DNA of 64,000 nt from Algiphilus aromaticivorans DG1253 (GTDB lineage Bacteria; Pseudomonadota; Gammaproteobacteria; Nevskiales; Nevskiaceae). Shown piece by piece: positions 1 to 64,000 of the stretch. The position numbers and the translations under genes were made by a program. The stretch lies in NCBI RefSeq assembly GCF_000733765.1, contig NZ_JPOG01000001.1, forward strand, positions 62,001-126,000, in the 5' to 3' direction. Position 1 is the stretch's first letter; each line of letters opens with the position of its first letter. The notes under the pieces were generated by a model. The model worked only from the letters and a program-made list of their open reading frames with translations. It did no database searches and was not told the origin of the DNA.

Positions 1-1
1 C

Positions 2-487
2 AATCGCGCCGCTTTCGCCACCCGCACCGAGAACCTCGACGACGACGCCTTGCGTGTCGCGCGACGCTACGCCGTGGTGATGGCCGACATGGACAATCTC
101 AAGAAGATCAACGACGAGCACGGCCACGCCGCAGGCGACGAGGCGCTGGCGGCGGTGGCCCGGCACCTGGAAGCGGCGACGCGTAAGCAGGACATCACCG
201 CGCGGCTGGGCGGCGACGAGTTCGTCGCGGTTCTGCCCGACGCCAATATCGAAGATGCGCGCAAGCTGGCCGAGCGCCTGTTGCGGGAGATCGGAGCGCT
301 GCCGGCCACGCCTGTGCCGCCCCGGGTGAGCATTGGCGTGGCGGCCTGTCCCCAGCATGGCCGTGCCGTGCAGGCGGTTCTGCGGCGGGCGGACGATGCG
401 ATGTATCGCGCCAAGCGCGCCGGCGGGCATGCGGTGTGTGTCTCCGGCGTCGATGCCGAGCCGGTGAGTGCCGCCGCGACGGTCTGA
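2..487 (+). CDS. Diguanylate cyclase GGDEF domain, C-terminal part (5' end outside window)
   Basis: The reading frame is open from the first bases and starts upstream of the window. The visible part is a complete-looking GGDEF core. NRAAFATR near the edge matches the family's DxLTGLxNRRxF entry motif, MADMDNLKKIND is the metal and substrate helix region, and GGDEF itself lies at about nt 210-224 (RLGGDEFVAVLP). The SIGVA and DAMYRAKRAG segments close the domain. The protein should make cyclic di-GMP. The signature residues are intact, so activity is plausible. The N-terminal sensor domain is not visible. The last 20 residues are low-complexity. Confidence 0.9.
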   Translation, partial: NRAAFATRTENLDDDALRVARRYAVVMADMDNLKKINDEHGHAAGDEALAAVARHLEAATRKQDITARLGGDEFVAVLPDANIEDARKLAERLLREIGALPATPVPPRVSIGVAACPQHGRAVQAVLRRADDAMYRAKRAGGHAVCVSGVDAEPVSAAATV

Positions 488-493
488 AGCGCT

Positions 494-1039
494 TTAGAGG
501 CCGGCTGCGCTGTAGCGGTGAATCTCGCTCATTCGGCTGTCGCCGTCGATGTCGAGATAGAGCTGCCCCTCGGTTACCGATACCGCCAGCTTCGAGCGCC
601 GCTGCAGCGTTTCGGCTGCCGCCGTCAGGAAGTCGCGGTCGAAGGCGTAGACCGGCACCTCCGTGGCACGGTGGATCTTCGAATCGGCGTACTGCGTCAG
701 CAGGGGGCGCGGGTCGCGGTGCGTATACACCATCGCGCGACCAGCCAGCTTGCTGCCCCGATGCACGCGCTCGGCGTCCGGCGCACCGACCTCGATCCAT
801 TTGGTGATGCGCCCGGTCAGGTCACGCACCACGACGGCGGGCTCGTCGGTGGCCGCCACGCCCTCCGTCAGCGCGATGCCGTCCTCGAATTCCAGACAGT
901 AGGCCAGCACGCGCAGCAGCATGAAGGCGCCCGTTTCCGATGGCTGCTGCGCCACACGCAGCGCGAAATCGGCGTAGACGCCCCGGTCCATGTCTGCGAG
1001 CTGGAGGGTGAAGTGGTGCAGCGTTGCGGTGAGGGCCAT
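494..1039 (-). CDS. yaeQ: YaeQ family protein
   Basis: The 181-residue length is typical of YaeQ. The N-terminus MALTATLHHF followed by LQLADMDRGVYADFALRVAQ and PSETGAFMLLRVLAYCL is the family signature. Later features are DEPAVVVRDLTGRITKWIEVG and KIHRATEVPVYAFD. YaeQ has a compact PD-(D/E)XK nuclease-like fold; it was first described as a suppressor of an RfaH defect, and its biochemical role is unsettled. The start was placed at the ATG at 1039, where homology begins, because the open frame continues upstream through unrelated sequence. The gene converges with the preceding GGDEF gene. Confidence 0.9.
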   Translation of the reverse strand: MALTATLHHFTLQLADMDRGVYADFALRVAQQPSETGAFMLLRVLAYCLEFEDGIALTEGVAATDEPAVVVRDLTGRITKWIEVGAPDAERVHRGSKLAGRAMVYTHRDPRPLLTQYADSKIHRATEVPVYAFDRDFLTAAAETLQRRSKLAVSVTEGQLYLDIDGDSRMSEIHRYSAAGL

Positions 1040-1153
1040 CTCCGGAGTATGCGGCACGCGCGCGGTGCAGGGGGCATGTGTGACTGCGCGCAGTCTTGCG
1101 TCGGTCATCAGGCCTCGGTAGCTTCTGTCTCCGAAAACCAGAGGGGCGCGCGC

Positions 1154-1765
1154 ATGGAGACAGCGCTTCGCATCCGGTGTGACTGCGGCAAGCTGCAGGG
1201 CATCTTCCGCGGCGTCGCGGCAGGCAGCGGCAACCGCACAGTGTGCTACTGCCGCGACTGCCAGGCCTTTGCCCGCTTCCTGGAGCGCCCCGATGTGCTC
1301 GACGCTCACGGCGGCACGGAGGTCTTCCAGCATTCGCCGAGGGGGCTGGTCTTCACCGAGGGGACCGCGCAGCTCGCATGCGTGCGGCTCAGCGACAAGG
1401 GCATGCTGCGCTGGTACGCGGCCTGCTGCCGCACGCCCATCGCCAACACGATGCCCGCGTCGGCCATGCCCTTCGTGGGCCTGATAAGCGCCGCCTGGGA
1501 CGCGGAGGGCGATACCCTGCTCGGACCAGTCCGCAATCGCATTCAGGCGCAATCCGCGATCGGTGATACGGGTGATCTCGAAGCCAGTCAGGGCGTACCC
1601 CTGCCGGTGTTCGTGCGGGTGCTGTGGCTGCTGATCAAGGCCCGCCTGCGAGGTGATCACCGGCATTCGCCCTTCTTCGACGCAGCAACCGGTCAGCCCC
1701 GCGCGCGGCCGCAGGTGCTGTCGCCGGAAGCGCGTCGCGCGCTGGAAGGCCCCGAGGCGCACTGA
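1154..1765 (+). CDS. DUF6151 / GFA-like cysteine-rich protein
   Basis: This is a 203-residue protein. Its N-terminal half resembles glutathione-dependent formaldehyde-activating (GFA-like) zinc folds: IRCDCGKLQG, then CYCRDCQAFARFL and later RWYAACCRTPIANT, giving a CxC, CxxC and CC cysteine pattern suited to a structural zinc. The C-terminal half is LLIKARLRGDHRHSPFF, as in the DUF6151 group. No substrate is known. The ATG at 1154 opens the conserved region. The gene is divergent from yaeQ with about 115 bp between them. Confidence 0.75.
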   Translation: METALRIRCDCGKLQGIFRGVAAGSGNRTVCYCRDCQAFARFLERPDVLDAHGGTEVFQHSPRGLVFTEGTAQLACVRLSDKGMLRWYAACCRTPIANTMPASAMPFVGLISAAWDAEGDTLLGPVRNRIQAQSAIGDTGDLEASQGVPLPVFVRVLWLLIKARLRGDHRHSPFFDAATGQPRARPQVLSPEARRALEGPEAH

Positions 1766-1815
1766 GTGCGACGGCCGTATCTATACTGCGCGCCGAGAAT
1801 CGGTGGAGCGCCACA

Positions 1816-2418
1816 ATGACGAAGCTCGCGCGCGAGCCCTATGGCCCGAAGGGCGATCCGGAGCGGCATCTTTCCTTGGCCGAGTTGCGCGCCGGCCTGG
1901 ATGCTCTGCCGCCCGAGCCGGATGCGGAGCGCGGGCGCGTCGCATGCATCGTGCGCCGCCGGGCCGACGGTAGTCGCGAGACTCTCAGTGCCACCGAGCT
2001 GTCCGTCGATCTCGGCGTGCCCGGTGACGGCTGGTTCCGCCGCCCGCCGCGCGATCCGGAATCGCAGATCGCGGTGATGCGCAACGCCGTCGCGCGGCTG
2101 ATCGCCAACGGTCAGGATCTGAGCTTGTTCGGCGACAATTTCTTCGTTGATTTCGACATCTCCGCGGCGAATCTTCCGCCCGGAAGCCGGCTGTGGGTGG
2201 GCGCCGCGCTGGTCGAGGTAACCGCCAAGCCGCACAACGGCTGCGCCAAGTTTCATGAGCGCTTCGGCGACGATGCGCTGCGCTTCGTGCAGGCGCCTGC
2301 CGCGCGACACCTCAATCTGCGCGGCATCTTCTGGAAGGTGCTCGAGGGCGGCACCGTTCGGATGGGCGATGCCATCGCCGTGGTGACACGTCCCGACGAA
2401 GGGGGTGCGAGCGGCTGA
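1816..2418 (+). CDS. MOSC domain-containing protein
   Basis: This 200-residue protein carries a MOSC (molybdenum cofactor sulfurase C-terminal) beta-barrel. Landmarks are LGVPGDGWFRR, QIAVMRNAVARLIANG, LFGDNFFVDFDIS, LPPGSRLWVGAALVEVTAKPHNGCAKFHERFG and the closing LRGIFWKVLEGGTVRMGDAI. The invariant MOSC cysteine is present in NGCAKF. Family members transfer sulfur or handle Moco-linked reductions, but the substrate of this stand-alone type is unknown. GGAG lies 8 nt before the ATG. It follows the DUF6151 gene by 50 bp on the same strand. Confidence 0.85.
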   Translation: MTKLAREPYGPKGDPERHLSLAELRAGLDALPPEPDAERGRVACIVRRRADGSRETLSATELSVDLGVPGDGWFRRPPRDPESQIAVMRNAVARLIANGQDLSLFGDNFFVDFDISAANLPPGSRLWVGAALVEVTAKPHNGCAKFHERFGDDALRFVQAPAARHLNLRGIFWKVLEGGTVRMGDAIAVVTRPDEGGASG

Positions 2419-2493
2419 TCCGCATCGCGCCGCTCGGATCCGATCGCATCGGCGCTCCGCCACGGTGGTGTGGCCCGCCAGCTGCGCTGCGGA

Positions 2494-4821
2494 TCAGGCT
2501 GCGAGCCTTGCCGCCGGAGCATCTGGTGCTTGCTCTGTCAGCGCCCAACCGGGGTGGGCCAGTTCCGGTTGCATCTGTAGCAGCCAGTACAGCCTAGACA
2601 GCGCCCGATTGTCCGCGAGCAGTCGGCGCCATTGCATGCTGCTCAGCGCATCCGGTCCATTATCGAAGGCGTGCTGGATGGTGCGTCCGGGGTTGCGCAT
2701 GGCCTCCTCATCGTCGCGCGTCATGGCGCGGTGCAAGGCCCAGATGCGCGGATCCAGGACGGCGTCGCGGGCGTGGATGCCGGCGGCCAACGAGTGCTCG
2801 GTATGGCGCTCCAGCGCCTCGGCGGTCCATCGCAAGACGGCCGGTGGGCGCGACTCTTCCGGTGTGACGAAGCAATGTGCCTGCCGGGTCGCACGGCCCG
2901 CGCTACGGCTTGCAGACGCTGCCGCCAGCGGCACGGCGATCACTAGCGGGCCAAGCACCGGTATCGACCACCACAGATAGGCAGGATCCAGATACCAGAG
3001 ATAGCTGCCCCACGCGATGGCGATCAGGCTGGGCAGGGCGAACAGGCGTAGCGCGCCCTCCCACGGTACGGCGCCGTCCGCGCGGGCCTGGCCGCCCCAT
3101 TGCGTGCGGATGCCCAGCAGCACGGCAATGACGAAGACGGTGTGCGCGACCATGCGCAGCGGTGCCAGCAGACTGGAGACGAGAATCTCCATGAGCAGCG
3201 AAGCGCTCAGGCCGAGCCATCCGCCGAAGGCGCGCGCGCCGGGTCCGCGCGTGACTGCCACGATGGCGGCGAGGATCTTGGGCGCGATCAGCAGCGCGAT
3301 GGTAGAGGCCAGCAGAGACACAGCCAGCTCGGGGCGCCATATGGGCCAGTCCGGGAAGAGCACGCGGTGCTCCGGGAAGTACTGCGGCGACGCGAAAGCC
3401 TCGATGGTCAACTGACCGGTGGTGGCGAAGAGGAAGAGGAACCACAGTGGTGCGGAGAGATAGGCCATTACCCCGACCAGGAAGCCGGCGCGGTGCGCAG
3501 GGTGCAGGCCCGGAGTATTGAACAGCCGCAAGTGCTGGAGATTACCCTCGCACCACCGCCGATCTCGGATCAGCTCCTCGATGAAATTCGAAGGGGGTTC
3601 TTCGTAGCTGCCGTCGATGTCGTAGGCGATCCACACCTGCCAGCCGGCGCGGCGCATCAGTGCGGCTTCGACGAAGTCGTGACTGAGAATTGCGCCACTG
3701 AGCGGGCCGCGTCCCGGAATGCGTGACAGGCCGCAATAGCGGATGAAGGGCGCCAGCCGGACGAGCGCGTTGTGCCCCCAGTACTGCGCTTCCCCCAGCT
3801 GCCAGTAGTGCAGCCCGGCCGAGAAGACGGGGGCGTACAGGCGCGAAGCGAACTGCTGGACGCGCGCGAAGATCGACTGCCTGCCGGCGGGCACGGGGGC
3901 CGTTTGCAGGATGCCGACCTGCGGATTCGCCTCCATGATCTCGATCAGACGCCGCAGGCATCGGCCTTCCATGACGCTGTCGGCGTCGAGCACCATCATA
4001 TGGTCGTAGCGCGCGCCCCAGCGCCGGCAGAAGTCCGCGATATTGCCGGTCTTGCGGTTGATGTGATGCCGTCGCCGCCGGTAGTGCACGCGGCCGGCCG
4101 CGTTCAGGTCGCGGATGAGTTCGGCCCAGGCCAGCTCCTCGGCGAGCTGGATGTCGGGGTCGGTGCTGTCGCTGAGCACATAGCAGTGAACCCGCCCGCC
4201 GAGGCCGGCTTCATCAATGGAGCGCAGCGTGGCACGCAGGCCGGCGAAGACGCGGTCCACCGGCTCGTTGTAGATTGGCATGACCAACGCCGTGCGCGTG
4301 CTAATGGGCGGCGGATCAGTTGGCGCCCGTCGCGAGATTGCGAAGCGGTCCAGGCGCGTCAGGCAAATCCAGGTGCCGGCGATCGCCGTCCAGAAGCCGA
4401 TCGATACCCAGAAGAAGAGCGCCGCGAAGAGCAAGGCGACCACCAGCTCCAGGCCCTGCTCGCCCTGATGCGGCATGAGACCGACAAAGAAGAAGCTGGC
4501 GTACACAGTCTGCGCCGCAGCCAGGCCGACCAGCAGCAGGCGGCGCAGCCAGGCACTCAGCCGATCTCCCGGGCGCCGCGGCCATTCGCTGGCCGATTCG
4601 GGGCGCCTGGGCGCCATCGATGTGCGCCGTAGCGCCGGCATGGCCTCCAGCTTCAGGGGCCACCGCGCGATGCGCGCGGCTTCGGCGCCGGCGACGCCGA
4701 ACCAGTGCATCACGATGCGCGCCGCGCTGTCAGCCAGTGTCCGCTGCGTTGGCATGGCCTCCTCCGGCAGTAGGTGCTCCTGCTGTGCGATCTTGCCGGT
4801 GTCCTGGCTTCCGGCGCTCAT
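2494..4821 (-). CDS. mdoH: Glucans biosynthesis glucosyltransferase MdoH (OpgH)
   Basis: This 775-residue inner-membrane processive glucosyltransferase builds the beta-1,2 backbone of osmoregulated periplasmic glucans from UDP-glucose. Two membrane segments lie near residues 95-150. The cytoplasmic GT2 domain then shows TALVMPIYNEP, LDADSVM (the DxD), ILSHDFVEAALMRRAGW and the RDRRWCEGNLQHLRL catalytic block. Several more membrane helices follow from about residue 430. It is slightly shorter than the E. coli protein, mainly at the termini. Its ATG overlaps the mdoG stop by 4 bp (ATGA), so the two are translationally coupled. Confidence 0.95.
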   Translation of the reverse strand: MSAGSQDTGKIAQQEHLLPEEAMPTQRTLADSAARIVMHWFGVAGAEAARIARWPLKLEAMPALRRTSMAPRRPESASEWPRRPGDRLSAWLRRLLLVGLAAAQTVYASFFFVGLMPHQGEQGLELVVALLFAALFFWVSIGFWTAIAGTWICLTRLDRFAISRRAPTDPPPISTRTALVMPIYNEPVDRVFAGLRATLRSIDEAGLGGRVHCYVLSDSTDPDIQLAEELAWAELIRDLNAAGRVHYRRRRHHINRKTGNIADFCRRWGARYDHMMVLDADSVMEGRCLRRLIEIMEANPQVGILQTAPVPAGRQSIFARVQQFASRLYAPVFSAGLHYWQLGEAQYWGHNALVRLAPFIRYCGLSRIPGRGPLSGAILSHDFVEAALMRRAGWQVWIAYDIDGSYEEPPSNFIEELIRDRRWCEGNLQHLRLFNTPGLHPAHRAGFLVGVMAYLSAPLWFLFLFATTGQLTIEAFASPQYFPEHRVLFPDWPIWRPELAVSLLASTIALLIAPKILAAIVAVTRGPGARAFGGWLGLSASLLMEILVSSLLAPLRMVAHTVFVIAVLLGIRTQWGGQARADGAVPWEGALRLFALPSLIAIAWGSYLWYLDPAYLWWSIPVLGPLVIAVPLAAASASRSAGRATRQAHCFVTPEESRPPAVLRWTAEALERHTEHSLAAGIHARDAVLDPRIWALHRAMTRDDEEAMRNPGRTIQHAFDNGPDALSSMQWRRLLADNRALSRLYWLLQMQPELAHPGWALTEQAPDAPAARLAA

Positions 4822-6371
4822 GACGGGTCAATGCTGTAGGACCAAACCTCACTGAGGGCTTCGTCGTCGGCATCGCGCAGCTGCAAACGCAGCTCGATGG
4901 CCTGCTCCTGTGCATCGTCGCGCGGCCTGCCCTTGATCACCGCGCGCCATCCGCCGGTGTGCGGGTTGTGCATGGTCTGCACTTCCTCGGCCTCGAAGTT
5001 GCCGCTGTGGCTGAATTCGCGGCGAATCTCCGCGTCCGGCGCCAGCCCCGCGAGCGGCCCGCCGGCGAAGTCGATGATGAAGTGTCGTGCCTTCTCGTCG
5101 CCCTCGGGCCGGGCCAAGCGGGTGGCTCGAACCGTCGCCAGTTCGGGGCCGCTCAAGCGCGCGTGCTCCCAATGGATGGTGTAGGCGAAGGACAGGGGGG
5201 CCTCGGGCGTCACTGCCCGCTCCGGTACCCAGAACGCCACGATGTTGTCGTTGACCTCGTTGCTCGCCGGGATCTGTATCAGCTCGATGTGCCCGGCGCC
5301 CCAGTCACCGTGCGGCTCGACCCATGCGCTCGGTCGCCGCTGGTAGTCCGCTTCCAGATCCTGGTAACTGGCGTGGTCGCGGTCGCGCTGCATCAGGCCG
5401 AAGCCCTGAAGGTGTTCGCTGCTGAAGGCGTTGGCGGTCAGTTCGTCGGGGTTGCGCAGCGGACGCCACAGCCACTCGTCGTCGGCGTGCACGAGCAAGC
5501 CGTCCGAATCGTGCACTTCCGGCCGGAAATCCTTGGGTGGCCGCGGTGTGGCCTCGCCGTAGTAGTACATGCTGGTGAGCGGGGCGACTCCGAGCTTGTC
5601 GATCGCTTGGCGCGGGAAGAGCTTCGCTTCCACCTTGGTGCGGGTGGTGTCTCCCGGCGTGACCTCGAAGGCGTAGGCGCCGGTGACGCTGGGACTGTCG
5701 AGGAGCGCCAGGATGCGGAAGCTGGTGGCGTCCTTGCGTGGCCACTCAATCCAGAACTCCCGGAATGCCGGGAATTCCTCGCCGCTTGGCTCGGCGGTAT
5801 CGATGGCCAGACCGCGCGCGGAGAGCCCGTACTGCTGCCCCCGACCGAGCGCTCGGAAGTAGGAGGCTCCCTGGAATACGATCAGCTCGTCCTTGTAGTC
5901 CGGAGCATTCAGCGGGTAGTGCAAGCGAAAGCCGCTGAAGCTGAAGTCTTCGGGTATCTCCTCAGGAGCCTCGTTGCGCCCGTAATCGAAGAGCGCCGGG
6001 TCGAAGGGCACGGCCTCGACGCCGTCTTGCGTGATCAGGTTCAGCGCGATCGGGGTGTCGTAGTACAGCCCCAGATGCAGGAGTTGCAGCTCCACGGGCA
6101 GCTCGGTATCGCGCCAGATGGCGCGCTCGGGTCGAAAGCGGATGTCGCGATAGGCGTCGTAGTCCAGCTCCTCCAGCGACGGTGGCATGGCGACATCGGC
6201 GGGCTGGAAATCTTTATCGGCGAGGCTGCGGGCGCGTTCGACGAGCGCGTCGTAGGAACGCACCTCCGCCCATCCCGTCGTTGACAATCCAACGCCGAGA
6301 ATCGCCGTCGCCAGGCGAAGTACGACCTTTGTGCGCAGCTTGTAGTGGCCTCTGTCGTTGCGTCCCAGCAT
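4818..6371 (-). CDS. mdoG: Glucan biosynthesis protein MdoG (OpgG)
   Basis: This periplasmic protein (517 aa from the chosen start) is required for making and branching osmoregulated periplasmic glucans. A signal peptide is visible (LRTKVVLRLATAILGVGLS, cut near GWAEV). The family motifs SYDALVERARSLA, FRPERAIWRD, GASYFRALGRGQQYGLSARGLA and the C-terminal immunoglobulin-like domain with HIELIQIPA and NDNIVAFWVP follow. The open frame continues 31 codons upstream, but the ATG at 6371 is preceded by AAGGAGG at good spacing and begins the signal peptide, so it was preferred. It is first in the mdoGH operon. Confidence 0.95.
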   Translation of the reverse strand: MLGRNDRGHYKLRTKVVLRLATAILGVGLSTTGWAEVRSYDALVERARSLADKDFQPADVAMPPSLEELDYDAYRDIRFRPERAIWRDTELPVELQLLHLGLYYDTPIALNLITQDGVEAVPFDPALFDYGRNEAPEEIPEDFSFSGFRLHYPLNAPDYKDELIVFQGASYFRALGRGQQYGLSARGLAIDTAEPSGEEFPAFREFWIEWPRKDATSFRILALLDSPSVTGAYAFEVTPGDTTRTKVEAKLFPRQAIDKLGVAPLTSMYYYGEATPRPPKDFRPEVHDSDGLLVHADDEWLWRPLRNPDELTANAFSSEHLQGFGLMQRDRDHASYQDLEADYQRRPSAWVEPHGDWGAGHIELIQIPASNEVNDNIVAFWVPERAVTPEAPLSFAYTIHWEHARLSGPELATVRATRLARPEGDEKARHFIIDFAGGPLAGLAPDAEIRREFSHSGNFEAEEVQTMHNPHTGGWRAVIKGRPRDDAQEQAIELRLQLRDADDEALSEVWSYSIDPS

Positions 6372-6642
6372 TCCTTTGCCCTCCTTGTGGCTGCAGGACA
6401 TCTTCGGGCTCGTCGCCGTCGATCGGATGGCGCACTGGCGCATGGGCGCGAGTGCCGAGGACAAGCCGGATCATTCGCCGGCAGTGTTGTCACCCTGGCC
6501 TGACTGATCGCTGACTGTGCGCTGGCGCGGGCAGTGCGCGTCAGCGCACCGACCGTGGCGTACTCTTCGGCTAGCTTGCTATGGAGCCCTGATCCGAGCG
6601 CCGAGCACTCCTGCCCCGCGCAGGAGTCAGAGGGAGATGGCA

Positions 6643-6834
6643 ATGACCGAACACACCCAGGCAACCTCTGACGCGGTCGGCGAATCACGAGCGCCGGATG
6701 CATCCGCTGGCCGCGGCCAAAGGCGCCCGTTAAACCCCGTGACGGTTTCGCGCGATTTCATGGGGTTGAAGCCGCACGATCAGCACGCCAGCGCTGCTGC
6801 GATCAAAGCCTACTTCGCGCCGCCCAAGGGCTGA
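6643..6834 (+). CDS. Small conserved-looking hypothetical protein (63 aa)
   Basis: This is a short basic protein with no recognised family. The N-terminal half is low-complexity (TEHTQATSDAVGESRAPD) and the C-terminal 30 residues look constrained (VTVSRDFMGLKPHDQHASAA followed by IKAYFAPPKG). GGGAG lies 6 nt before the ATG at 6643. Another in-frame ATG at 6637 is less well placed. It is divergent from mdoG and converges on the desaturase 12 bp away. The role is unknown; a regulatory or envelope-stress function is only a guess from position. Confidence 0.5.
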   Translation: MTEHTQATSDAVGESRAPDASAGRGQRRPLNPVTVSRDFMGLKPHDQHASAAAIKAYFAPPKG

Positions 6835-6846
6835 CATGCGGCGGAA

Positions 6847-7869
6847 TCACGAAGCTTGATGCCTTTCGCGCAGGCGGCGCCAGCCGATCAACTCGTTGGT
6901 CGATTCGTCCCACAGCCGCAAAGGAATCGAGCGAAAGCTCCCCAGCAGGGTCAGCGTGGCGACTTCCTGAAATACGGGATGCGCGGTGTGGCAACGTTCC
7001 AGATGGTAGTTGGGGACGCGCGGATTCAGGTGGTGCACGTGGTGAAAGCCGATGTTGCCGGTAAACCATTGCAGCACCCGCGGCAGCTTGTAGAAGGAGC
7101 TGCCTTGCAGCGCAGCGTCAACGTGGCGCCTGTTTTCGTGGCGTTGCCAGCTGACCGTCTCGAACTGGTGTTGAACATAGAACAGCCAGATGCCTACGGA
7201 GCCCGCAAGGCCGATGACGCCGAGCTGTATCAGCACATAGGGGCCGAGTCCCAGGGCGGCGCTCATGCCCCAGGCCGTCACCGCGATGGCGAGATTCGTC
7301 GACCACAGCGACTGCCTCTCGCGCTTGTCCGATGCGGCCGCGGTAAAACGATGATCCACCAGGAAAACGTAGAGCGGGGCGAGAACAAAGAGCACGAAGG
7401 GGTTGCGCCCGAGGCGGTAAGCCAGACGGGTGCCCCATGAGGCGGATAGGTACTCCTCGACCGTAAGCGTCCACACGTCGCCGGTGCCGCGGCGGTCAAG
7501 ATTGCCGGCCGTGGCGTGGTGCAGCGTGTGCTCGCGGCGCCACTTGTGATAGGGCGTGAAGACCAGGGCCCCGCAGACGAAGCCCCAGATAGCGTTGGCG
7601 CGCCGGCTCTGGAAGAAGGAGCCGTGGCAGCAGTCGTGGAAGATGATGAAGATGCGTACCGCCAGGCCTGCGGTTACGACGATCAGCGGCGGGATGAGCC
7701 ACCAGGACACGGACAGGCTGAGATACATCAACAACCACAACAGCGCATAGGCGCCGAGCGTGTTGACGAGCTGCCAGCTGGCCTTCATGAGATCGGCCCG
7801 CTGATAGGGCTTCACGGCCTCGTGCAGTGCTGCGGGCCGGGGTAGGCGGTTGGCCTCGATCTTGTTCAT
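6847..7869 (-). CDS. Membrane fatty acid desaturase
   Basis: This 340-residue integral membrane di-iron desaturase (FA_desaturase family) has the three histidine boxes HDCCHGSFF, HTLHHATAGNLD and HHVHHLNPRVPNYHL, separated by paired membrane helices (YALLWLLMYLSLSVSWWLI and others). It introduces a double bond in acyl chains, probably of membrane lipids. The sequence does not reveal regiospecificity. AGGA precedes the ATG at 7869. The frame is open further upstream (an alternative ATG lies at 7971), but no family motif lies there. Confidence 0.9.
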   Translation of the reverse strand: MNKIEANRLPRPAALHEAVKPYQRADLMKASWQLVNTLGAYALLWLLMYLSLSVSWWLIPPLIVVTAGLAVRIFIIFHDCCHGSFFQSRRANAIWGFVCGALVFTPYHKWRREHTLHHATAGNLDRRGTGDVWTLTVEEYLSASWGTRLAYRLGRNPFVLFVLAPLYVFLVDHRFTAAASDKRERQSLWSTNLAIAVTAWGMSAALGLGPYVLIQLGVIGLAGSVGIWLFYVQHQFETVSWQRHENRRHVDAALQGSSFYKLPRVLQWFTGNIGFHHVHHLNPRVPNYHLERCHTAHPVFQEVATLTLLGSFRSIPLRLWDESTNELIGWRRLRERHQAS

Positions 7870-8401
7870 ATCATCCTGGGATTTGGTGCTTCGGAGTGGC
7901 GCATCACGGGCCCAGCGACCCGCGCTGCGAACTGCCAGCGCCGCTTCCGGGAAACCGTGCTTCGTGGTCATTGGCGGCAATTGCGGTCGCGGTAGAACGC
8001 GACCAGTTTCGGCAAGTTCCGGTTCGTCGTCGGTACGCTGCCGAACATAGATGCGGGGGCTGGCGCGGCCCCCGCCGCGTTGCCGGTTTAGCTCAGCGTC
8101 CGTGGAGCAGGCGGTGGCGTTCCAGCGGGACCGCACCTTAGCCCGCGCAACTCAATGGCTCCAGCGCGGGGCGGTCGCGGCACCGAATCTCCCGGCAGCG
8201 TATGGAGCAGTCTGCGCCATACGCGTGATCAGTGCCTGATGGCGCGCAGTGGTAGCGCCGGCGGGGCGCCGTGACGCGGGAATTCCGCCTGCAACCCGGT
8301 CCGGGCGGGCGGCAGCGGCGTCGCCGCTCAGTACCATTGCCCTGAGCGGTCGATGCTCGGCCGCCTTCGACGACCGCTCGGTCCGCGATATGCGGGCTGG
8401 C
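7870..8401. other. Intergenic region, no gene seen
   Basis: About 530 bp between the desaturase and the lipoprotein genes, both on the minus strand. Open frames here lack ribosome-binding sites and family motifs and look like GC-rich chance frames. The part just before 7869 presumably holds the desaturase promoter, and the part after 8401 is downstream of the lipoprotein. No RNA gene, repeat or convincing terminator was recognised. Confidence 0.6.
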
Positions 8402-9148
8402 CTACCGCGGCTCCAGAGTGGCCACGATGCGCGTATAGAACAACTCGGTACGCCCCTCGAAGCCGGAATCAGTGCCCACCGTCACCCAGGCCACGCCATC
8501 AGAGTCGGTGTTCAGGATGAAGGCGCCGTCGCTTTCCACCGTCTTCAGCTCCCAGACGCGCTCGCCGACATTGCAGCCCGAGCCCTCGTTGGCGACGTTG
8601 CCGATGATGATCGCGTCCTTGCCGCCCGCCGACTGGTTGCCCTTGTCGATATTCATGCGCCAGTGCTCCTCGACCAGTACCGGCTCCGGTTGCCTCGTGG
8701 TCATGCCGGTCTTCACCCATACCGACTCGCCGGGTGCGCCGCCGATGCCGGCGCAACCCGCGGGCGAGTCGGTCGCGAACTCGACGCGGAAGCGCGCCTC
8801 GTAGGAGGTCTCCGGGGCCAGCCCTTGCACCGGTCCGGTCCAGTACATGAAGACGTCATCCGAGCGGTTGGTAGCGCCCACCATCAGGCCGTGCCCCTCG
8901 CCCGATAGCTTTCCGGGAAGCGGCTCATGCCCGGAGGCGAACTCCATGATCTCCTCTTGCTCGGGCGAATAGTCGGCGAAGCCGGCCTCCCATCCCGAGG
9001 CGTCCGGGGCGTCTGCGGCCGTGAAATCCAGCGTCACGACTTGTCTTCCGGAATCGTTCTGGCTGCTGCTACAGGCTGCGAGCAGCAGCGATGCTGCCGC
9101 TAATAGCGTGGCCAGTGCGGTCCGATTCCCATCAAGCAATCCCTGCAT
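8402..9148 (-). CDS. Hypothetical lipoprotein
   Basis: This 248-residue protein has a lipoprotein signal peptide ending in a lipobox (LLLAACSSS), so it should be lipidated at Cys26 and exported. The mature part looks like an all-beta extracellular domain: VVTLDFTAADAPDASGW, SYEARFRVEFATDS and DGVAWVTVGTDSGFEGRTELFYTR. The layout resembles small jelly-roll or carbohydrate-binding-like domains, but no family was identified. It is monocistronic. Function unknown. Confidence 0.8.
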   Translation of the reverse strand: MQGLLDGNRTALATLLAAASLLLAACSSSQNDSGRQVVTLDFTAADAPDASGWEAGFADYSPEQEEIMEFASGHEPLPGKLSGEGHGLMVGATNRSDDVFMYWTGPVQGLAPETSYEARFRVEFATDSPAGCAGIGGAPGESVWVKTGMTTRQPEPVLVEEHWRMNIDKGNQSAGGKDAIIIGNVANEGSGCNVGERVWELKTVESDGAFILNTDSDGVAWVTVGTDSGFEGRTELFYTRIVATLEPR

Positions 9149-9210
9149 GGTGATCTCCCGAGTCCTTCCACGGTCAGGGTATCGAAGCGGCCGGAGTCGC
9201 GGCCAGACGC

Positions 9211-9573
9211 TCAGTAAGGGCCGCCGGGCAGAGGCGTGGCGAAGGACAGCTCATGACCGTCGGGGTCCTGGATGTGGAAATAGCGCTCGCCCCACTCGGC
9301 GTCCCGGGGCGCGAAGTCCGGTGTCAGGCCGGCTGCCAGCGCCGTGGCGTGCACGGCATCGACGTCGTCGACATGGAAGATCGCGCGGCCCCAGCCGGTG
9401 TTGAGGGTCTTCGCCCGGGCCAGATTGAGAAAGCCCTCGCCGGCGTAGAAGCTCGTGAAGCCGGCCTCTTCCCCGCCAAACTTCAACGCGAAGCCGAGCG
9501 TGCGGTAGAAGGCACAGGACTGCGCCATGTCGGTGACGAAGAGGGTGACGGCGCTGAGCCTTTCGATGCGCAC
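9211..9573 (-). CDS. VOC (glyoxalase/bleomycin resistance) family protein
   Basis: This single-domain vicinal-oxygen-chelate protein shows RIERLSAVTLFVTDMAQSCAFYRTLGF, GRAIFHVDDVDAVHATALAAG and the ending YFHIQDPDGHELSFATPL. Family members are metal-dependent isomerases, dioxygenases or antibiotic-binding proteins, and the substrate cannot be told. The start is uncertain. A GTG at 9573 sits where homology begins and has GGAG about 10 nt upstream. An ATG at 9651 would add 26 residues of no clear homology. Confidence 0.8.
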   Translation of the reverse strand: MRIERLSAVTLFVTDMAQSCAFYRTLGFALKFGGEEAGFTSFYAGEGFLNLARAKTLNTGWGRAIFHVDDVDAVHATALAAGLTPDFAPRDAEWGERYFHIQDPDGHELSFATPLPGGPY

Positions 9574-9902
9574 CCCGGTCACGCTCCGTAGTGTCGGACG
9601 GATGGTCGTCGAGACCCACGCCCCGAGGCTTCGATTTCGCGTTGCCTCCACTGGTGAGGGCTGGGCGCCTGATCAGTCATCCTGTTTCTTGCCCCATGTC
9701 CGGTCCATGACGAGATAGGTAAAGGAGGCCGACCAGGTGATCAGCATGAAGCCAACCAGCGCTTCGGTTCCGGCCAGAAAGCGCGTCGCGCCGATGGCGT
9801 TGAGATCGCCCCAGCCCACTGTGGTGTAGGTCGACGCCGAGAAGTAGATGCAGTCTAGGAGGGTCAGCGCGTCGTAGCCTACGATGGCGCCTGTATCCGG
9901 GG

Positions 9903-10998
9903 GTGGATTCCAGGCCCAAGTGCAACATCCTCGGCTATCAATGTTGTGTTGTTGCGTAGGCGGCCTCGAAGAAGACCTCGGCCGGTGTCCGAAAGCCCAG
10001 CGATTTGCGTGGTCGATTGTTGAGTTGCCAAGCAATGGCGTCGAGTTCGCGCTGGGTGTAGTTCGACAGGACATGGCCCTTGGGCAGGTACTGGCGGAGC
10101 AAGCCGTTGGTGTTTTCGTTGATTCCCCGCTGCCAGGGGCTGTTCGGATCGGCGAAGTAAATACTGAGGCCCGTGCGCTCAGCCAGCTCGCTGTGGCGCG
10201 CCATTTCCTTGCCCTGATCGTAGGTCAGCGTCCGTCGCTGCGCCTCAGGCAGGGCATTGAAGGTCTTGCTGAACCCCTCCAAGGCGGCCTCGGCGGTGCA
10301 GCCATCCATCTTGGCGAGCATAACGAAGAGGGAATGGCGGTCCACCAGCGTGCCGACCGCCGATTGATTGCGGCGCCCGACGATAAAGTCGCCTTCCCAA
10401 TGCCCCGGCACCAGTCGGTCTTCAGCTTCCGGCGGGCGCACATGGATGCTGACCATATCCACGAGCCGGCCGCGCCGATCCCGGCCTTGGCGGCGCTTGC
10501 GCCCGGTGCGATGCCCTTGTCGCAGCAGCGACGTCAACTCGCGTCGGAGCTGCCCCCGTGGCGTGGCGTAGATCGCGGTGTAGATCGTCTCGTGCGACAC
10601 CCCACCCAGTCTGCCGGCGATCTGTTCCGGGGACCAACCGCGATGCAGCCGATCCACCACCTCCGGCCAGAGCGCGCCTGTGCGAACCAGCTTGCGTTCC
10701 ACACGCGGCTTGCGGCGCAGCCGGCTGGCGCGCCGGCCTGCGCTCGGCGCGTCATATCGGGGAATCTTGCGCGGCCGCCCCTTGAGCGACTCCGATTCCT
10801 GCCGGTAGCCGTTGCGCCGGAGTTCCCGCTGGACCGTGCTCGGGGATCGGCCGATGGCCTCAGCGACGCAACGCATGCTCGCACCGCCCAGGATCATCGC
10901 CATGATCGTGCCCCGTTCCTCCGCGCCCAAGTGTCGATAGTGAATCCCCACAGCACACCTCCTTTGCCGGAAGTGTTGCACTTGGCGCTTGAATCCAA
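9903..10998 (-). mobile_element. IS30-family insertion sequence (about 1.1 kb)
   Basis: The ends are imperfect inverted repeats of 24 bp whose inner parts are identical (CCAAGTGCAACA) on both sides, at 9903-9926 and 10975-10998. The flanking triplets GGG at 9900-9902 and 10999-11001 fit a 3-bp target duplication. Deleting one triplet with the element restores the channel reading frame. It encodes one transposase. Its termini closely match those of the second IS30-family element at 17518-18611. Confidence 0.85.
9938..10951 (-). CDS. IS30 family transposase
   Basis: This 337-residue DDE transposase begins with the IS30 HTH region (GIHYRHLGAEERGTIMAMIL, then AIGRSPSTVQRELRRNG). It continues with HRGWSPEQIAGRL, the catalytic core VPGHWEGDFIVG (first Asp), LTYDQGKEMARH (second Asp) and SPWQRGINENTNGLLRQYLPKG (Glu). 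The GTG start at 10951 is preceded by AAAGGAGG at 6-7 nt. The frame continues upstream into the interrupted channel gene and should not be included. It appears intact and potentially active. Confidence 0.92.
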   Translation of the reverse strand: MGIHYRHLGAEERGTIMAMILGGASMRCVAEAIGRSPSTVQRELRRNGYRQESESLKGRPRKIPRYDAPSAGRRASRLRRKPRVERKLVRTGALWPEVVDRLHRGWSPEQIAGRLGGVSHETIYTAIYATPRGQLRRELTSLLRQGHRTGRKRRQGRDRRGRLVDMVSIHVRPPEAEDRLVPGHWEGDFIVGRRNQSAVGTLVDRHSLFVMLAKMDGCTAEAALEGFSKTFNALPEAQRRTLTYDQGKEMARHSELAERTGLSIYFADPNSPWQRGINENTNGLLRQYLPKGHVLSNYTQRELDAIAWQLNNRPRKSLGFRTPAEVFFEAAYATTQH

Positions 10999-11241
10999 GG
11001 GGATATTGATGAGCAGCCAGAAGGCGCCGCCAAACAGCCAGATCTCGGCAATATGGGTTCCGAGCAGCACGCTGATGACGATCAGCAGGGTCGGACGGTC
11101 GTGGTGATCCCTTTGCTTGTCGATCGGGCGCGTTCGGGTCCAGCGGTTGAGCGCAGCGATGACCTCGAAGTGGAGAAACACGGCCAATCCGACGACCAGC
11201 GTGGTGACGGCCACGACCGTCCAGTCGGAAGCGCTGATCAC

Positions 11242-11726
11242 GATGCCCCTGCCTGCTGTCTGCCAAACATGAGCCCTGTGGTCGCTACGCGGTGGCAGCC
11301 TTCAAGCGAGTGCGGGAGCGGTCGGCGCAGCTTTGCCGTATATGAGCGAACGCCGCCGCATCTCGGGGAAGGCGGCGCTTCCGTACGCCATTTCGTTGGA
11401 AGCATGGGCGACCTCGCCCTCGTCAATTTACGTTTCCCGGATATTCGGCTGTGAACTTCCCGCATGCCCGCAGCTTAGCAATATGGATCGCGTCGGAGCC
11501 GGGGGGGTGAGGCCGCGATCGACCCTGCGGGCGCACCTTGGCGTCGTCCTGTTCGTCTCCGAGGCGACAGGGCCATCATTCATTTGCCTGGCAAGCGAGG
11601 CGCTTTTCCATCCGTGAACCGTGCTAGTTCTTCTTGCCGGATCGCCGGGGCCCGCCCGTTGCGTGCTGGCAGTATGCAGTGCGCTGCGCGCCTCGCGTGG
11701 CGGGATAAAGTCGCAAGGAGTAGCCC
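11242..11726. other. Intergenic region, no gene seen
   Basis: About 485 bp between the start of the broken channel gene and the epoxide hydrolase gene, which are divergent. It should contain both promoters. I found no open frame with a ribosome-binding site and family motif, no repeat and no RNA gene. Confidence 0.5.
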
Positions 11727-12869
11727 TTGAAGCCATCCATCGAGCCCTTCGCCATCCATGTCGCCGACGCTGCGCTGGACGATCTGGCCGAGCGGCTGCA
11801 GCGCACACGCTGGTCGGAGGCAGAGCTGGTCGACGATGGATCGCAGGGCGTGCCGCTGGCCTGGATGCGGAACATCTGCGAGCACTGGCTCGAACACTAC
11901 GACTGGCGCTCGCGGGAGGCGCGCATCAACGCCTGGCCGCAGTTCCGCACCGAGATCGACGGGCTGGGCATCCATTTTTTGCACGTGCGCTCGCCGGAGT
12001 CGAATGCCACGCCGCTGCTGATGACCCACGGTTGGCCGGGTTCGATCGTGGAATTCCTGAAGGTGTTGGGGCCGCTGACCGATCCGCGCGCCCACGGCTG
12101 CGATCCCGCCGATGCCTTCGAGGTCATCTGTCCCAGCCTCCCCGGTTATGGCTTCAGCGACAAGCCATCCGAAACCGGCTGGAGCGTGGAGCGCATCGCC
12201 CGCGCCTGGGCGCAGCTGATGGCGCGCCTCGGGCACGAGCGTTATCTGGCGCAGGGCGGGGACTGGGGGTCGATGGTGACCACGGCGCTATCCAAGCTCG
12301 ACCCGGAGCATTGCGCGGGCATTCACTTGAACATGGCGCTGGCTACGCCTACGCAGGAAGACATGGCGCAGCTCACGGAGGGCGAGCGGGCGGCGCTGAC
12401 GCGCATGGAGCACTACCGCAAGCACGACAGCGGCTACGCCAAGCTGCAGGCGACGCGGCCCCAGACGCTGGGCTATGGGCTGACGGACTCCCCGGTGGGA
12501 CAGGCGGCCTGGATTCTGGAGAAGTTCTGGAGCTGGGTCGATCACGACGGCAGCGGGCCGGACGCTGTCATCAGTCGCGACGAGCTGCTGGACAACGTGA
12601 TGCTCTACTGGCTGCCCGCCACGGCCGCCTCTTCGGCGCGCCTCTACTGGGAGAGCCTGCGCAATTTCGACCGCGAGCCGGTTACCGCGCCCACGGCCGT
12701 ATCCGTCTTTCCGGGTGAGATATTCCGGCCGTCGCGGCACTGGGTGGAACGGCGCTACCTGGATCTGCGCTACTTCAACGAGCCCGAGCGCGGTGGCCAT
12801 TTCGCGGCCTTCGAGCAGCCGGAGCTCTTCGTGCAGGAATTGCGTGCGGCCTGCCGCTGTATGCGCTGA
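11727..12869 (+). CDS. Epoxide hydrolase (microsomal-type, alpha/beta hydrolase)
   Basis: This 380-residue protein has the N-terminal EHN domain (PFAIHVADAALDDLAERLQRTRW) followed by an alpha/beta-hydrolase core. The oxyanion HGWP motif is in THGWPGSIVEFLKVLGPL, LPGYGFSDKP follows, and the nucleophile Asp lies in GGDWGSMV. The catalytic His is near the end in GGHFAAFEQPE. It should open epoxides by way of a covalent ester intermediate. A soluble cytoplasmic enzyme is expected. AAGGAG precedes the ATG. It is monocistronic. Confidence 0.9.
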   Translation: MKPSIEPFAIHVADAALDDLAERLQRTRWSEAELVDDGSQGVPLAWMRNICEHWLEHYDWRSREARINAWPQFRTEIDGLGIHFLHVRSPESNATPLLMTHGWPGSIVEFLKVLGPLTDPRAHGCDPADAFEVICPSLPGYGFSDKPSETGWSVERIARAWAQLMARLGHERYLAQGGDWGSMVTTALSKLDPEHCAGIHLNMALATPTQEDMAQLTEGERAALTRMEHYRKHDSGYAKLQATRPQTLGYGLTDSPVGQAAWILEKFWSWVDHDGSGPDAVISRDELLDNVMLYWLPATAASSARLYWESLRNFDREPVTAPTAVSVFPGEIFRPSRHWVERRYLDLRYFNEPERGGHFAAFEQPELFVQELRAACRCMR

Positions 12870-13159
12870 ATCGGGGCAATCCCAGTCCGAATCGGACAAG
12901 CTAAGAATGGTGGGAATCGTGCGTTGTACAGCCCAAGAATCGCTCTGCTTTGCGAGCGGTGTGCAGGCGCACAGCGCTCGTACCACCCAGCGCTGAGTTC
13001 GCGCCAGCTCGGCGCATGGCTCGCTTCGCTCAAACCGTTGAAGGAAGGCTCAGCAACCGGCCGGATGGGGCAGACAGTAAAACCAGGATTGGTCTGGTAT
13101 CTCGACGAGACCTGTTTCTGCGTACGATTTATCCAACGAACACGACTCGGAAAGAGCCG

Positions 13160-13960
13160 ATGAACCTGGAAGTCATTCGCAAGGGCAAGCGCGGTGATAC
13201 TGCAGCCAGCCCGCTGCTATTCGTGCACGGCGCCTGGCATGGGGCCTGGTGCTGGGAAGAGTTTCTTCTGGATTATTTCGCCGGGCTGGGCTACGAATGC
13301 GTGGCCCTCAGCCTGCGCGGACACGGCGGCAGTCCAGGCGTGGAGAAGATGAATCGCTACCGCATCGCCGACTACGTGGCGGATGTGGCGTCGGTTGCCG
13401 AGAGTCTGGATACCCCGCCCGTTGTCATCGGACATTCCATGGGCGGCTTGGTGACGCAGCATTATTTGGCCCAGCATCCGGCCCGCGCCGGGGTGCTGCT
13501 CGGTTCGGTGCCACCCTTTGGTGTCTGGAGGGTCGTTCTGAAGCTGCTGCGTCAGCATCCGCTGCGTTTTCTGGCTGCCAATCTGCGCCTGAATCTGCAG
13601 TTGCTGGTGAACAGCCCAGCCAAGGCGCGCGAGCTGTTTTATTCGGCGGGCGTATCGGATGCCGATGTGGCCCGTTATGCGCAGCCGCTGACCAGCGAGT
13701 CGTTCCTCGCTTTTCTGGATATGGTGATCATGAATCTGCCCCGGCGAGGCTCAGTGAGCACGCCGTTGCGGGTGCTCGGTGGAGAGCTGGATTCGATCTT
13801 CCCACCCGCCGATGTGCGGGCCACGGCGGCTTTCTATGGCACGACCGCCAGAATCTACGCCGAGACGGCCCATAACCTGATGCTGGAACCGCGCTGGCAG
13901 GACGTGGCCGACGACATCCACGCATGGATCCAGGGCGGGTTTCAGGCAGAGGCATCGTAG
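13160..13960 (+). CDS. Alpha/beta fold hydrolase
   Basis: This 266-residue alpha/beta hydrolase has an oxyanion-hole segment (LLFVHGAWHGAWCW), a nucleophile elbow (VVIGHSMGGLV, Ser), an acidic residue region (VLGGELDSIFPP) and a catalytic His in AETAHNLMLEPRW. The lid region after VPPFGVWRVVLKLL is hydrophobic, as in lipases or esterases of small acyl substrates. The ATG at 13160 with upstream GGAAAGAG fits better than the in-frame ATG 70 codons earlier. The substrate is unknown. It is the last chromosomal gene before the tRNA-derived repeats and the Tn7-like element. Confidence 0.85.
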   Translation: MNLEVIRKGKRGDTAASPLLFVHGAWHGAWCWEEFLLDYFAGLGYECVALSLRGHGGSPGVEKMNRYRIADYVADVASVAESLDTPPVVIGHSMGGLVTQHYLAQHPARAGVLLGSVPPFGVWRVVLKLLRQHPLRFLAANLRLNLQLLVNSPAKARELFYSAGVSDADVARYAQPLTSESFLAFLDMVIMNLPRRGSVSTPLRVLGGELDSIFPPADVRATAAFYGTTARIYAETAHNLMLEPRWQDVADDIHAWIQGGFQAEAS

Positions 13961-13991
13961 TCTGGTTCAGCGACCGAGCCGGCAGCTTGGG

Positions 13992-14259
13992 CGCTGAAAG
14001 CGGATCTGGTGGGTCTGCCAGGATTCGATGAATCGGCAGGAAAGCCGATTCACGCGACCGAAGGGAGCCCGGAGGGCTTGGGCCATGGATGGCCCAAGCA
14101 ACCAGGAACCATTCCCCAAGCCAGCGATTTCGTCGCTGAAAGCGGATGTGGTGGGCCTGCCAGGATTCGATGAATCGGCAGGAAAGCCGATTCACGCGAC
14201 CGGAGGGAGCCCGAAGGGCTTGGGCCATGGATGGCCCAAGCAACCAGGAACCACTCCCC
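13992..14259. repeat. Two tandem tRNA-3'-end-derived repeats with hairpin insert
   Basis: Two about 126-bp units start at 13992 and 14134 (period 142). Each begins with CGCTGAAAGCGGAT and the last part of the CAU tRNA gene found at 36372 (read as its complement), up to the T-loop (GGATTCGA). A 72-bp insert follows, after which the tRNA sequence resumes for 11 bp (ACCAGGAACCA). In copy 2 the insert is 14171-14242. It holds perfect 9-bp hairpins TGAATCGGC/GCCGATTCA (14171-14194) and CTTGGGCCA/TGGCCCAAG (14219-14240). From GTCGCTGAAAGC onward, 39 bp of copy 2 are identical to the tRNA flank at 36355. Confidence 0.85.
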
Positions 14260-14268
14260 CGAGCGAGC

Positions 14269-14273
14269 GACTT
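14269..14273. repeat. Target site duplication, left copy (GACTT)
   Basis: GACTT directly abuts the left TGT terminus of the Tn7-like element and is repeated at 36349-36353 beyond the right ACA terminus. A 5-bp duplication is the hallmark of Tn7-like transposition. Confidence 0.88.
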
Positions 14274-14565
14274 TGTGCAGTAAACGATAATGTTGCTTCG
14301 CGGTAAACGTTTTTCCTTGCCAACAGGGGCGCTACTTGGCGCTACCCGCATGCACCCTTCCCTGACTTCCCAGCGTGTTAGTAAACTGAAAATGCAGCAA
14401 AGAGTCGGAAGAAAACCAATAGCGTACTCATCTATTTGTTGGGTTGCTATAGGCTGGATCCGGTGCCCGTAAAATATTGGGTAAGCGGATTAAATGGTTG
14501 ATCTCACCTTTGCATGAGAGTGAGACAGACCGGCATCTCATCGGATTATCTGGTTGATGCTTCAC
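14274..14565. other. Left end of the Tn7-like element with repeated GTAAAC sites
   Basis: After the terminal repeat, the motif GTAAAC recurs at 14280, 14303 and 14381 (CAGTAAACGATAATG, GCGGTAAACGTTTTT, TTAGTAAACTGAAAATG). The first two are 23 bp apart, as expected for tandem TnsB-binding sites at a Tn7-like end. The rest up to the cadR stop codon is non-coding and visibly richer in A and T than the chromosome. Confidence 0.7.
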
Positions 14566-14973
14566 CTACTGCTGGTGCATGTTTCCTTCGCTAATTCCAG
14601 CAAGAACCCCACACGCCTCAACTTCCCGGTCATCGTTGCAACTCGCTCTCAGTGAAACGAGTTGTTTCTCAAGCGCTTGCAGAGCGGTTATCTGCGACCG
14701 CACATGAGAGATGTGATCATCGAGCAAGGTGTTGACGGCGGTACAAGGCTGATGAGGGTCGTCCTGATAGCTCTGTAGTTCGTGAATCTCAGCCAGTGAC
14801 AGGCCCAGGATTCTGCAGCGACGGATGAAGGCCAGCCCCTCACCATGCTTCTCGGTATAGACACGGTAACCGTTGTCCTGCCGATCAGGCGGCGGCAACA
14901 AGCCCTGCTGTTCATAGAAGCGGATCGTCTGTGTTTCGACCCCTACCAACTGCGCCAACTGACCAATGCGCAT
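14566..14973 (-). CDS. cadR: Cd(II)/Pb(II)-responsive MerR-family regulator CadR/PbrR
   Basis: This 135-residue MerR-family activator has an N-terminal winged HTH (MRIGQLAQLVGVETQTIRFYE, then GYRVYTEKH). Its dimerisation helix ends in a metal-binding region with the three cysteines typical of CadR/PbrR (HQPC, RASC, EACGVL). It should bind Cd, Pb or Zn and activate the divergent transporter promoter. The ATG at 14973 has GGGAGGAGG just upstream, so five extra residues in the longer frame were dropped. It is the first cargo gene inside the left transposon end. Confidence 0.92.
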   Translation of the reverse strand: MRIGQLAQLVGVETQTIRFYEQQGLLPPPDRQDNGYRVYTEKHGEGLAFIRRCRILGLSLAEIHELQSYQDDPHQPCTAVNTLLDDHISHVRSQITALQALEKQLVSLRASCNDDREVEACGVLAGISEGNMHQQ

Positions 14974-15004
14974 CAGCCTCCTCCCCAACGGATTCTTTAC
15001 TCTA

Positions 15005-15035
15005 TTGACCTTATAGTAGCTTTATAGTTTTAAAT
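15005..15035 (+). promoter_or_regulatory. MerR-type promoter/operator for the cation transporter
   Basis: TTGACC at 15005-15010 and TTAAAT at 15030-15035 form -35 and -10 elements separated by 19 bp. This overlong spacing is characteristic of promoters remodelled by MerR-family activators. An imperfect dyad (ACCTTATAG...CTTTATAGTT) fills the spacer, where CadR would bind. It lies in the cadR-transporter divergent gap. Confidence 0.65.
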
Positions 15036-15068
15036 GGTACCACAACATTGTTCAAGTGGAGTCGTATC

Positions 15069-15965
15069 ATGAGCAAATCCTGTGGTGGCGCCTGTGGCGG
15101 TGATGCAACGTCCGCAGCGGATACCGATATACAGGCCTCCTCCGAGGCGCCAGGGAGATGGGTCAGTGTTTATGCCGTGCCGAAGATGGACTGTCCATCA
15201 GAAGAACGAATGATTCGCCTAGCCCTGAACGGCTTTGAGGAGATTCGGGCGCTGTCCTTCGACTTGTCGAACCGCCGGCTGAAGGTCGTGCATGACGGCG
15301 AGGTCGAGCCCGTCACCTCGAAACTGAAGACCTTGGGGCTAGGCGCCTCGCTTCAGGAAACCGTCGCTGCAAATCCGGAGACCATCAAGGCCGCCGAGTT
15401 TTCGGCAGCTTCTGCTAAGCAAGAATCCGGGACCCTGCGCTGGTTGCTCGGCATCAATGCACTTCTGTTCGTGGTGGAAATGACTGCCGGTCTGATCGCC
15501 CGGTCCGCCGGCCTGATTGGAGAATCCCTGGACAATTTTGCCGATGCGGCGGTGTACGGGCTTGCCCTTTATGCGGTTGGACATAGCGTGAAAATGCAGG
15601 TACGTGCCGCGCATCTTGCTGGTGTACTGCAACTGATCTTGGCTGTGGGCGTGCTCGTAGAGGTGGTGAGACGCTTTGTATTCGGTAGTGAGCCTGAATC
15701 GCTGGTGATGATGGCTATCGCATTCGTCGCATTGATTGCCAATACCAGTTGTCTGCTGCTCATATCCAAACATCGGGAAGGCGGGGCGCACATGAAGGCA
15801 AGCTGGATATTCTCGGCCAACGACGTGGTGATCAACCTGGGGGTCATCACCGCCGGCGCCCTGGTCGCGTGGACCGGTTCCAATTATCCGGATCTGATTA
15901 TCGGCACCATCGCGGGGGGCATTGTACTTAACGGTGCCAGACGCATTTTGGCGTTGAAGGGTTAA
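15069..15965 (+). CDS. CDF-like heavy-metal cation transporter with N-terminal HMA-like domain
   Basis: This protein of about 298 residues starts with a cysteine-rich segment (SCGGACGGD) and an HMA-like fold (VYAVPKMDCPSEERMIRLAL). About six membrane segments of CDF/CzcD type follow: LGINALLFVVEMTAGLIA, GESLDNFADAAVYGLALYAV, SLVMMAIAFVALIANTSCLL and SANDVVINLGVITAGALVAW. It should export Cd, Zn or Pb from the cytoplasm by proton antiport. GGAG lies 7 nt before the ATG at 15069. It is under the CadR promoter and is followed 3 bp later by lspA. Confidence 0.88.
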   Translation: MSKSCGGACGGDATSAADTDIQASSEAPGRWVSVYAVPKMDCPSEERMIRLALNGFEEIRALSFDLSNRRLKVVHDGEVEPVTSKLKTLGLGASLQETVAANPETIKAAEFSAASAKQESGTLRWLLGINALLFVVEMTAGLIARSAGLIGESLDNFADAAVYGLALYAVGHSVKMQVRAAHLAGVLQLILAVGVLVEVVRRFVFGSEPESLVMMAIAFVALIANTSCLLLISKHREGGAHMKASWIFSANDVVINLGVITAGALVAWTGSNYPDLIIGTIAGGIVLNGARRILALKG

Positions 15966-15968
15966 ATA

Positions 15969-16481
15969 ATGCTCATTATTGGCAAAAAGCTCTCGCCGTA
16001 TGCCCTATTGTCCATATCGGGCCTGCTGGCAGCGTCTGATCAGGCTGTAAAGTGGCTGGTGCAGCAATCAATGGCCTATGGCGAGTATGTTTCGGTGACC
16101 CCGTTCTTTAACTGGGTGCACCTATGGAACACCGGTGCCGCATTCAGTCTTTTTGCGAATGGTGGAGGCTGGCAGCGCTACTTTTTTATCGGAATCGCGG
16201 TAGTGGTCTCGATTTTTCTGATCAAGCTGATCCTTGAAAATCGTCATAAAGGAGAAGCCATCGCTTACAGTCTTATCCTCGGTGGCGCCATGGGCAACCT
16301 GATTGACCGGGTCTTTCGCGGCTATGTTGTGGATTCCTTTGATTTCTATTGGCGAGACTGGCATTGGCCGGCCTTCAACCTGGCTGATATTGCAATTGTC
16401 CTCGGTGCCTTACTTTTCGTTTCCAGCAGCTTGTTGGGTAAAAAAGCAAACACCAATGCCGAGTCGGATGGATCTGACTGA
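15969..16481 (+). CDS. lspA: Signal peptidase II (accessory copy in metal-resistance cassette)
   Basis: This 170-residue lipoprotein signal peptidase has four membrane helices and both catalytic aspartates: GNLIDRVFRGYVVDSFDF and PAFNLADIAIVLG. WNTGAAFSLF is the usual family motif. LspA-like genes are known as accessory members of pbr/cad metal-resistance clusters. Here it follows the transporter by 3 bp, so it is likely co-transcribed under CadR. It is expected to be an extra copy, since the housekeeping lspA normally sits with ileS. Confidence 0.9.
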   Translation: MLIIGKKLSPYALLSISGLLAASDQAVKWLVQQSMAYGEYVSVTPFFNWVHLWNTGAAFSLFANGGGWQRYFFIGIAVVVSIFLIKLILENRHKGEAIAYSLILGGAMGNLIDRVFRGYVVDSFDFYWRDWHWPAFNLADIAIVLGALLFVSSSLLGKKANTNAESDGSD

Positions 16482-16502
16482 CACCTACGCCTATACAACA
16501 CC

Positions 16503-16780
16503 ATGACCGAACTTCCCGACAACATCCTTCACCTGCCGCAATACCAAGTACTGGGCTGCAAATCAACCGACGACGAAATGCACTTCCAGGTGGACGTGCC
16601 CGATCCCATCGCCTGCGAGGAATGCGGCGTGCAGGGTGAGTTCGTACGGTTCGGCAAGCGTGACGTTCCCTATCGTGATCTGCCCATCCACGGCAAGCGG
16701 GTCACTCTCTGGGTGGTCCGCCGCCGATACACCTGCCGGGCCTGCAAGACAACATTCAGGCCCCAGCTACCGGAGATGGT
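16503..16780 (+). pseudogene. ISL3-family transposase, N-terminal fragment
   Basis: About 93 residues of the zinc-binding N-terminal region of an ISL3-type (IS204/IS1001/IS1096/IS1165) transposase: CEECGVQGEFVRFGKRDVPYRDLP followed by VRRRYTCRACKTTFRPQLPEM. The CxxC pairs are intact. The frame is cut by the IS21 left terminus at 16781 and runs into a stop a few codons later. The DDE part was not found on the other side, so the element is dead. Confidence 0.8.
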
Positions 16781-16854
16781 TGTCAACGCCGACTGAAAAC
16801 TGACCCACTTCCGGTGCAGGTCGCCGAAGTAAAACTGACCCAGGGCCACGCTCA

Positions 16855-18611
<1,757 letters not shown>

Positions 18612-18730
18612 GAAGTCGCTGTGGCTGCCTTCGGTCTTGGCGGTATGGTCGGCCAGCGCCGGATACTCGGCGGCTACCGCATCAAGCTGGAGCTGCTGGC
18701 ACAGCGCCTGGATGCGCTCGGTCTGGAGGT

Positions 18731-19747
18731 TCACGGATGCACCTCCAGCAGATCCTGGTAGACCGACAGCGGATGCTGGAAGCTGTCGATGGGTACGGGC
18801 CTAGCTGCGGCCGGTACCCGGGCCGGCGCCTCGTCGCGGGCCGCCGGCAGCGCCTGCAGCACATGGCGTTCCTCGTCGAGCCGCACCGCCGGCTTGACGC
18901 CGGTGGTGCCGTGCACGCGCTGGTCGGCGACCTCAATCAGCCAGCGTCCGACGTGGGCGTTGGCGACCGCAACATCGAGCTGCAGCCCCGCTGTCTTGAG
19001 GCTGGCGGCCAGCGGCGTGACGAAGGATTCCTTGAGATAGCGATTGAAACGCTCGACCTTGCCCTTGGTCTTGGCCCGATAGGGTCGACACAGCTTCGGC
19101 AGGAAGCCGTAGGCCTCGGCCAGCGCCAGCAGATCCGGATGCCAGCGGTGCAGGCCGTCGCCGTAGGCGTCGCGCTCGATGACCACCGATTTGGCGTTGT
19201 CGAACAGCACTTGCTTCGGCACGCCGCCGAAATGCACGAAAGCGGCCTTGAGGCCATCCATCCAGCTGGCGGCATCCTCGCGGTCGCAGAAGCGCACGGC
19301 ACTGGACCGGGAATAGCCCAGTGTGCCGACGAAGGCCAGCAGTCGATGCCGGCCCCGCCGGATCGTGGTGAAGTCGACCTGCATCTGCTCGCCGGGGGCG
19401 GTCTCGAAGCGCACCAGCGGCTCGACTTCCTGCCGCTTGAGCGGTGCCAACAAGGCCTTCAGCTGGCTGATGCCGCCGTCATAGCCTTGCTCCCGGATCT
19501 CGCGCAGCAGCACCGTCGCGGGGATCCAGTGCGGCCGTGCGGCTTCCACCCGCGCCATCAGATAGGCCTTGTACGGATCCAACTTCTGCGGGCGCGCCGC
19601 ACGATCGGCGTAGCGCGTCGCCTCCGGGTCCCGCAGGTAGCGCCGCACCGTGTTGCGCGAGCATCCCAACTGCCGCGCGATCTCTCGAACACCCACATCC
19701 TGCCGGGATAGGACTCTGATCTCCACTGCTTGCTCCAAGCTCAACAT
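18731..19747 (-). CDS. istA: IS21 family transposase IstA
   Basis: This protein of about 338 residues has an N-terminal HTH (LSRQDVGVREIARQLGCSRN) and an rve DDE core: FETAPGEQMQVDFTTIRRGR (Asp), FGGVPKQVLFDNAKSVV (Asp) and PYRAKTKGKVERFNRYLKES (Glu). The ATG at 19747 begins the usual IS21 start (MLSLEQAVEIRVL). An ATG seven codons earlier is possible. Its TGA overlaps the istB GTG. IstA looks intact, but its helper IstB is broken. Confidence 0.88.
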   Translation of the reverse strand: MLSLEQAVEIRVLSRQDVGVREIARQLGCSRNTVRRYLRDPEATRYADRAARPQKLDPYKAYLMARVEAARPHWIPATVLLREIREQGYDGGISQLKALLAPLKRQEVEPLVRFETAPGEQMQVDFTTIRRGRHRLLAFVGTLGYSRSSAVRFCDREDAASWMDGLKAAFVHFGGVPKQVLFDNAKSVVIERDAYGDGLHRWHPDLLALAEAYGFLPKLCRPYRAKTKGKVERFNRYLKESFVTPLAASLKTAGLQLDVAVANAHVGRWLIEVADQRVHGTTGVKPAVRLDEERHVLQALPAARDEAPARVPAAARPVPIDSFQHPLSVYQDLLEVHP

Positions 19748-19948
19748 GGGCGGCCAAAAGGCCGCCATCCTCGCCCAGGTGGGTCAGATTTACTTCGGCG
19801 CGGTGGGTCAGTTTTACATCGGCGCTAACAAATACAAGGCCACCCCGAGCAACAGTCACCAACACGACGCCTAATTCCAGGAATCAATGCTTCGATAAAG
19901 GCAGGCGGGTCAGATCTTGCTGAAAATATAGAGCCAGCAAAAGAACGT

Positions 19949-20356
19949 TTAAGGTGGTATCCCGTACTTGATGCGCATCAGTAAATCAATCACGCGTTGC
20001 CGTTGCCCACGCGCGAGCAGGTCGATCGGGGATGCCCCGCCTAGCCCAAATGCAGGCTGACTGAGCCAATACCCGGCGTTGCTCGGCTCGCACCCCAGAA
20101 CCTTGAGTACGAGCCCAGCAAGGTCGTTATCCAGCTGTTGCAGCTTTGAGAACCATTGCGCCCATTCCTGCGCCTGCCGTGCACGGAGGGTAAGCGCTGA
20201 ATTCAATAGGTTTTCCATATCAGAGTTTTCAGTAACCAATCCGTCGCCTATAGTCAATTCAAGCGTGGTTCCGCTAAGAGCGATAGGAGTACTATCTCGA
20301 TATATGTGATAGACAGCGGCAGAATCAGGCGCGCTCCTATCTGAGATAACGAACAA
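19949..20356 (-). CDS. DUF2384 / ParS-MbcA-Xre antitoxin C-terminal-like protein
   Basis: The last about 40 residues (AGYWLSQPAFGLGGASPIDL followed by LARGQRQRVIDLLMRIKYGI) match the toxin-binding domain of DUF2384-type antitoxins (GGxSPxDLL...RIxYGxxP). The upstream part is unrecognised. The start is unclear: TTG at 20356 opens the listed frame and an ATG at 20218 would give a compact 89-residue protein. An ATG at 20420 overlaps the tniQ stop (TGATG) but hits a stop after seven codons, suggesting a frameshifted original start. No RES-type toxin gene adjoins it. Confidence 0.6.
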   Translation of the reverse strand: MFVISDRSAPDSAAVYHIYRDSTPIALSGTTLELTIGDGLVTENSDMENLLNSALTLRARQAQEWAQWFSKLQQLDNDLAGLVLKVLGCEPSNAGYWLSQPAFGLGGASPIDLLARGQRQRVIDLLMRIKYGIPP

Positions 20357-20419
20357 TAAAGCTTGCTTTAGCCTTTTATTCCTGGTGTCTCGATGTCTAG
20401 CGGTTGAACGTGTCAGTCA

Positions 20420-21742
20420 TCAGTTTTTCTTCCCGCGAACCCCTTCCATCACACGCCCGAACTCATTCTTGGCTCGGTGCTCAGTACAAGATACTTGCTC
20501 CCGAAGCTGGCCAACGAAGCGCTTGCGGGTCAACGGCTCGCGCCTACGTATCAGCGCGGCGATCGCGGCGATTGCCGCCTCGCGCAGCTCCTCTTCACTT
20601 TTCTTGAGGCGAGCCTCACGGCTCGCTTTGATGCGTGCCGCATACTCCCGTGCCTCCTGTTTAGCGATAGAGTATAGAGTCGACGGGTCAACTCCGATTT
20701 CCCTCGCAAATGCATTGACTGATTGATGCTTCGGCTCTTCTTGCTCGAGTTCAGCGAGTAAAGCCGCCCGGACGGCGTCTTTGTCGTGCCGGATTATCGG
20801 CGGCTTGCGACTCGGCACAAATATGCTCGGCGCCGCAAGTTCGAAGGGCATCTGACGAGCAGCTTCTATTGGATCTCGGAGAGGGCTGCATGGTGAGATA
20901 TCAATCTGTGCGCATACCCGAAGCCAGGTTTCGAGCTTGGGCTTTGAGCGGCCTCTAATCCAGTTGGCTAGCGTTTGCGACGGTACCCGAATCTTCTTAG
21001 CAAAAGCTTCGACGCTTAGACGGCGAGCACCAGCCACGGATCGCAAAAATAGCCCGCACTCCCGCCCTGTAAGGAAAGGGCGGAGGTCGCTGCGAGCCTG
21101 TAACAATTCGGGAAGGTGCTTGATCAGCCATTCCTGATATCCCTTGTCTTCAGGGGTGCTGTCCTGAAGTGACTTGTGGCTGTTGGGATGCCAAAGAAGT
21201 GCGCCACAGGATTGACAGGCGTCCAGGCATCCTCGGCGGGTGAGGAACGGTTGGGTCTCTCGGCACTCAGTGCAATGAGCATGTAGCTCGACTCTGTGCG
21301 TGGGACAGAACCTCAGTTCTGGCATCTGCCATATCAGCAGATCGACCGGATCCTCCTCAGACTTGGTCCTCTCCTCATAGCAAAGCGCACACCAGTGCTT
21401 CTCCGCCTTCAAAGCGCCAGTGCCTTGGTTCGCAAACACCGCGCTGAAGTCGCACAGCGTGGTCTCTTCAAAGCCCGCGTGGCCCAGCGCTCGAGCCAGT
21501 GCGGTCCGAATTTCCGCCTGGGTCTCCGTATAGTGGTTCAGGGTGCGTCCACCGCTGCCACGTAGTAGGTCTTTGGTTTTTGCGAAGCTGTGCCCTGTTA
21601 GGCCGCCAAGTAGGGTTAGTAGTGACTGTGTCGGGATCCGGTGGGCCCTCGCGAGTCGCCCAAGGTAGGAAGACAGGCACTCGACGTAGGGTGTGCCCGT
21701 GCCGTTGACGGGGAGTTGGAAGAACTCGATGCCTCCGTTCAC
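20420..21742 (-). CDS. tniQ: TniQ/TnsD-family transposon targeting protein
   Basis: This 440-residue protein has an N-terminal TniQ domain (LSSYLGRLARAHRIPTQSLL, LRGSGGRTLNHYT) and zinc-knuckle pairs typical of TnsD/TniQ (HWCALCYEE, RFCPTHRVELHAHCTECRE, CLDACQSCGALLWH). A C-terminal portion holds two HTH-like segments (VEAFAKKIRVPSQTLANWIR; VNAFAREIGVDPSTLYSIAK). TnsD-type proteins bind a fixed chromosomal site and recruit TnsC. The tRNA flank at 36354-36371 is the inferred target. It starts at a GTG overlapping the tnsC stop by 4 bp. Confidence 0.9.
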   Translation of the reverse strand: MNGGIEFFQLPVNGTGTPYVECLSSYLGRLARAHRIPTQSLLTLLGGLTGHSFAKTKDLLRGSGGRTLNHYTETQAEIRTALARALGHAGFEETTLCDFSAVFANQGTGALKAEKHWCALCYEERTKSEEDPVDLLIWQMPELRFCPTHRVELHAHCTECRETQPFLTRRGCLDACQSCGALLWHPNSHKSLQDSTPEDKGYQEWLIKHLPELLQARSDLRPFLTGRECGLFLRSVAGARRLSVEAFAKKIRVPSQTLANWIRGRSKPKLETWLRVCAQIDISPCSPLRDPIEAARQMPFELAAPSIFVPSRKPPIIRHDKDAVRAALLAELEQEEPKHQSVNAFAREIGVDPSTLYSIAKQEAREYAARIKASREARLKKSEEELREAAIAAIAALIRRREPLTRKRFVGQLREQVSCTEHRAKNEFGRVMEGVRGKKN

Positions 21743-22812
21743 TGCTCATCCCCGCGCCCTACCTGGTCTCGAGAAGGGTTCCGTTCGCCCACTCGGCGCT
21801 TGGACCGGTGTGGGGTTGAAGAGCGCAGTGAAGGTGTCTCGCCTGCTACCTCCTCCGAGAAGAAGCACGCGCCGTCCTCGATCTCGAGCGCGAGATTCTT
21901 TTGCTCCCTTTTCGTAGGCAGGCTGTCACGGATGTGGTCCCAACTCAGTTGCGCGGCATCGCTCTGAGAAGAGGTGGCAATCGCACGCAGCAAGGTGCGC
22001 TGTAGCCAGCCGATGCATCCGAAGGTTGCCTCAAATAGCGCGTCGGCTCGATCAACTAGCAGGTTGCTCGGGCAGTAACCCCCCATGAGCTCTTGGTACG
22101 TGGCGCAGCACGAGAGCCAGGCCTTGACGTCGCTCTCAATGGTTGGTGACAGGGGCCGAAGATGCACGAATTTCGTCGGAAAGTCAGAGGCCGCGCAGAT
22201 ATTAGAAATGCGCAGGAGCTCATAGGATCCAGTTGCTACCACTACAGCGGGTAGCCCGAACCGGCTGTTCGCGAGCTGATGCAAGGTAATTGGAACCGCA
22301 TCCAGGTCGGACGCCTTCGCGCGCCGGAGCATATGGTGGGCTTCCGAAATCAGAAGTGTTGTACAGCCGCGGCGATGAGCAGCATTGGCCATCTGCGTCT
22401 GGTGCTGGTCGCGTGTGGTCCAGGTCGCTGACTTAGAGAATTCTGTGATTCCGTGCTCAGACTCGGAAGCTCGCCGACGTTGCCCAAGAATTGGGTCATT
22501 CAGCGCTTCAAGGCCCGATTCAAAGAAGTTCTTCCACCTGAAAGGGGTATCCGTGGGGAAGCGGGCGCGGAGCTCTAAGGCCGCGTAGTGATTCTCAGGT
22601 TGTGTTCTGGCTACGAGTTCACTTGTCAGCCGCCGAGTAAGCGTGGCGACCCCGGAGCCAGTCGGGCCTACGCATACGAGGACAGTTCCTCGCGGAGCGA
22701 ATTGGATATTGGCCAATAGGTCGTTCAGGGTGTCCGTGAAAAGTGGCGTTTCAATGGACTGCGTTTTGATCGCCCGAGTAGCCCGGTCCCGCAGATAATC
22801 CCGCTCCATCAT
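21739..22812 (-). CDS. TnsC/TniB-like AAA+ protein with substituted Walker A and Walker B residues
   Basis: This 357-residue protein has the layout of TnsC/TniB. The P-loop region reads VGPTGSGVATL (residues 48-58), with Val55 where the Walker A lysine belongs and Ala56 in place of Ser/Thr. The Walker B region reads TTLLISEAHHML, with Ser156 in place of Asp. A sensor-like VVVATGSYELLRISN follows. The flanking motif FRWKNFFESGLEALNDP is as in active TniB proteins. It is coupled to tnsAB and tniQ by 4-bp overlaps. It should link transposase and TniQ, probably without normal ATP hydrolysis. Confidence 0.85.
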   Translation of the reverse strand: MMERDYLRDRATRAIKTQSIETPLFTDTLNDLLANIQFAPRGTVLVCVGPTGSGVATLTRRLTSELVARTQPENHYAALELRARFPTDTPFRWKNFFESGLEALNDPILGQRRRASESEHGITEFSKSATWTTRDQHQTQMANAAHRRGCTTLLISEAHHMLRRAKASDLDAVPITLHQLANSRFGLPAVVVATGSYELLRISNICAASDFPTKFVHLRPLSPTIESDVKAWLSCCATYQELMGGYCPSNLLVDRADALFEATFGCIGWLQRTLLRAIATSSQSDAAQLSWDHIRDSLPTKREQKNLALEIEDGACFFSEEVAGETPSLRSSTPHRSKRRVGERNPSRDQVGRGDEQ

Positions 22813-25307
22813 TCATCCCCCGATTGAAATGTAGGGCAACTGTGTATGTCCCCGTGAATTGCGAATGGTGAAACGGGCTCGTCCTCCATGACTTCTTCCT
22901 TTTGGGAATTCCTCCCAATGCGCGACTCTTCCCACTGTGCGAGCGGGTCATGAGGAATCTGCGCAACGCGTTCGAGCAAGGCGCCAAGCTGCTCCGCTCG
23001 TTCGGGCGACGCGGCCTCATGCCTTTGTGCTAATTCAACGATTTCCCTGCTATAACCCGCTAAGCGCGCAGAGGACAAACCACTGAATTGATGGGCATAT
23101 TGATGGCAAAAATCAGTCCATTTTCCTCCGAGTGAGACATAGATGTATGTGATATCCAGCGGATCGAATTTTACAATATAGGTGTGCCCATAAAACTCAG
23201 GTGAAATGGGTTTGTTCGGTAAGTAACGCTGCCCATGTATCCGGATTCCATTTTGCCGGTCTAGCTTTCGCATTCCACCTCGACTGACTAGCGGGAGCAG
23301 GTGAGGGCGGTCAGCATCGAGGTCAGTACTGACGCGATACGCGCGTGCCCCATGGGCGCGAGCCGATGCGGCTTGGTATCCGTCCGGAGACAACCCAGAC
23401 GTCTTCGGGCTCGCAAATGATGTGTTGTAATAATCGAAAAAGAACTCCTCTGTGGCTAGCCAAAGCGATCCTAAGGTTCTATCCGCTAATTGATCAGGAC
23501 GCCATCCGCGTTCCCAAGACTTGGGATCTTGGCGTAGCACATAATTACCGTTGAGATAAGCGAGCAGTGCGTGCTGAAACAAGCTGAATCCTCTTTCAAT
23601 GCCGCTGCCATCTCTGGGGCTCATATACCGGCGGCAGAGTTTGTCTATTCTTTCGTGCGCAAGTAGTTTCTCTACTGCAATAGAATCATGCGGTTTCTCC
23701 CCATCGAGGCGGAGTGTCTCGGGGAATCTTTGGTATCTGCGGTAGCAATCCCATAATGTGGATTGGACAGTGAGTGTGGTTGGTCTCTGAAAGGACAAAT
23801 AGACCCCACGAATCCCGCCATCGGCATCGTCCCGCATGTACGTGAGCCAAGGCGAATTGGCAATGGGCGTGCCCAAGAGGGTTTCAACCAGTCGGATCGG
23901 TAGGGGGGTATGGTCCAGTGTTGCTGATTGCCAGCTTCGCTGAGCGAGTCTTGAGATGGTGGATGTTGTGAGCTTCTCTGCAGGCTGCGCCTGATACGCT
24001 GCGTCTTTTCCGCGTGCGCTGTGGATAGCGCGCAATTCCGCCCGCGCCGCGCGTAGTCTTTTATGAAAGGTGGTCTTTGAGGGTGGCGCGAGTCCCAATT
24101 CACGGCAAGTGGCCCTGAGTTGTCCGTAGCGACCCGTGTAACGCGCTTGCTCGCAGGCTCCCTCTTGCACGGTCAGGGTTAGTAATTCCTCGACTTTCGG
24201 CGCAAGTTTGCAGCCACGATGGCCGCGGGCGTGATAGTGGGGGATCAGCCCGAGGAAGCCAGCCTGCGCGTCGCACTCGGCAGCCAAGTATCGTTGGTGC
24301 CAATTCTTCTCGCTACGTGAGAGCGTACTTCGAGCTTGGTTGCCGGCTAGCACTTCACGGATAGCCGCGAGTCGTGTCCATGCCTCCTTAAGAGCCGCTG
24401 ATGAGCACCTGGATAGCTCAACGATCGCTTCCTGTGGTGGGGGGAATTTGGGCCTTTGTTCGATCTGTGCGGAGCCGGACCTCACGAGGTCCGCAAACTC
24501 TTTGCATCGGTAGACCGGTGTTGGCGCTGGCCCGGTGATGCGATCGCGATAGATGTCGACCCAGACCATCCCTTCATTGAGGGCATGGATGAGGTCATCG
24601 GCCGACCAGTCCTCGCTCTTTGCCAGCTCTTCGTAGGTTGAGACGCCAATGCGCTGGACATGGCAGACCAAAGCTTCGGTTGTCCGAGAAGCAACGGAGG
24701 CTCTGTGGCCGCCCTTGCCCAGAAAGATGAGATTTGACACCAGCGTGTGGTTCACGGCATCCGTCGTGAGCACTATGAACGGCAGGCCGTGCCTTGCAGT
24801 GGCTGCGTTTGCAGGACTATCGATGTAGCAGCCCTTCATGCTGGAAGGCTGGAAACGTGGGTTGCCTTTGATGTGTTCTGCGTGCGCCTTGTCTTCGGGT
24901 TTCGTCTCCACTATGGCAATCCGGCCGTCGTCCAGCTCGACGAAGGCGTCTGGACGGATGCTGGTCACAACGCGCTTGTTCTGCGCATTGATATAGTCAA
25001 GATCGATGGGCGGAAGTTGGCTCGAGAACTGGGCTACCCGCGAGTTGTGCTCGCACTCGAGTGCCAGCACGTATTCCAGACTTACGCTCTCTGCTTCGAC
25101 GACTTCGCCGCGCTTCTCGCTGGAGTAGCGCATCGCGCTGTGGTGCGGTGAGCGTCTGACTCGGCGGGAGGGGCCGCTTCGGATGGCTTCGTCAATGTAG
25201 TTGCGACCGAGCTCATTCGGTACGCGGGCGAAGTGATCGACGTAGTCGATAAGGCATTGCGGGGTTACGGCGCAGTTCTCTGGCGTTGCGCCATCTGCAG
25301 CAGGCAT
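22809..25307 (-). CDS. tnsAB: TnsA-TnsB fusion transposase
   Basis: This is an 832-residue fusion. Residues about 65-200 form a TnsA-like PD-(D/E)XK endonuclease: VSLEYVLALECEHNSRV (Glu79), SIRPDAFVELDDG (Asp120) and IAIVETKPEDK (Glu135, Lys137). Residues about 390-700 form a TnsB/TniA rve core: SATLDHTPL (Asp465), LRLDGEKPHDS (Asp535) and GSGIERGFSLFQ (Glu571), a DD35E spacing. All catalytic positions are present. TnsA would cut the 5' ends and TnsB would cut and join the 3' ends, giving cut-and-paste transposition. GGGAG precedes the ATG at 25307. It is the first gene of the tnsAB-tnsC-tniQ operon. Confidence 0.88.
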   Translation of the reverse strand: MPAADGATPENCAVTPQCLIDYVDHFARVPNELGRNYIDEAIRSGPSRRVRRSPHHSAMRYSSEKRGEVVEAESVSLEYVLALECEHNSRVAQFSSQLPPIDLDYINAQNKRVVTSIRPDAFVELDDGRIAIVETKPEDKAHAEHIKGNPRFQPSSMKGCYIDSPANAATARHGLPFIVLTTDAVNHTLVSNLIFLGKGGHRASVASRTTEALVCHVQRIGVSTYEELAKSEDWSADDLIHALNEGMVWVDIYRDRITGPAPTPVYRCKEFADLVRSGSAQIEQRPKFPPPQEAIVELSRCSSAALKEAWTRLAAIREVLAGNQARSTLSRSEKNWHQRYLAAECDAQAGFLGLIPHYHARGHRGCKLAPKVEELLTLTVQEGACEQARYTGRYGQLRATCRELGLAPPSKTTFHKRLRAARAELRAIHSARGKDAAYQAQPAEKLTTSTISRLAQRSWQSATLDHTPLPIRLVETLLGTPIANSPWLTYMRDDADGGIRGVYLSFQRPTTLTVQSTLWDCYRRYQRFPETLRLDGEKPHDSIAVEKLLAHERIDKLCRRYMSPRDGSGIERGFSLFQHALLAYLNGNYVLRQDPKSWERGWRPDQLADRTLGSLWLATEEFFFDYYNTSFASPKTSGLSPDGYQAASARAHGARAYRVSTDLDADRPHLLPLVSRGGMRKLDRQNGIRIHGQRYLPNKPISPEFYGHTYIVKFDPLDITYIYVSLGGKWTDFCHQYAHQFSGLSSARLAGYSREIVELAQRHEAASPERAEQLGALLERVAQIPHDPLAQWEESRIGRNSQKEEVMEDEPVSPFAIHGDIHSCPTFQSGDE

Positions 25308-25355
25308 GGGACTCCCTTCGCCGCTTGGCGGCGACTAGCTGGGTAGGGAGGAGGC

Positions 25356-25384
25356 TTGACGCAGGGTCGGTGCCGTGCTGTACT
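25356..25384 (+). promoter_or_regulatory. Predicted sigma70 promoter upstream of the tnsAB start, facing away from it
   Basis: TTGACG at 25356-25361 and TGTACT at 25379-25384, 17 bp apart, on the plus strand between tnsAB and the HTH gene. With the terminator at 25421-25449 it would give an RNA of about 60 nt starting near 25391. Weak -10, so only moderate support. Confidence 0.4.
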
Positions 25385-25390
25385 GAGCTT

Positions 25391-25449
25391 GCCAAAGCGG
25401 TATCAGCAATGATCACCGAGCCCGGGGCGGCCTCCGCTCCGGGTTTTTT
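25391..25449 (+). ncRNA. Possible small RNA inside the Tn7-like core
   Basis: Inferred only from a promoter-like pair (25356-25384) followed within 60 bp by a strong intrinsic terminator, with no open frame between. It lies in the gap between tnsAB and the HTH gene, divergent to both. It could be a regulatory RNA or simply a terminated leader. Nothing CRISPR-like is present in it. Confidence 0.3.
25421..25449 (+). terminator. Intrinsic terminator
   Basis: CCCGGGGCGG (25421-25430) pairs with CCGCTCCGGG (25434-25443) across a CCT loop, with one G-T wobble. Six T follow (25444-25449). The T-run shows it acts on the plus strand, not on the minus-strand tns operon. Confidence 0.8.
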
Positions 25450-25465
25450 GTGCGCGCGATCTATT

Positions 25466-25723
25466 TCAACTTTCTGCTCCTTGCGTCGTGCTCTTTGTAT
25501 GTAGGGCGCGAACCCATGCGTGTACCTCGTGGCGAAGAGCGAATCGACCGCGGCGGCCTGGGGTCCTGAAAGTGTGGACAGGCAACGTGCCTCGGTTGTC
25601 TGCTTGCGTCATCGCGGCGGTCGACGGATACCCCAGCATTTTGGCTAGGTCGCTGCCGCCTACGATTCCCGCGGTATAGGCTGGCTCGATGTCGTGTGCT
25701 GCGGTTTCCCTGTTCCTATCCAT
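25466..25723 (-). CDS. Small HTH (excisionase/MerR-like) DNA-binding protein
   Basis: This 85-residue protein carries a single winged-helix DNA-binding segment: GGSDLAKMLGYPSTAAMTQA, NRGTLPVHTFRTPGRRGRFA and RHEVHAWVRALH. The pattern resembles excisionase or AlpA-type domains. It is encoded upstream of tnsAB on the same strand (158 bp gap) and is divergent from the zinc-finger gene with 56 bp between, so it could regulate both. No catalytic motif. Confidence 0.7.
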   Translation of the reverse strand: MDRNRETAAHDIEPAYTAGIVGGSDLAKMLGYPSTAAMTQADNRGTLPVHTFRTPGRRGRFALRHEVHAWVRALHTKSTTQGAES

Positions 25724-25779
25724 ACAGCTCTATATAGATTCGTCTAGCAATCAATGCCGTCGATGATGGAGCAGACGTC

Positions 25780-26709
25780 ATGCTCTCCATAACCCCCCGG
25801 GTGTTTGCATCTTTGATTCTTGATGGGCTCGAGCGCCCTGTGATCGAGGACGAATGGGAGGCGATATTTAACGTCCTGATTCGCATGCAATTGGCGCAGG
25901 ACAACCCCACGCCTGCGCAGCTTTGGAGGGCGGCCGATACCGTGGCGAGGCGCTTCCTAGGCGACGGCATCCCCAGAGACTCGTCTACCAGGGCAATCTC
26001 ATGGGGGGAGCTCCGGGCGGTCTCGGAAGCGATGGCTCGGAAGGATCATCCGGGCATCGCGCGCGTTGATCCAACCGCGCTACCAGTGGTTCGGTTTCGA
26101 TTCGGCTATGCATTTAGGCGACTTGTCCTAGCGTTCTACGATCGCTCGCGCAAGCCTCCATCCGTGTCCGACGGAGTGGTCGGTCATTGCCCCTATTGCT
26201 TTCGGTTGACGCCGCATGCTGGAGGGCTGATGCCTATGGGGTCGCTATGCAGCGTTCACTTGTCGAGGCGGACCGATGAAAATGGGAGCAGGCGCTCAAA
26301 CCCGGATTACCATGCGGCCCGTCGCCTGAACTCAGCGTTCATCGCCCAATGGCAAGAAGTCCGGTTAGAGACCAGGTTTGCCTTCCTCGATCCCACGGTG
26401 CCGATGTCGGACTTCCCCGTCTGGCTGCGTCGCTACTATCGCGCTGCGTCCAAGCGCTATCCAACTGCGAAGAACCTACTTTTGCTTCTGCAGCAGTCGG
26501 ATGATCCGGTCGCGCTACCAAGGGCGCTTCGGGATCAAGTCCATCAAGAGTTTGCCGAGGATCCGGAGATGGCAAGGAGCTATCTGAACAGGCTCGAAGC
26601 ATGGGAGCGAGCGTTTGCTGAGCGTCACTCCGCGGGCAGACGCGGAGGCCGGCGCGTCGGCGCCGGCCGCAAACCAGGGGCCAAACGTGGCTCGGAATCT
26701 ACCGCGTAA
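25780..26709 (+). CDS. Zinc-finger protein with basic tail, unknown function (Tn7-like accessory?)
   Basis: This 309-residue protein was not recognised. Features are a CxxC...CxxH zinc-binding segment (HCPYCFRLTPHAGG ... LCSVHLSRR, about residues 145-170), helical regions before and after, and a C-terminal tail rich in Gly/Arg/Lys (GRRGGRRVGAGRKPGAKRG) like an AT-hook. This architecture suits DNA binding. GGAG lies 8 nt before the ATG. It is divergent from the HTH gene and sits between the tns operon and an IS21 relic, so an accessory role in target choice or regulation is possible but unproven. Confidence 0.7.
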   Translation: MLSITPRVFASLILDGLERPVIEDEWEAIFNVLIRMQLAQDNPTPAQLWRAADTVARRFLGDGIPRDSSTRAISWGELRAVSEAMARKDHPGIARVDPTALPVVRFRFGYAFRRLVLAFYDRSRKPPSVSDGVVGHCPYCFRLTPHAGGLMPMGSLCSVHLSRRTDENGSRRSNPDYHAARRLNSAFIAQWQEVRLETRFAFLDPTVPMSDFPVWLRRYYRAASKRYPTAKNLLLLLQQSDDPVALPRALRDQVHQEFAEDPEMARSYLNRLEAWERAFAERHSAGRRGGRRVGAGRKPGAKRGSESTA

Positions 26710-26754
26710 GTGGAAGTGAGGTCCCTTTCGTGTCCCGGTAGATCCGGTCGATGG

Positions 26755-27259
26755 ACGTGAGCGCCGGTGCGAAGCTGCCCCATTGCGTCGAGGTAAATCT
26801 GACCCACGTAGGCGAAGCTGGCGGCCGGATTAGCCATCGGCAGTCGGGCTGTCAGCCAGTACTAACTTCTGCACGTTGTGAGTTGCTCCAGACCGCTGGT
26901 CAACGACGAGTTGGGCTATCTACCCTTCGGGCGGAGACGAGACCAACCTCTTCTTCCAGGTCGTGGTCCGGCGCTAGGAGCGCGGCGCCATAGTGCTCAC
27001 TCACCAGCAATTTGCCCTTTTCCCAGTGGTTCACAACCCTGGACGACGTCAGCACAGCGACCGCCGCGCCGGGCGACCACCTACTGGATCCCAGCCACAT
27101 CGCTCAGATCAGCGGCGAGAGCTGCCGCCTCAAAGACGAGCGCGAGGCCGGGCACGTCCAACGGTCTGTCGCCAAGACCATCGAATGACCGTCTTGCTGG
27201 GTCAGATTTACTTCGGTGCCCAACACCGAAAGTGGGTCAGTTTTCAGTCGGCGTTGACA
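26755..27259 (+). mobile_element. Decayed IS21-family relic (inverted relative to the 16781 copy)
   Basis: The left part (26755-26835) is a degenerate copy of the IS21 istA-side end (GAGCGCCGG..., then AAATCTGACCCACGTAGGCGA). From about 26899 to 27188 the plus strand is a frameshifted istB 3' half (DELGYLPFG, then SGESCRLKDEREAGHVQRS, ending TIE-stop). The right terminus at 27259 is the complement of TGTCAACGCCGA, identical to the intact copy. istA and the 5' half of istB are deleted. It cannot move by itself. Confidence 0.8.
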
Positions 27260-27505
27260 CATTACGCAGCCCAAGCACCTCCATGATGCGCTTTATGTCG
27301 TACTGCAGCATCGTGTTTGGCATCTTTCGTGGCGTTACCGAGGCTTTATTTCCGGTGCACAAAGGGTGAAGATGAGCTGGGTCCGGGCGCAATAACCGGA
27401 ACGCCGACCACGTTTTTGCCGTCCCCTTTGACAGGGTGCGCACCATTGCAATGGCGCTCTCTACCGGCCGCGAGTGAGGGCACCCGTGACCTATGGAGGC
27501 TGTGA
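27260..27505. other. Short region between IS21 relic and small ORF; possible gene remnant
   Basis: A minus-strand frame from 27446 runs to the IS21 terminus (ends MLQYDIKRIMEVLGLRN) and could be the remains of a gene truncated by the insertion. I do not recognise it and see no start signal. Otherwise nothing was identified here. Confidence 0.3.
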
Positions 27506-27706
27506 ATGACTAATACGGGCAGCACCAAGCCGGGAGCTGGCAGGTCTCAAGGTCCAAGCGTCCCTGAAGAAGACGCTTTCGACCGTCTGTACCGGCACTT
27601 GAACAGTCCTCGTCAGCGACAGGCGCAGGAAGCCCTTCGTGACGTCACTGTTGAGGATCTTCGGCAGAATTACCAGCCTGGCGGGACTGAGACGGGGGGC
27701 AACTGA
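27506..27706 (+). CDS. Small hypothetical protein (66 aa)
   Basis: The ATG at 27506 has GGAGG about 6 nt upstream. The sequence is polar, with a plausible helical middle (DAFDRLYRHLNSPRQRQAQE followed by ALRDVTVEDLRQNY) and low-complexity ends. No family was recognised. It lies inside the Tn7-like element between the IS21 relic and the metal-resistance cargo. Confidence 0.45.
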   Translation: MTNTGSTKPGAGRSQGPSVPEEDAFDRLYRHLNSPRQRQAQEALRDVTVEDLRQNYQPGGTETGGN

Positions 27707-27835
27707 TCCAAGAATGATCGTACGTCTTTCCTCCGAAAGTTCGGCGCCGGGCGCTACCGACTCTTGCAGGGGCAGCGGCTGAAGCCGCTCGTGGCCGCAT
27801 TGCGTGACGACCCCAGCCATCGGCGCCAGCGAAGA

Positions 27836-28396
27836 TCATTCCGACGCGGACGGCAAGCCGAGATAACGGGGCACCGAACGCAAATAACGTTCGTAAGCGG
27901 CGCCGTGGACATGCCCCAGAAACCGTTCCTCTGAGGGTATATAGGCGACGAACAACGCCAAGGCTACCGACGTGCCCGCGAGCGCGAAGGCGCTATCGCC
28001 GGCAATCGCCGCTCCCAGCATCGCAAGGCCCCAGCCCACGTTCTGTGGGTTGCGACTGAAACGATAGACGCCGCCGGTCACTAGGGTCTCCAACTCGCGC
28101 CCGGACATCCGGCTGAGCGACGCCATGCGCCCGATGCCGGCAGCAGCCAGCAGCACGCCTACCGCGAGCAGACTGCCGCCGGCAAGCCCACGCAACCAGA
28201 CCGGAATGTCCAAAGGTGCTATCCCAAGCCACGCCGCGAGGAAGGCGAGCGCCGTGAGCCAGACGTAAAGCGCCCACACGACGATCACGGTTGGAAACGA
28301 CAACGGCTGTAGTGCCAACTGCTCGCGCAACACGCGCTGAATCGCGTAGCCCCCAAGCAACGCGCCCGCTCCCAAAGCCAACAACCACAAGATCAT
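27836..28396 (-). CDS. Isoprenylcysteine carboxyl methyltransferase-like membrane protein
   Basis: This 186-residue protein has four or five hydrophobic helices and the ICMT/PEMT-type C-terminal SAM-binding signature: LVTGGVYRFSRNPQNVGW, then IPSEERFLGHVHG and YERYLRSVPRYLGL. Family members methylate lipids or small thiol substrates in the inner membrane, and such genes recur in heavy-metal and arsenic cargo regions. The substrate cannot be inferred. It is divergent from the rhodanese-cyclase gene. Confidence 0.82.
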   Translation of the reverse strand: MILWLLALGAGALLGGYAIQRVLREQLALQPLSFPTVIVVWALYVWLTALAFLAAWLGIAPLDIPVWLRGLAGGSLLAVGVLLAAAGIGRMASLSRMSGRELETLVTGGVYRFSRNPQNVGWGLAMLGAAIAGDSAFALAGTSVALALFVAYIPSEERFLGHVHGAAYERYLRSVPRYLGLPSASE

Positions 28397-28513
28397 TTTT
28401 CCACCTCCTATTCAGTCCAAAGTTTCAGGTATTGAGCTCCCGCATACATGTGAACATATGAACAACTATTTGTACAATAATGCGAAACCCTTAATCCTTA
28501 GAGGCGATTGGTG
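28397..28513. promoter_or_regulatory. AT-rich divergent promoter region
   Basis: A 117-bp spacer between the ICMT-like and rhodanese-cyclase genes, with ATGTGAACATATGAACAAC and TTTGTACAATAATG. The GAACATATGAAC stretch resembles half-sites of ArsR/SmtB-type operators, but no such regulator lies in the window, so this is weak. Confidence 0.3.
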
Positions 28514-29518
28514 ATGCCGCACCCCGTTGCTCGTCTGACATCGGATGCGCTGCAGGCGCAGTTGCAAACGCAACAGCCCCCACTGTTGTTGGATATACGC
28601 CGCCGAGCAGCCTTCGCTCACGTCCCGTTGCGCTTGCCAGGCGGCATACCGCTGCTTCTCGATGCTGAACCGATCCGTATTCCGGACGCAGAGCGGATGC
28701 GCCCAGTCGTCACCTACTGCCTGTGCAGCGGGGAGGCCTCCAGCCTGCGCGTAGCGCAATGGCTCGTGGAAGCGGGCTACGAATCGGTGGGCGTCCTCGC
28801 CGGAGGGCTGCCCGAGTGGCGACGCGCCGGCTACGAAACGCAGGCGGTCGATCTCTTGGCTGGTGCAGCGCTGGCGTGGCAGGACCTGTCCGGCCCAGGC
28901 AACCACGGCGGTCTGGACGCGCACAGCGCACTCGTCCCGCTGGTTGCGGAACAGACGCTTCTGGCGGGCGTCACGCTACCAGTGCGGCGCGAAATGGCCG
29001 TGTTGTTCATCGACATGGTGGACTCAACCCGGCTGATCATGAATACATCCGCGGAGCGCGCCTTGTCCCTGGTACAGACGTTCATGGCCGCCGTGACCGA
29101 GATAGCCCTGCACCATTGCGGCGACGTACACGACTTCGCGGGCGACGGCGCGCTGCTCTATTTCGCCGGCGCCGGCGAGGCGGTACCCGCGGCATTCGCG
29201 CTGCGAGAGCGCCTGGCCCTTGCTCGGCTCGACGAACCCGAGCTCCCCGAGGCGCGCATCTCAGTCGCTTCCGGGCCGCTATTGATCGGCCGCATCGGAG
29301 GCGCGCATCGACAAGGCCTGTCCTTCCTCGGCCCCTGCGTCAATATCGCGGCGCGCAGCCAGACCCAAGCACCGCCGGGAGGAATCGTCATCACGGACGA
29401 CGTCTACCGGGAAACCGAAAGCACCGATCCGGATCTCGCCGGCTGCTTCAAGCCACTGCCAACGACACGGCCCCCGAAAGGGATCGAAACGCAAATGCCG
29501 GCGCTGTACCTGGCATAA
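28514..29518 (+). CDS. Rhodanese-nucleotidyl cyclase fusion protein
   Basis: This 334-residue protein has an N-terminal rhodanese domain (PPLLLDIRRRAAFAHVPL; active loop TYCLCSGEASS with Cys69 and Cys71; GVLAGGLPEWRRAGY). It is followed from about residue 155 by a class III adenylate/guanylate cyclase domain: MAVLFIDMVDSTRLI (metal Asp167), VHDFAGDGALLYF (Asp211), GPLLIGRIGG and LGPCVNIAARSQ. It is soluble, with no membrane segment. It could couple sulfane sulfur or thiol state to cyclic nucleotide production. GAGG precedes the ATG at 28514. It is the only plus-strand gene among the right-hand cargo. Confidence 0.88.
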   Translation: MPHPVARLTSDALQAQLQTQQPPLLLDIRRRAAFAHVPLRLPGGIPLLLDAEPIRIPDAERMRPVVTYCLCSGEASSLRVAQWLVEAGYESVGVLAGGLPEWRRAGYETQAVDLLAGAALAWQDLSGPGNHGGLDAHSALVPLVAEQTLLAGVTLPVRREMAVLFIDMVDSTRLIMNTSAERALSLVQTFMAAVTEIALHHCGDVHDFAGDGALLYFAGAGEAVPAAFALRERLALARLDEPELPEARISVASGPLLIGRIGGAHRQGLSFLGPCVNIAARSQTQAPPGGIVITDDVYRETESTDPDLAGCFKPLPTTRPPKGIETQMPALYLA

Positions 29519-29564
29519 GTCAGGATCCGCCTTGGCCTACGCGCTCCGCATGCCGCCACGCCGA

Positions 29565-29897
29565 TTATCGTCGCGTCACCGCTGCCTCGCCACGCGCACC
29601 ATCCGAAATGCGCACCGCCTCGCCCAGGTTGGAGACGAAAATCTTGCCGTCACCGGCATGTCCGTCGCCGGTACGCGCATGGCGAAGGATCGTATCCACC
29701 ACTGGCTCGGCAAGCGCATCCGGAACATCCAGCTCAAGCTTGGCCATCTCTGCCTTGGCGAGACCGCCGTCATCGGCCGCGTGGCCGTATTCCCGCAGAT
29801 GCACGACGGCGATCCCGGGCAACCCCGGGATCGCCGCGAGGGCATCCATTACGGCATCACGCATGTTCTCGCGCACATATGCCTTGATTTCCTTCAT
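29565..29897 (-). CDS. PII-like protein of the metal-efflux operon
   Basis: This 110-residue P-II superfamily protein has the N-terminal MKEIKAYVREN and the B-loop nucleotide-binding motif RTGDGHAGDGKIFVSNL. The T-loop is short and lacks the uridylylated tyrosine of GlnB/GlnK, so it is not a classical nitrogen sensor. It is the last gene of the czc operon, 14 bp after czcA, and may sense a nucleotide or metal and modulate the RND pump. Confidence 0.88.
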   Translation of the reverse strand: MKEIKAYVRENMRDAVMDALAAIPGLPGIAVVHLREYGHAADDGGLAKAEMAKLELDVPDALAEPVVDTILRHARTGDGHAGDGKIFVSNLGEAVRISDGARGEAAVTRR

Positions 29898-29911
29898 GAC
29901 CGTCTCCTTTG

Positions 29912-32900
29912 TCAGAGCTGCACTTCGCGCCGGGGCTCAGCGAACCAGCGGTAGACCGCCGGCAGCACCAGCAGCGTGAGCAGTGTTGAAGTGATAAGCC
30001 CTCCGACCACGACCGCCGCCAGCGGTCGCTGGACATTGGCGCCGATGCCGTCGGCCAGCAGCAGCGGCACGAGACCGAAGATCGAGGTCACGGCCGTCAT
30101 CAGCACCGGTCGCAGCCTGTGCTCGGCGCCGGTGCGCACGGCCTCGGTGATGTCCATGCCCTGTCCGCGCAGCTGATTGATGTAGGAGACGAGCACCACG
30201 CCGTTGAGCACCGCCACGCCGAAAACGGCGATGAAGCCGACGGCGGCCGGCACCGAGACATAGAGCCCCGTCAGCCACAGCGTCACGATGCCGCCGGTGA
30301 CCGCGAAGGGCACATTAAGGAAGATCAGCGCCGCGTAGCGCAGCGACGAGAAGGCCGAATACAGCAGCAGGAAGATCAACCCCAGTGTGACGGGCACGAC
30401 GAGATAGAGTCGTTGCATCGCCCGCTCCTGATTCTCGAACTGGCCGCCGAATTCGACGAAGTAGCCCGGCGGCATGTCGATCTCCGCCTCGATACGCTGG
30501 CGCAGATCCTCGACCACGCTGCCCATGTCGCGGCCGCGGACATTCATCTGCACGTAGATGCGCCGGCTGGCGTTGGAGCGGGAGATCTTCTTCGGCCCGG
30601 TGTAGAGCGACACATCGGCGACCCGGCTCAGCGGCATGAGCGCGCCGTCCGGCGTTCGCAACTGCAGACGCCGTATCTCGTCGAGGCCCTTGCGTTGACT
30701 CTCCTGCAGGCGCAGGAAGATATCGAAGCGCCGTACGCCGTCGAAGACCTGCCCCACAGCATCGCCGCCCACGCCGACCGAGAGCGTACTCAGCACCTCG
30801 TCGACGCTGATGCCGTAGCGCGCCAGCGCATCGCGATCCGGCTTGACCACGATCTGGCGCTTGCCGGACTGCTGCTGCATCCGTACGTCGGTAGCGCCGG
30901 GCACCTCCCGAGCCAGTGCCTCGACCTTGCGACCGACGGAAGCCAGCTCGTCCAGATCCTCGCCGAAGATGCTGGCCACGAGTTGCGCCTGCACGCCGGA
31001 GAGCAGCTCATCGGTACGCAGCTGAATGGGCTGCGAGAAGTTGTTGGCGAGCCCCGGGATGCGTTCCGAGACGCGCTCGGCCATGGCCGACTGCAATTGC
31101 TCGTAGTTGCGGCCGCTTTTCCATGCGCCCAGTGGCTTGAGCGTAATCACCGTGGCCACGACATTGACTGGCTCGGGATCGCCGCCCACCTCGGCACGCC
31201 CGACGCGCGAGTAGGTGCCGGTGACTTCCGGAAACTCGCGCAGCACCGACTGGATGCGCTTGCCGTACTGTATGGCCGAATCGAGGCTCGCGCCCGGCGG
31301 CAGGGTCGAGCGCACCTGGAAGGTGCCTTCGCGCAGCGTCGGTACGAACTCCGAGCCCAGCAGCGGGAACAGCAGCAGGCTGCCCGCGAAGAGCAATACC
31401 GCCCCGCCAAGCACAGCCGCCGGCCAACGCATCGCGCCATCCCGCAACGGTCGATAGCCGGCCTTCAGCCAGTGCACCAGCCCCGGTTCGGCCTGGGCGG
31501 CGCCCTTGCGGAACAGCAGTGTGACCATCACCGGGACCAGCGTCAGCGCCAGGAGCAAGGCGCCCAGCAGCCCGAAACTGATGGTGTAGGCCATGGGCGT
31601 GAACAGCTTGCCCTCGACGCCCTGCAGGGTGAACAGCGGCAGGAAGACAATGATGATGATGCCGGTGGCGAAAACGATCGGCCTCGCGACCTCCCGCCCG
31701 GCTTCGCCGACGATGCGCAGCAACGGAACGTCCTTGCCCCCCTGTCGCGCCTCCAGATTGCGCAGCACGTTCTCCAGCATGACGACCGAGCCGTCCACCA
31801 TCATGCCGATGGCAATCGCCAGCCCGCCCAGGCTCATCAGGTTCGCGGAAAGCCCCACGAAGTACATGGCGATGAAGGCCGCCAGCACGGACAGCGGCAC
31901 GCTGGCCACGACGATCAGGGTAGAGCGGAAGTTGCCGAGAAAGAGGTAGAGGAAGAACAGCACCAGCACCGCCCCCAGTAGCAGCGCCGACTGCACCGTG
32001 CCGATTGCCTTGCTGGTGAGCTCGGCCTGCGAGTAGAAGGGCTTGATGCGCAGCCCGTCCGGCAGGGACTGGTTGATGTCGGCGATCTTCTTCTCGACGT
32101 CGACCAGCACCTGCTGGGTATTGGTGCCGATCAGCTTGAAGACATAGCCGCCGGCCGACTCCTCGCCATTGGCGATCTGCGCACCGCGGCGGATGGCTGC
32201 GCCATGGGCGACCTCTGCCACATCGCCGACCGTGACGGGGTTGCCACCCTGCTCGGCGACGATGATGTCGCGGATGTCGTCGAGCCCGGCCTCGCCGGAA
32301 TCCACCCAGCCGTAACCCCGAATGATGTATTCCTCGCCGCCGCGATTGATGAAGGAGGCGCCCACATTGCGGTTGTTGGCGGCGAGCGCGCGGCGGACAT
32401 CGGCGACGGTCAGGTCACGCGCCAGCAGCGCGTTCTGATCGAGCCGGACCTGGTACTGCTTCTCGAAACCGCCGATGGAGAGCACGCCGGTCACACCGGG
32501 CACGGTGCGCAGCTGCGGCTTGACGATCCAGTCCTGGAAGGTGCGCTTCTCCATCAGCGAGAAGCCCTCGCCTTCCATCGTGTACATCAGGATGCGGCCA
32601 AGCCCGGTGGTGATCGGGCCGAGTTGCGGCTCGCCCAAGCCCGGCGGAATCTCTCGCCGGGCCTCCGCCAGTCGTTCGTTGACCAGACGCCGGGCGAAAT
32701 AGATGTCGGTGCCGTCCTCGAAGTAGACGTCGACGCGCGACAGCCCGAAGATCGATGTCGACTGCACCTTCGCCAGATTCGGCAGTCCGTACATGCTGAT
32801 CTCGATGGGATAGGAGATCAGCGTCTCCACATCCTCGGGGGACAGCCCCTCGCTGGACGTGAATATCTGCACCATCGTCGGCGTGGCATCCGGGAAGGCA

Positions 32901-33010
32901 TCCACCGCCAGCCGCTGGAAGGAGAAGTAGCCGCCGATCGCCAGCCCGATGACCGCGACGACGACCAGCACCCGATTCTCGAGCGCAAGTCGCAGGATTG
33001 CGTTGATCAT
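29912..33010 (-). CDS. czcA: CusA/CzcA-family heavy-metal efflux RND pump
   Basis: This 1032-residue inner-membrane RND proton antiporter has the expected 12 helices and two large periplasmic loops. SYPIEISMYGLPNL and the funnel segments are clear. The helix-4 motif reads LAIAIGMMVDGSVVMLENV (Asp406), that is AIGxxVD and not the DFGxxxD of classical CzcA. This is closer to CusA-like groups, so the metal (Zn/Co/Cd versus Cu/Ag or other) is uncertain. It pairs with the adaptor and outer-membrane channel encoded upstream. Confidence 0.93.
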   Translation of the reverse strand: MINAILRLALENRVLVVVAVIGLAIGGYFSFQRLAVDAFPDATPTMVQIFTSSEGLSPEDVETLISYPIEISMYGLPNLAKVQSTSIFGLSRVDVYFEDGTDIYFARRLVNERLAEARREIPPGLGEPQLGPITTGLGRILMYTMEGEGFSLMEKRTFQDWIVKPQLRTVPGVTGVLSIGGFEKQYQVRLDQNALLARDLTVADVRRALAANNRNVGASFINRGGEEYIIRGYGWVDSGEAGLDDIRDIIVAEQGGNPVTVGDVAEVAHGAAIRRGAQIANGEESAGGYVFKLIGTNTQQVLVDVEKKIADINQSLPDGLRIKPFYSQAELTSKAIGTVQSALLLGAVLVLFFLYLFLGNFRSTLIVVASVPLSVLAAFIAMYFVGLSANLMSLGGLAIAIGMMVDGSVVMLENVLRNLEARQGGKDVPLLRIVGEAGREVARPIVFATGIIIIVFLPLFTLQGVEGKLFTPMAYTISFGLLGALLLALTLVPVMVTLLFRKGAAQAEPGLVHWLKAGYRPLRDGAMRWPAAVLGGAVLLFAGSLLLFPLLGSEFVPTLREGTFQVRSTLPPGASLDSAIQYGKRIQSVLREFPEVTGTYSRVGRAEVGGDPEPVNVVATVITLKPLGAWKSGRNYEQLQSAMAERVSERIPGLANNFSQPIQLRTDELLSGVQAQLVASIFGEDLDELASVGRKVEALAREVPGATDVRMQQQSGKRQIVVKPDRDALARYGISVDEVLSTLSVGVGGDAVGQVFDGVRRFDIFLRLQESQRKGLDEIRRLQLRTPDGALMPLSRVADVSLYTGPKKISRSNASRRIYVQMNVRGRDMGSVVEDLRQRIEAEIDMPPGYFVEFGGQFENQERAMQRLYLVVPVTLGLIFLLLYSAFSSLRYAALIFLNVPFAVTGGIVTLWLTGLYVSVPAAVGFIAVFGVAVLNGVVLVSYINQLRGQGMDITEAVRTGAEHRLRPVLMTAVTSIFGLVPLLLADGIGANVQRPLAAVVVGGLITSTLLTLLVLPAVYRWFAEPRREVQL

Positions 33011-33025
33011 GATGTCCGCCTCGCG

Positions 33026-34411
33026 CTAGTGGCTGTGCGCGGCACTGCGGCCACTGGCAGTGAGCGCGGATTTGAGGTCGAAGGCGCCAATCGTGACGAC
33101 GCGATCGCCGGGGGACAGTCCCTCGCGAATCTCGATGCGACCGTTGCCTTCGGCGCCGGTGACGACCGGGGCGGCGCGAAACGCACCTTCCTCATCCCCG
33201 GGCACGAAGACGAACTGCTCACCGTCGATCGTCTGCACGGCATCCACGGGTACCAGTGCATAACGCGCGCTGTCGCCGGTGGCGATGCGGGCGGTGCCGA
33301 ACATGCCAGCGCGCAATGCACCGTCCGGATTGGTCACCTCGGCGCGCACTCGCACCGTGCGCGCAGCCTCGTCCAGCTCCCGCGACACCCAGTCCGTGAC
33401 GCCCTCGAAGGGGCGTCCCGGCAGGGCGCGCAGCGACAGCGTCACGGGCTGGCCCGGTGCCAGACGAGGCAAGTCCTGCTCGTCGGCCTCGATCATCACC
33501 CACATGCGCTCGGTATTGACGATGTGGATGGGGGTGTCCTGCGCGGACAGGGTCTGCCCCGGGACCAGATCGCGCTGCTGAATCGTGCCGGCGATGGGAG
33601 CAGTCAGTGGGTAACGCGACAGCGGCGCGTCACCGCCGGCGGCAATGCCCGCGATAGCGGCCTCGCTGAGGCCGTAGAGGCGCAGCTCGGCGCGCGCGGC
33701 GTCGCGCTCGGCCTGCGCCTGCAGGTAGGTCGCACGCGAGCTCAGCAGCTTCTCCTGACTGATGATCTGCTGCTCGGCCAGCTTCTCGTGCCGCTGATAG
33801 TTCGCGCGCTCGGCCGAGAGCTTCGCGCGGGCAGTCAGATACGCCGCCTTGGCGCGTCCCAGGGCGACACTGTCCAGAATGGCAACTGTCTCGCCGGCGC
33901 TGACGCTTTCACCGAGATCCCGGGTCACCTTCAGCACCTTGGCCTCCAGCCGCGGCCCGACGCGGGCAATGCGATCCGCGTCGAAAGCCACTGTCGCTGG
34001 CGCCTGCACACTGTCGGTCGCCGTGCCGGCCTCGGCTGGCGCAATGCTCAGCGACAACTGATTACGCTGGGCCGGCTCCAGATGTATTGCGCGCTCTTCC
34101 TGGGTGTGACTCGCACGGCCTTGCTCTCCACCTTCGTCATGTCCGGCTTCGCCGTGGCCTTCCGTTGCCTCTTCGCCATGCTCGGCCTCGCCGTGTCCGG
34201 ACGCCTGCGGGCGCCCCGCCTCGCTGCCTCCGGCTTCGTGTCCGCCACTCTGGTGCTTATCCTCTGCGCCGTGCGCCTTGTCTTCGTGGCCGGCATGCGT
34301 ATTGTTTCCGGCAGGGGCGCTCTCGGCGCTATCGGTACTGCCACCGCAGGCAGCGGTAGCCATCAATGCGCCGGCCACCAGCAGCAGCGCGGCGTTATGT
34401 CGTGTACGCAT
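33026..34411 (-). CDS. czcB: Efflux RND periplasmic adaptor (CzcB/CusB type)
   Basis: This 461-residue lipoprotein (signal and lipobox ATAACGG) has an unusually long His/Glu-rich region at residues about 37-105 (repeats such as HAGHEDKAHG, GHGEAEHGEE, HGEAGHDEGG) that is suited to binding metals. Next comes the membrane-fusion core: APATVAFDADRIARVGPRLE, the helical hairpin LTARAKLSAERANYQRHEKL, the lipoyl half LTAPIAGTIQQRDLVPGQTL and the beta-barrel. It bridges czcA and czcC, 15 and 11 bp from its neighbours. Confidence 0.92.
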   Translation of the reverse strand: MRTRHNAALLLVAGALMATAACGGSTDSAESAPAGNNTHAGHEDKAHGAEDKHQSGGHEAGGSEAGRPQASGHGEAEHGEEATEGHGEAGHDEGGEQGRASHTQEERAIHLEPAQRNQLSLSIAPAEAGTATDSVQAPATVAFDADRIARVGPRLEAKVLKVTRDLGESVSAGETVAILDSVALGRAKAAYLTARAKLSAERANYQRHEKLAEQQIISQEKLLSSRATYLQAQAERDAARAELRLYGLSEAAIAGIAAGGDAPLSRYPLTAPIAGTIQQRDLVPGQTLSAQDTPIHIVNTERMWVMIEADEQDLPRLAPGQPVTLSLRALPGRPFEGVTDWVSRELDEAARTVRVRAEVTNPDGALRAGMFGTARIATGDSARYALVPVDAVQTIDGEQFVFVPGDEEGAFRAAPVVTGAEGNGRIEIREGLSPGDRVVTIGAFDLKSALTASGRSAAHSH

Positions 34412-34422
34412 TCGGTATTCCT

Positions 34423-35691
34423 CTATTCGTTGGCTGGCGCGTTACCGAGGGCGATCAGGCCCCCGGTTGCGCGCTCCAGTTCGGTGCCGGTGGCAACCAG
34501 CTCGCGCAGGGCGTCGAGATGGTCGCGCCGCGTATTGATCAGGGTGTCCTGCGCTGTGGTCAGCGCCGGCGCGCCCAGCTCTCCGGCCTGGAAGGCGCGC
34601 TGAGTCAAGGCGAAGTTCTCGCGCGCAGCGGCCACCACCTCTTCGCTCATGGCCTGCACCCGCTGTCTCGCGGCCTGCATACCACTGAGCGCGGACAACA
34701 CTTGCAGCCGGACCTCGCGCTCCAGGGTTTCGCGGTCGAGGCGCGCCGCATCCAGGCCGGCGACGGCTTGCTGGCGCTCCCCGCCGTAGCGGTGAAGCAC
34801 CGGAAGTGGCAGGGAGACGCCGCCACCGGCAATGCGCGCCCCTTCCTCTTCTTGGTAGAAGCCGAAGACCGTGAGATTGGGGATGACCTGGCGGCGAGCG
34901 AGCTGAAGCTCCTCGCGCGCCGCCGCCACGCGCGATGCGGCAGCCGCGAGGTCGTCGCGCTGGGCGACCGCGCGCTCGATCAGGACCTGCTTGTCCGGCA
35001 TTTCGGGCGCCGTGGGCCTCAGCCGGCCTTCGAGCTGCAGCGGTGCATCCGGTGCCAGCGCCAGCAGCTCGCGCAGCCGGATACGGGCCTGCGCCCGTTC
35101 CGACTGCGCGCGCGCAAGCAGCGCCCTGGCGCGCCCCGCACCAATGCGGGCGACATTGGCCTCCATGCGCGTGCCCTGACCCGCATCGAGACGGCGCTGC
35201 GCGTAGTCGGCAAGGTCGCGGTTGACGGCCACCACCTCCCGCGCGGTGGCCACGGCGCGCTCCGCCACGAGCGCATCGAGAAAGGCGGCGCGCACGCGCG
35301 AACGCATGGCAACCTGCAGAAATCGCAAGTCGGCTTCATCGGCGCTCAGTCGCGCCTGCGCGGCGCGCTGGCGCAGCCCGCTCTGCCCGGCGATCCAGAA
35401 TTCCTGGCTCAGGCGGATGCCGATATCGGTACTGGCCGATCCGTCCGGTGGATCGCGATCGGCAGCTTCGAGCCCGAGTTGGGGATTGGCGGGCACCGCC
35501 CGCTCGGCGTGGACCAGCGCACCCTCGCGCTGGCGCAGCCCGATGCGCGCGGCAATCAGTGTGGGGTTGTTGCGCTCGGCCCAGTCCAGGGCCTGGTTCA
35601 AATCAAGCGGTGACGGCGGCTGTGCCGCAGCCGCCCAGCAGGGCGCGCCGGCCAGCAACAGGCCGGCAAGGCGCATCAATCGGAATGCCAT
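34423..35691 (-). CDS. czcC: TolC-family outer membrane channel (CzcC type)
   Basis: This 422-residue outer-membrane efflux protein has a signal peptide (MAFRLMRLAGLLLAGAPCWA) and two OEP repeats: SPLDLNQALDWAERNNPTLI with GLEAADRDPPDGSASTDIG, and VIPNLTVFGFYQEEEGARIA with GGVSLPLPVLHRYGGERQQA. It provides the outer-membrane exit for the CzcBA pump. It is the second gene of the operon, 66 bp after the small His-containing protein. Confidence 0.92.
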   Translation of the reverse strand: MAFRLMRLAGLLLAGAPCWAAAAQPPSPLDLNQALDWAERNNPTLIAARIGLRQREGALVHAERAVPANPQLGLEAADRDPPDGSASTDIGIRLSQEFWIAGQSGLRQRAAQARLSADEADLRFLQVAMRSRVRAAFLDALVAERAVATAREVVAVNRDLADYAQRRLDAGQGTRMEANVARIGAGRARALLARAQSERAQARIRLRELLALAPDAPLQLEGRLRPTAPEMPDKQVLIERAVAQRDDLAAAASRVAAAREELQLARRQVIPNLTVFGFYQEEEGARIAGGGVSLPLPVLHRYGGERQQAVAGLDAARLDRETLEREVRLQVLSALSGMQAARQRVQAMSEEVVAAARENFALTQRAFQAGELGAPALTTAQDTLINTRRDHLDALRELVATGTELERATGGLIALGNAPANE

Positions 35692-35757
35692 CGTGTGTCC
35701 TCATCGCGAAAAGCGGTCGCGCCGCGCTTGGCGCGACGCGTTACGGGCGAATAAGGC

Positions 35758-36072
35758 TCAGGCGATGGGCGGTGTGAAGGGCGGTTCGAGCGCCGGCGGC
35801 CGTATCCCGGCGGGGACTGTTGCGTGATAGTCCCCGGCGGGCACGGAAACGAAGAGCGGGATATTGCTCGTCAGTGCCACTAGATGGGCCGAGGCGTGAC
35901 AGCAATGATCACAGCCCGAGACGAGTTTCCCGCCCTCTGCGTGCGCGTGCGTCTCGGCAACCGTGCTGTCGTGATCAACCGGCAGATCAAGATGCGCAGA
36001 CCACGCCACCCCGCTCAGCAATACGCTGAGCGCGACGAGCATCGCCATGGTGGGCAGAAAAGAATTGCGCAC
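35758..36072 (-). CDS. Small secreted His/Cys-containing protein (CzcI/DUF2946-like)
   Basis: This 104-residue protein has a signal peptide (FLPTMAMLVALSVLLSGVAW) and a short mature part rich in metal ligands (HLDLPVDHDSTVAETHAHAE, then SGCDHCCHASAHL). Small periplasmic proteins of the CzcI/CopL/DUF2946 type often precede czc operons and modulate metal response. Family assignment is by context and composition more than by strong motif. It is the first gene of the czcI-C-B-A-PII run. Confidence 0.7.
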   Translation of the reverse strand: MRNSFLPTMAMLVALSVLLSGVAWSAHLDLPVDHDSTVAETHAHAEGGKLVSGCDHCCHASAHLVALTSNIPLFVSVPAGDYHATVPAGIRPPALEPPFTPPIA

Positions 36073-36348
36073 CTCTACACTATAGCAGCGCTTCCGCCAG
36101 CCCTGCTCGTTAGCTGCGACACGCGTTACTCCCCAGCCATCGACGGGCCGGGGCGCGGACGCGTCTCAGTCGTGTACCGGCGCGAAGGACTGCATATAGG
36201 AATTGTTTTCGTGGTGCTCTATGCGGATCTAGCCGCAAGCGCTGAGCCTTCAGCAAAAATTTCTGGCCTTCTCGGTAAACCGATTGTGGGACATGCGCCA
36301 GGTACAGCGATTGCGCGCTATTTCGACGGCCTTATCGTTTACTGCACA
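36073..36348. other. Right end of the Tn7-like element
   Basis: This non-coding 276 bp should hold the czc promoter and the right terminus. GTAAAC sites occur at 36275 (plus orientation) and, in the terminal repeat, at 36337-36342 (minus orientation). The terminal 17 bp (36332-36348) are the perfect complement of the left end. Confidence 0.7.
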
Positions 36349-36353
36349 GACTT
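36349..36353. repeat. Target site duplication, right copy (GACTT)
   Basis: GACTT follows the terminal ACA of the Tn7-like element and matches 14269-14273. Confidence 0.88.
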
Positions 36354-36371
36354 GGTCGCTGAAAGCGGATG

Positions 36372-36447
36372 TGGTGGGCCTGCCAGGATTCGAACCAGGA
36401 ACCAAAGGATTATGAGTCCTCTGCTCTAACCGTTGAGCTACAGGCCC
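36372..36447 (-). tRNA. tRNA with CAU anticodon (probably tRNA-Ile2, possibly elongator Met)
   Basis: The 76-nt cloverleaf includes the encoded CCA. The acceptor stem is GGGCCTG/CAGGCCC, the D stem is GCTC/GAGC, and the anticodon loop is CTCATAA (CAU) on a GAGGA/TCCTT stem. The T arm is CCTGG-TTCGAAT-CCTGG, with one T-T mismatch in the middle of the stem. The sequence style (AGAGGACTCATAATCCTTTGG) is that of the lysidine-modified Ile2 tRNA of gammaproteobacteria, but Met cannot be excluded by eye. The 3' end faces the Tn7-like element, 18 bp away. Confidence 0.9.
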
Positions 36448-36842
36448 GCGAGTTACAGGCGGCATTCTGCCACCTTCGCCGCAGCCACAGAGCCCGGTCG
36501 TCTTGGCCCCGCTGGGTGTCCTGCCCGCAGCGTTCGGGTGCGGGCGCGAGCAATGCTCGCGCTTCTCTGGCTTGTGCACTTGCGCTACAGGCCCCGGAAT
36601 GCTCGTTGCCCGCATGCTGCTACCTTCGCCGCGGCCGCTAAGCTCGGCCGTCCTGGCCTCGTCGCAGACGCGCCGGTCGGATCCCCGCTTCGCGGGGCCC
36701 CTCCTCCTCGGCGCACTGCTCCAAGTGGCCCGGCCCGCGCCGTCCTGGCGCGGGCGCTCGCCGGGCGCGAGCAATGCTCGCGCTTCTCCGGCTCGCCCTT
36801 TACAATCGCGCGCCCTGTCTCCCTAAGCACCCGAGCATCCTC
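36448..36842. repeat. Intergenic region with a 30-bp duplicated palindrome
   Basis: Between the tRNA and prfC. A 30-bp sequence with core GCGCGAGCAATGCTCGCGC occurs at 36542-36571 and again at 36763-36792 with one mismatch. Each core can fold as a 7- to 9-bp hairpin. A CTTCGCCGC(A/G)GCC string also recurs (about 36474 and 36627). No gene was seen. The prfC promoter must lie at its right edge. Confidence 0.6.
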
Positions 36843-38435
36843 ATGGCCTCCGTTGCCCAAGAGGTCGCCCGCCGCCGGACCTTCGCGATCATCTCGCATC
36901 CGGATGCCGGCAAGACCACCCTGACTGAGAAACTGCTGCTCTTCGGCGGCGCTATTCAGATGGCGGGCACCGTCAAGGGGCGGAAGTCGACGCGGCACGC
37001 GACCTCGGACTGGATGCAGCTGGAACAGCAGCGCGGCATCTCCGTGACGACTTCGGTGATGCAGTTCCCCTACGGCGACAAGATCATGAATCTTCTCGAC
37101 ACGCCGGGGCACGAGGACTTCTCCGAGGACACCTACCGCACGCTGACGGCGGTGGACTCGGCGCTGATGGTCATCGACGCGGCCAAGGGCGTGGAGCCGC
37201 GCACGATCAAGCTGATGGAGGTCTGCCGGCTGCGCGACACGCCCATCATCACCTTCGTCAACAAGCTGGACCGCGAAGGACGCCCGCCGCTGGAGCTGCT
37301 CGACGAGATCGAGAAGGTGCTCGGGCTGGCATGCGCGCCCATCACCTGGCCGGTGGGCATGGGACACGAGTTCAAGGGCGTCTACCATCTGCTCGAGGAC
37401 TGCTTCTATCTCTATACCGGCGCCAAGGACCGCATATCGGACATCGAGAAGGTCGAGGGCCTGCACGCGCCAGGCATCGCCGAGCGCCTGGGGCGGCCCT
37501 ATCAGCAGCTGCTGGAGGAGATCGAGCTGCTGCAGATGGCGGGCACCGAGTTCAACCTGGAGGACTACCGCGCGGCCAAGCTGACGCCGGTCTTCTTCGG
37601 CAGCGCCATCAACAGCTTCGGCGTCTCGGAATTGCTGGACGGCTTCGCCGAATGGGCGCCGCCGCCGCAGCCGCGCGAGGCCGAGCCGGCACCGGTGCCA
37701 GCGGACGCGGACTACTTCTCCGGCTTCGTCTTCAAGATCCAGGCCAACATGGATCCGAAGCACCGCGACCGCGTCGCCTTCATGCGTGTGTGCTCGGGTG
37801 TCTACGAGCGCGGCATGACGCTCCACAGCGTACGTATCGGCGCGCCGGTGCGCGTGTCCAGCGCGCTGATCTTCATGGCGGCGGAGCGCGACCACGTCGA
37901 GCGCGCCTACCCGGGCGACATCATCGGCCTGCACAACCACGGCACCATCGCCATCGGCGATTCCTTCTCCAGCGGCGATCCGGTGACCTTCACCGGCATC
38001 CCGGTGTTCGCGCCGGATCTGTTCCGTCGGGTGGTGCTGCGCGACCCGCTCAAGGCCAAGCAGCTCAACAAGGGCCTCGACCAGCTCTGCGAGGAGGGTG
38101 CGACGCAGGTCTACCGGCCGATTACGAATAACGACATCGTGCTGGGTGCTGTCGGTGTGCTGCAGTTCGACGTCGCCCAGCAGCGCCTGCGCGACGAGTA
38201 CGGCGTCGAATGCAGCTTCGAGCCGGTAACCGTGCACACCGCGCGTTGGGTACAAGCACCGGATCAGAAGAGCCTCGACAAGTTCAAGGACGCCAACCAG
38301 CAGCGCCTGGCGCTGGACCACGGCGGCTACCTGGTCTATCTGGCCTCCAGCCGCGTGAACCTGCAGATGGCCGAGGAGCGTTATCCCGAGATCACTTTCT
38401 CGGATACGCGCGAGCAGCGCTTCGACGCGGGGTGA
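36843..38435 (+). CDS. prfC: Peptide chain release factor 3
   Basis: This 530-residue translational GTPase recycles RF1 and RF2 after termination. G1 is [14 protein letters not shown]2 lies in [21 protein letters not shown]3 is [19 protein letters not shown]4 is [10 protein letters not shown] and G5 is [10 protein letters not shown]. The C-terminal domain ends [20 protein letters not shown]. The ATG at 36843 ([19 protein letters not shown]) matches the family start. The frame runs 23 codons further upstream without homology. It is monocistronic. Confidence 0.96.
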
Positions 38436-38461
38436 TCCTGCGGCTGCGCCGCGCCGGTCGC

Positions 38462-38683
38462 TCAGCGGCTTTGCGCCTCGATGGCCTCGCGGCGTTGCTG
38501 TGCGGATTCCTCGACGCTGCGGTTCATGTCATCGGCGAAGCGGTCCAGATCGCCCGGAGCGTTGGGCGCCTGCACGGCGTTGCTCTCCCCGCCATCGGCC
38601 TGCGGCGCGGGTGACGGGCCGATCTGACGCGCTACCAGCAAGCCGATGATGAGGACGCTCGCCAGGAGCAGGATCAGGCGCAT
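38462..38683 (-). CDS. Small membrane-anchored hypothetical protein
   Basis: This 73-residue protein has one N-terminal hydrophobic segment (MRLILLLASVLIIGLLVARQ) and a polar, partly helical tail (LDRFADDMNRSVEESAQQRR). AAGGAG lies 7-8 nt before the ATG at 38683. Likely an inner-membrane or periplasm-anchored small protein of unknown role. It converges with prfC. Confidence 0.65.
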   Translation of the reverse strand: MRLILLLASVLIIGLLVARQIGPSPAPQADGGESNAVQAPNAPGDLDRFADDMNRSVEESAQQRREAIEAQSR

Positions 38684-38779
38684 TGACAATCTCCTTCCGG
38701 GTCATCGGTAATCACTGTAGCCAATCCCCGCGTGCAGGTAATGCTGCCCGGCCGGGGTTGATACCGCATCGCGCCGTCG

Positions 38780-40126
38780 CTAGACGCGCAGTCGTCGCCA
38801 GCCCCCGCCTTGCCAGGCCGCCACGAAGATCGCGGTCTGCGCGCCGCGCCAGACCACCATGGCCAGCCAGACGGCAGTGAGCCCGAGCCCCAGATAAGGG
38901 CCGAGTACCCAGGCGATCGGCAGAAAGAACGCCCATTGCAGGGACACGGCGACGATCATCACCAGCCGGGCCGCGCCGGCGCCGAGCAGCGCGTGCATCA
39001 GAATCAGGCCAAGGGCGTCGACGACGATGCCGAGGCCGAAGATGCGCAGCGGCGTGACGCCCAGCGCCACCAGATGCTCCTCGCGCAGGAAGAGGCCGAG
39101 CACGGGCTCGGTGGCCAGCAGTGCCACCGCGGCCAGCAGCACGAAGATGGGCAGCGACTCGCGAAAGACATCCCAGGGCCAGCGTGCGGCTTCGAGGTGG
39201 GCGCCGCGGCCGATGGCCTGGCCGGCCAGCGAGGCGGCGGCGATGCCGAAGCCCAGACCCGGCAGGATGGCCACCAGCGAGAAGGTCACCAGCACGTGCG
39301 CTACGGCCAGCTCCTGGGTCCCGATCTGGCCGACGATCCAGAACAGCGCCGTGAAGCCCATGGCGAAGAGCAGCTGCTGGGTGGCATTGGGCAGGCCCAG
39401 GCGCAGCAGGCGGGCGATGTCGCTGCGCGCGGGCAGGCGTCGCAGCAGGCCGTCGCCGGCGGCGAGGCGCAGGCCGAGCGCGATGTGGATAAGGGTGGCA
39501 ATCACCAGGCTGGCGGCCGTGCCGATGGCTGCGCCGGCCACCCCCATCTCCGGCAGGCCGAGGTAGCCGAAGATCAGCGGATAGCTGATGGCGACGTTGA
39601 GCACGTGGACGGCGACGATGGTGCCGAAGTAGTAGCGCGGCCGGTCGACGGCGCTCCAGTAGCCCCGGAACGCGAAGTTCATGCCGACGAAGGCCACCGC
39701 GGTCAGGCGGATCATCAGATAGACGCCGCCGGCTTCCTGCACGGCCGGATCGCTGTTGAGCAGCGCCATCAACGCCGGCGTCGCTGCGATCAGCAGCAGG
39801 CTCACCGGCAGGCCCACGGCCACGGCCAGCAGCAGGCCGCCGTTGAGCGCGGCGGCGGCCTCGTCGGGCCGGCCGGCGCCAAAGCGCTGTGCGGCGATGC
39901 TCTGCACCGAGGGCGCCATGCCGGAGATGAAGGCCACGGCGACGAAGACGATGAAGCTGGCCAGGCCGACGCCGGCCAGCGCCGATGCCCCGAGGGCGCC
40001 GATCATCCAGGCGTCGACGAGATTCAGGACATTCTGCGAAGCCATGCCACCGATGATGGGCAGCGCCTGCGCGTGAATGCGGCGCCGCCGCTCGCGGGGC
40101 GTCATGCCCGGCATGGCCTCGGTCAC
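38780..40126 (-). CDS. MATE family efflux transporter
   Basis: This 448-residue protein has 12 predicted membrane helices in two similar halves. MATE marks are QALPIIGGMASQNVLNLVDA with WMIGALG at the start of the first half, GMAPSVQSIAAQRFGAGRPD, and LLRLGLPNATQQLLFAMGFT at the start of the second half. It should export cationic drugs or metabolites using a Na+ or H+ gradient. It lies 4 bp after the unknown gene at 40131, probably in one transcript. Confidence 0.92.
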   Translation of the reverse strand: MTEAMPGMTPRERRRRIHAQALPIIGGMASQNVLNLVDAWMIGALGASALAGVGLASFIVFVAVAFISGMAPSVQSIAAQRFGAGRPDEAAAALNGGLLLAVAVGLPVSLLLIAATPALMALLNSDPAVQEAGGVYLMIRLTAVAFVGMNFAFRGYWSAVDRPRYYFGTIVAVHVLNVAISYPLIFGYLGLPEMGVAGAAIGTAASLVIATLIHIALGLRLAAGDGLLRRLPARSDIARLLRLGLPNATQQLLFAMGFTALFWIVGQIGTQELAVAHVLVTFSLVAILPGLGFGIAAASLAGQAIGRGAHLEAARWPWDVFRESLPIFVLLAAVALLATEPVLGLFLREEHLVALGVTPLRIFGLGIVVDALGLILMHALLGAGAARLVMIVAVSLQWAFFLPIAWVLGPYLGLGLTAVWLAMVVWRGAQTAIFVAAWQGGGWRRLRV

Positions 40127-40130
40127 GGGC

Positions 40131-40817
40131 TCAGTCGTCGTCGCGCTCGCCGGACTGTTCGACGATCTGCGCGAAGGTCGCGGCCAGTCGCAGCGGCTTG
40201 TCGGAGGCCTTGCCGCGGCGCCCGGCCATCAGGTGCCGCTCGTCGATCTGCAGCGTGGTGATCTGCGCCATGCCTCGCGGCGTCGGTCCTGCCCAACTCT
40301 GCACGGGCGGGCCGTCGCGGTCGGGCATGACGCCGATGCGCGCAAGTCCACGTGGCAGCATGTCGTCGGCGTTGCTATCCAGCGGCGCGGTGCTGCCGTG
40401 CAGGTCCATCCAGCTTTCGACGCGTTGCCCGGCCAACGGCGCCAGCATGCGGCGGGCCACGGCCGTGTCCAGGGCGGTGTCGAGCACGCGTCCCACGAGC
40501 CGTCCAGCGCGGTTGCTCAGCTGCTGCAGCGCGCGGCCGCGCGTGCCGGGTTCGGCCGGGGCGCTCAGGCGGGCGCGCGCAGGCGCCCTGGTCATCGGTA
40601 GCAGGCGCGAGAAGTCGGCGCGCAGATGGCTGCGCAGCCGCAGGTGCTCGCCGTCGGCATCCTCGCGCGTCGTGATGGCACAGTCGAAGGCCAGCCAATC
40701 ACCCTCCTGGTCGTCGCGTGCTGGAAGCCTTAGCCTGAAGTGCGCGTCCTCGTCGCTGCCCTGAAGACGGCGCAACGGGGGGCGTACGGTATTCCGTAGA
40801 CGACGGAGTAGGGACAT
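40131..40817 (-). CDS. Hypothetical protein upstream of MATE exporter
   Basis: This 228-residue Arg-rich soluble protein was not recognised. Visible stretches are WLAFDCAITTREDADGEHLR, AGRLVGRVLDTALDTAVARR, GQRVESWMDLHGST and WAGPTPRGMAQITTLQIDER. No signal peptide or membrane segment. The 4-bp gap to the MATE gene suggests co-expression. Confidence 0.65.
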   Translation of the reverse strand: MSLLRRLRNTVRPPLRRLQGSDEDAHFRLRLPARDDQEGDWLAFDCAITTREDADGEHLRLRSHLRADFSRLLPMTRAPARARLSAPAEPGTRGRALQQLSNRAGRLVGRVLDTALDTAVARRMLAPLAGQRVESWMDLHGSTAPLDSNADDMLPRGLARIGVMPDRDGPPVQSWAGPTPRGMAQITTLQIDERHLMAGRRGKASDKPLRLAATFAQIVEQSGERDDD

Positions 40818-40840
40818 GCAGATCAGTCGACAGGTGGTCG

Positions 40841-41134
40841 ATGAGTGAGCAGGCAGTGTATCGCTTCCGCGTACGTGGTCGCGTGCAGGGCGTGGCCTTC
40901 CGCGCGCACACGCAGGCCCGGGCGCAGGACATCGGTGTGCGCGGCTGGGTGGCGAATGCCGCCGACGGCAGCGTCGTCGGCGAGGCCGCCGGCGCGCCCG
41001 AGGCGCTGGAGGCGTTCCGTGCCGCGCTGAACAGTGGTCCGCGAGCCGCGCGCGTGGACCAGCTGGATTGGCAGTCTGTCGAGGCTGCGCCGGTGCAGGC
41101 GGGCTTCGTTATTGCCCCGGACGTGGCTGGATGA
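40841..41134 (+). CDS. acyP: Acylphosphatase
   Basis: This 97-residue enzyme has the acylphosphatase signature VRGRVQGVAFRAHTQARAQD (catalytic Arg in GVAFR) and GVRGWVANAADGSVVGEAAG (catalytic Asn). It hydrolyses carboxyl-phosphate bonds such as acetyl or carbamoyl phosphate. Its end overlaps the end of the convergent SDR gene by 26 bp. Confidence 0.93.
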   Translation: MSEQAVYRFRVRGRVQGVAFRAHTQARAQDIGVRGWVANAADGSVVGEAAGAPEALEAFRAALNSGPRAARVDQLDWQSVEAAPVQAGFVIAPDVAG

Positions 41135-41948
41135 AGGCCCGGGTGGCGCGGCGCACCATCTTGAAGAAGAGCTCCGGTGAGGCGCGCTTGAGCGCCCAGC
41201 GCGGCAGGTCCGGCCGCATCACGACGAGGAACTGACCGCGCTCCGCGGCGCGGTACATGGCCGCTGCCACGTCATCGGCTGTGAAACTGGAGCGCGCCAT
41301 CAGCTTCTCGGTGATCTTTTCCATGGCCTGCGGCTTCTCCGGTGCGGCTTCGCCGGCGACTGTGCGGCTGGTGGCGAGCAGATTGGTCTTGAAGAAGCTG
41401 GGGCAGGCAACGACGACGTGGATGTTGTCGTCGGCCAGCTCGGCGCGCAGCGTTTCGGAAAGCGAGATGACGCCGGCCTTGGCGACGTTGTAGCTGGCCA
41501 TGCCCGGCGGGTTGGCGATGCCGGCGAAGCTAGCGACATTGGTGATGTGCCCGCCGCCGGCCTCGCGCAGCCAGGGGATGGCGGCGCGCGCGCCGCGCAC
41601 GACGCCGAGCAGGTCGATATCCAGCACCGTCTGCCACTGCGACATGGGGGCATCCGCCACCGTGCCGGAGGATGCGATGCCGGCGTTGTTGACCCAGGCG
41701 TCGAGGCGTCCGAAGCGCTCCGCGGCAGCTGCGGCTGCGGCCTCGACGGCCTGCGCATCGCGCACGTCCACGGCTTCAGCGATGGCGTCGCCGCCCTCGG
41801 CCATGACGGCCTGCGCGGTTGCTTCGGCAGCGGCGCGGTCGATATCCAGGGCTGCTACGGACCAGCCTTGATGGGCGTAGTGCAGGGCGAGCGCTCGCCC
41901 GAGACCGCTGCCGGCGCCGGTGACGACGACGGCCTTCTGCTTGCTCAT
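41109..41948 (-). CDS. SDR family NAD(P)-dependent oxidoreductase
   Basis: This 279-residue classical short-chain dehydrogenase/reductase has the cofactor motif VVTGAGSGLGRALAL, NNAG in DAWVNNAGIAS, the catalytic Ser in ITNVASFAGIANP and the YxxxK pair in MASYNVAKAGVISL. LDIDR after strand 2 suggests NAD preference, though this is weak. The C-terminal 25 residues are basic and hydrophobic. Substrate unknown; such enzymes often act on lipids or steroids. Confidence 0.9.
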   Translation of the reverse strand: MSKQKAVVVTGAGSGLGRALALHYAHQGWSVAALDIDRAAAEATAQAVMAEGGDAIAEAVDVRDAQAVEAAAAAAAERFGRLDAWVNNAGIASSGTVADAPMSQWQTVLDIDLLGVVRGARAAIPWLREAGGGHITNVASFAGIANPPGMASYNVAKAGVISLSETLRAELADDNIHVVVACPSFFKTNLLATSRTVAGEAAPEKPQAMEKITEKLMARSSFTADDVAAAMYRAAERGQFLVVMRPDLPRWALKRASPELFFKMVRRATRAFIQPRPGQ

Positions 41949-42009
41949 GCCTTTCCCCCGAAATGCGTGACGCGAGTGTAGCGGTTGCTCCCTGATCCGG
42001 GGCGCGCGC

Positions 42010-42990
42010 TCAGGTACGGATGGTCTCGTCGCCGATGAAGGCGAAGCGGAACTCCTTGGGCTCGCTGCGCGCTTCCTGCGCCTTGACCATGCGCTCCATG
42101 CGCGAGGGCATCTTCATCAGGCGCTCCTGCGCCTTGGCACCTTCGGCCGACAGGCCGGTCATGGCGCCGATCTGCCAGTAGTCGAGTAGCTCGATAACGA
42201 TCTCCCGATACTGCCGCGTGCCGAAGATGTTCTGCCGCGCCACGACCTCGCTCATCGCCTCGAAGTCACCGATGGCGTGGCCGGGCATGGCAAAGCCCAC
42301 CGTGACCTTGAGTAGCGAGACCAGCGCGCGGTTCGGATCCTCGGCGAGCAGGGTCGCGAATATGCTGCGGTAGAACTGATAGTGGCGCGACTCGTCGCCG
42401 GCGAGATGCGCGAGCACGCGCTGCAGCTGCGGTTCGTAATCGCGCGCCAGCCGGCCGGTGTTGGCGTGCGCGTACTGCGTGGCCTTCTCCTGCAGGCTGG
42501 TGTAGGCCAGCAGGCGGTAGGGGTCCTGCTCCCAGTCCGGGTCGAAGCCGGCGGCGATGTAGCCGTACTGCTCCTGCTCGAAGACCCGCATGTGGAAGAG
42601 ACGGGCGTCGCGGACGTAGTCGCGCAACACGCAGCCGTGGCGGTCCTCCTCGGCGGTCCACATATTGTTCCAGTCGCGCCAGGCCGAGCCTTCCGGGAAG
42701 TGCGTCGCGATGAGGCGGTGGAAGTGCGGCAGGCCCTCCTCGGTGAGCAGATTCAGTGCTACTGCCACCCGCACGGCCGCCGGCAGGCCACGGGCGCGCT
42801 CGCGCAGTTCGCGCAGCTCGGCGTCGCGCTCCTCGCCGAGGGCGATGTCGGCCGAACCGAGGTCGTCCGGCATCCAGAGATTGCGGCGCTCAATGTGCGT
42901 GGCCATTTCCTGTCGCACCACGTCTTCGATGGAGCGGATGAGCTCCAGACGGTGGGCTAGATCCTGCGGCAGTTTGGGATTGCCGGTCAT
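42010..42990 (-). CDS. Acyl-ACP desaturase (ferritin-like di-iron)
   Basis: This 326-residue soluble desaturase of the stearoyl-ACP type has the two di-iron helix motifs WTAEEDRHGCVLRDYVRDAR (EExxH) and LAGDESRHYQFYRSIFATLL (DExxH). NLLTEEGLPHFHRLIATHFP is also typical. It introduces a double bond into acyl carrier protein-bound chains. The ATG at 42990 is preceded by GAGGAAG, so the 20 extra upstream residues were dropped. Rare outside plants and actinobacteria, but known in some gammaproteobacteria. Confidence 0.9.
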   Translation of the reverse strand: MTGNPKLPQDLAHRLELIRSIEDVVRQEMATHIERRNLWMPDDLGSADIALGEERDAELRELRERARGLPAAVRVAVALNLLTEEGLPHFHRLIATHFPEGSAWRDWNNMWTAEEDRHGCVLRDYVRDARLFHMRVFEQEQYGYIAAGFDPDWEQDPYRLLAYTSLQEKATQYAHANTGRLARDYEPQLQRVLAHLAGDESRHYQFYRSIFATLLAEDPNRALVSLLKVTVGFAMPGHAIGDFEAMSEVVARQNIFGTRQYREIVIELLDYWQIGAMTGLSAEGAKAQERLMKMPSRMERMVKAQEARSEPKEFRFAFIGDETIRT

Positions 42991-43114
42991 GGCGCGTCTT
43001 CCTCGCAGTGGCGTGTCGGCAGCGGGCCGGTTCGATCGGGCGCGTGACACCCTTCCAGCTTCTGACCGATTGTAACCGGCCTGTCCCCACGACCGACAGT
43101 AAGCGACGGAGCCG

Positions 43115-43678
43115 CTATCCGTTGCCCCGGTTGATGAGCGTCAGGAACTCGCTGCGCGTGCGTGGGTCATCGCGGAAGCGGCCGTGCATCCAGGATGTGG
43201 TCATCGAAGAGTTCTGCTTTTCGACACCGCGCATCATGGCGCAGAGATGCTTCGCCTCGATGACAACGCCGACGCCGCGGGCGTCGGTGACCTGCTGGAT
43301 GGTTTCACCGATTTGCTGGGTGAGGTTCTCCTGAATCTGCAGCCGGCGCGCGAACATGTCCACGATGCGCGGGATCTTCGACAGGCCGATGACCTTGCCG
43401 CTGGGCAGATAGGCGACGTGGGCGCGGCCGATGAAGGGCAGGAGATGATGCTCGCAGAGCGAATAGAGCTCGATATCGCGGACGATGACGATCTCGTTGT
43501 TGGTCGACTCGAAGACGGCGCCGTTGACGATGTCGTCGATCTGCTGCTGGTAGCCACGGGTGAGGAATGCCATGGCACGCGCGGCGCGGCCCGGGGTATC
43601 GCGCAGCCCGTCGCGCTCGCTGTCTTCGCCTACGGCCTCGATAATGGCCCGGTAGTGCGCTTCCATTGCATCCTTCAT
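43115..43678 (-). CDS. folE: GTP cyclohydrolase I
   Basis: This 187-residue enzyme catalyses the first step of folate (tetrahydrobiopterin-type) biosynthesis, GTP to dihydroneopterin triphosphate. Zinc and active-site motifs are present: [20 protein letters not shown] (Cys and His ligands), [27 protein letters not shown] and [20 protein letters not shown]. Divergent from the ParB gene with about 75 bp between. Confidence 0.95.
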
Positions 43679-43752
43679 GGTTTGGGTTCCCGGAATCGGC
43701 GCGCATTATTTCACAGCGCCTGTTGCTGCCTTCACACCCACTCGACCAGACT

Positions 43753-44532
43753 ATGACAACCACTACGCGCGACGTGCCCATCGAGCAGATTCGCCCCGGC
43801 GCCAACCAGGCCCGGCGGCGCTTCGACGAGGCAGCGCTCGACGAGCTAGCCGAGTCGCTGCGCGCCTCCGGGGTCATTCAGCCGGTGGTGCTGCGTAGCA
43901 TCGACGATGGCTACGAGCTGCTCGCTGGCGAGCGGCGTTGGCGGGCGGCCCAGCGCGCCGGCATGAAGCGGATTCCGGCCATCGTGCGCAACGATCTCGA
44001 CCCGGTTTCCGCGCAGGTGCTGGGTCTTGTGGAGAATCTGCAACGCGAGTCCTTGTCGCCGATGGAAACGGCACAGGGGCTGCGCCGGCTGGCCGATCTG
44101 CTGGAGCTGACGCACGAGGCAATTGGCCACCGCATCGGCAAGTCGCGCGTCTATGTCAGCAATTTTCTGCGTCTGCTCAAGCTCTGCGACGAGGTTTCAG
44201 CCATGGTCGATGCCGGCGAGCTGAGCATGGGCCATGCCCGTGCTCTTGCCGGTGTGGCCCCCGAGCAGCAGAAGCGGATGGCTGACGAATGCCTGCGCCG
44301 GAGCTGGACGGTCAGGCAGCTGGAGAAAGCGTTGGCGCGTGCGGCGGCCCCGAAACCGGCCGATGGCCGTCGTGAGCCGGAATGGGAACGGCTGGAACGC
44401 GCGCTCGGCGAGCATCTGGCCTGCCCGGTGACGCTGCAGGCCGACGGCAGCGGGCGGGGAGAGCTGCGTCTGCGCTTCTTCTCCCTCGACGAACTCGACG
44501 GCCTGCTCGAGCAGCTCGGTTATCGCGAATAA
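43753..44532 (+). CDS. ParB/Spo0J-family partition protein (orphan)
   Basis: This 259-residue protein has the ParB N-terminal CTP-binding domain (VPIEQIRPGANQARRRFDEA, LLAGERRWRAAQRAGM, VENLQRESLSPMETA) and the central HTH (GHRIGKSRVYVSNFLRLLKL). A C-terminal dimerisation-like segment ends FFSLDELDGLLEQLGYRE. No parA or parS palindrome is visible nearby, so it may be a specialised or non-canonical ParB. The ATG at 43753 opens the conserved region. Confidence 0.88.
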   Translation: MTTTTRDVPIEQIRPGANQARRRFDEAALDELAESLRASGVIQPVVLRSIDDGYELLAGERRWRAAQRAGMKRIPAIVRNDLDPVSAQVLGLVENLQRESLSPMETAQGLRRLADLLELTHEAIGHRIGKSRVYVSNFLRLLKLCDEVSAMVDAGELSMGHARALAGVAPEQQKRMADECLRRSWTVRQLEKALARAAAPKPADGRREPEWERLERALGEHLACPVTLQADGSGRGELRLRFFSLDELDGLLEQLGYRE

Positions 44533-44878
44533 TCCTTTTGCGCACAGATGCTGTCCAGCACCCTGCGCAGAAGCTGTGGATAAGCCTCGGCGCCGCTGTA
44601 CTGGCGGGCGTGTGCCGTGAGAGGCCATTTTCTAACCAGGCGCGTAGCCGCGGGCCGTAGCTTTTGCACACAGGGTGCGAACAAGGCTGGGAGCGAGTTG
44701 TGGAAAACCCCGCCAAGCCGGGCGTGGCAGGCGTCTACCGGAATCTGGCCAGTTCCTGTCCAGCCTGCACTTATCGCTCGAAGTGATAGCGATGCACCTT
44801 CTTATTCGTTCCTTGTGGGAAGCGGCGCGCCGTCCTGATAGCCTGCGCGTCTTATTCGGCGGAAGGTAGGCGGCAAGA
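44533..44878. other. Intergenic region with two DnaA-box-like sites
   Basis: This 346 bp contains TGTGGATAA (complement of the perfect DnaA box TTATCCACA) at 44575-44583 and TGTGGAAAA (complement TTTTCCACA, consensus TTWTNCACA) at 44699-44707. It follows the orphan parB and lies 2 kb from mnmG. No clear AT-rich unwinding element or gene was seen, so calling it an origin is not justified. Confidence 0.4.
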
Positions 44879-46642
44879 ATGGGTTGGGAGGCGTGGTTGG
44901 CCGTTGCGGTCATCCTCGGCGTGCTGTTGCTGCTCGCAACCGAGCGGCTGCGGCCCGAGATCGCGGTGTTGGGGGGCATGGTGGTGTTGCTGGCCTTCGG
45001 CGTGCTCGTGCCGGAGCAAGCGCTCTCAGGCTTCTCCAACGCCGGCATGATCACCGTGGCGGCGATGTACGTCGTCGCCGCCGGCCTGCGCGAGACCGGC
45101 GCCATCGATCTGGCCTCGCGCGGCTGGCTGGGTAACGGCGGTGGCCTGCGCTGGACGCAGCTCAAGATCATGCTGCCCACCGCCGGGTTGTCCGCTTTCA
45201 TCAACAACACCCCGGTGGTGGCCACATTCCTGCCCGTGGTCGCCGGTTGGGCGCGGCGCACGGGGGTATCGCCCTCGCGGCTGATGATGCCGCTGAGCTA
45301 CGCCGCGATCTTCGGCGGCATGTGCACGCTGGTGGGCACCAGCACAAACCTCGTGGTCAACGGCAAGTGGGTTGCCGAGGGCGGGCGCGGCCTGGGCTTC
45401 TTCGAGCTGGGGATGGTGGGCGTGCCCTGCGCGCTGGCCGGCATGCTCTATCTGCTGACCATCGGGCGCCGCCTATTGCCGGATCGCGAGGCTGCCGGCA
45501 GCCCTTTCGAGAATCCGCGTGAATACACCGTGGAAATGGACGTGCTCGCCGACGGACCGCTGGTAGGCAAGACCATCGGCGAAGCCGGGCTGCGCCACCT
45601 GGGCAAGGTCTTTCTTGTGGAGATCGTGCGCGATGGCGGTGTCGTGCCAGCGGTGAACACCGAGGAGCGGCTGCAGGCCGAGGACCGCCTCGTCTTCGCC
45701 GGTGATATCACTTCGGTGTTGGATCTGCAGCGCATCAAGGGCCTGCAGCCCGTGCGTGAGGCTGATGCCGCAATCGCCCAGCAGTACCCGGAGCGCAAGC
45801 TGGTGGAGGTCGTGCTGTCGGCGCGCTGCCCCTTGATCGGGCAGACGCTGCGCGACTCGCGCTTCCACACCTACTACGGCGCCTCCGTGGTCGCCATGGC
45901 GCGGGACGGCAAGCGTCTGCGTGGCGGGTTGGGCGAGGTGCGCTTGCGGCCGGCGGACACGCTGTTGCTGGAGGCGCGCCCGGTCTGGGTGCAGCGCCAT
46001 CGCTATTCGCCGGACTTCCTCCTCATCAGCCAGCACGGCGAGGATCCGCCGCGCTACGAGCGCGCCTGGGCAGCCTGGCTGGTGCTGGCGGGCATCGTCG
46101 GTACGGTGGTGGCTGGCGTCTTCGACATGCTTACCGCCGCGCTGATTGGCGCCGGCGCGATGGTGGCCAGCGGCTGCGTGGGCGTGGCAGGTGCGCGCAA
46201 GAGCGTGGACATGCAGGTGCTGCTGGTCATCGCCGGCGCTTTTGCACTCGGCGAGGCGCTGCAGGTGACGGGCGCCTCGGCGGTGATCGCCTCCAGCGCA
46301 TTGGCCATGGCGGGGGACCGGCCGTGGCTGCTGTTGGCACTGACCTACGCCGTGACCTCGATCATGACCGAGATGATCACCAACAACGCGGCGGCTCTGC
46401 TGATGTTTCCCATCGCCGTGGCGGCGGCTTCGGGCATGGGGCTGGCCCACGAGCCTTTCGTGGTGACCGTCATGATTGCCGCCTCGGCCGCTTTCTCGAC
46501 GCCGCTCGGCTATCAGACCAACCTGATGGTGGCCGGCCCGGGCAACTACCGATTCCTCGATTTCACGCGCGTTGGCCTACCGCTGAACGTGCTCACAGGT
46601 GTCGTCGCCGTGACGCTGATTCCGCGTATCTGGCCGTTCTGA
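44879..46642 (+). CDS. SLC13-type permease with two TrkA-C (RCK_C) domains
   Basis: This 587-residue membrane transporter resembles the CitMHS/ArsB/DASS superfamily: two membrane halves with FINNTPVVATFLPVV and the mirrored MITNNAAALLMFP, plus GTSTNLVVNG and GYQTNLMVAGPGNY. Between them (about residues 205-370) are two cytoplasmic TrkA-C domains (VEMDVLADGPLVGKTIGEAG; VEVVLSARCPLIGQTLRDSR). It is probably sodium-coupled anion transport. The substrate cannot be inferred. Confidence 0.9.
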   Translation: MGWEAWLAVAVILGVLLLLATERLRPEIAVLGGMVVLLAFGVLVPEQALSGFSNAGMITVAAMYVVAAGLRETGAIDLASRGWLGNGGGLRWTQLKIMLPTAGLSAFINNTPVVATFLPVVAGWARRTGVSPSRLMMPLSYAAIFGGMCTLVGTSTNLVVNGKWVAEGGRGLGFFELGMVGVPCALAGMLYLLTIGRRLLPDREAAGSPFENPREYTVEMDVLADGPLVGKTIGEAGLRHLGKVFLVEIVRDGGVVPAVNTEERLQAEDRLVFAGDITSVLDLQRIKGLQPVREADAAIAQQYPERKLVEVVLSARCPLIGQTLRDSRFHTYYGASVVAMARDGKRLRGGLGEVRLRPADTLLLEARPVWVQRHRYSPDFLLISQHGEDPPRYERAWAAWLVLAGIVGTVVAGVFDMLTAALIGAGAMVASGCVGVAGARKSVDMQVLLVIAGAFALGEALQVTGASAVIASSALAMAGDRPWLLLALTYAVTSIMTEMITNNAAALLMFPIAVAAASGMGLAHEPFVVTVMIAASAAFSTPLGYQTNLMVAGPGNYRFLDFTRVGLPLNVLTGVVAVTLIPRIWPF

Positions 46643-46651
46643 CAGAGGCAT

Positions 46652-46758
46652 AACCGCGGATTACGCAGATTTCGGGGTGTGCTTTCTGGCGTACGCAGAC
46701 GAAGTCAGCGCACGCCAGAAGCGGGAAGAATCTGCGTCAATCTGTGAAACCTGTGGTT
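46652..46758. repeat. Nested imperfect palindrome between convergent genes
   Basis: Outer arms are AACCGCGGATTACGCAGATT (46652-46671) and its relaxed complement ending CTGTGGTT (46729-46758). Inner arms are CTTTCTGGCGTACGCAGAC (46682-46700) and GTCAGCGCACGCCAGAAGC (46704-46722). It lies between the convergent permease and mnmG genes and may act as a bidirectional terminator or an extragenic repeat. The outer arm resembles widely scattered bacterial intergenic repeats. Confidence 0.6.
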
Positions 46759-46771
46759 CTCTTCCCCGCCC

Positions 46772-48652
<1,881 letters not shown>

Positions 48653-48859
48653 GTTCGCTTCCGCTCGAATCTCCGTGGGCGTGCCCGTCGCCCATCACGG
48701 TGGCGTCGCCGCTATGCATGGCTCGCCGAGCTGCCATGGCGCCCGCCGCGGCGCAGCGGCGCCCGCGGCCATGACGCCTGCCCAGCCGCCGCACTCGGGT
48801 CAGCCATTGGGGCCTGTGGCGGATCCGCGTCATGTCGGGCGATTCCTGCTGCCCGGGGT

Positions 48860-49174
48860 TCAGAAGGGGATCTTGCCGGCGAGCGTTTCCCACCACATGC
48901 GCCAGTCGCCCTTGTAGGATTGCCAGGGATACTTGAAGGTGGCGGGCTTGTTCTGTTCGAAGAAGAAATGGCCCACCCAGGCAAAGGCGTAGCCGACCAC
49001 CAGCGCTGCCGGAATCAGCCAGAGCTGGAAGGTGACGATGCCAACAACGAAGAGCAGCAGTCCCAGGCTCGTCCCCACGAAGTGCAGTCGCCGGTTGGTC
49101 CGGTTGCTGTGCTCCTCAAGGTAATAGGCGTAGAACTCGTCGAAATCGCGAAAGGATGCCGTGTTGTCGCTCAT
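48860..49174 (-). CDS. DUF962 / Mpo1-like membrane protein
   Basis: This 104-residue protein shows the DUF962 start FDEFYAYYLEEHSNRTNRRL with HFVGTSLGL, two or three membrane helices (LLLFVVGIVTFQLWLIPAAL, VVGYAFAWVGHFFFEQNKPA) and the ending KYPWQSYKGDWRMWWE. The conserved His residues match the Fe(II)-dependent 2-hydroxy fatty acid dioxygenase Mpo1 of yeast. Activity of the bacterial form is inferred only from family. Confidence 0.85.
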   Translation of the reverse strand: MSDNTASFRDFDEFYAYYLEEHSNRTNRRLHFVGTSLGLLLFVVGIVTFQLWLIPAALVVGYAFAWVGHFFFEQNKPATFKYPWQSYKGDWRMWWETLAGKIPF

Positions 49175-49212
49175 TGAAACCGCTCCGACGGCCGCAGGGC
49201 CGCGTTTGATGC

Positions 49213-49644
49213 ATGTCGCATTCTAGGCCAGAGCCGGAGGCGGCCCCAAATCTGCTGCGCGTCGGTTGGCGCGAGTGGGTGACGTTGCCCGATCTGCTGC
49301 GCAAGCCGGTGCGCGCGAAGATGGATACGGGGGCGCGCAGCTCGGCGCTGGCAGCCACACACATCCGCCTGCGCAACGATGAGGTGCGCTTTCGTGCGGT
49401 GGGTGCGACCCAGGAGCATCGGGTGCCGCTGCTCGACGAGCGCTGGATCACGGACGCCGGCGGTCACCGTGAGCTGCGCCCGATCATTCTGACGACGCTG
49501 CAGCTCGGCGACTATTGCACCGAGATCCAGATCAGCCTCACCGCGCGTCGCGGTTTACGCTATCGCATGCTCGTCGGGCGCGCGGCCCTGGCCGGGCACT
49601 GTCTCGTCGACCCCCAATCCAGTTATCTGCTCAAGCGCCCATGA
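49213..49644 (+). CDS. RimK-associated ATP-dependent zinc protease (RimB-like)
   Basis: This 143-residue retropepsin-like protein has the DTGARSSAL signature ([20 protein letters not shown]), followed by REWVTLPDL-type and [20 protein letters not shown] motifs. Members of this PF05618 family sit beside rimK and may process or regulate the polyglutamate added to ribosomal protein S6. The stop overlaps the rimK ATG (ATGA). Confidence 0.88.
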
Positions 49645-50546
49645 AAATCGGCATTCTCTCCCGCAACCGTCGCCTCTATTCGACCAGCCGCCTCGTCGAG
49701 GCCGCCGAAGCGCGTGGTCATCAGGTCGAGGTCATCGACGCGTTGCGCTGCTACATGAACATCGTTCCGCACAAGCCGGAGATCCACTACAAGGGCAAGC
49801 GCCTGGAGGGCTTCGAGGCGATCATCCCGCGCATCGGTTCCTCCATTACCTTCTACGGCACGGCTGTGGTGCGCCAGTTCGAGATGATGGGGGTCTACTG
49901 CCAGAACGAGTCGGTGGCCATTTCGCGGTCGCGCGACAAGCTGCGCAGCCTGCAGTTGCTGGCGCGCAAGGGCATCGGCCTGCCCATCACCGGCTTCGCG
50001 CACTCGCCGGACGACACTCAGGACCTGATGAATCTGGTCGGCGGCGCGCCCATGGTCATCAAGCTGATCGAGGGCACCCAGGGCAAGGGCGTGGTGCTGG
50101 CCGAGACCAAGCAGGCGGCGGAGAGTGTCATCGACGCCTTCCGCGGGCTGGACGCGCACTTCCTGACGCAGGAATACATCGCCGAGGCCAAGGGCGCGGA
50201 TATCCGCTGCTTCGTGATCGGCGGCAAGGTGGTGGCCACCATGCAGCGCCAGGCCAAGGAGGGCGAATTCCGTTCGAATATCCACCGCGGCGGTCAGGCG
50301 CGCTCGGTGCGCATCACGCCCGAGGAGCGCTCGACGGCCGTGCGCGCGGCGGCTTCGATGGGACTGAATGTGTGCGGTGTTGACCTCATCCGTTCCAATC
50401 ACGGGCCGGTGGTGCTGGAAGTGAACTCTTCACCGGGGCTGGAAGGCATCGAGCGCACGACCGGTCGCGATATCGCCGGCCAGGTCATCGGGCACCTGGA
50501 GACGCACGCGCGTCCCGGCCGCACCCGCACGCGCGGTCGCGGCTGA
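49641..50546 (+). CDS. rimK: Ribosomal protein S6--L-glutamate ligase RimK
   Basis: This 301-residue ATP-grasp ligase adds glutamate residues to the C-terminus of ribosomal protein S6. The N-terminal [23 protein letters not shown]-grasp lid [40 protein letters not shown] and the metal site [15 protein letters not shown] are all present. It is translationally coupled to the zinc protease and followed 11 bp later by the aspartoacylase-like gene. Confidence 0.95.
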
Positions 50547-50557
50547 GACAGACGACG

Positions 50558-51604
50558 GTGGCTGGCAAGCGCGCCGACGACTTCCTGATCGAGGACCAGC
50601 GCGTTCCGGCGGGAACCCGTCGGCAGGTGGCGCTGCAACTCGGCACCCTCTACACCAGCGCGCCGGTCACGCTGCCGGTGCACGTCGTGCACGGGCGCCG
50701 TCCGGGGCCGGTGCTCTTCGTTTCGGCCGCGCTGCACGGCGACGAGATCAATGGCATCGAAATCATCCGCCGCGTGCTGGAGCTGCCGGCGCTGAAGCAG
50801 ATGGCCGGTACGCTGCTGGCGGTGCCGGTGGTCAACGTGCTCGGTTTCCTGCAGCGCACGCGCTATCTGCCGGACCGGCGCGACCTCAACCGCAGCTTCC
50901 CGGGTTCGGCCTCCGGCTCGCTGGCCGCGCGCATGGCGAACCGCTTCATCACCGAGGTCGTCGACCGCGCCGATGCCGGCATCGATCTGCATACCGGCGC
51001 GCTGCAGCGCCCGAACCTGCCGCAGATCCGCGCCGATCTATCCAACGAGCGCACCGCGACCCTGGCCAAGGCCTTCGGTGCGCCGCTGCTGCTGGATTCG
51101 GCACCGGCGGCGGGCACGCTGCGCGAGTACACCACCGCCCAGCACAAGCCGGTGTTGCTCTACGAGGCCGGCGAGGCGCTGCGCTTCGACGAGGTGGCCA
51201 TCCGCCTCGGCGTGCGCGGCGTCATGAACGTGCTGCGCGAGATGCGCATGCTGCGCGCGCACGCCCGGCGGGCTTTGCCCGTGCAGCCCGTGGTGGCGCA
51301 CAGCAGCAGCTGGGTGCGCGCGCCGGTATCGGGGGTGCTGCGCGCGCAGACCGATCTGGGCCGGGCCGTGGCCGAGGGCGAGCGCATCGGCTGGATCGGC
51401 GACCCGGTCGGTGGCGTCGATACGCCTGTGCTGGCGCACTCGGACGGCATCGTCATCGGTCGCGTCAGTCTGCCGCTCTGCTACGAGGGGGACGCGCTCT
51501 TCCACATTGCACGGCTGGAGTACCCCAAGGCAGCCGAATCGGCGGTGACGCTGGCACGCCGGCTGGCCGCTGCCATGCCGGGCGCTCGGGCGCGTTTCGA
51601 CTGA
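50558..51604 (+). CDS. Succinylglutamate desuccinylase/aspartoacylase family protein
   Basis: This 348-residue zinc carboxypeptidase-like enzyme has LFVSAALHGDEINGIEIIRR (His and Glu zinc ligands), RRDLNRSFPGS, AGIDLHTGALQRPNLPQIR (third ligand) and YEAGEALRFDE. A C-terminal beta-rich domain (VRAPVSGVLRAQTDLGRAVA) is as in AstE-like family members that neighbour rimK. It probably removes an acyl or glutamyl group. GTG start at 50558. Confidence 0.88.
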   Translation: MAGKRADDFLIEDQRVPAGTRRQVALQLGTLYTSAPVTLPVHVVHGRRPGPVLFVSAALHGDEINGIEIIRRVLELPALKQMAGTLLAVPVVNVLGFLQRTRYLPDRRDLNRSFPGSASGSLAARMANRFITEVVDRADAGIDLHTGALQRPNLPQIRADLSNERTATLAKAFGAPLLLDSAPAAGTLREYTTAQHKPVLLYEAGEALRFDEVAIRLGVRGVMNVLREMRMLRAHARRALPVQPVVAHSSSWVRAPVSGVLRAQTDLGRAVAEGERIGWIGDPVGGVDTPVLAHSDGIVIGRVSLPLCYEGDALFHIARLEYPKAAESAVTLARRLAAAMPGARARFD

Positions 51605-51706
51605 TCCGGCTGATCACGCTCGCGACGCGCTGGAAGCCGAAGGCGCGCAACCGTTAAACTACTGCGGTTTCGCTAACCCGAATTGAGCAGGCGGGGAACC
51701 CCCAGC

Positions 51707-53065
51707 GTGGAAAAGCATCGCGTCAAACTGAAGAAGGGTCTGGACTTGCAGCTGGCCGGCAAGCCCGAGCAGCGCATCGACAAGGCGCCGCGGGTGTCGT
51801 CGGTGGCCGTGATCGGGCCCGATTACGTCGGTCTGAAGCCGAGCATGTCGGTCGAGGAGGGCGATCGGGTCAAGCTCGGCCAGCCACTCTTCGAGGACAA
51901 GAAGAATCCCGGCGTGGTCGTCACGGCCCCGGCCAGCGGCACGGTGCGCGCGGTCAATCGCGGCGCCCGGCGCGTGCTGCAGTCGGTGGTCATCGATATC
52001 GATGGCGACGACGCCGTTACCTTCGACGCCATCGATGCGGGGCGTCTGGACAGCGCCGACCCGCAGGCGCTGCGCGACACGTTGGTGGCTTCCGGCCAGT
52101 GGACGGCGCTGCGCACGCGACCCTTCGGCAAGATCCCGGCCGTCGACGCCGAGGCCTCTGCGATTTTCGTCAACGCCATCGACACGAATCCGCTGTCGGC
52201 GGATCCGCAGGTGGTCATCGGCGACCAGCCGGAGCTGTTCAAGGCCGGCCTGAAGGCGCTGCTGCGCCTGACCGAGGGGCCGGTCTACGTCTGCGTAGCG
52301 CCCGGCGCCGATATCCCGGTGCCGGAATCGGATCGCATCCGCGTGGCGGAGTTCGCCGGCCCGCATCCGGCAGGCCTGCCCAGCACGCACATGCACTTCC
52401 TGCACCCGGTGACCGTCGAGAAGCCGAACTGGCATATCGGTCCGCAGGACGTGATCGCCGTTGGCGCGCTGCTCACGACGGGCCGCATCCGCACCGAGCG
52501 CGTCGTGGCGCTGGGCGGTTCGGTGGTGTCGAAGCCGCGCCTGCTGCGCACGCGCCTGGGTGCGTCCATCGATGACCTCATGCGCGGCGAGTTGCGCGAT
52601 ATGGATGCGCGCGCCATCTCGGGCTCGGTCTGGAACGGCCGGCGCGCGGCCGGTTGGGCAGCCTTTCTCGGTCGCTACAATACGCAGGTGAGCGTGTTGC
52701 CGGAAGGGCACCAGCGCCGGCTCTTCGGCTGGCTGAACCCCTTCGGCGAGCGCTATTCGGTGACGCGCGCCTATGTCTCGGCGATCACCGCGCGCAATCG
52801 CGATTTCGACCTGAATACCTCCACCAACGGCTCGCCGCGCGCCATGGTGCCCATCGGCAACTACGAAAAGGTTATGCCGCTGGACATCGTGGCAACGCCG
52901 CTGTTGCGCTCACTGATCGTGCGGGACACTGATACGGCCCAGGGCCTCGGTGCCCTGGAACTGATCGAGGAGGACGTCTCGCTGATGTCCTTCGTCTGCG
53001 TCGGCAAGTACGACTTCGGCCCGCATCTGCGCGCCAGTCTCGACCTCATCGAAAGGGACGGCTAG
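51707..53065 (+). CDS. nqrA: Na+-translocating NADH:quinone reductase subunit A
   Basis: This 452-residue peripheral subunit of the sodium pump has [79 protein letters not shown] and the C-terminal [20 protein letters not shown]. The GTG at 51707 fits the family start better than the TTG at 51683. It opens the nqrABCDEF-nqrM operon; gaps to the next genes are only a few bases. Confidence 0.95.
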
Positions 53066-53069
53066 GACC

Positions 53070-54284
53070 ATGGCACAGAAGGGACTCCGCGGCTTTCTGG
53101 ATCGCATGCACCCGCTTTTCGCCAAGGGCGGAAAGTTCGAGAAGTATTACGCCCTCTACGAGATGGTGGATACCTTCTTCTATTCGCCCGGGGATGTGAC
53201 CCGCGGCGCGCCGCACGTGCGCGACGGCATCGACCTCAAGCGCACGATGATCTACGTGTGGCTGGCGACCTTCCCGGTCATTCTCATGGGCTCGTGGAAT
53301 GTCGGCTTCCAGGCCAATCAGGCGCTGGCGGCGATGGGCGTCGATCAGGTCGACAGCTGGCGTCACCTCTTCATCGCGCCCTTCGGCTACGACGCTTCGA
53401 GCCACCTGGCCAATGTCATCCACGGCCTGACGTATTGGTTACCGATCTACATGGTGACCTTCATCGTCGGCGGCATGTGGGAGGTGATTTTCGCCGGGGT
53501 GCGCAATCACGAGGTCAACGAGGGCTTCTTCGTTACCTCGATCCTGTTCTCGCTGATCCTGGCGCCGACCACGCCGCTCTGGCAGGTGGCATTGGGTATC
53601 AGCTTCGGCGTCGTTATTGGCAAGGAAATCTTCGGCGGCACCGGCAAGAACTTCCTGAATCCGGCGCTGGTTGGCCGTGCCTTTCTCTATTTCGCCTATC
53701 CGGCGCAGCAGTCCGGTGACGCGGTATGGGTGGCTGCGGACGGCTATACCCAGGCCACTGCGCTGTCCATGGCTTCAGAGAACGGCGTCGCTGGCATCAC
53801 CGATGGCGGCATCAGCTGGATGCAGACCTTCGTCGGCAGCATTCCGGGCTCGGTGGGTGAGGTTTCCACCATCGCCATCCTTATCGGCGGTGCCTTCCTG
53901 GTGTACACGGGAATCGCCAACTACCGGATCATCTTCGGCATGTTCGCTGGCATGATCGCTACGACGTTGCTCTTCAATGTGATCGGTGGCGGTGCCTATA
54001 TGGAGGTGCCCTGGTACTGGCACTTCACGATGGGCGGCTTCGCCTTCGGCGCGGTCTTCATGGCGACCGACCCGGTATCCTCGTCCCATACCAATGTAGG
54101 TCGCTGGATCTTCGGCGCGCTCTGCGGCTTCATGACCGTGCTGATCCGAGTGGTCAACCCGGCCTTCCCCGAAGGTGTGATGCTGGCCATCCTCTTCGGC
54201 AATATCTTTGCCCCGCTCATCGATCACTTCGTCATCAAGGCGAACATGAAGCGGCGTGAACGGCGCACCCTGGCGGCTGCCTGA
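53070..54284 (+). CDS. nqrB: Na+-translocating NADH:quinone reductase subunit B
   Basis: This 404-residue membrane subunit carries a covalent FMN (attachment region [11 protein letters not shown]) and riboflavin. Other motifs are [60 protein letters not shown], and [20 protein letters not shown]. It conducts sodium together with NqrD and NqrE. Confidence 0.96.
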
Positions 54285-54287
54285 ACG

Positions 54288-55061
54288 ATGGCTATGAATA
54301 AGGATTCCACGAGCTACATCTTCATTATGGCCATCGTGCTGTGCATGACCTGCGCGATCGTCGTTGCAGGGGCAGCGGTGTCGCTGCGCCCGGCACAGGA
54401 AAAGAACCGGCTGCTCGATCAGCGCGCGAATGTGTTGCAGGTGGTCGATCTCTACGAACGGGGCATGGACGTTAATGCGGTCTTCGAGGAGCGCATTGAG
54501 ACGCTAGTGATCGATCTGCAGACCGGTGAGGAAGTCGGTGGCGTCGATCCGGCGAAGTACGACATGTTTGCTGCCGCCAAGGAGTCCGGCTCGAATGTCG
54601 CGCTATCCGGCGCCGAGGACATCGCAGGCATCGGCGCAATCCCGAAGAAGGCCATCGTCTATGTCGTGCGCGACGAGAACGGTGATGTGCGCAACTACGT
54701 CTTCCCGGCGAACGGCTACGGGCTGTGGTCCACCATGTACGCCTACGTGGCGCTGGAGCCCGATGCCAACACCATCGCCGGCGTCACCTTCTACGACCAC
54801 GGCGAGACGCCGGGGCTCGGCGGCGAGGTGGACAACGCCAAGTGGCGCGAACAATGGGAAGGCAAGAAGGTCTATGACGACGGCGAGCCGGCATTCCGTC
54901 TCGTCAAGGGCGGAATCGACCCGCAGCGTCCGGGCTCGGAGCACAAGGTGGATGCGCTATCGGGCGCTACGTTGACCTCCAATGGGGTCAGCAACCTCAT
55001 GCGCTTCTGGTTCTCCGAGCGCGGCTACAAACCCTTCATCGAGCGCGAAGCGCGGAGCTGA
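54288..55061 (+). CDS. nqrC: Na+-translocating NADH:quinone reductase subunit C
   Basis: This 257-residue periplasm-facing subunit has one N-terminal membrane helix (YIFIMAIVLCMTCAIVVAGA) and the FMN-attachment motif DALSGATLTSNGVSN (covalent FMN on the SGAT threonine). GYGLWSTMYAYVALEP and DHGETPGLGGEVDN are conserved. ApbE must attach the FMN, but no apbE gene is found in this operon. Confidence 0.95.
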   Translation: MAMNKDSTSYIFIMAIVLCMTCAIVVAGAAVSLRPAQEKNRLLDQRANVLQVVDLYERGMDVNAVFEERIETLVIDLQTGEEVGGVDPAKYDMFAAAKESGSNVALSGAEDIAGIGAIPKKAIVYVVRDENGDVRNYVFPANGYGLWSTMYAYVALEPDANTIAGVTFYDHGETPGLGGEVDNAKWREQWEGKKVYDDGEPAFRLVKGGIDPQRPGSEHKVDALSGATLTSNGVSNLMRFWFSERGYKPFIEREARS

Positions 55062-55064
55062 TTC

Positions 55065-55727
55065 ATGGCAGGGAATCTCAAGGAACTGGTCAAGGAACCG
55101 GTCTTCGACAACAACCCGATCATCCTGCAGGTGCTGGGCATCTGCTCGGCACTGGCGGTGACCTCGAAGCTGGAGACCTCGTTGACGATGGCGGCTGCCT
55201 TCACGGCCGTCTGCTGCCTGTCGAGCTTCTTCATCAGCTTCGTCCGCAACATCACACCGAACAACATCCGCATCATCGTGCAGATGACCATCATTTCCTC
55301 GCTGGTGGTCGTCGCCGACCAGGTGCTCAAGGCCTATCTCTACGACATCGCACGACAGTTGTCGGTCTTCGTCGGCCTGATCATCACGAACTGCATCATC
55401 CTCGGCCGTGCCGAGGGTTTCGCGATGAAGAACCCGCCGATTCCCAGCTTCCTCGACGCGTTGGGCAACTCGCTCGGCTACAGCTTCATCCTGGTGGCGG
55501 TTGGCGTCGTTCGCGAGCTCTTCGGCTCGGGCTCTCTGATGGGCGTGCAGATCTTCACGCTGGCCAGTGAAGGGGGCTGGTATGTCAGCAATGGCCTGCT
55601 GCTTCTGCCGCCCTCGGCCTTCTTCCTGATCGGTTTCCTGATCTGGGGTGTACGCACCTGGAAGCCCGAGCAGGTCGAGAAGCCGGATTACCAGATCCAT
55701 CAGGTGCACCGCACCGAAGTGCTTTAG
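55065..55727 (+). CDS. nqrD: Na+-translocating NADH:quinone reductase subunit D
   Basis: This 220-residue membrane subunit has six helices: [20 protein letters not shown] with [46 protein letters not shown] and [20 protein letters not shown]. With NqrE it forms the intramembrane iron site of the pump. Starts 3 bp after nqrC. Confidence 0.95.
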
Positions 55728-55739
55728 GGCCCGCTCGCT

Positions 55740-56345
55740 ATGGAACTCGTCAATCTCGCCATTCGCTCGATCTTCGTCGAGAATCTCGCCCTTGCCTTCT
55801 TCCTGGGCATGTGCACCTTCCTCGCCATCTCGAAGAAGATCGAGACGGCGCTGGGCCTCGGCATCGCGGTGATCGCCGTGCAGGCCATCACCGTGCCGGC
55901 GAACAACCTCGTCTATCAGTACCTGCTCAAGGACGGCGCTTTGGCCTGGGCCGGCCTGCCGGAAGTCGATCTGTCATTCCTCGGGCTGATCTCCTACATC
56001 GGGATCATCGCCGCGATGGTGCAGCTGCTCGAGATGTTCCTCGACAAGTATGTGCCTGCCCTCTACAACGCCCTCGGCGTCTTCCTGCCATTGATTACAG
56101 TGAATTGCGCGATCCTTGGCGGCACGCTGTTCATGGTGGAGCGGGACTACAACCTCGCCGAAGCGACGGTCTACGGAGCCGCGTCGGGTGCCGGCTGGGC
56201 ACTCGCTATCGTCGCGCTCGCCGGCGTGCGCGAGAAGCTGAAGTATTCGGATGTCCCCGATGGCCTGCAGGGCCTGGGCATCACATTCATGACGGTAGGC
56301 CTGTTGTCGCTCGGCTTCATGGCCTTCTCCGGCATCCAGATCTAG
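55740..56345 (+). CDS. nqrE: Na+-translocating NADH:quinone reductase subunit E
   Basis: This 201-residue membrane subunit has six helices and inverted topology relative to Nqr[21 protein letters not shown] contains the conserved cysteine, and [20 protein letters not shown] holds the second. Typical length and very conserved sequence. Confidence 0.96.
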
Positions 56346-56358
56346 GAGGCATTGCGCC

Positions 56359-57579
56359 ATGTTGGAAGTCGTTCTCGGCGTGGGATTCTTCACCGGTATC
56401 GTGCTGGTGCTGGTGAGCGTGATCCTGCTCGCCCGCTCCAAGCTGGTGCCACAGGGCAACGTCACCATCGATATCAACGGCGAGAAGCAACTGTCGGTGC
56501 CCACCGGCGGCAAGCTGCTCGGCACGCTGGCCGAGAATGGCCTCTTCGTGCCCTCGGCCTGCGGCGGTGGCGGCACCTGCGCGCAGTGCCGCGTCAAGAT
56601 CTTCGAGGGCGGCGGCGCCATCCTTCCCACCGAGGAAGGGCACATCAACAAGCGCGAGGCCCGCGATGGGGATCGTCTCTCCTGTCAGGTGACCGTCAAG
56701 CAGGACATGAAGATTCAGGTGCCGGAAGAAGTCTTCGGCGTCCGCAAGTGGGAGTGCACGGTCAAGTCGAACCACAACGTCGCCACCTTCATCAAGGAGC
56801 TCGTGCTGGAGCTGCCCGAGGGCGAGAACGTCGATTTCCGCGCCGGCGGCTACATCCAGATCGAGGCGCCGCCGCACGAGGTGCATTTCAAGAACTTCGA
56901 GATCGAGGAGCGCTTCCAGCCTGACTGGGACAAGTTCAACGTCTGGCAGCACATTTCCAAGGTCCACGAGCCAGTGATGCGCGCCTATTCGATGGCGAAT
57001 TATCCGGAAGAGCGCGGACTCATCATGCTCAACGTCCGCATCGCGCTGCCGCCGCCGCGCCAGCCCGATTTGCCGCCTGGCGCGATGTCGAGCTATATCT
57101 TCGGCCTGAAGCCGGGCGACAACGTCACCATTTCGGGCCCCTTCGGCGAATTCTTCGCGCGAGAGACGGACAAGGAGATGATCTTCGTCGGTGGTGGCGC
57201 CGGCATGGCGCCCATGCGCAGTCACATCTTCGACCAGCTCCGCCGCATCAAGACCGACCGCAAGATGAGTTTCTGGTACGGCGCGCGCTCGAAGAACGAG
57301 ATGTTCTACGTCGAGGATTTCAACATGCTCGCCGAAGAGAACGACAACTTCGATTGGCATGTCGCGCTCTCGGAGCCGCTGCCCGAGGACAACTGGGACG
57401 GACCCACCGGCTTCATCCATGAGGTGCTCTACGAGAACTACCTCAAGGACCACAAGGCGCCGGAGGACTGCGAGTTCTATCTGTGCGGCCCGCCCATGAT
57501 GAATGCGGCGATGATCAAGATGCTGCTGGATCTCGGTGTCGAGCGCGAGGACATCATGCTCGACGACTTCGGCGGCTGA
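56359..57579 (+). CDS. nqrF: Na+-translocating NADH:quinone reductase subunit F
   Basis: This 406-residue NADH-oxidising subunit has an N-terminal membrane helix and a 2Fe-2S domain with [20 protein letters not shown] and later [10 protein letters not shown] ferredoxin-reductase part follows, with FAD motif [16 protein letters not shown] motif [20 protein letters not shown] and C-terminal [23 protein letters not shown] precedes the ATG. It passes electrons from NADH into the pump. Confidence 0.97.
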
Positions 57580-57624
57580 GAACCTCTCGGCCGTGGCGCT
57601 GTCTTTAAGGGCAGGAGCACAATC

Positions 57625-57822
57625 ATGAGCGATATCGTCCTCTTCCTCGTCACTTTTGCGGTTCTGGCTGTCACCTTCGGCGGACTGGCACTGGGGCTGG
57701 TGCAGAACAAGCCCCTCAAGGGCAGCTGCGGCGGCCTGTCGAATGTCACGGGTGAGCGCTGCGGCTTCTGCGGCGCCGATAGCGCCGACCGTTGCGAGGC
57801 TCCGGCCGACGCCGAGCGCTGA
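57625..57822 (+). CDS. nqrM: NqrM, iron-delivery factor for Na+-NQR assembly
   Basis: This 65-residue protein has one membrane helix (IVLFLVTFAVLAVTFGGLAL) and a Cys-rich tail KGSCGGLSNVTGERCGFCGA, the signature of NqrM (DUF539). NqrM is needed to install the Fe centre between NqrD and NqrE. In the usual gene order apbE stands between nqrF and nqrM; here it is absent. Confidence 0.9.
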   Translation: MSDIVLFLVTFAVLAVTFGGLALGLVQNKPLKGSCGGLSNVTGERCGFCGADSADRCEAPADAER

Positions 57823-57889
57823 AGCGCGGCGCAAGGCCTGCGCGCTGCGGCATACTGCGCTTACGACATCCACAAAATCGGGGCGTACC

Positions 57890-58309
57890 GTGCGGACATC
57901 GCTCGACAAGATCCGCGTTCAGGACTACATGAGCGCGAGCCTGCTGACCTTCACACCGGAAACCGACGTGTTGGCCGCCATCAACTCGTTGATTGAGAAA
58001 GGCGTATCCGGCGCGCCAGTGCTCGACAAGCTCGGCAATCTCGTCGGCATGCTCTCCGAGAAGGATTGCATGCGGCTGGCGTTGAATGCCGGCTACCACG
58101 GCGATCTTGGCGGCCGCGTTGGCGACTTCATGTCCCCAAAGGTGATTACGGTCGACGCCGATACCAGCATTCTCGAAGTTGCGCGCATGTTTCAGGAGGC
58201 GCCCTTCAAGCGCTACCCGGTGGTTTCCGATAACCGCCTGGTCGGCAGCATCAGCCGCTCGGACGTGCTGCGCGCCATCGACGCGCTGCGTGGCAACTTC
58301 CCCGTCTGA
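57890..58309 (+). CDS. CBS domain-containing protein
   Basis: This protein of about 139 residues is made of two CBS motifs: VQDYMSASLLTFTPETDVLA, GVSGAPVLDKLGNLVGMLSE with KDCMRLAL, then GDFMSPKVITVDADTSILEV, FKRYPVVSDNRLVGSISRSD. Such pairs bind adenine nucleotides and act as energy sensors or domain regulators. Starts with GTG at 57890; a longer frame from 57656 overlaps nqrM and has no homology. Confidence 0.85.
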   Translation: MRTSLDKIRVQDYMSASLLTFTPETDVLAAINSLIEKGVSGAPVLDKLGNLVGMLSEKDCMRLALNAGYHGDLGGRVGDFMSPKVITVDADTSILEVARMFQEAPFKRYPVVSDNRLVGSISRSDVLRAIDALRGNFPV

Positions 58310-58357
58310 TTTCGTCACCGCGGTCTTCGCCCGCGTTAGCCGCAAAGGTTTCTGCCC

Positions 58358-59317
58358 TTGAGCGACAGTGCTTTGGAGCGCCCAACGGTACTCGTGACCG
58401 GCGCCGCGGGCTCGCTGGCACGGCGCGTTATCGCGCGCCTCCACGGCAGCTGCCGGTTGATCGCCGCCGACTTCCGCCACCGCGTCGATACTGACTCCGG
58501 CATTGCCAGCTACAAGGTGGACGTGCAATCGGGCGGCTTCGAGGGCATTTTTCGCCGCCACAGCATCGACGCAGTGCTGCACCTGGGCCGCATCTTCCCG
58601 CATCAGTCGACGCGCCTGCATCGCTACAACGCCAACGTTCTGGGTACTCGGCGGTTGCTGGAGCTATGCCTGAAGTACGACCTGTCGCAGGTGCTGATCC
58701 ATTCGACCTACTACGTCTATGGTGCCAGCCCCTACAACCCGGCGCTGCTGACGGAGGACTCGCCACTGAAGGCGAGCGAGATCACCCAGGACCTCATAGA
58801 TGCGGTCGAGCTGGAAAACCTCGCTCAGATCTGGCTGTGGAAGCACCCGGAGATTCGCCTGGGCATCCTGCGCCCATGCAATATTCTCGGCCCCGGTGTA
58901 CGCAACAGCATGTCCCTGCTCATGGCACGGCGCATTGCTCCGACCGTTGCCGGGCATTCTCCGATGATGCAGTTCCTGCATGTCGACGACATGGCGAAAG
59001 CCGTTGTCCGTGCTTACGAAGGCGGTGCCCACGGTGTCTTCAATGTGGCGCCGGATCGCTACCTGCCCTATCAGCGGGCCTTGCAGCTGGCCGGCTGCCG
59101 TCGGCTCCTGGTACCTCCCGTGCCGCCGCAGGCCGCGGGCCTGCTAAGCCGGGCCTTGAACTGGGGGGCTTTCTTTCCGCCCTATCTCGTCAACTATTTC
59201 AAGTATCCAGTCCTGCTCGACGGCAGCCTCTTCGCCCAACGCTTCGGTTGGCGGCCGGAGCAGCCCGCCAAGGATGTCCTCGCCTACTATCGCTTGCGCA
59301 AGCAGCGCGGTAGCTGA
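58358..59317 (+). CDS. NAD-dependent epimerase/dehydratase-like SDR
   Basis: This 319-residue extended SDR has VLVTGAAGSLARRVIARLHG (Rossmann), NANVLGTRRLLELCLKYDLS, STYYVYGASPYNPALL, LGILRPCNILGPGVRNSM and MQFLHVDDMAKAVVRAYEGG. The YxxxK catalytic pair is not clearly preserved (YVYGA, no Lys four residues later). Function unknown; possibly nucleotide-sugar or lipid-linked. A TTG start at 58358 is assumed; 48 bp after the CBS gene. Confidence 0.8.
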   Translation: MSDSALERPTVLVTGAAGSLARRVIARLHGSCRLIAADFRHRVDTDSGIASYKVDVQSGGFEGIFRRHSIDAVLHLGRIFPHQSTRLHRYNANVLGTRRLLELCLKYDLSQVLIHSTYYVYGASPYNPALLTEDSPLKASEITQDLIDAVELENLAQIWLWKHPEIRLGILRPCNILGPGVRNSMSLLMARRIAPTVAGHSPMMQFLHVDDMAKAVVRAYEGGAHGVFNVAPDRYLPYQRALQLAGCRRLLVPPVPPQAAGLLSRALNWGAFFPPYLVNYFKYPVLLDGSLFAQRFGWRPEQPAKDVLAYYRLRKQRGS

Positions 59318-59429
59318 GCCCCCTGGCGGCGATTGAAGGGCGCTATTAGCGCGTGGCTGCACGACAATTGGCGAAAGCGCCGCGAGCGGGCTAGGCTCAA
59401 GGCATCTCATCCAAGGAGGCAACAAGAAT

Positions 59430-59897
59430 ATGGATATCGATATCGGCATCAGCGAGGAAAAGCGGAAGACCATCGCCGGTGGTCTGTGCCGCCTGCTCGC
59501 CGACGAGTACACCCTTTATCTGAAGACACACAACTTCCACTGGAACGTGACGGGGCCGATGTTCACGACCCTTCACCAGATGTTCGAGCAGCACTACACC
59601 GAGGCCGCGACTGCGGTCGACGAGGTCGCGGAGCGCATTCGCACCCTCGGCGAGCGCGCGCCCGGCAGCTACAAGGAGTTCGACGAGCTGGCCACGGTCC
59701 GCGAGGAAACCAAGCAGGTTGACGCCATGGAGATGGTGCGCCAGCTCGTCAAGGACCACGAAACCGTCGCCAAGACCGCGCGCTCCGTCTTCAAGGAGGC
59801 CGAGGAAGTGAGTGACGAGCCCTCCGCCGATCTGCTGACGCAGCGCATGCAGCTGCACGAAAAGACCGCGTGGATGCTGCGCAGCCTGCTCGACTAG
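59430..59897 (+). CDS. dps: Dps family DNA starvation/ferritin-like protein
   Basis: This 155-residue four-helix ferritin-like protein has the Dps ferroxidase signature TLYLKTHNFHWNVTGPMFTT, HQMFEQHYTEAATAVDEVAE and IRTLGERAPGS. The 12-subunit shell stores iron and protects DNA. AAGGAGG lies well placed before the ATG. Confidence 0.93.
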   Translation: MDIDIGISEEKRKTIAGGLCRLLADEYTLYLKTHNFHWNVTGPMFTTLHQMFEQHYTEAATAVDEVAERIRTLGERAPGSYKEFDELATVREETKQVDAMEMVRQLVKDHETVAKTARSVFKEAEEVSDEPSADLLTQRMQLHEKTAWMLRSLLD

Positions 59898-59911
59898 ACG
59901 GCGCGCCCGTC

Positions 59912-60865
59912 ATGGCGGTGCGCAAGCTGCGCGCCGTCTACGGCCGTGATCTGGTCGCCGTCGACGACGTCAGCCTGGACATCCGTCCGGGCGAGATCGT
60001 CGGCCTCGTCGGCGAATCCGGTTGCGGCAAGTCGAGCCTCGCGCGCTGCCTGGCGGGTCTGCGTGCGCCGGACCGCGGTGCGGTCATTCTCAATGGCGAG
60101 CAGCTCGGCCGCCGCGGCATGCGCCGGAACCAGCGCCGCGCCGTGCAGATGGTCTTCCAGGATCCGACGGCCAGCCTGGATCCGCGCATGCGGGTTAACA
60201 AGTTGCTGGCCGAGCCGCTGCGCGCGCTCTGCCCGGAACTGGACCGTCACCAGCGTCGTGAGCGCATTGCGGCAACGCTGGAGGCCGTCGGGCTCGATCC
60301 GGCGCACGGCCAGCGCTTCGCGCACAGCTTTTCCGGCGGTCAGGCGCAGCGCATCGCGATCGCGCGGGCACTGGTTGTAGAGCCCGACCTGCTGATCTGC
60401 GATGAGCCATTGTCGGCGCTGGACGTCTCCGTACAGGCGCAGATTCTGAACCTGCTGCGCGACCTCCGCGCCCGGCGGGGCATGGCCATGCTTTTTATCA
60501 GCCATGATCTCGCCGTCGTCCGGCAGCTATGCGACCGCCTGCTCGTGATGTATCTGGGCCGCCTCGTCGAGCAGGGCGCCACGGCCGATCTGATCGACCG
60601 ACCGGCACATCCCTATACGCGCGCCCTGCTGTCCTGCGTGCCGCGTGTCGTCGCCGCCGCCGAGCCGCAGATCCTGCTCGAAGGGGAGCTGCCCGATCCC
60701 CGGGCGCGGCCTTCGGGCTGCGTCTTTCGCACGCGCTGCCCCATGGCCGACGGCATCTGTGCTGAGCGAGAACCCGATTGGCACCGACAGGAGCACGGTG
60801 GTTATTCGGCCTGCCATTTCGCCGCCCGTCACGCCAGTCCGATGACCGCGCGGGCGATGCGCTGA
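59912..60865 (+). CDS. Peptide ABC transporter ATP-binding protein (DppF/OppF type), orphan
   Basis: This 317-residue ATPase has Walker A (GLVGESGCGKSSLARCL), the Q-loop (VQMVFQDPTASLDPRMR), the ABC signature FSGGQAQRIAIARAL, Walker B (LLICDEPLSALDVS) and the H-loop (MLFISHDLAVVRQ). The C-terminal oligopeptide/dipeptide domain has Cys residues (GCVFRTRCPMADGICA) that bind an Fe-S cluster in some members. No permease or partner ATPase gene lies next to it here. ATG at 59912. Confidence 0.88.
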   Translation: MAVRKLRAVYGRDLVAVDDVSLDIRPGEIVGLVGESGCGKSSLARCLAGLRAPDRGAVILNGEQLGRRGMRRNQRRAVQMVFQDPTASLDPRMRVNKLLAEPLRALCPELDRHQRRERIAATLEAVGLDPAHGQRFAHSFSGGQAQRIAIARALVVEPDLLICDEPLSALDVSVQAQILNLLRDLRARRGMAMLFISHDLAVVRQLCDRLLVMYLGRLVEQGATADLIDRPAHPYTRALLSCVPRVVAAAEPQILLEGELPDPRARPSGCVFRTRCPMADGICAEREPDWHRQEHGGYSACHFAARHASPMTARAMR

Positions 60866-60869
60866 AGCG

Positions 60870-61661
60870 CTAGACCCCGGACGGGCGCTGGCAGTTCGGT
60901 CGCCGCCCTTCGCGCCGCGCCTGCTCATAGAGTGGCTGTGCGTCCCCGAGCTGGGCGCGGAGGTCGCGGATGCGCGTGTCGTGGGAGGGATGCGTCGACA
61001 TGAATTCCGGAGGCGCCTGGCCGCCGGAAGCCTCTGCCATATTCACCCAGAGCGCCGGGGCGGCGCTCGGGTCGAATCCGGCGCGCGCCATGTAGCGCAG
61101 CCCCAGCTCGTCGGCTTCGCTCTCATCGGCGCGGCCGTAGGGCATCAGCAGGAGCACCTGCGCACCCATGCCGATGAGTTCCGGATTCATGCCGGTGGCG
61201 CCGGCGAGCACCGAAGCACCCAGCTGCGCGGCCAGCTGGTTCGAAACCCGGGCGGCGGAATGGTTGGCGAGCACGTGGGCGATCTCGTGGCCGATGACCG
61301 CCGCGAGTTGGTCCTGGTTCTCCGCAACCTTGATCAGGCCGGTGTAGACGCCGATCTTGCCGCCCGGCAGCGCGAAGGCGTTCACCGAGTCCTGCTCAAA
61401 GGTTTGGACTTCCCACTCCTGCTCGGGTGCGATCACCCTTACCAGCGCATCGCTGATGCACTGGACATAGCGCGCTGCCGGAGTGTTGCGAGCCACAGGG
61501 GTTTCTTCCTGCATCTGCGCGAAGGCCTCGGCGCCCATGGCGCGCATCTGCTCGCCGGATACCAGCATGAGCTGGCTGCGGCCCGTGGGCGTTGTCGCAC
61601 AAGCGGCCAGAGCCGTCGCAATGGCGACGCCCGAGATGAATGCCAGAGATCGTTGCGCCAT
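60870..61661 (-). CDS. M48 family metalloprotease lipoprotein
   Basis: This 263-residue protein has a lipoprotein signal (SGVAIATALAACATTPTGRS) and an M48 zinc protease domain: PGGKIGVYTGLIKVAENQDQ, the HExxH active site in AAVIGHEIAHVLANHSAARV, and ADESEADELGLRYMARAGFD (third ligand Glu). Resembles LoiP/YcaL-type envelope proteases that degrade misfolded outer-membrane proteins. ATG at 61661; the frame upstream is unrelated. Confidence 0.9.
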   Translation of the reverse strand: MAQRSLAFISGVAIATALAACATTPTGRSQLMLVSGEQMRAMGAEAFAQMQEETPVARNTPAARYVQCISDALVRVIAPEQEWEVQTFEQDSVNAFALPGGKIGVYTGLIKVAENQDQLAAVIGHEIAHVLANHSAARVSNQLAAQLGASVLAGATGMNPELIGMGAQVLLLMPYGRADESEADELGLRYMARAGFDPSAAPALWVNMAEASGGQAPPEFMSTHPSHDTRIRDLRAQLGDAQPLYEQARREGRRPNCQRPSGV

Positions 61662-61721
61662 GAGCCAAGCCGTTATCAAGAGTATTCGTGCCAATATAAA
61701 CCGCAACCGGCTGTCGGCCGG

Positions 61722-63683
61722 ATGAATGTCCGTATCGGATCCAGTGTGTCGTCCAGAAAATTCAGCCTGAACCCGAGCTACCGGGGCACTGCAGCGGCTA
61801 TGGCCGCTGAGGGAAATGTCTCCGCGCCGCGCGACCGGAGCTCCTTGCGCCGCGACGTGTTGCGCGTGCTCGCTGCCAATGTATTGCTGCTGCTCGCTTT
61901 TGCGCTCTGGCAGTCTTATGCCCTGCAGCAGCTGGAGACGCTGAATACGCAGAAGCAGACGCTGCAGCAGCTGCGCGCCGGGCTCGCCAGCGGCGAAGGT
62001 TCCGGCACTCCGGCCGAGGTCGGAGCCGTCCCCGCTCCGGAGAAACTGATCGCACGCATGAATGCTGCTCAGGCGGAAGGACTTGAGGATCCCCGGCAAC
62101 AGGGCGCGCTGCGGGCGGAGGCCGACCGGGCAGTCACCGCTCTCGATATGCGTATCGAGAGCCTGTCGCGGCACATGCGGGTCGCTGTCGGTCTACTCAT
62201 CCTCGCCATGCTGCTTCTGCAGGCAGGGGCGCTGTGGGGTTTCCGGCGACAGGTCGTGCAGCCGCTGGTCGCACTGGCCGGCCGCGCCGAGCGCGTTGCG
62301 GCCGGCTTGACCGACGACATGACGCCGCTGCAGTCGACGCGGCGGGAGTTCCGCCTTATCGCCCAGGCCCTTGATGGCGTCGGAGAACGCGAAGCGCGCC
62401 TTGCGGAATTGGTGCATCGCGACGAGACCACCGGTTTGGCCAATCGTCGCGCCGCGCGCCAGAGCCTCGGCCGCTGGGTGGAGGAGGGCGCCAGTGGCGC
62501 CGTCATCATGTTGCGTGTGGTCAACCTGGGCAGTGTGCGTGCCGTCTACGGCGAGACCGAGGCCAACGCCCTGCTGAACCGCTACGCGCGCAGCGCGGAG
62601 GGCGTTGTCGGACAGTGGTGCGACACCATCGCCGCCTACGCCGAGGATGTCCTGATACTGCTGGTGCGCAGCGGTGCCGAGGTCGCGCTGGCCGATATCG
62701 TGACGGCCTTGATGGCGGCGGGCAGCGACGCCGAGGTGCAGCGCGGTACGCGCGCCGAACTGGTGGCTTCCATCGCGCTCTTCCCCGTGCACGGCGATAC
62801 CGTCGACGCCGTTATCGGCCAGGCCAGCGCGGCGCTCGATAACGCCACTGCGCGTGGTGCCGGCGCCGTCGAGCGCGCCCGGGAGACGGGGGCAGGCAGC
62901 CTGCGCAAGCATCTGGTGCATCACGAGGCCATGCGGCGTGCCGTCGAAAGCGACCGTCTGGAGCTGTGGTACATGCCTATCGTCGACGTGCATCAGCTGC
63001 CGGGGCGCATCTGTCACGCCGAGGCGCTGATGCGCATGCGCGACGCCGACGGCCAGGTGCATCCGGTGCCGATGGAGATGATGGAGCGCCTGCTGGCGAC
63101 CCCGGACCTGCTGCTGCCAGCCTCGGAGCGCTGCTTTCGCCAGGCCTGCGAGACCTTGAAGCGGCTGCACGCCGACGGCCACGACATCGCCGTAGCCTTC
63201 AATCTCGCCGCACCGGAGCTGCGCGATGAGCACCTGGAACGGCTGATTGAGATCTTCGTCGCCAGCGGGCTGCCGCCAGCCTCGCTGATGCTGGAGATCA
63301 CCGAGCGCGTGGCGCTGCGGGGCATGGAGAAGGTCGTGCCCAGGCTGCAGGCGGCGCGCGAGCAGGGTGTGCGCGTAGTGCTCGACGATTTCGGCACCGG
63401 CTTCTCCTCGCTGTCGCATCTGGTCGAGCTGCCCATCGACGGCATCAAGATCGATCGCGTCTTCATCAAGGACCTGGAAACCGACTCGCGCTCGCGCGCG
63501 ATCGTCTCGGCGACCAATGCGCTGGCGCAGGTACTGAAGCTCGAGGTGGTCGGCGAGGGGATCGAGACCGAAGCCCAGCGCGACCTGCTGCGCGAGCTGG
63601 GCTGCTGTGTGCACCAGGGGTATCTCTACGCCAAGGCCATGCCGGCTGATCAGCTGCGTCTGCGGCTGACGGCCGGGGTCTAG
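61722..63683 (+). CDS. Membrane GGDEF(degenerate)-EAL c-di-GMP phosphodiesterase-like protein
   Basis: This protein of about 653 residues has helix 1 VLAANVLLLLAFALWQ, a periplasmic segment, helix 2 VAVGLLILAMLLLQAGALW and a HAMP-like linker. A GGDEF domain follows whose motif is replaced by AYAEDVLIL. The EAL domain has HAEALMRM, AVAFNLAAPEL, MLEITERVALRG, LDDFGTGFSSLSHL, DGIKIDRVFIKDL and VVGEGIETEAQ. EAL catalytic residues look complete, so it should hydrolyse c-di-GMP, with the GGDEF as a sensor. Start uncertain: ATG 61722, or 61800. Confidence 0.88.
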   Translation: MNVRIGSSVSSRKFSLNPSYRGTAAAMAAEGNVSAPRDRSSLRRDVLRVLAANVLLLLAFALWQSYALQQLETLNTQKQTLQQLRAGLASGEGSGTPAEVGAVPAPEKLIARMNAAQAEGLEDPRQQGALRAEADRAVTALDMRIESLSRHMRVAVGLLILAMLLLQAGALWGFRRQVVQPLVALAGRAERVAAGLTDDMTPLQSTRREFRLIAQALDGVGEREARLAELVHRDETTGLANRRAARQSLGRWVEEGASGAVIMLRVVNLGSVRAVYGETEANALLNRYARSAEGVVGQWCDTIAAYAEDVLILLVRSGAEVALADIVTALMAAGSDAEVQRGTRAELVASIALFPVHGDTVDAVIGQASAALDNATARGAGAVERARETGAGSLRKHLVHHEAMRRAVESDRLELWYMPIVDVHQLPGRICHAEALMRMRDADGQVHPVPMEMMERLLATPDLLLPASERCFRQACETLKRLHADGHDIAVAFNLAAPELRDEHLERLIEIFVASGLPPASLMLEITERVALRGMEKVVPRLQAAREQGVRVVLDDFGTGFSSLSHLVELPIDGIKIDRVFIKDLETDSRSRAIVSATNALAQVLKLEVVGEGIETEAQRDLLRELGCCVHQGYLYAKAMPADQLRLRLTAGV

Positions 63684-63696
63684 CGCGAGCGAAGCT

Positions 63697-64000
63697 TCAG
63701 GGCTCCAGCCGCAGGATGCGCCAGCCGCTGTTGGCCTGCTCGTAGAGCAGCCGGTCGTGAGCACGGCCGTGCCGGCCCTGCCAGAACTCCACGCGCGCCG
63801 GCAGCAGCCGATAGCCGCCCCATTGCTCGGGGCATGGAATCGCGCCGTCGCCGATCCGCTCGGCCGCCTCGTCCATGCGCGCGTCCAGCTCCGTCCGCGA
63901 AGCCACCGGGCGCGACTGGCGCGACACGGCGGCCGACAGCTGCGACTCGCGCGGTCGGCTCGCGAAATAGGCCTCGCTGATCTCCCGCGGCAGCTTCTCG
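63697..64000 (-). CDS. pdxH: Pyridoxamine 5'-phosphate oxidase, C-terminal part (5' end outside window)
   Basis: This frame is open to the window edge. The visible 101 codons include SRQSRPVASRTELDARMDEA, GDGAIPCPEQWGGYRLLPAR and VEFWQGRHGRAHDRLLYEQ, the PdxH C-terminal FMN/PLP-binding signature. The enzyme makes pyridoxal 5'-phosphate in the salvage/terminal step of vitamin B6 synthesis. Confidence 0.93.
   Translation of the reverse strand, partial: EKLPREISEAYFASRPRESQLSAAVSRQSRPVASRTELDARMDEAAERIGDGAIPCPEQWGGYRLLPARVEFWQGRHGRAHDRLLYEQANSGWRILRLEP

Follow-up and report, generated by a model that had tools for sequence, protein, structure and literature searches.

A tandem array of T-loop-split tRNA tails in Algiphilus aromaticivorans and its likeness to the tyrT repeats of Escherichia coli

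Behind a CAU tRNA gene of Algiphilus aromaticivorans DG1253 lies a tandem array of units, each a copy of the 3' part of that tRNA, split inside the T-loop by a structured module. The array stands in a stretch of 64,000 nucleotides (the window), and its reality is confirmed here. What we observe directly, in the window and elsewhere, is the anatomy of the split, the match of the units to their own tRNA, the tandem spacing, presence or absence in a sister species, the tracking of the tRNA and the conserved pairing. We consider it fairly probable that this is a satellite array of the tyrT/rtT type that grew in tandem and owes its lasting likeness to the tRNA to recombination. The tyrT/rtT repeats are already known, and by sequence the window units appear to be a variant outside the RtT family.

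Results

The array in the window

On the minus strand the order is a CAU tRNA gene, a transposon of 22 kb and two units of 142 bp. The intact tRNA gene (36372-36447, minus strand) is assigned to tRNA-Met (CAT) by ARAGORN and scores 71.8 bits with the Rfam tRNA model; from its CTCATAA loop we take it to be probably of the tRNA-Ile2 type. The inner unit (14116-14257) and the outer unit (13974-14115), both on the minus strand, are direct repeats with 92% identity, and in both the tRNA halves are parted in the T-loop, just as the original prediction of tandem tRNA 3'-end copies at 142-bp spacing had it.

The plan of a unit is GGTTCCTGGTT, a 71-nt module of two hairpins, and then TCGAATCC...CCACCA, which is the 3' part of the neighbouring tRNA. 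In the inner unit the T-arm 5' half GGTTCCTGGTT is at 14242-14252, the module, with hairpin H1, linker and hairpin H2 identified by sequence and folding, at 14171-14241, and the T-loop/T-stem/acceptor 3' half TCGAATCCTGGCAGGCCCACCA at 14149-14170, all on the minus strand. The corresponding parts of the outer unit, also on the minus strand, are at 14100-14110 (GGTTCCTGGTT), 14029-14099 (module) and 14007-14028, the last with one substitution compared with TCGAATCCTGGCAGGCCCACCA. The same T-arm halves are unbroken in the CAU tRNA at 36372-36447. A hairpin block of 72 bp had been described earlier; this length holds if the neighbouring T is counted, but the insert proper, with its two strong hairpins, is 71 nt. 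Likewise, the 11 bp said to resume the tRNA correspond to the T-arm 5' half, reached after the block when the plus strand is read; on the other side there is a tail of 22 nt, to which the inner unit adds 17 nt of the tRNA's own downstream sequence.

The transposon (14274-36348) is bordered by 5-bp direct repeats GACTT at 14269-14273 and 36349-36353 and has the inverted ends TGTGCAGTAAACGATAA, all read by eye. Within it are a cation-efflux gene (15048-15965), an rve-type transposase gene (18731-19768), TniQ (20420-21742) and an AAA ATPase (21739-22812). When the insertion is bridged by eye, the left halves of the CAU tRNA and the inner unit are about 70 nt apart, that is, 142 minus the insert. 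Since this is the 142-bp period without the insert, the tRNA counts as the third unit of the array, in agreement with the pre-transposon arrangement that had been proposed. The transposon landed between the CAU tRNA and its array.

When the window units were compared with other Rfam families, there were only weak matches below threshold to sX7, Termite-flg, RsmW, isrO and Vax2os1_2, which we take as chance.

Units behind other tRNA genes of the genome

The tRNA genes of the genome were catalogued with Rfam (44 matches) and ARAGORN (43 genes with downstream DNA), and this was combined with a nucleotide search and reading of the sequences. Like units are present behind tRNA-Asn-GTT, Pro-CGG, Lys-CTT, Arg-CCG, Glu-CTC, Ser-GGA, Ser-GCT and Ser-CGA, those of Ser-GCT and Ser-CGA being degenerate, and each unit echoes the halves of its own neighbouring tRNA. 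Further, Val-GAC has a remnant unit, and Thr-GGT a T-arm palindrome without interruption. By an exact-tail criterion 5 of the 43 tRNA genes have such a unit, by a wider reading about ten. The search for other tRNA genes with such units, suggested along with the original prediction, is thus positive; the hairpin block does not occur only in the window, and its flanks in this genome do resemble tRNA.

The units fall into two orientations. Asn, Pro, Lys, Arg and CAU units are split at 55/56, while in Ser-GGA, Ser-GCT and Glu the module has the opposite orientation and the split is at 57/58. In general the split is at 55/56 with the module direct and at 57/58 with the module inverted, and the two are a single cut, seen from either strand of the near-palindrome TTCGAA.

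An inverted copy of the T-arm is clear in the Asn, Arg, Ser and Glu units, and is not evident by eye in the CAU, Lys and Pro units. Its loop is altered from GATTCGAACC to GATTCTCACC type in Asn and Arg and unaltered in Ser and Glu. An altered loop of this kind (TTCGAACC-like to TTCTCACC, on the other strand TGAGAACC) recurs at different tRNAs in different families, namely in the Asn and Arg units of this genome, at Val of the sister species (G001), in some Ser arrays (L126, L168) and at E. coli tyrT.

At Lys and Asn, a T-loop can also hold modules head to tail, with a single T between them. The Lys-CTT units and a remnant unit flank a DUF4258 gene and a small gene with no Pfam match (L304 693-1462, C1:716992-717761); the two might resemble a toxin-antitoxin pair, and perhaps captured cargo. 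The genome also has a second dispersed intergenic repeat (L064-L069), CACTAAGCTCGGTCTTCC...GACCTCGTTAAGTGACC...GGGCCATCCATGGCCC...GGCAAGTCGGTCG, which has a hairpin with an ATCCAT loop in common with the module and has no tRNA nearby.

The match to the own tRNA

The match of the echoes to the neighbouring tRNA is not a matter of chance. With the other tRNA genes masked, a 13-mer of the tRNA's own right half is found 60-450 nt downstream of 67 of 229 tRNA genes, covering 19 isoacceptors, and in 66 of the 67 it lies 98-214 nt from the tRNA. The tail of another isotype is found at 0/229 in each of 20 draws, and the own tail on the opposite strand at 2/229. Without masking the numbers are 68 for the own tail, 0-3 for draws of other isotypes and 2 for the opposite strand. 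Among 280 tRNA genes, a split echo is present at 88 and an uninterrupted one at a single gene, with 23 isoacceptors involved. The loci behind both 67/229 and 88/280 were fetched largely through matches to the module or to RtT, so these fractions are not genome-wide rates.

The exact-tail test replaced a score based on 10+10 nt, in which the own tRNA came above every control in 23 of 122 cases and which was only partly discriminating, the reasons being the conservation of T-arms and the small number of bases echoed by many inverse units. By a simple script rule, 31 of the 67 loci (32/68 unmasked) have a hairpin resembling a terminator in the stretch that separates the unit from the tRNA.

Lineage tracking and the sister species

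The T-stem of tRNA-Asn is GTAGG/CCTAC in this genome and GTTGG/CCAAC in the sister species (G001), and each array has its own version. To generalize this, we used the 99 of 115 units that belong to isoacceptors with at least two distinct tails. When they are compared with their own tRNA and with that of the same isoacceptor in another lineage, the own tRNA is closer in 125 comparisons, the two are tied in 55 and the other is closer in 22; these comparisons are not independent. The echoes thus tend to follow the tRNA of their own lineage. The alternative label of the original prediction, an array of tRNA-derived pseudogenes, is too weak for units that tend to track the tRNA sequence per lineage.

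Units are common to both species at Asn, and at Pro as far as the contig goes. For the Arg-CCG, Glu-CTC and Ser-GCT units, the sister has nothing comparable at the same tRNA. Lys was left out of this comparison; Lys-CTT of the sister, next to His, is at a contig end.

Fold and pairing of the module

The module consists of hairpin H1 (9-10 bp), a C/G-rich linker and hairpin H2 (9 bp). Folding, proposed earlier as a check, clearly separates it from random sequence: all eight inserts of this genome fold better than every one of 200 shuffles (z -3.6 to -6.0). For the E. coli tyrT insert z is -2.7, with 2 of 200 shuffles equally good.

An alignment of 142 modules (137 distinct) has changes on both sides in 18 of 18 pairs, and 91.3% of its cells are paired, to be compared with 70.2% after shuffling and 27-48% after sliding. 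Since the alignment had been adjusted to the model, and part of H1 is preset in the many rows obtained by pattern scan, the conserved pairing may be read as support, not proof. The set was built from 94 chosen sources, excluding the Enterobacteriaceae loci L124, L137, L139, L150, L157, L162, L171 and L173 and 11 loci of relatives. A tRNA is present within 1.5 kb of 122 of the 142 modules, a rate biased by the selected sources. When the module sequences are clustered, the mean identity is 0.707 between modules of the same genome at different tRNAs and 0.775 between different genera at the same tRNA; this preselected sample does not clearly favour a grouping by genome or one by tRNA.

Relation to the tyrT repeats and the RtT family

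The tyrT repeats are a long-standing unexplained curiosity of E. coli, with early papers from 1978-79. In E. coli K-12 tyrT/tyrV a repeat consists of GAAGGGTGAGAACCTTCGACT, an inverted T-arm with altered loop, AAGGTTCG, the left half, an insert, and AATCCTTCCCCCACCACCA, the right half; what matches the tRNA in these repeats is the right half of a T-loop split. Four units match the Rfam model RtT (RF00391) with 132.9-137.5 bits, and the annotated rttR RNA has its 3' end at the CCA of an echo. For the tandem repeats and rtT RNA, PMC4986893 and PMC2965389 cite Bosl and Kersten 1991.

At E <= 0.001, RtT matches 33 of 185 genomes of Gammaproteobacteria, and the A. aromaticivorans genome is not among them. 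The model has no match in the window at the Rfam gathering score and none at E<=1 in the window locus (L001). For 30 RtT loci from this search, one per genome, a tRNA is present in 29, and 25 repeat its own right half over 15 nt or more (27 by a looser rule that accepts the left half); the echoes are at Gln, Ser and Tyr tRNAs. A draw from the phylum gave matches in 16 of 150 genomes, 12 of them outside Gammaproteobacteria, and of the 18 new loci 15 lie at a tRNA and 11 show an echo. The 12 genomes with RtT-like units outside Gammaproteobacteria belong to another class of the phylum (G263-G369, family f182). In most loci sampled, RtT is thus the neighbouring tRNA's own tail, split at or next to 57/58.

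The window array shares with E. coli the tandem position behind a tRNA, the T-arm 5' half, the structured insert in the T-loop and the ending of each unit in the tRNA 3' part to CCA. However, the window units are split at 55/56 with the module direct, which is the other orientation class; they belong to a CAU tRNA, have no evident inverted T-arm, give no match to the RtT model and are 142 bp long, while the E. coli units are spaced 178 bp by their RtT matches. Neither a T-loop-split account nor tRNA-tail arrays in general appeared in titles or abstracts of the open literature; with subscription papers outside the search, this is weak evidence of absence.

The module away from tRNA genes

A covariance model of the insert (R1, E <= 1e-5) matches 33 of 61 genomes in a search of relatives and 55 of 185 in the class search, the own genome being included in both. 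Another family of the same order has two genomes (L079, L233) in which a CAU tRNA with the window-type tail is followed by a like array, with the T-arm of that lineage.

A pattern scan of the genomes of 84,980 species reported 97 stretches; the 80 loci taken from it contain 97 matches. Of these matches 76 are at most 1 kb from a tRNA gene, 62 of them at Ser tRNAs, mostly in Rhodanobacter and Dyella. The matches that do not adjoin tRNAs are mostly from Enterobacteriaceae, where the module sits within ERIC-like elements. Less selected samples give lower proportions: 40 further places from the search of relatives have a tRNA in 17, an echo of it in 12 and no tRNA in 23, and 27 class-wide loci have a tRNA in 12, an echo in 7 and no tRNA in 15. 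In L336, L342, L344 and L347 some echoes are adjacent tandem tRNA genes, and each also has an echo off the ARAGORN tRNAs. One genome (G038) provides 13 of the 23 places without tRNA, nearly all in one dispersed repeat. This repeat (L239, L241, L245-L247, L249-L251, L253, L254, L259, L264) has the same kind of module after GCGTT, with similar flanks of 60-70 nt on each side. The hairpin module is not confined to tRNAs.

In Enterobacteriaceae the skeleton is RTTC-H1-CTCACCC-...-GTTC-H2-TCG after GATT or GGTT, an internal insert of about 70 nt in elements that we recognise as ERIC from the consensus. The skeleton is that of the window module, whose flanks are tRNA sequence instead of ERIC. ERIC inserts of such size have reportedly been known from Wilson and Sharp in 2006 and De Gregorio in 2005. 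One ERIC-like element with two modules is found between E. coli bsmA and yjfN (L128 3302-3390). It is present with at least 80% query coverage in 2 of 5426 E. coli genomes, and the flanks lack it in 38 of the 40 records listed, a comparison that tests the element, not the module. Passages of PMC3733652 describe REP/CGTC/GTAG palindromic repeats as short hairpin pairs nested in palindromic targets; these and the REP dimers are like our module in plan, but the stem sequence of the module is free to vary while pairing is retained. General background on ERIC, REP and MITE is found in parts of PMC2229807 and PMC3733652.

Discussion

How the arrays may have formed

Under the satellite reading, each unit repeats the 3' part of the tRNA next to it, and a module of 60-90 nt with conserved hairpins splits its T-loop. 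First, a T-arm copy with the module in it would be created at the DNA level immediately behind the tRNA; for this, the tRNA tail has to be copied, module included, to a place 98-214 nt downstream. Tandem amplification would follow through slippage or unequal recombination between the direct repeats derived from the tRNA, and recombination with the tRNA (gene conversion) would keep the echoes tRNA-like. Any read-through transcript could undergo cleavage at the CCA of an echo, as with E. coli rtT. Tandem growth by recombination together with conversion by the tRNA would explain the spacing, the homogeneity and the tracking. The origin of the first unit, the conversion and the cutting are steps that we infer, as are any mobility of the module and any function of the units.

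Some observations go against the satellite reading: the window units do not match the RtT model, 22 of the tracking comparisons point the other way, the terminator-like hairpin in 31/67 loci speaks against routine transcription there, and the module is also found away from tRNAs, in 23/40 and 15/27 places.

Alternative explanations

The original prediction had proposed, as one of two readings, a small structured module, mobile or repeat, that targets the T-loop. A structured module at this position is indeed what we see, but its own mobility and its targeting do not follow. In a rival reading, the module would be a small non-autonomous mobile element of REP/MITE type that enters T-arm-like palindromes specifically at TT^CG, either way round, with the echoes as tolerated landing pads. 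The split echoes at 23 isoacceptors, the skeleton in both ERIC-like elements and another dispersed repeat, the two orientations cut at the same near-palindromic TTCGAA and the head-to-tail modules with a single-T joint would all suit such an element. On the other hand, the module occurs in ERIC-like and other dispersed repeats as well as at T-loops, and with uninterrupted echoes at 1 of 280 tRNA genes versus 88 split ones, empty sites are not seen and insertion into a pre-existing echo would be conjectural. We also found no pair of filled and empty sites for the module alone, and an unsystematic look revealed no transposase link. We regard this explanation as possible but doubtful. Given the near absence of uninterrupted echoes, echo and module seem to have a joint origin, for which neither plain insertion nor plain duplication accounts. 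Ordinary tandem duplication followed by degeneration, with a chance resemblance to the T-loop, can hardly be credited at all: duplication is certainly part of the array, but the own tail is found at 67/229 tRNA genes against 0/229 in 20 draws, and the same cut site recurs in other families.

It is rather unlikely that the units are instead selected RNA genes like rtT, made as one transcript with the tRNA, cut at the CCA of the echo and acting as tRNA-like decoys or regulators. In favour are the 3' end of E. coli rttR at an echo CCA and the compensatory changes in the hairpins; further, PMC4986893 reports Actinobacillus RtT sRNAs on Northern blots. Yet compensatory changes also fit hairpins that are kept as DNA structure, units may be present or absent within one genus, and because a terminator-like hairpin precedes the unit in 31/67 loci a general RNA role is unlikely, even though E. 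coli rtT is an RNA. There is a very small probability that integrative elements recombining in the T-loop of tRNAs left the units behind as remnants of their attachment sites. The T-loop and the 3' half of tRNAs are classic integrase targets, and the genes between the Lys-array units, with the DUF4258 gene, look like cargo; however, the units start 98-214 nt from the tRNA in 66/67 loci, which leaves no room for an integrase, and structured modules of this kind also exist away from tRNAs. No integrase gene was seen between att-like sites, and the 22 kb that intervene in the window are a TniQ transposon with partly annotated genes. Integron attC sites were set aside together with att remnants on the same grounds of distance.

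Implications

Beyond the tyrT/rtT-type satellite array, one may tentatively imagine a wider system of T-loop satellites throughout the proteobacteria, in which a module shared with ERIC spreads together with the 3' half of a host tRNA, spares the tRNA itself and is re-templated in each lineage; we think this broader picture possible but less likely than not. If it is true, there would be a general class, represented here by split echoes at 23 isoacceptors, to which the tyrT repeats belong. Most sampled RtT loci, and a second orientation class outside RtT, can be simply defined as the neighbouring tRNA copied and split at one position of the T-loop, and one common module would connect the ERIC inserts with the tRNA arrays. 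The split-tail definition predicts where to look, and whether the units originate by recombination, transposition or RNA function can be tested by strain comparison.
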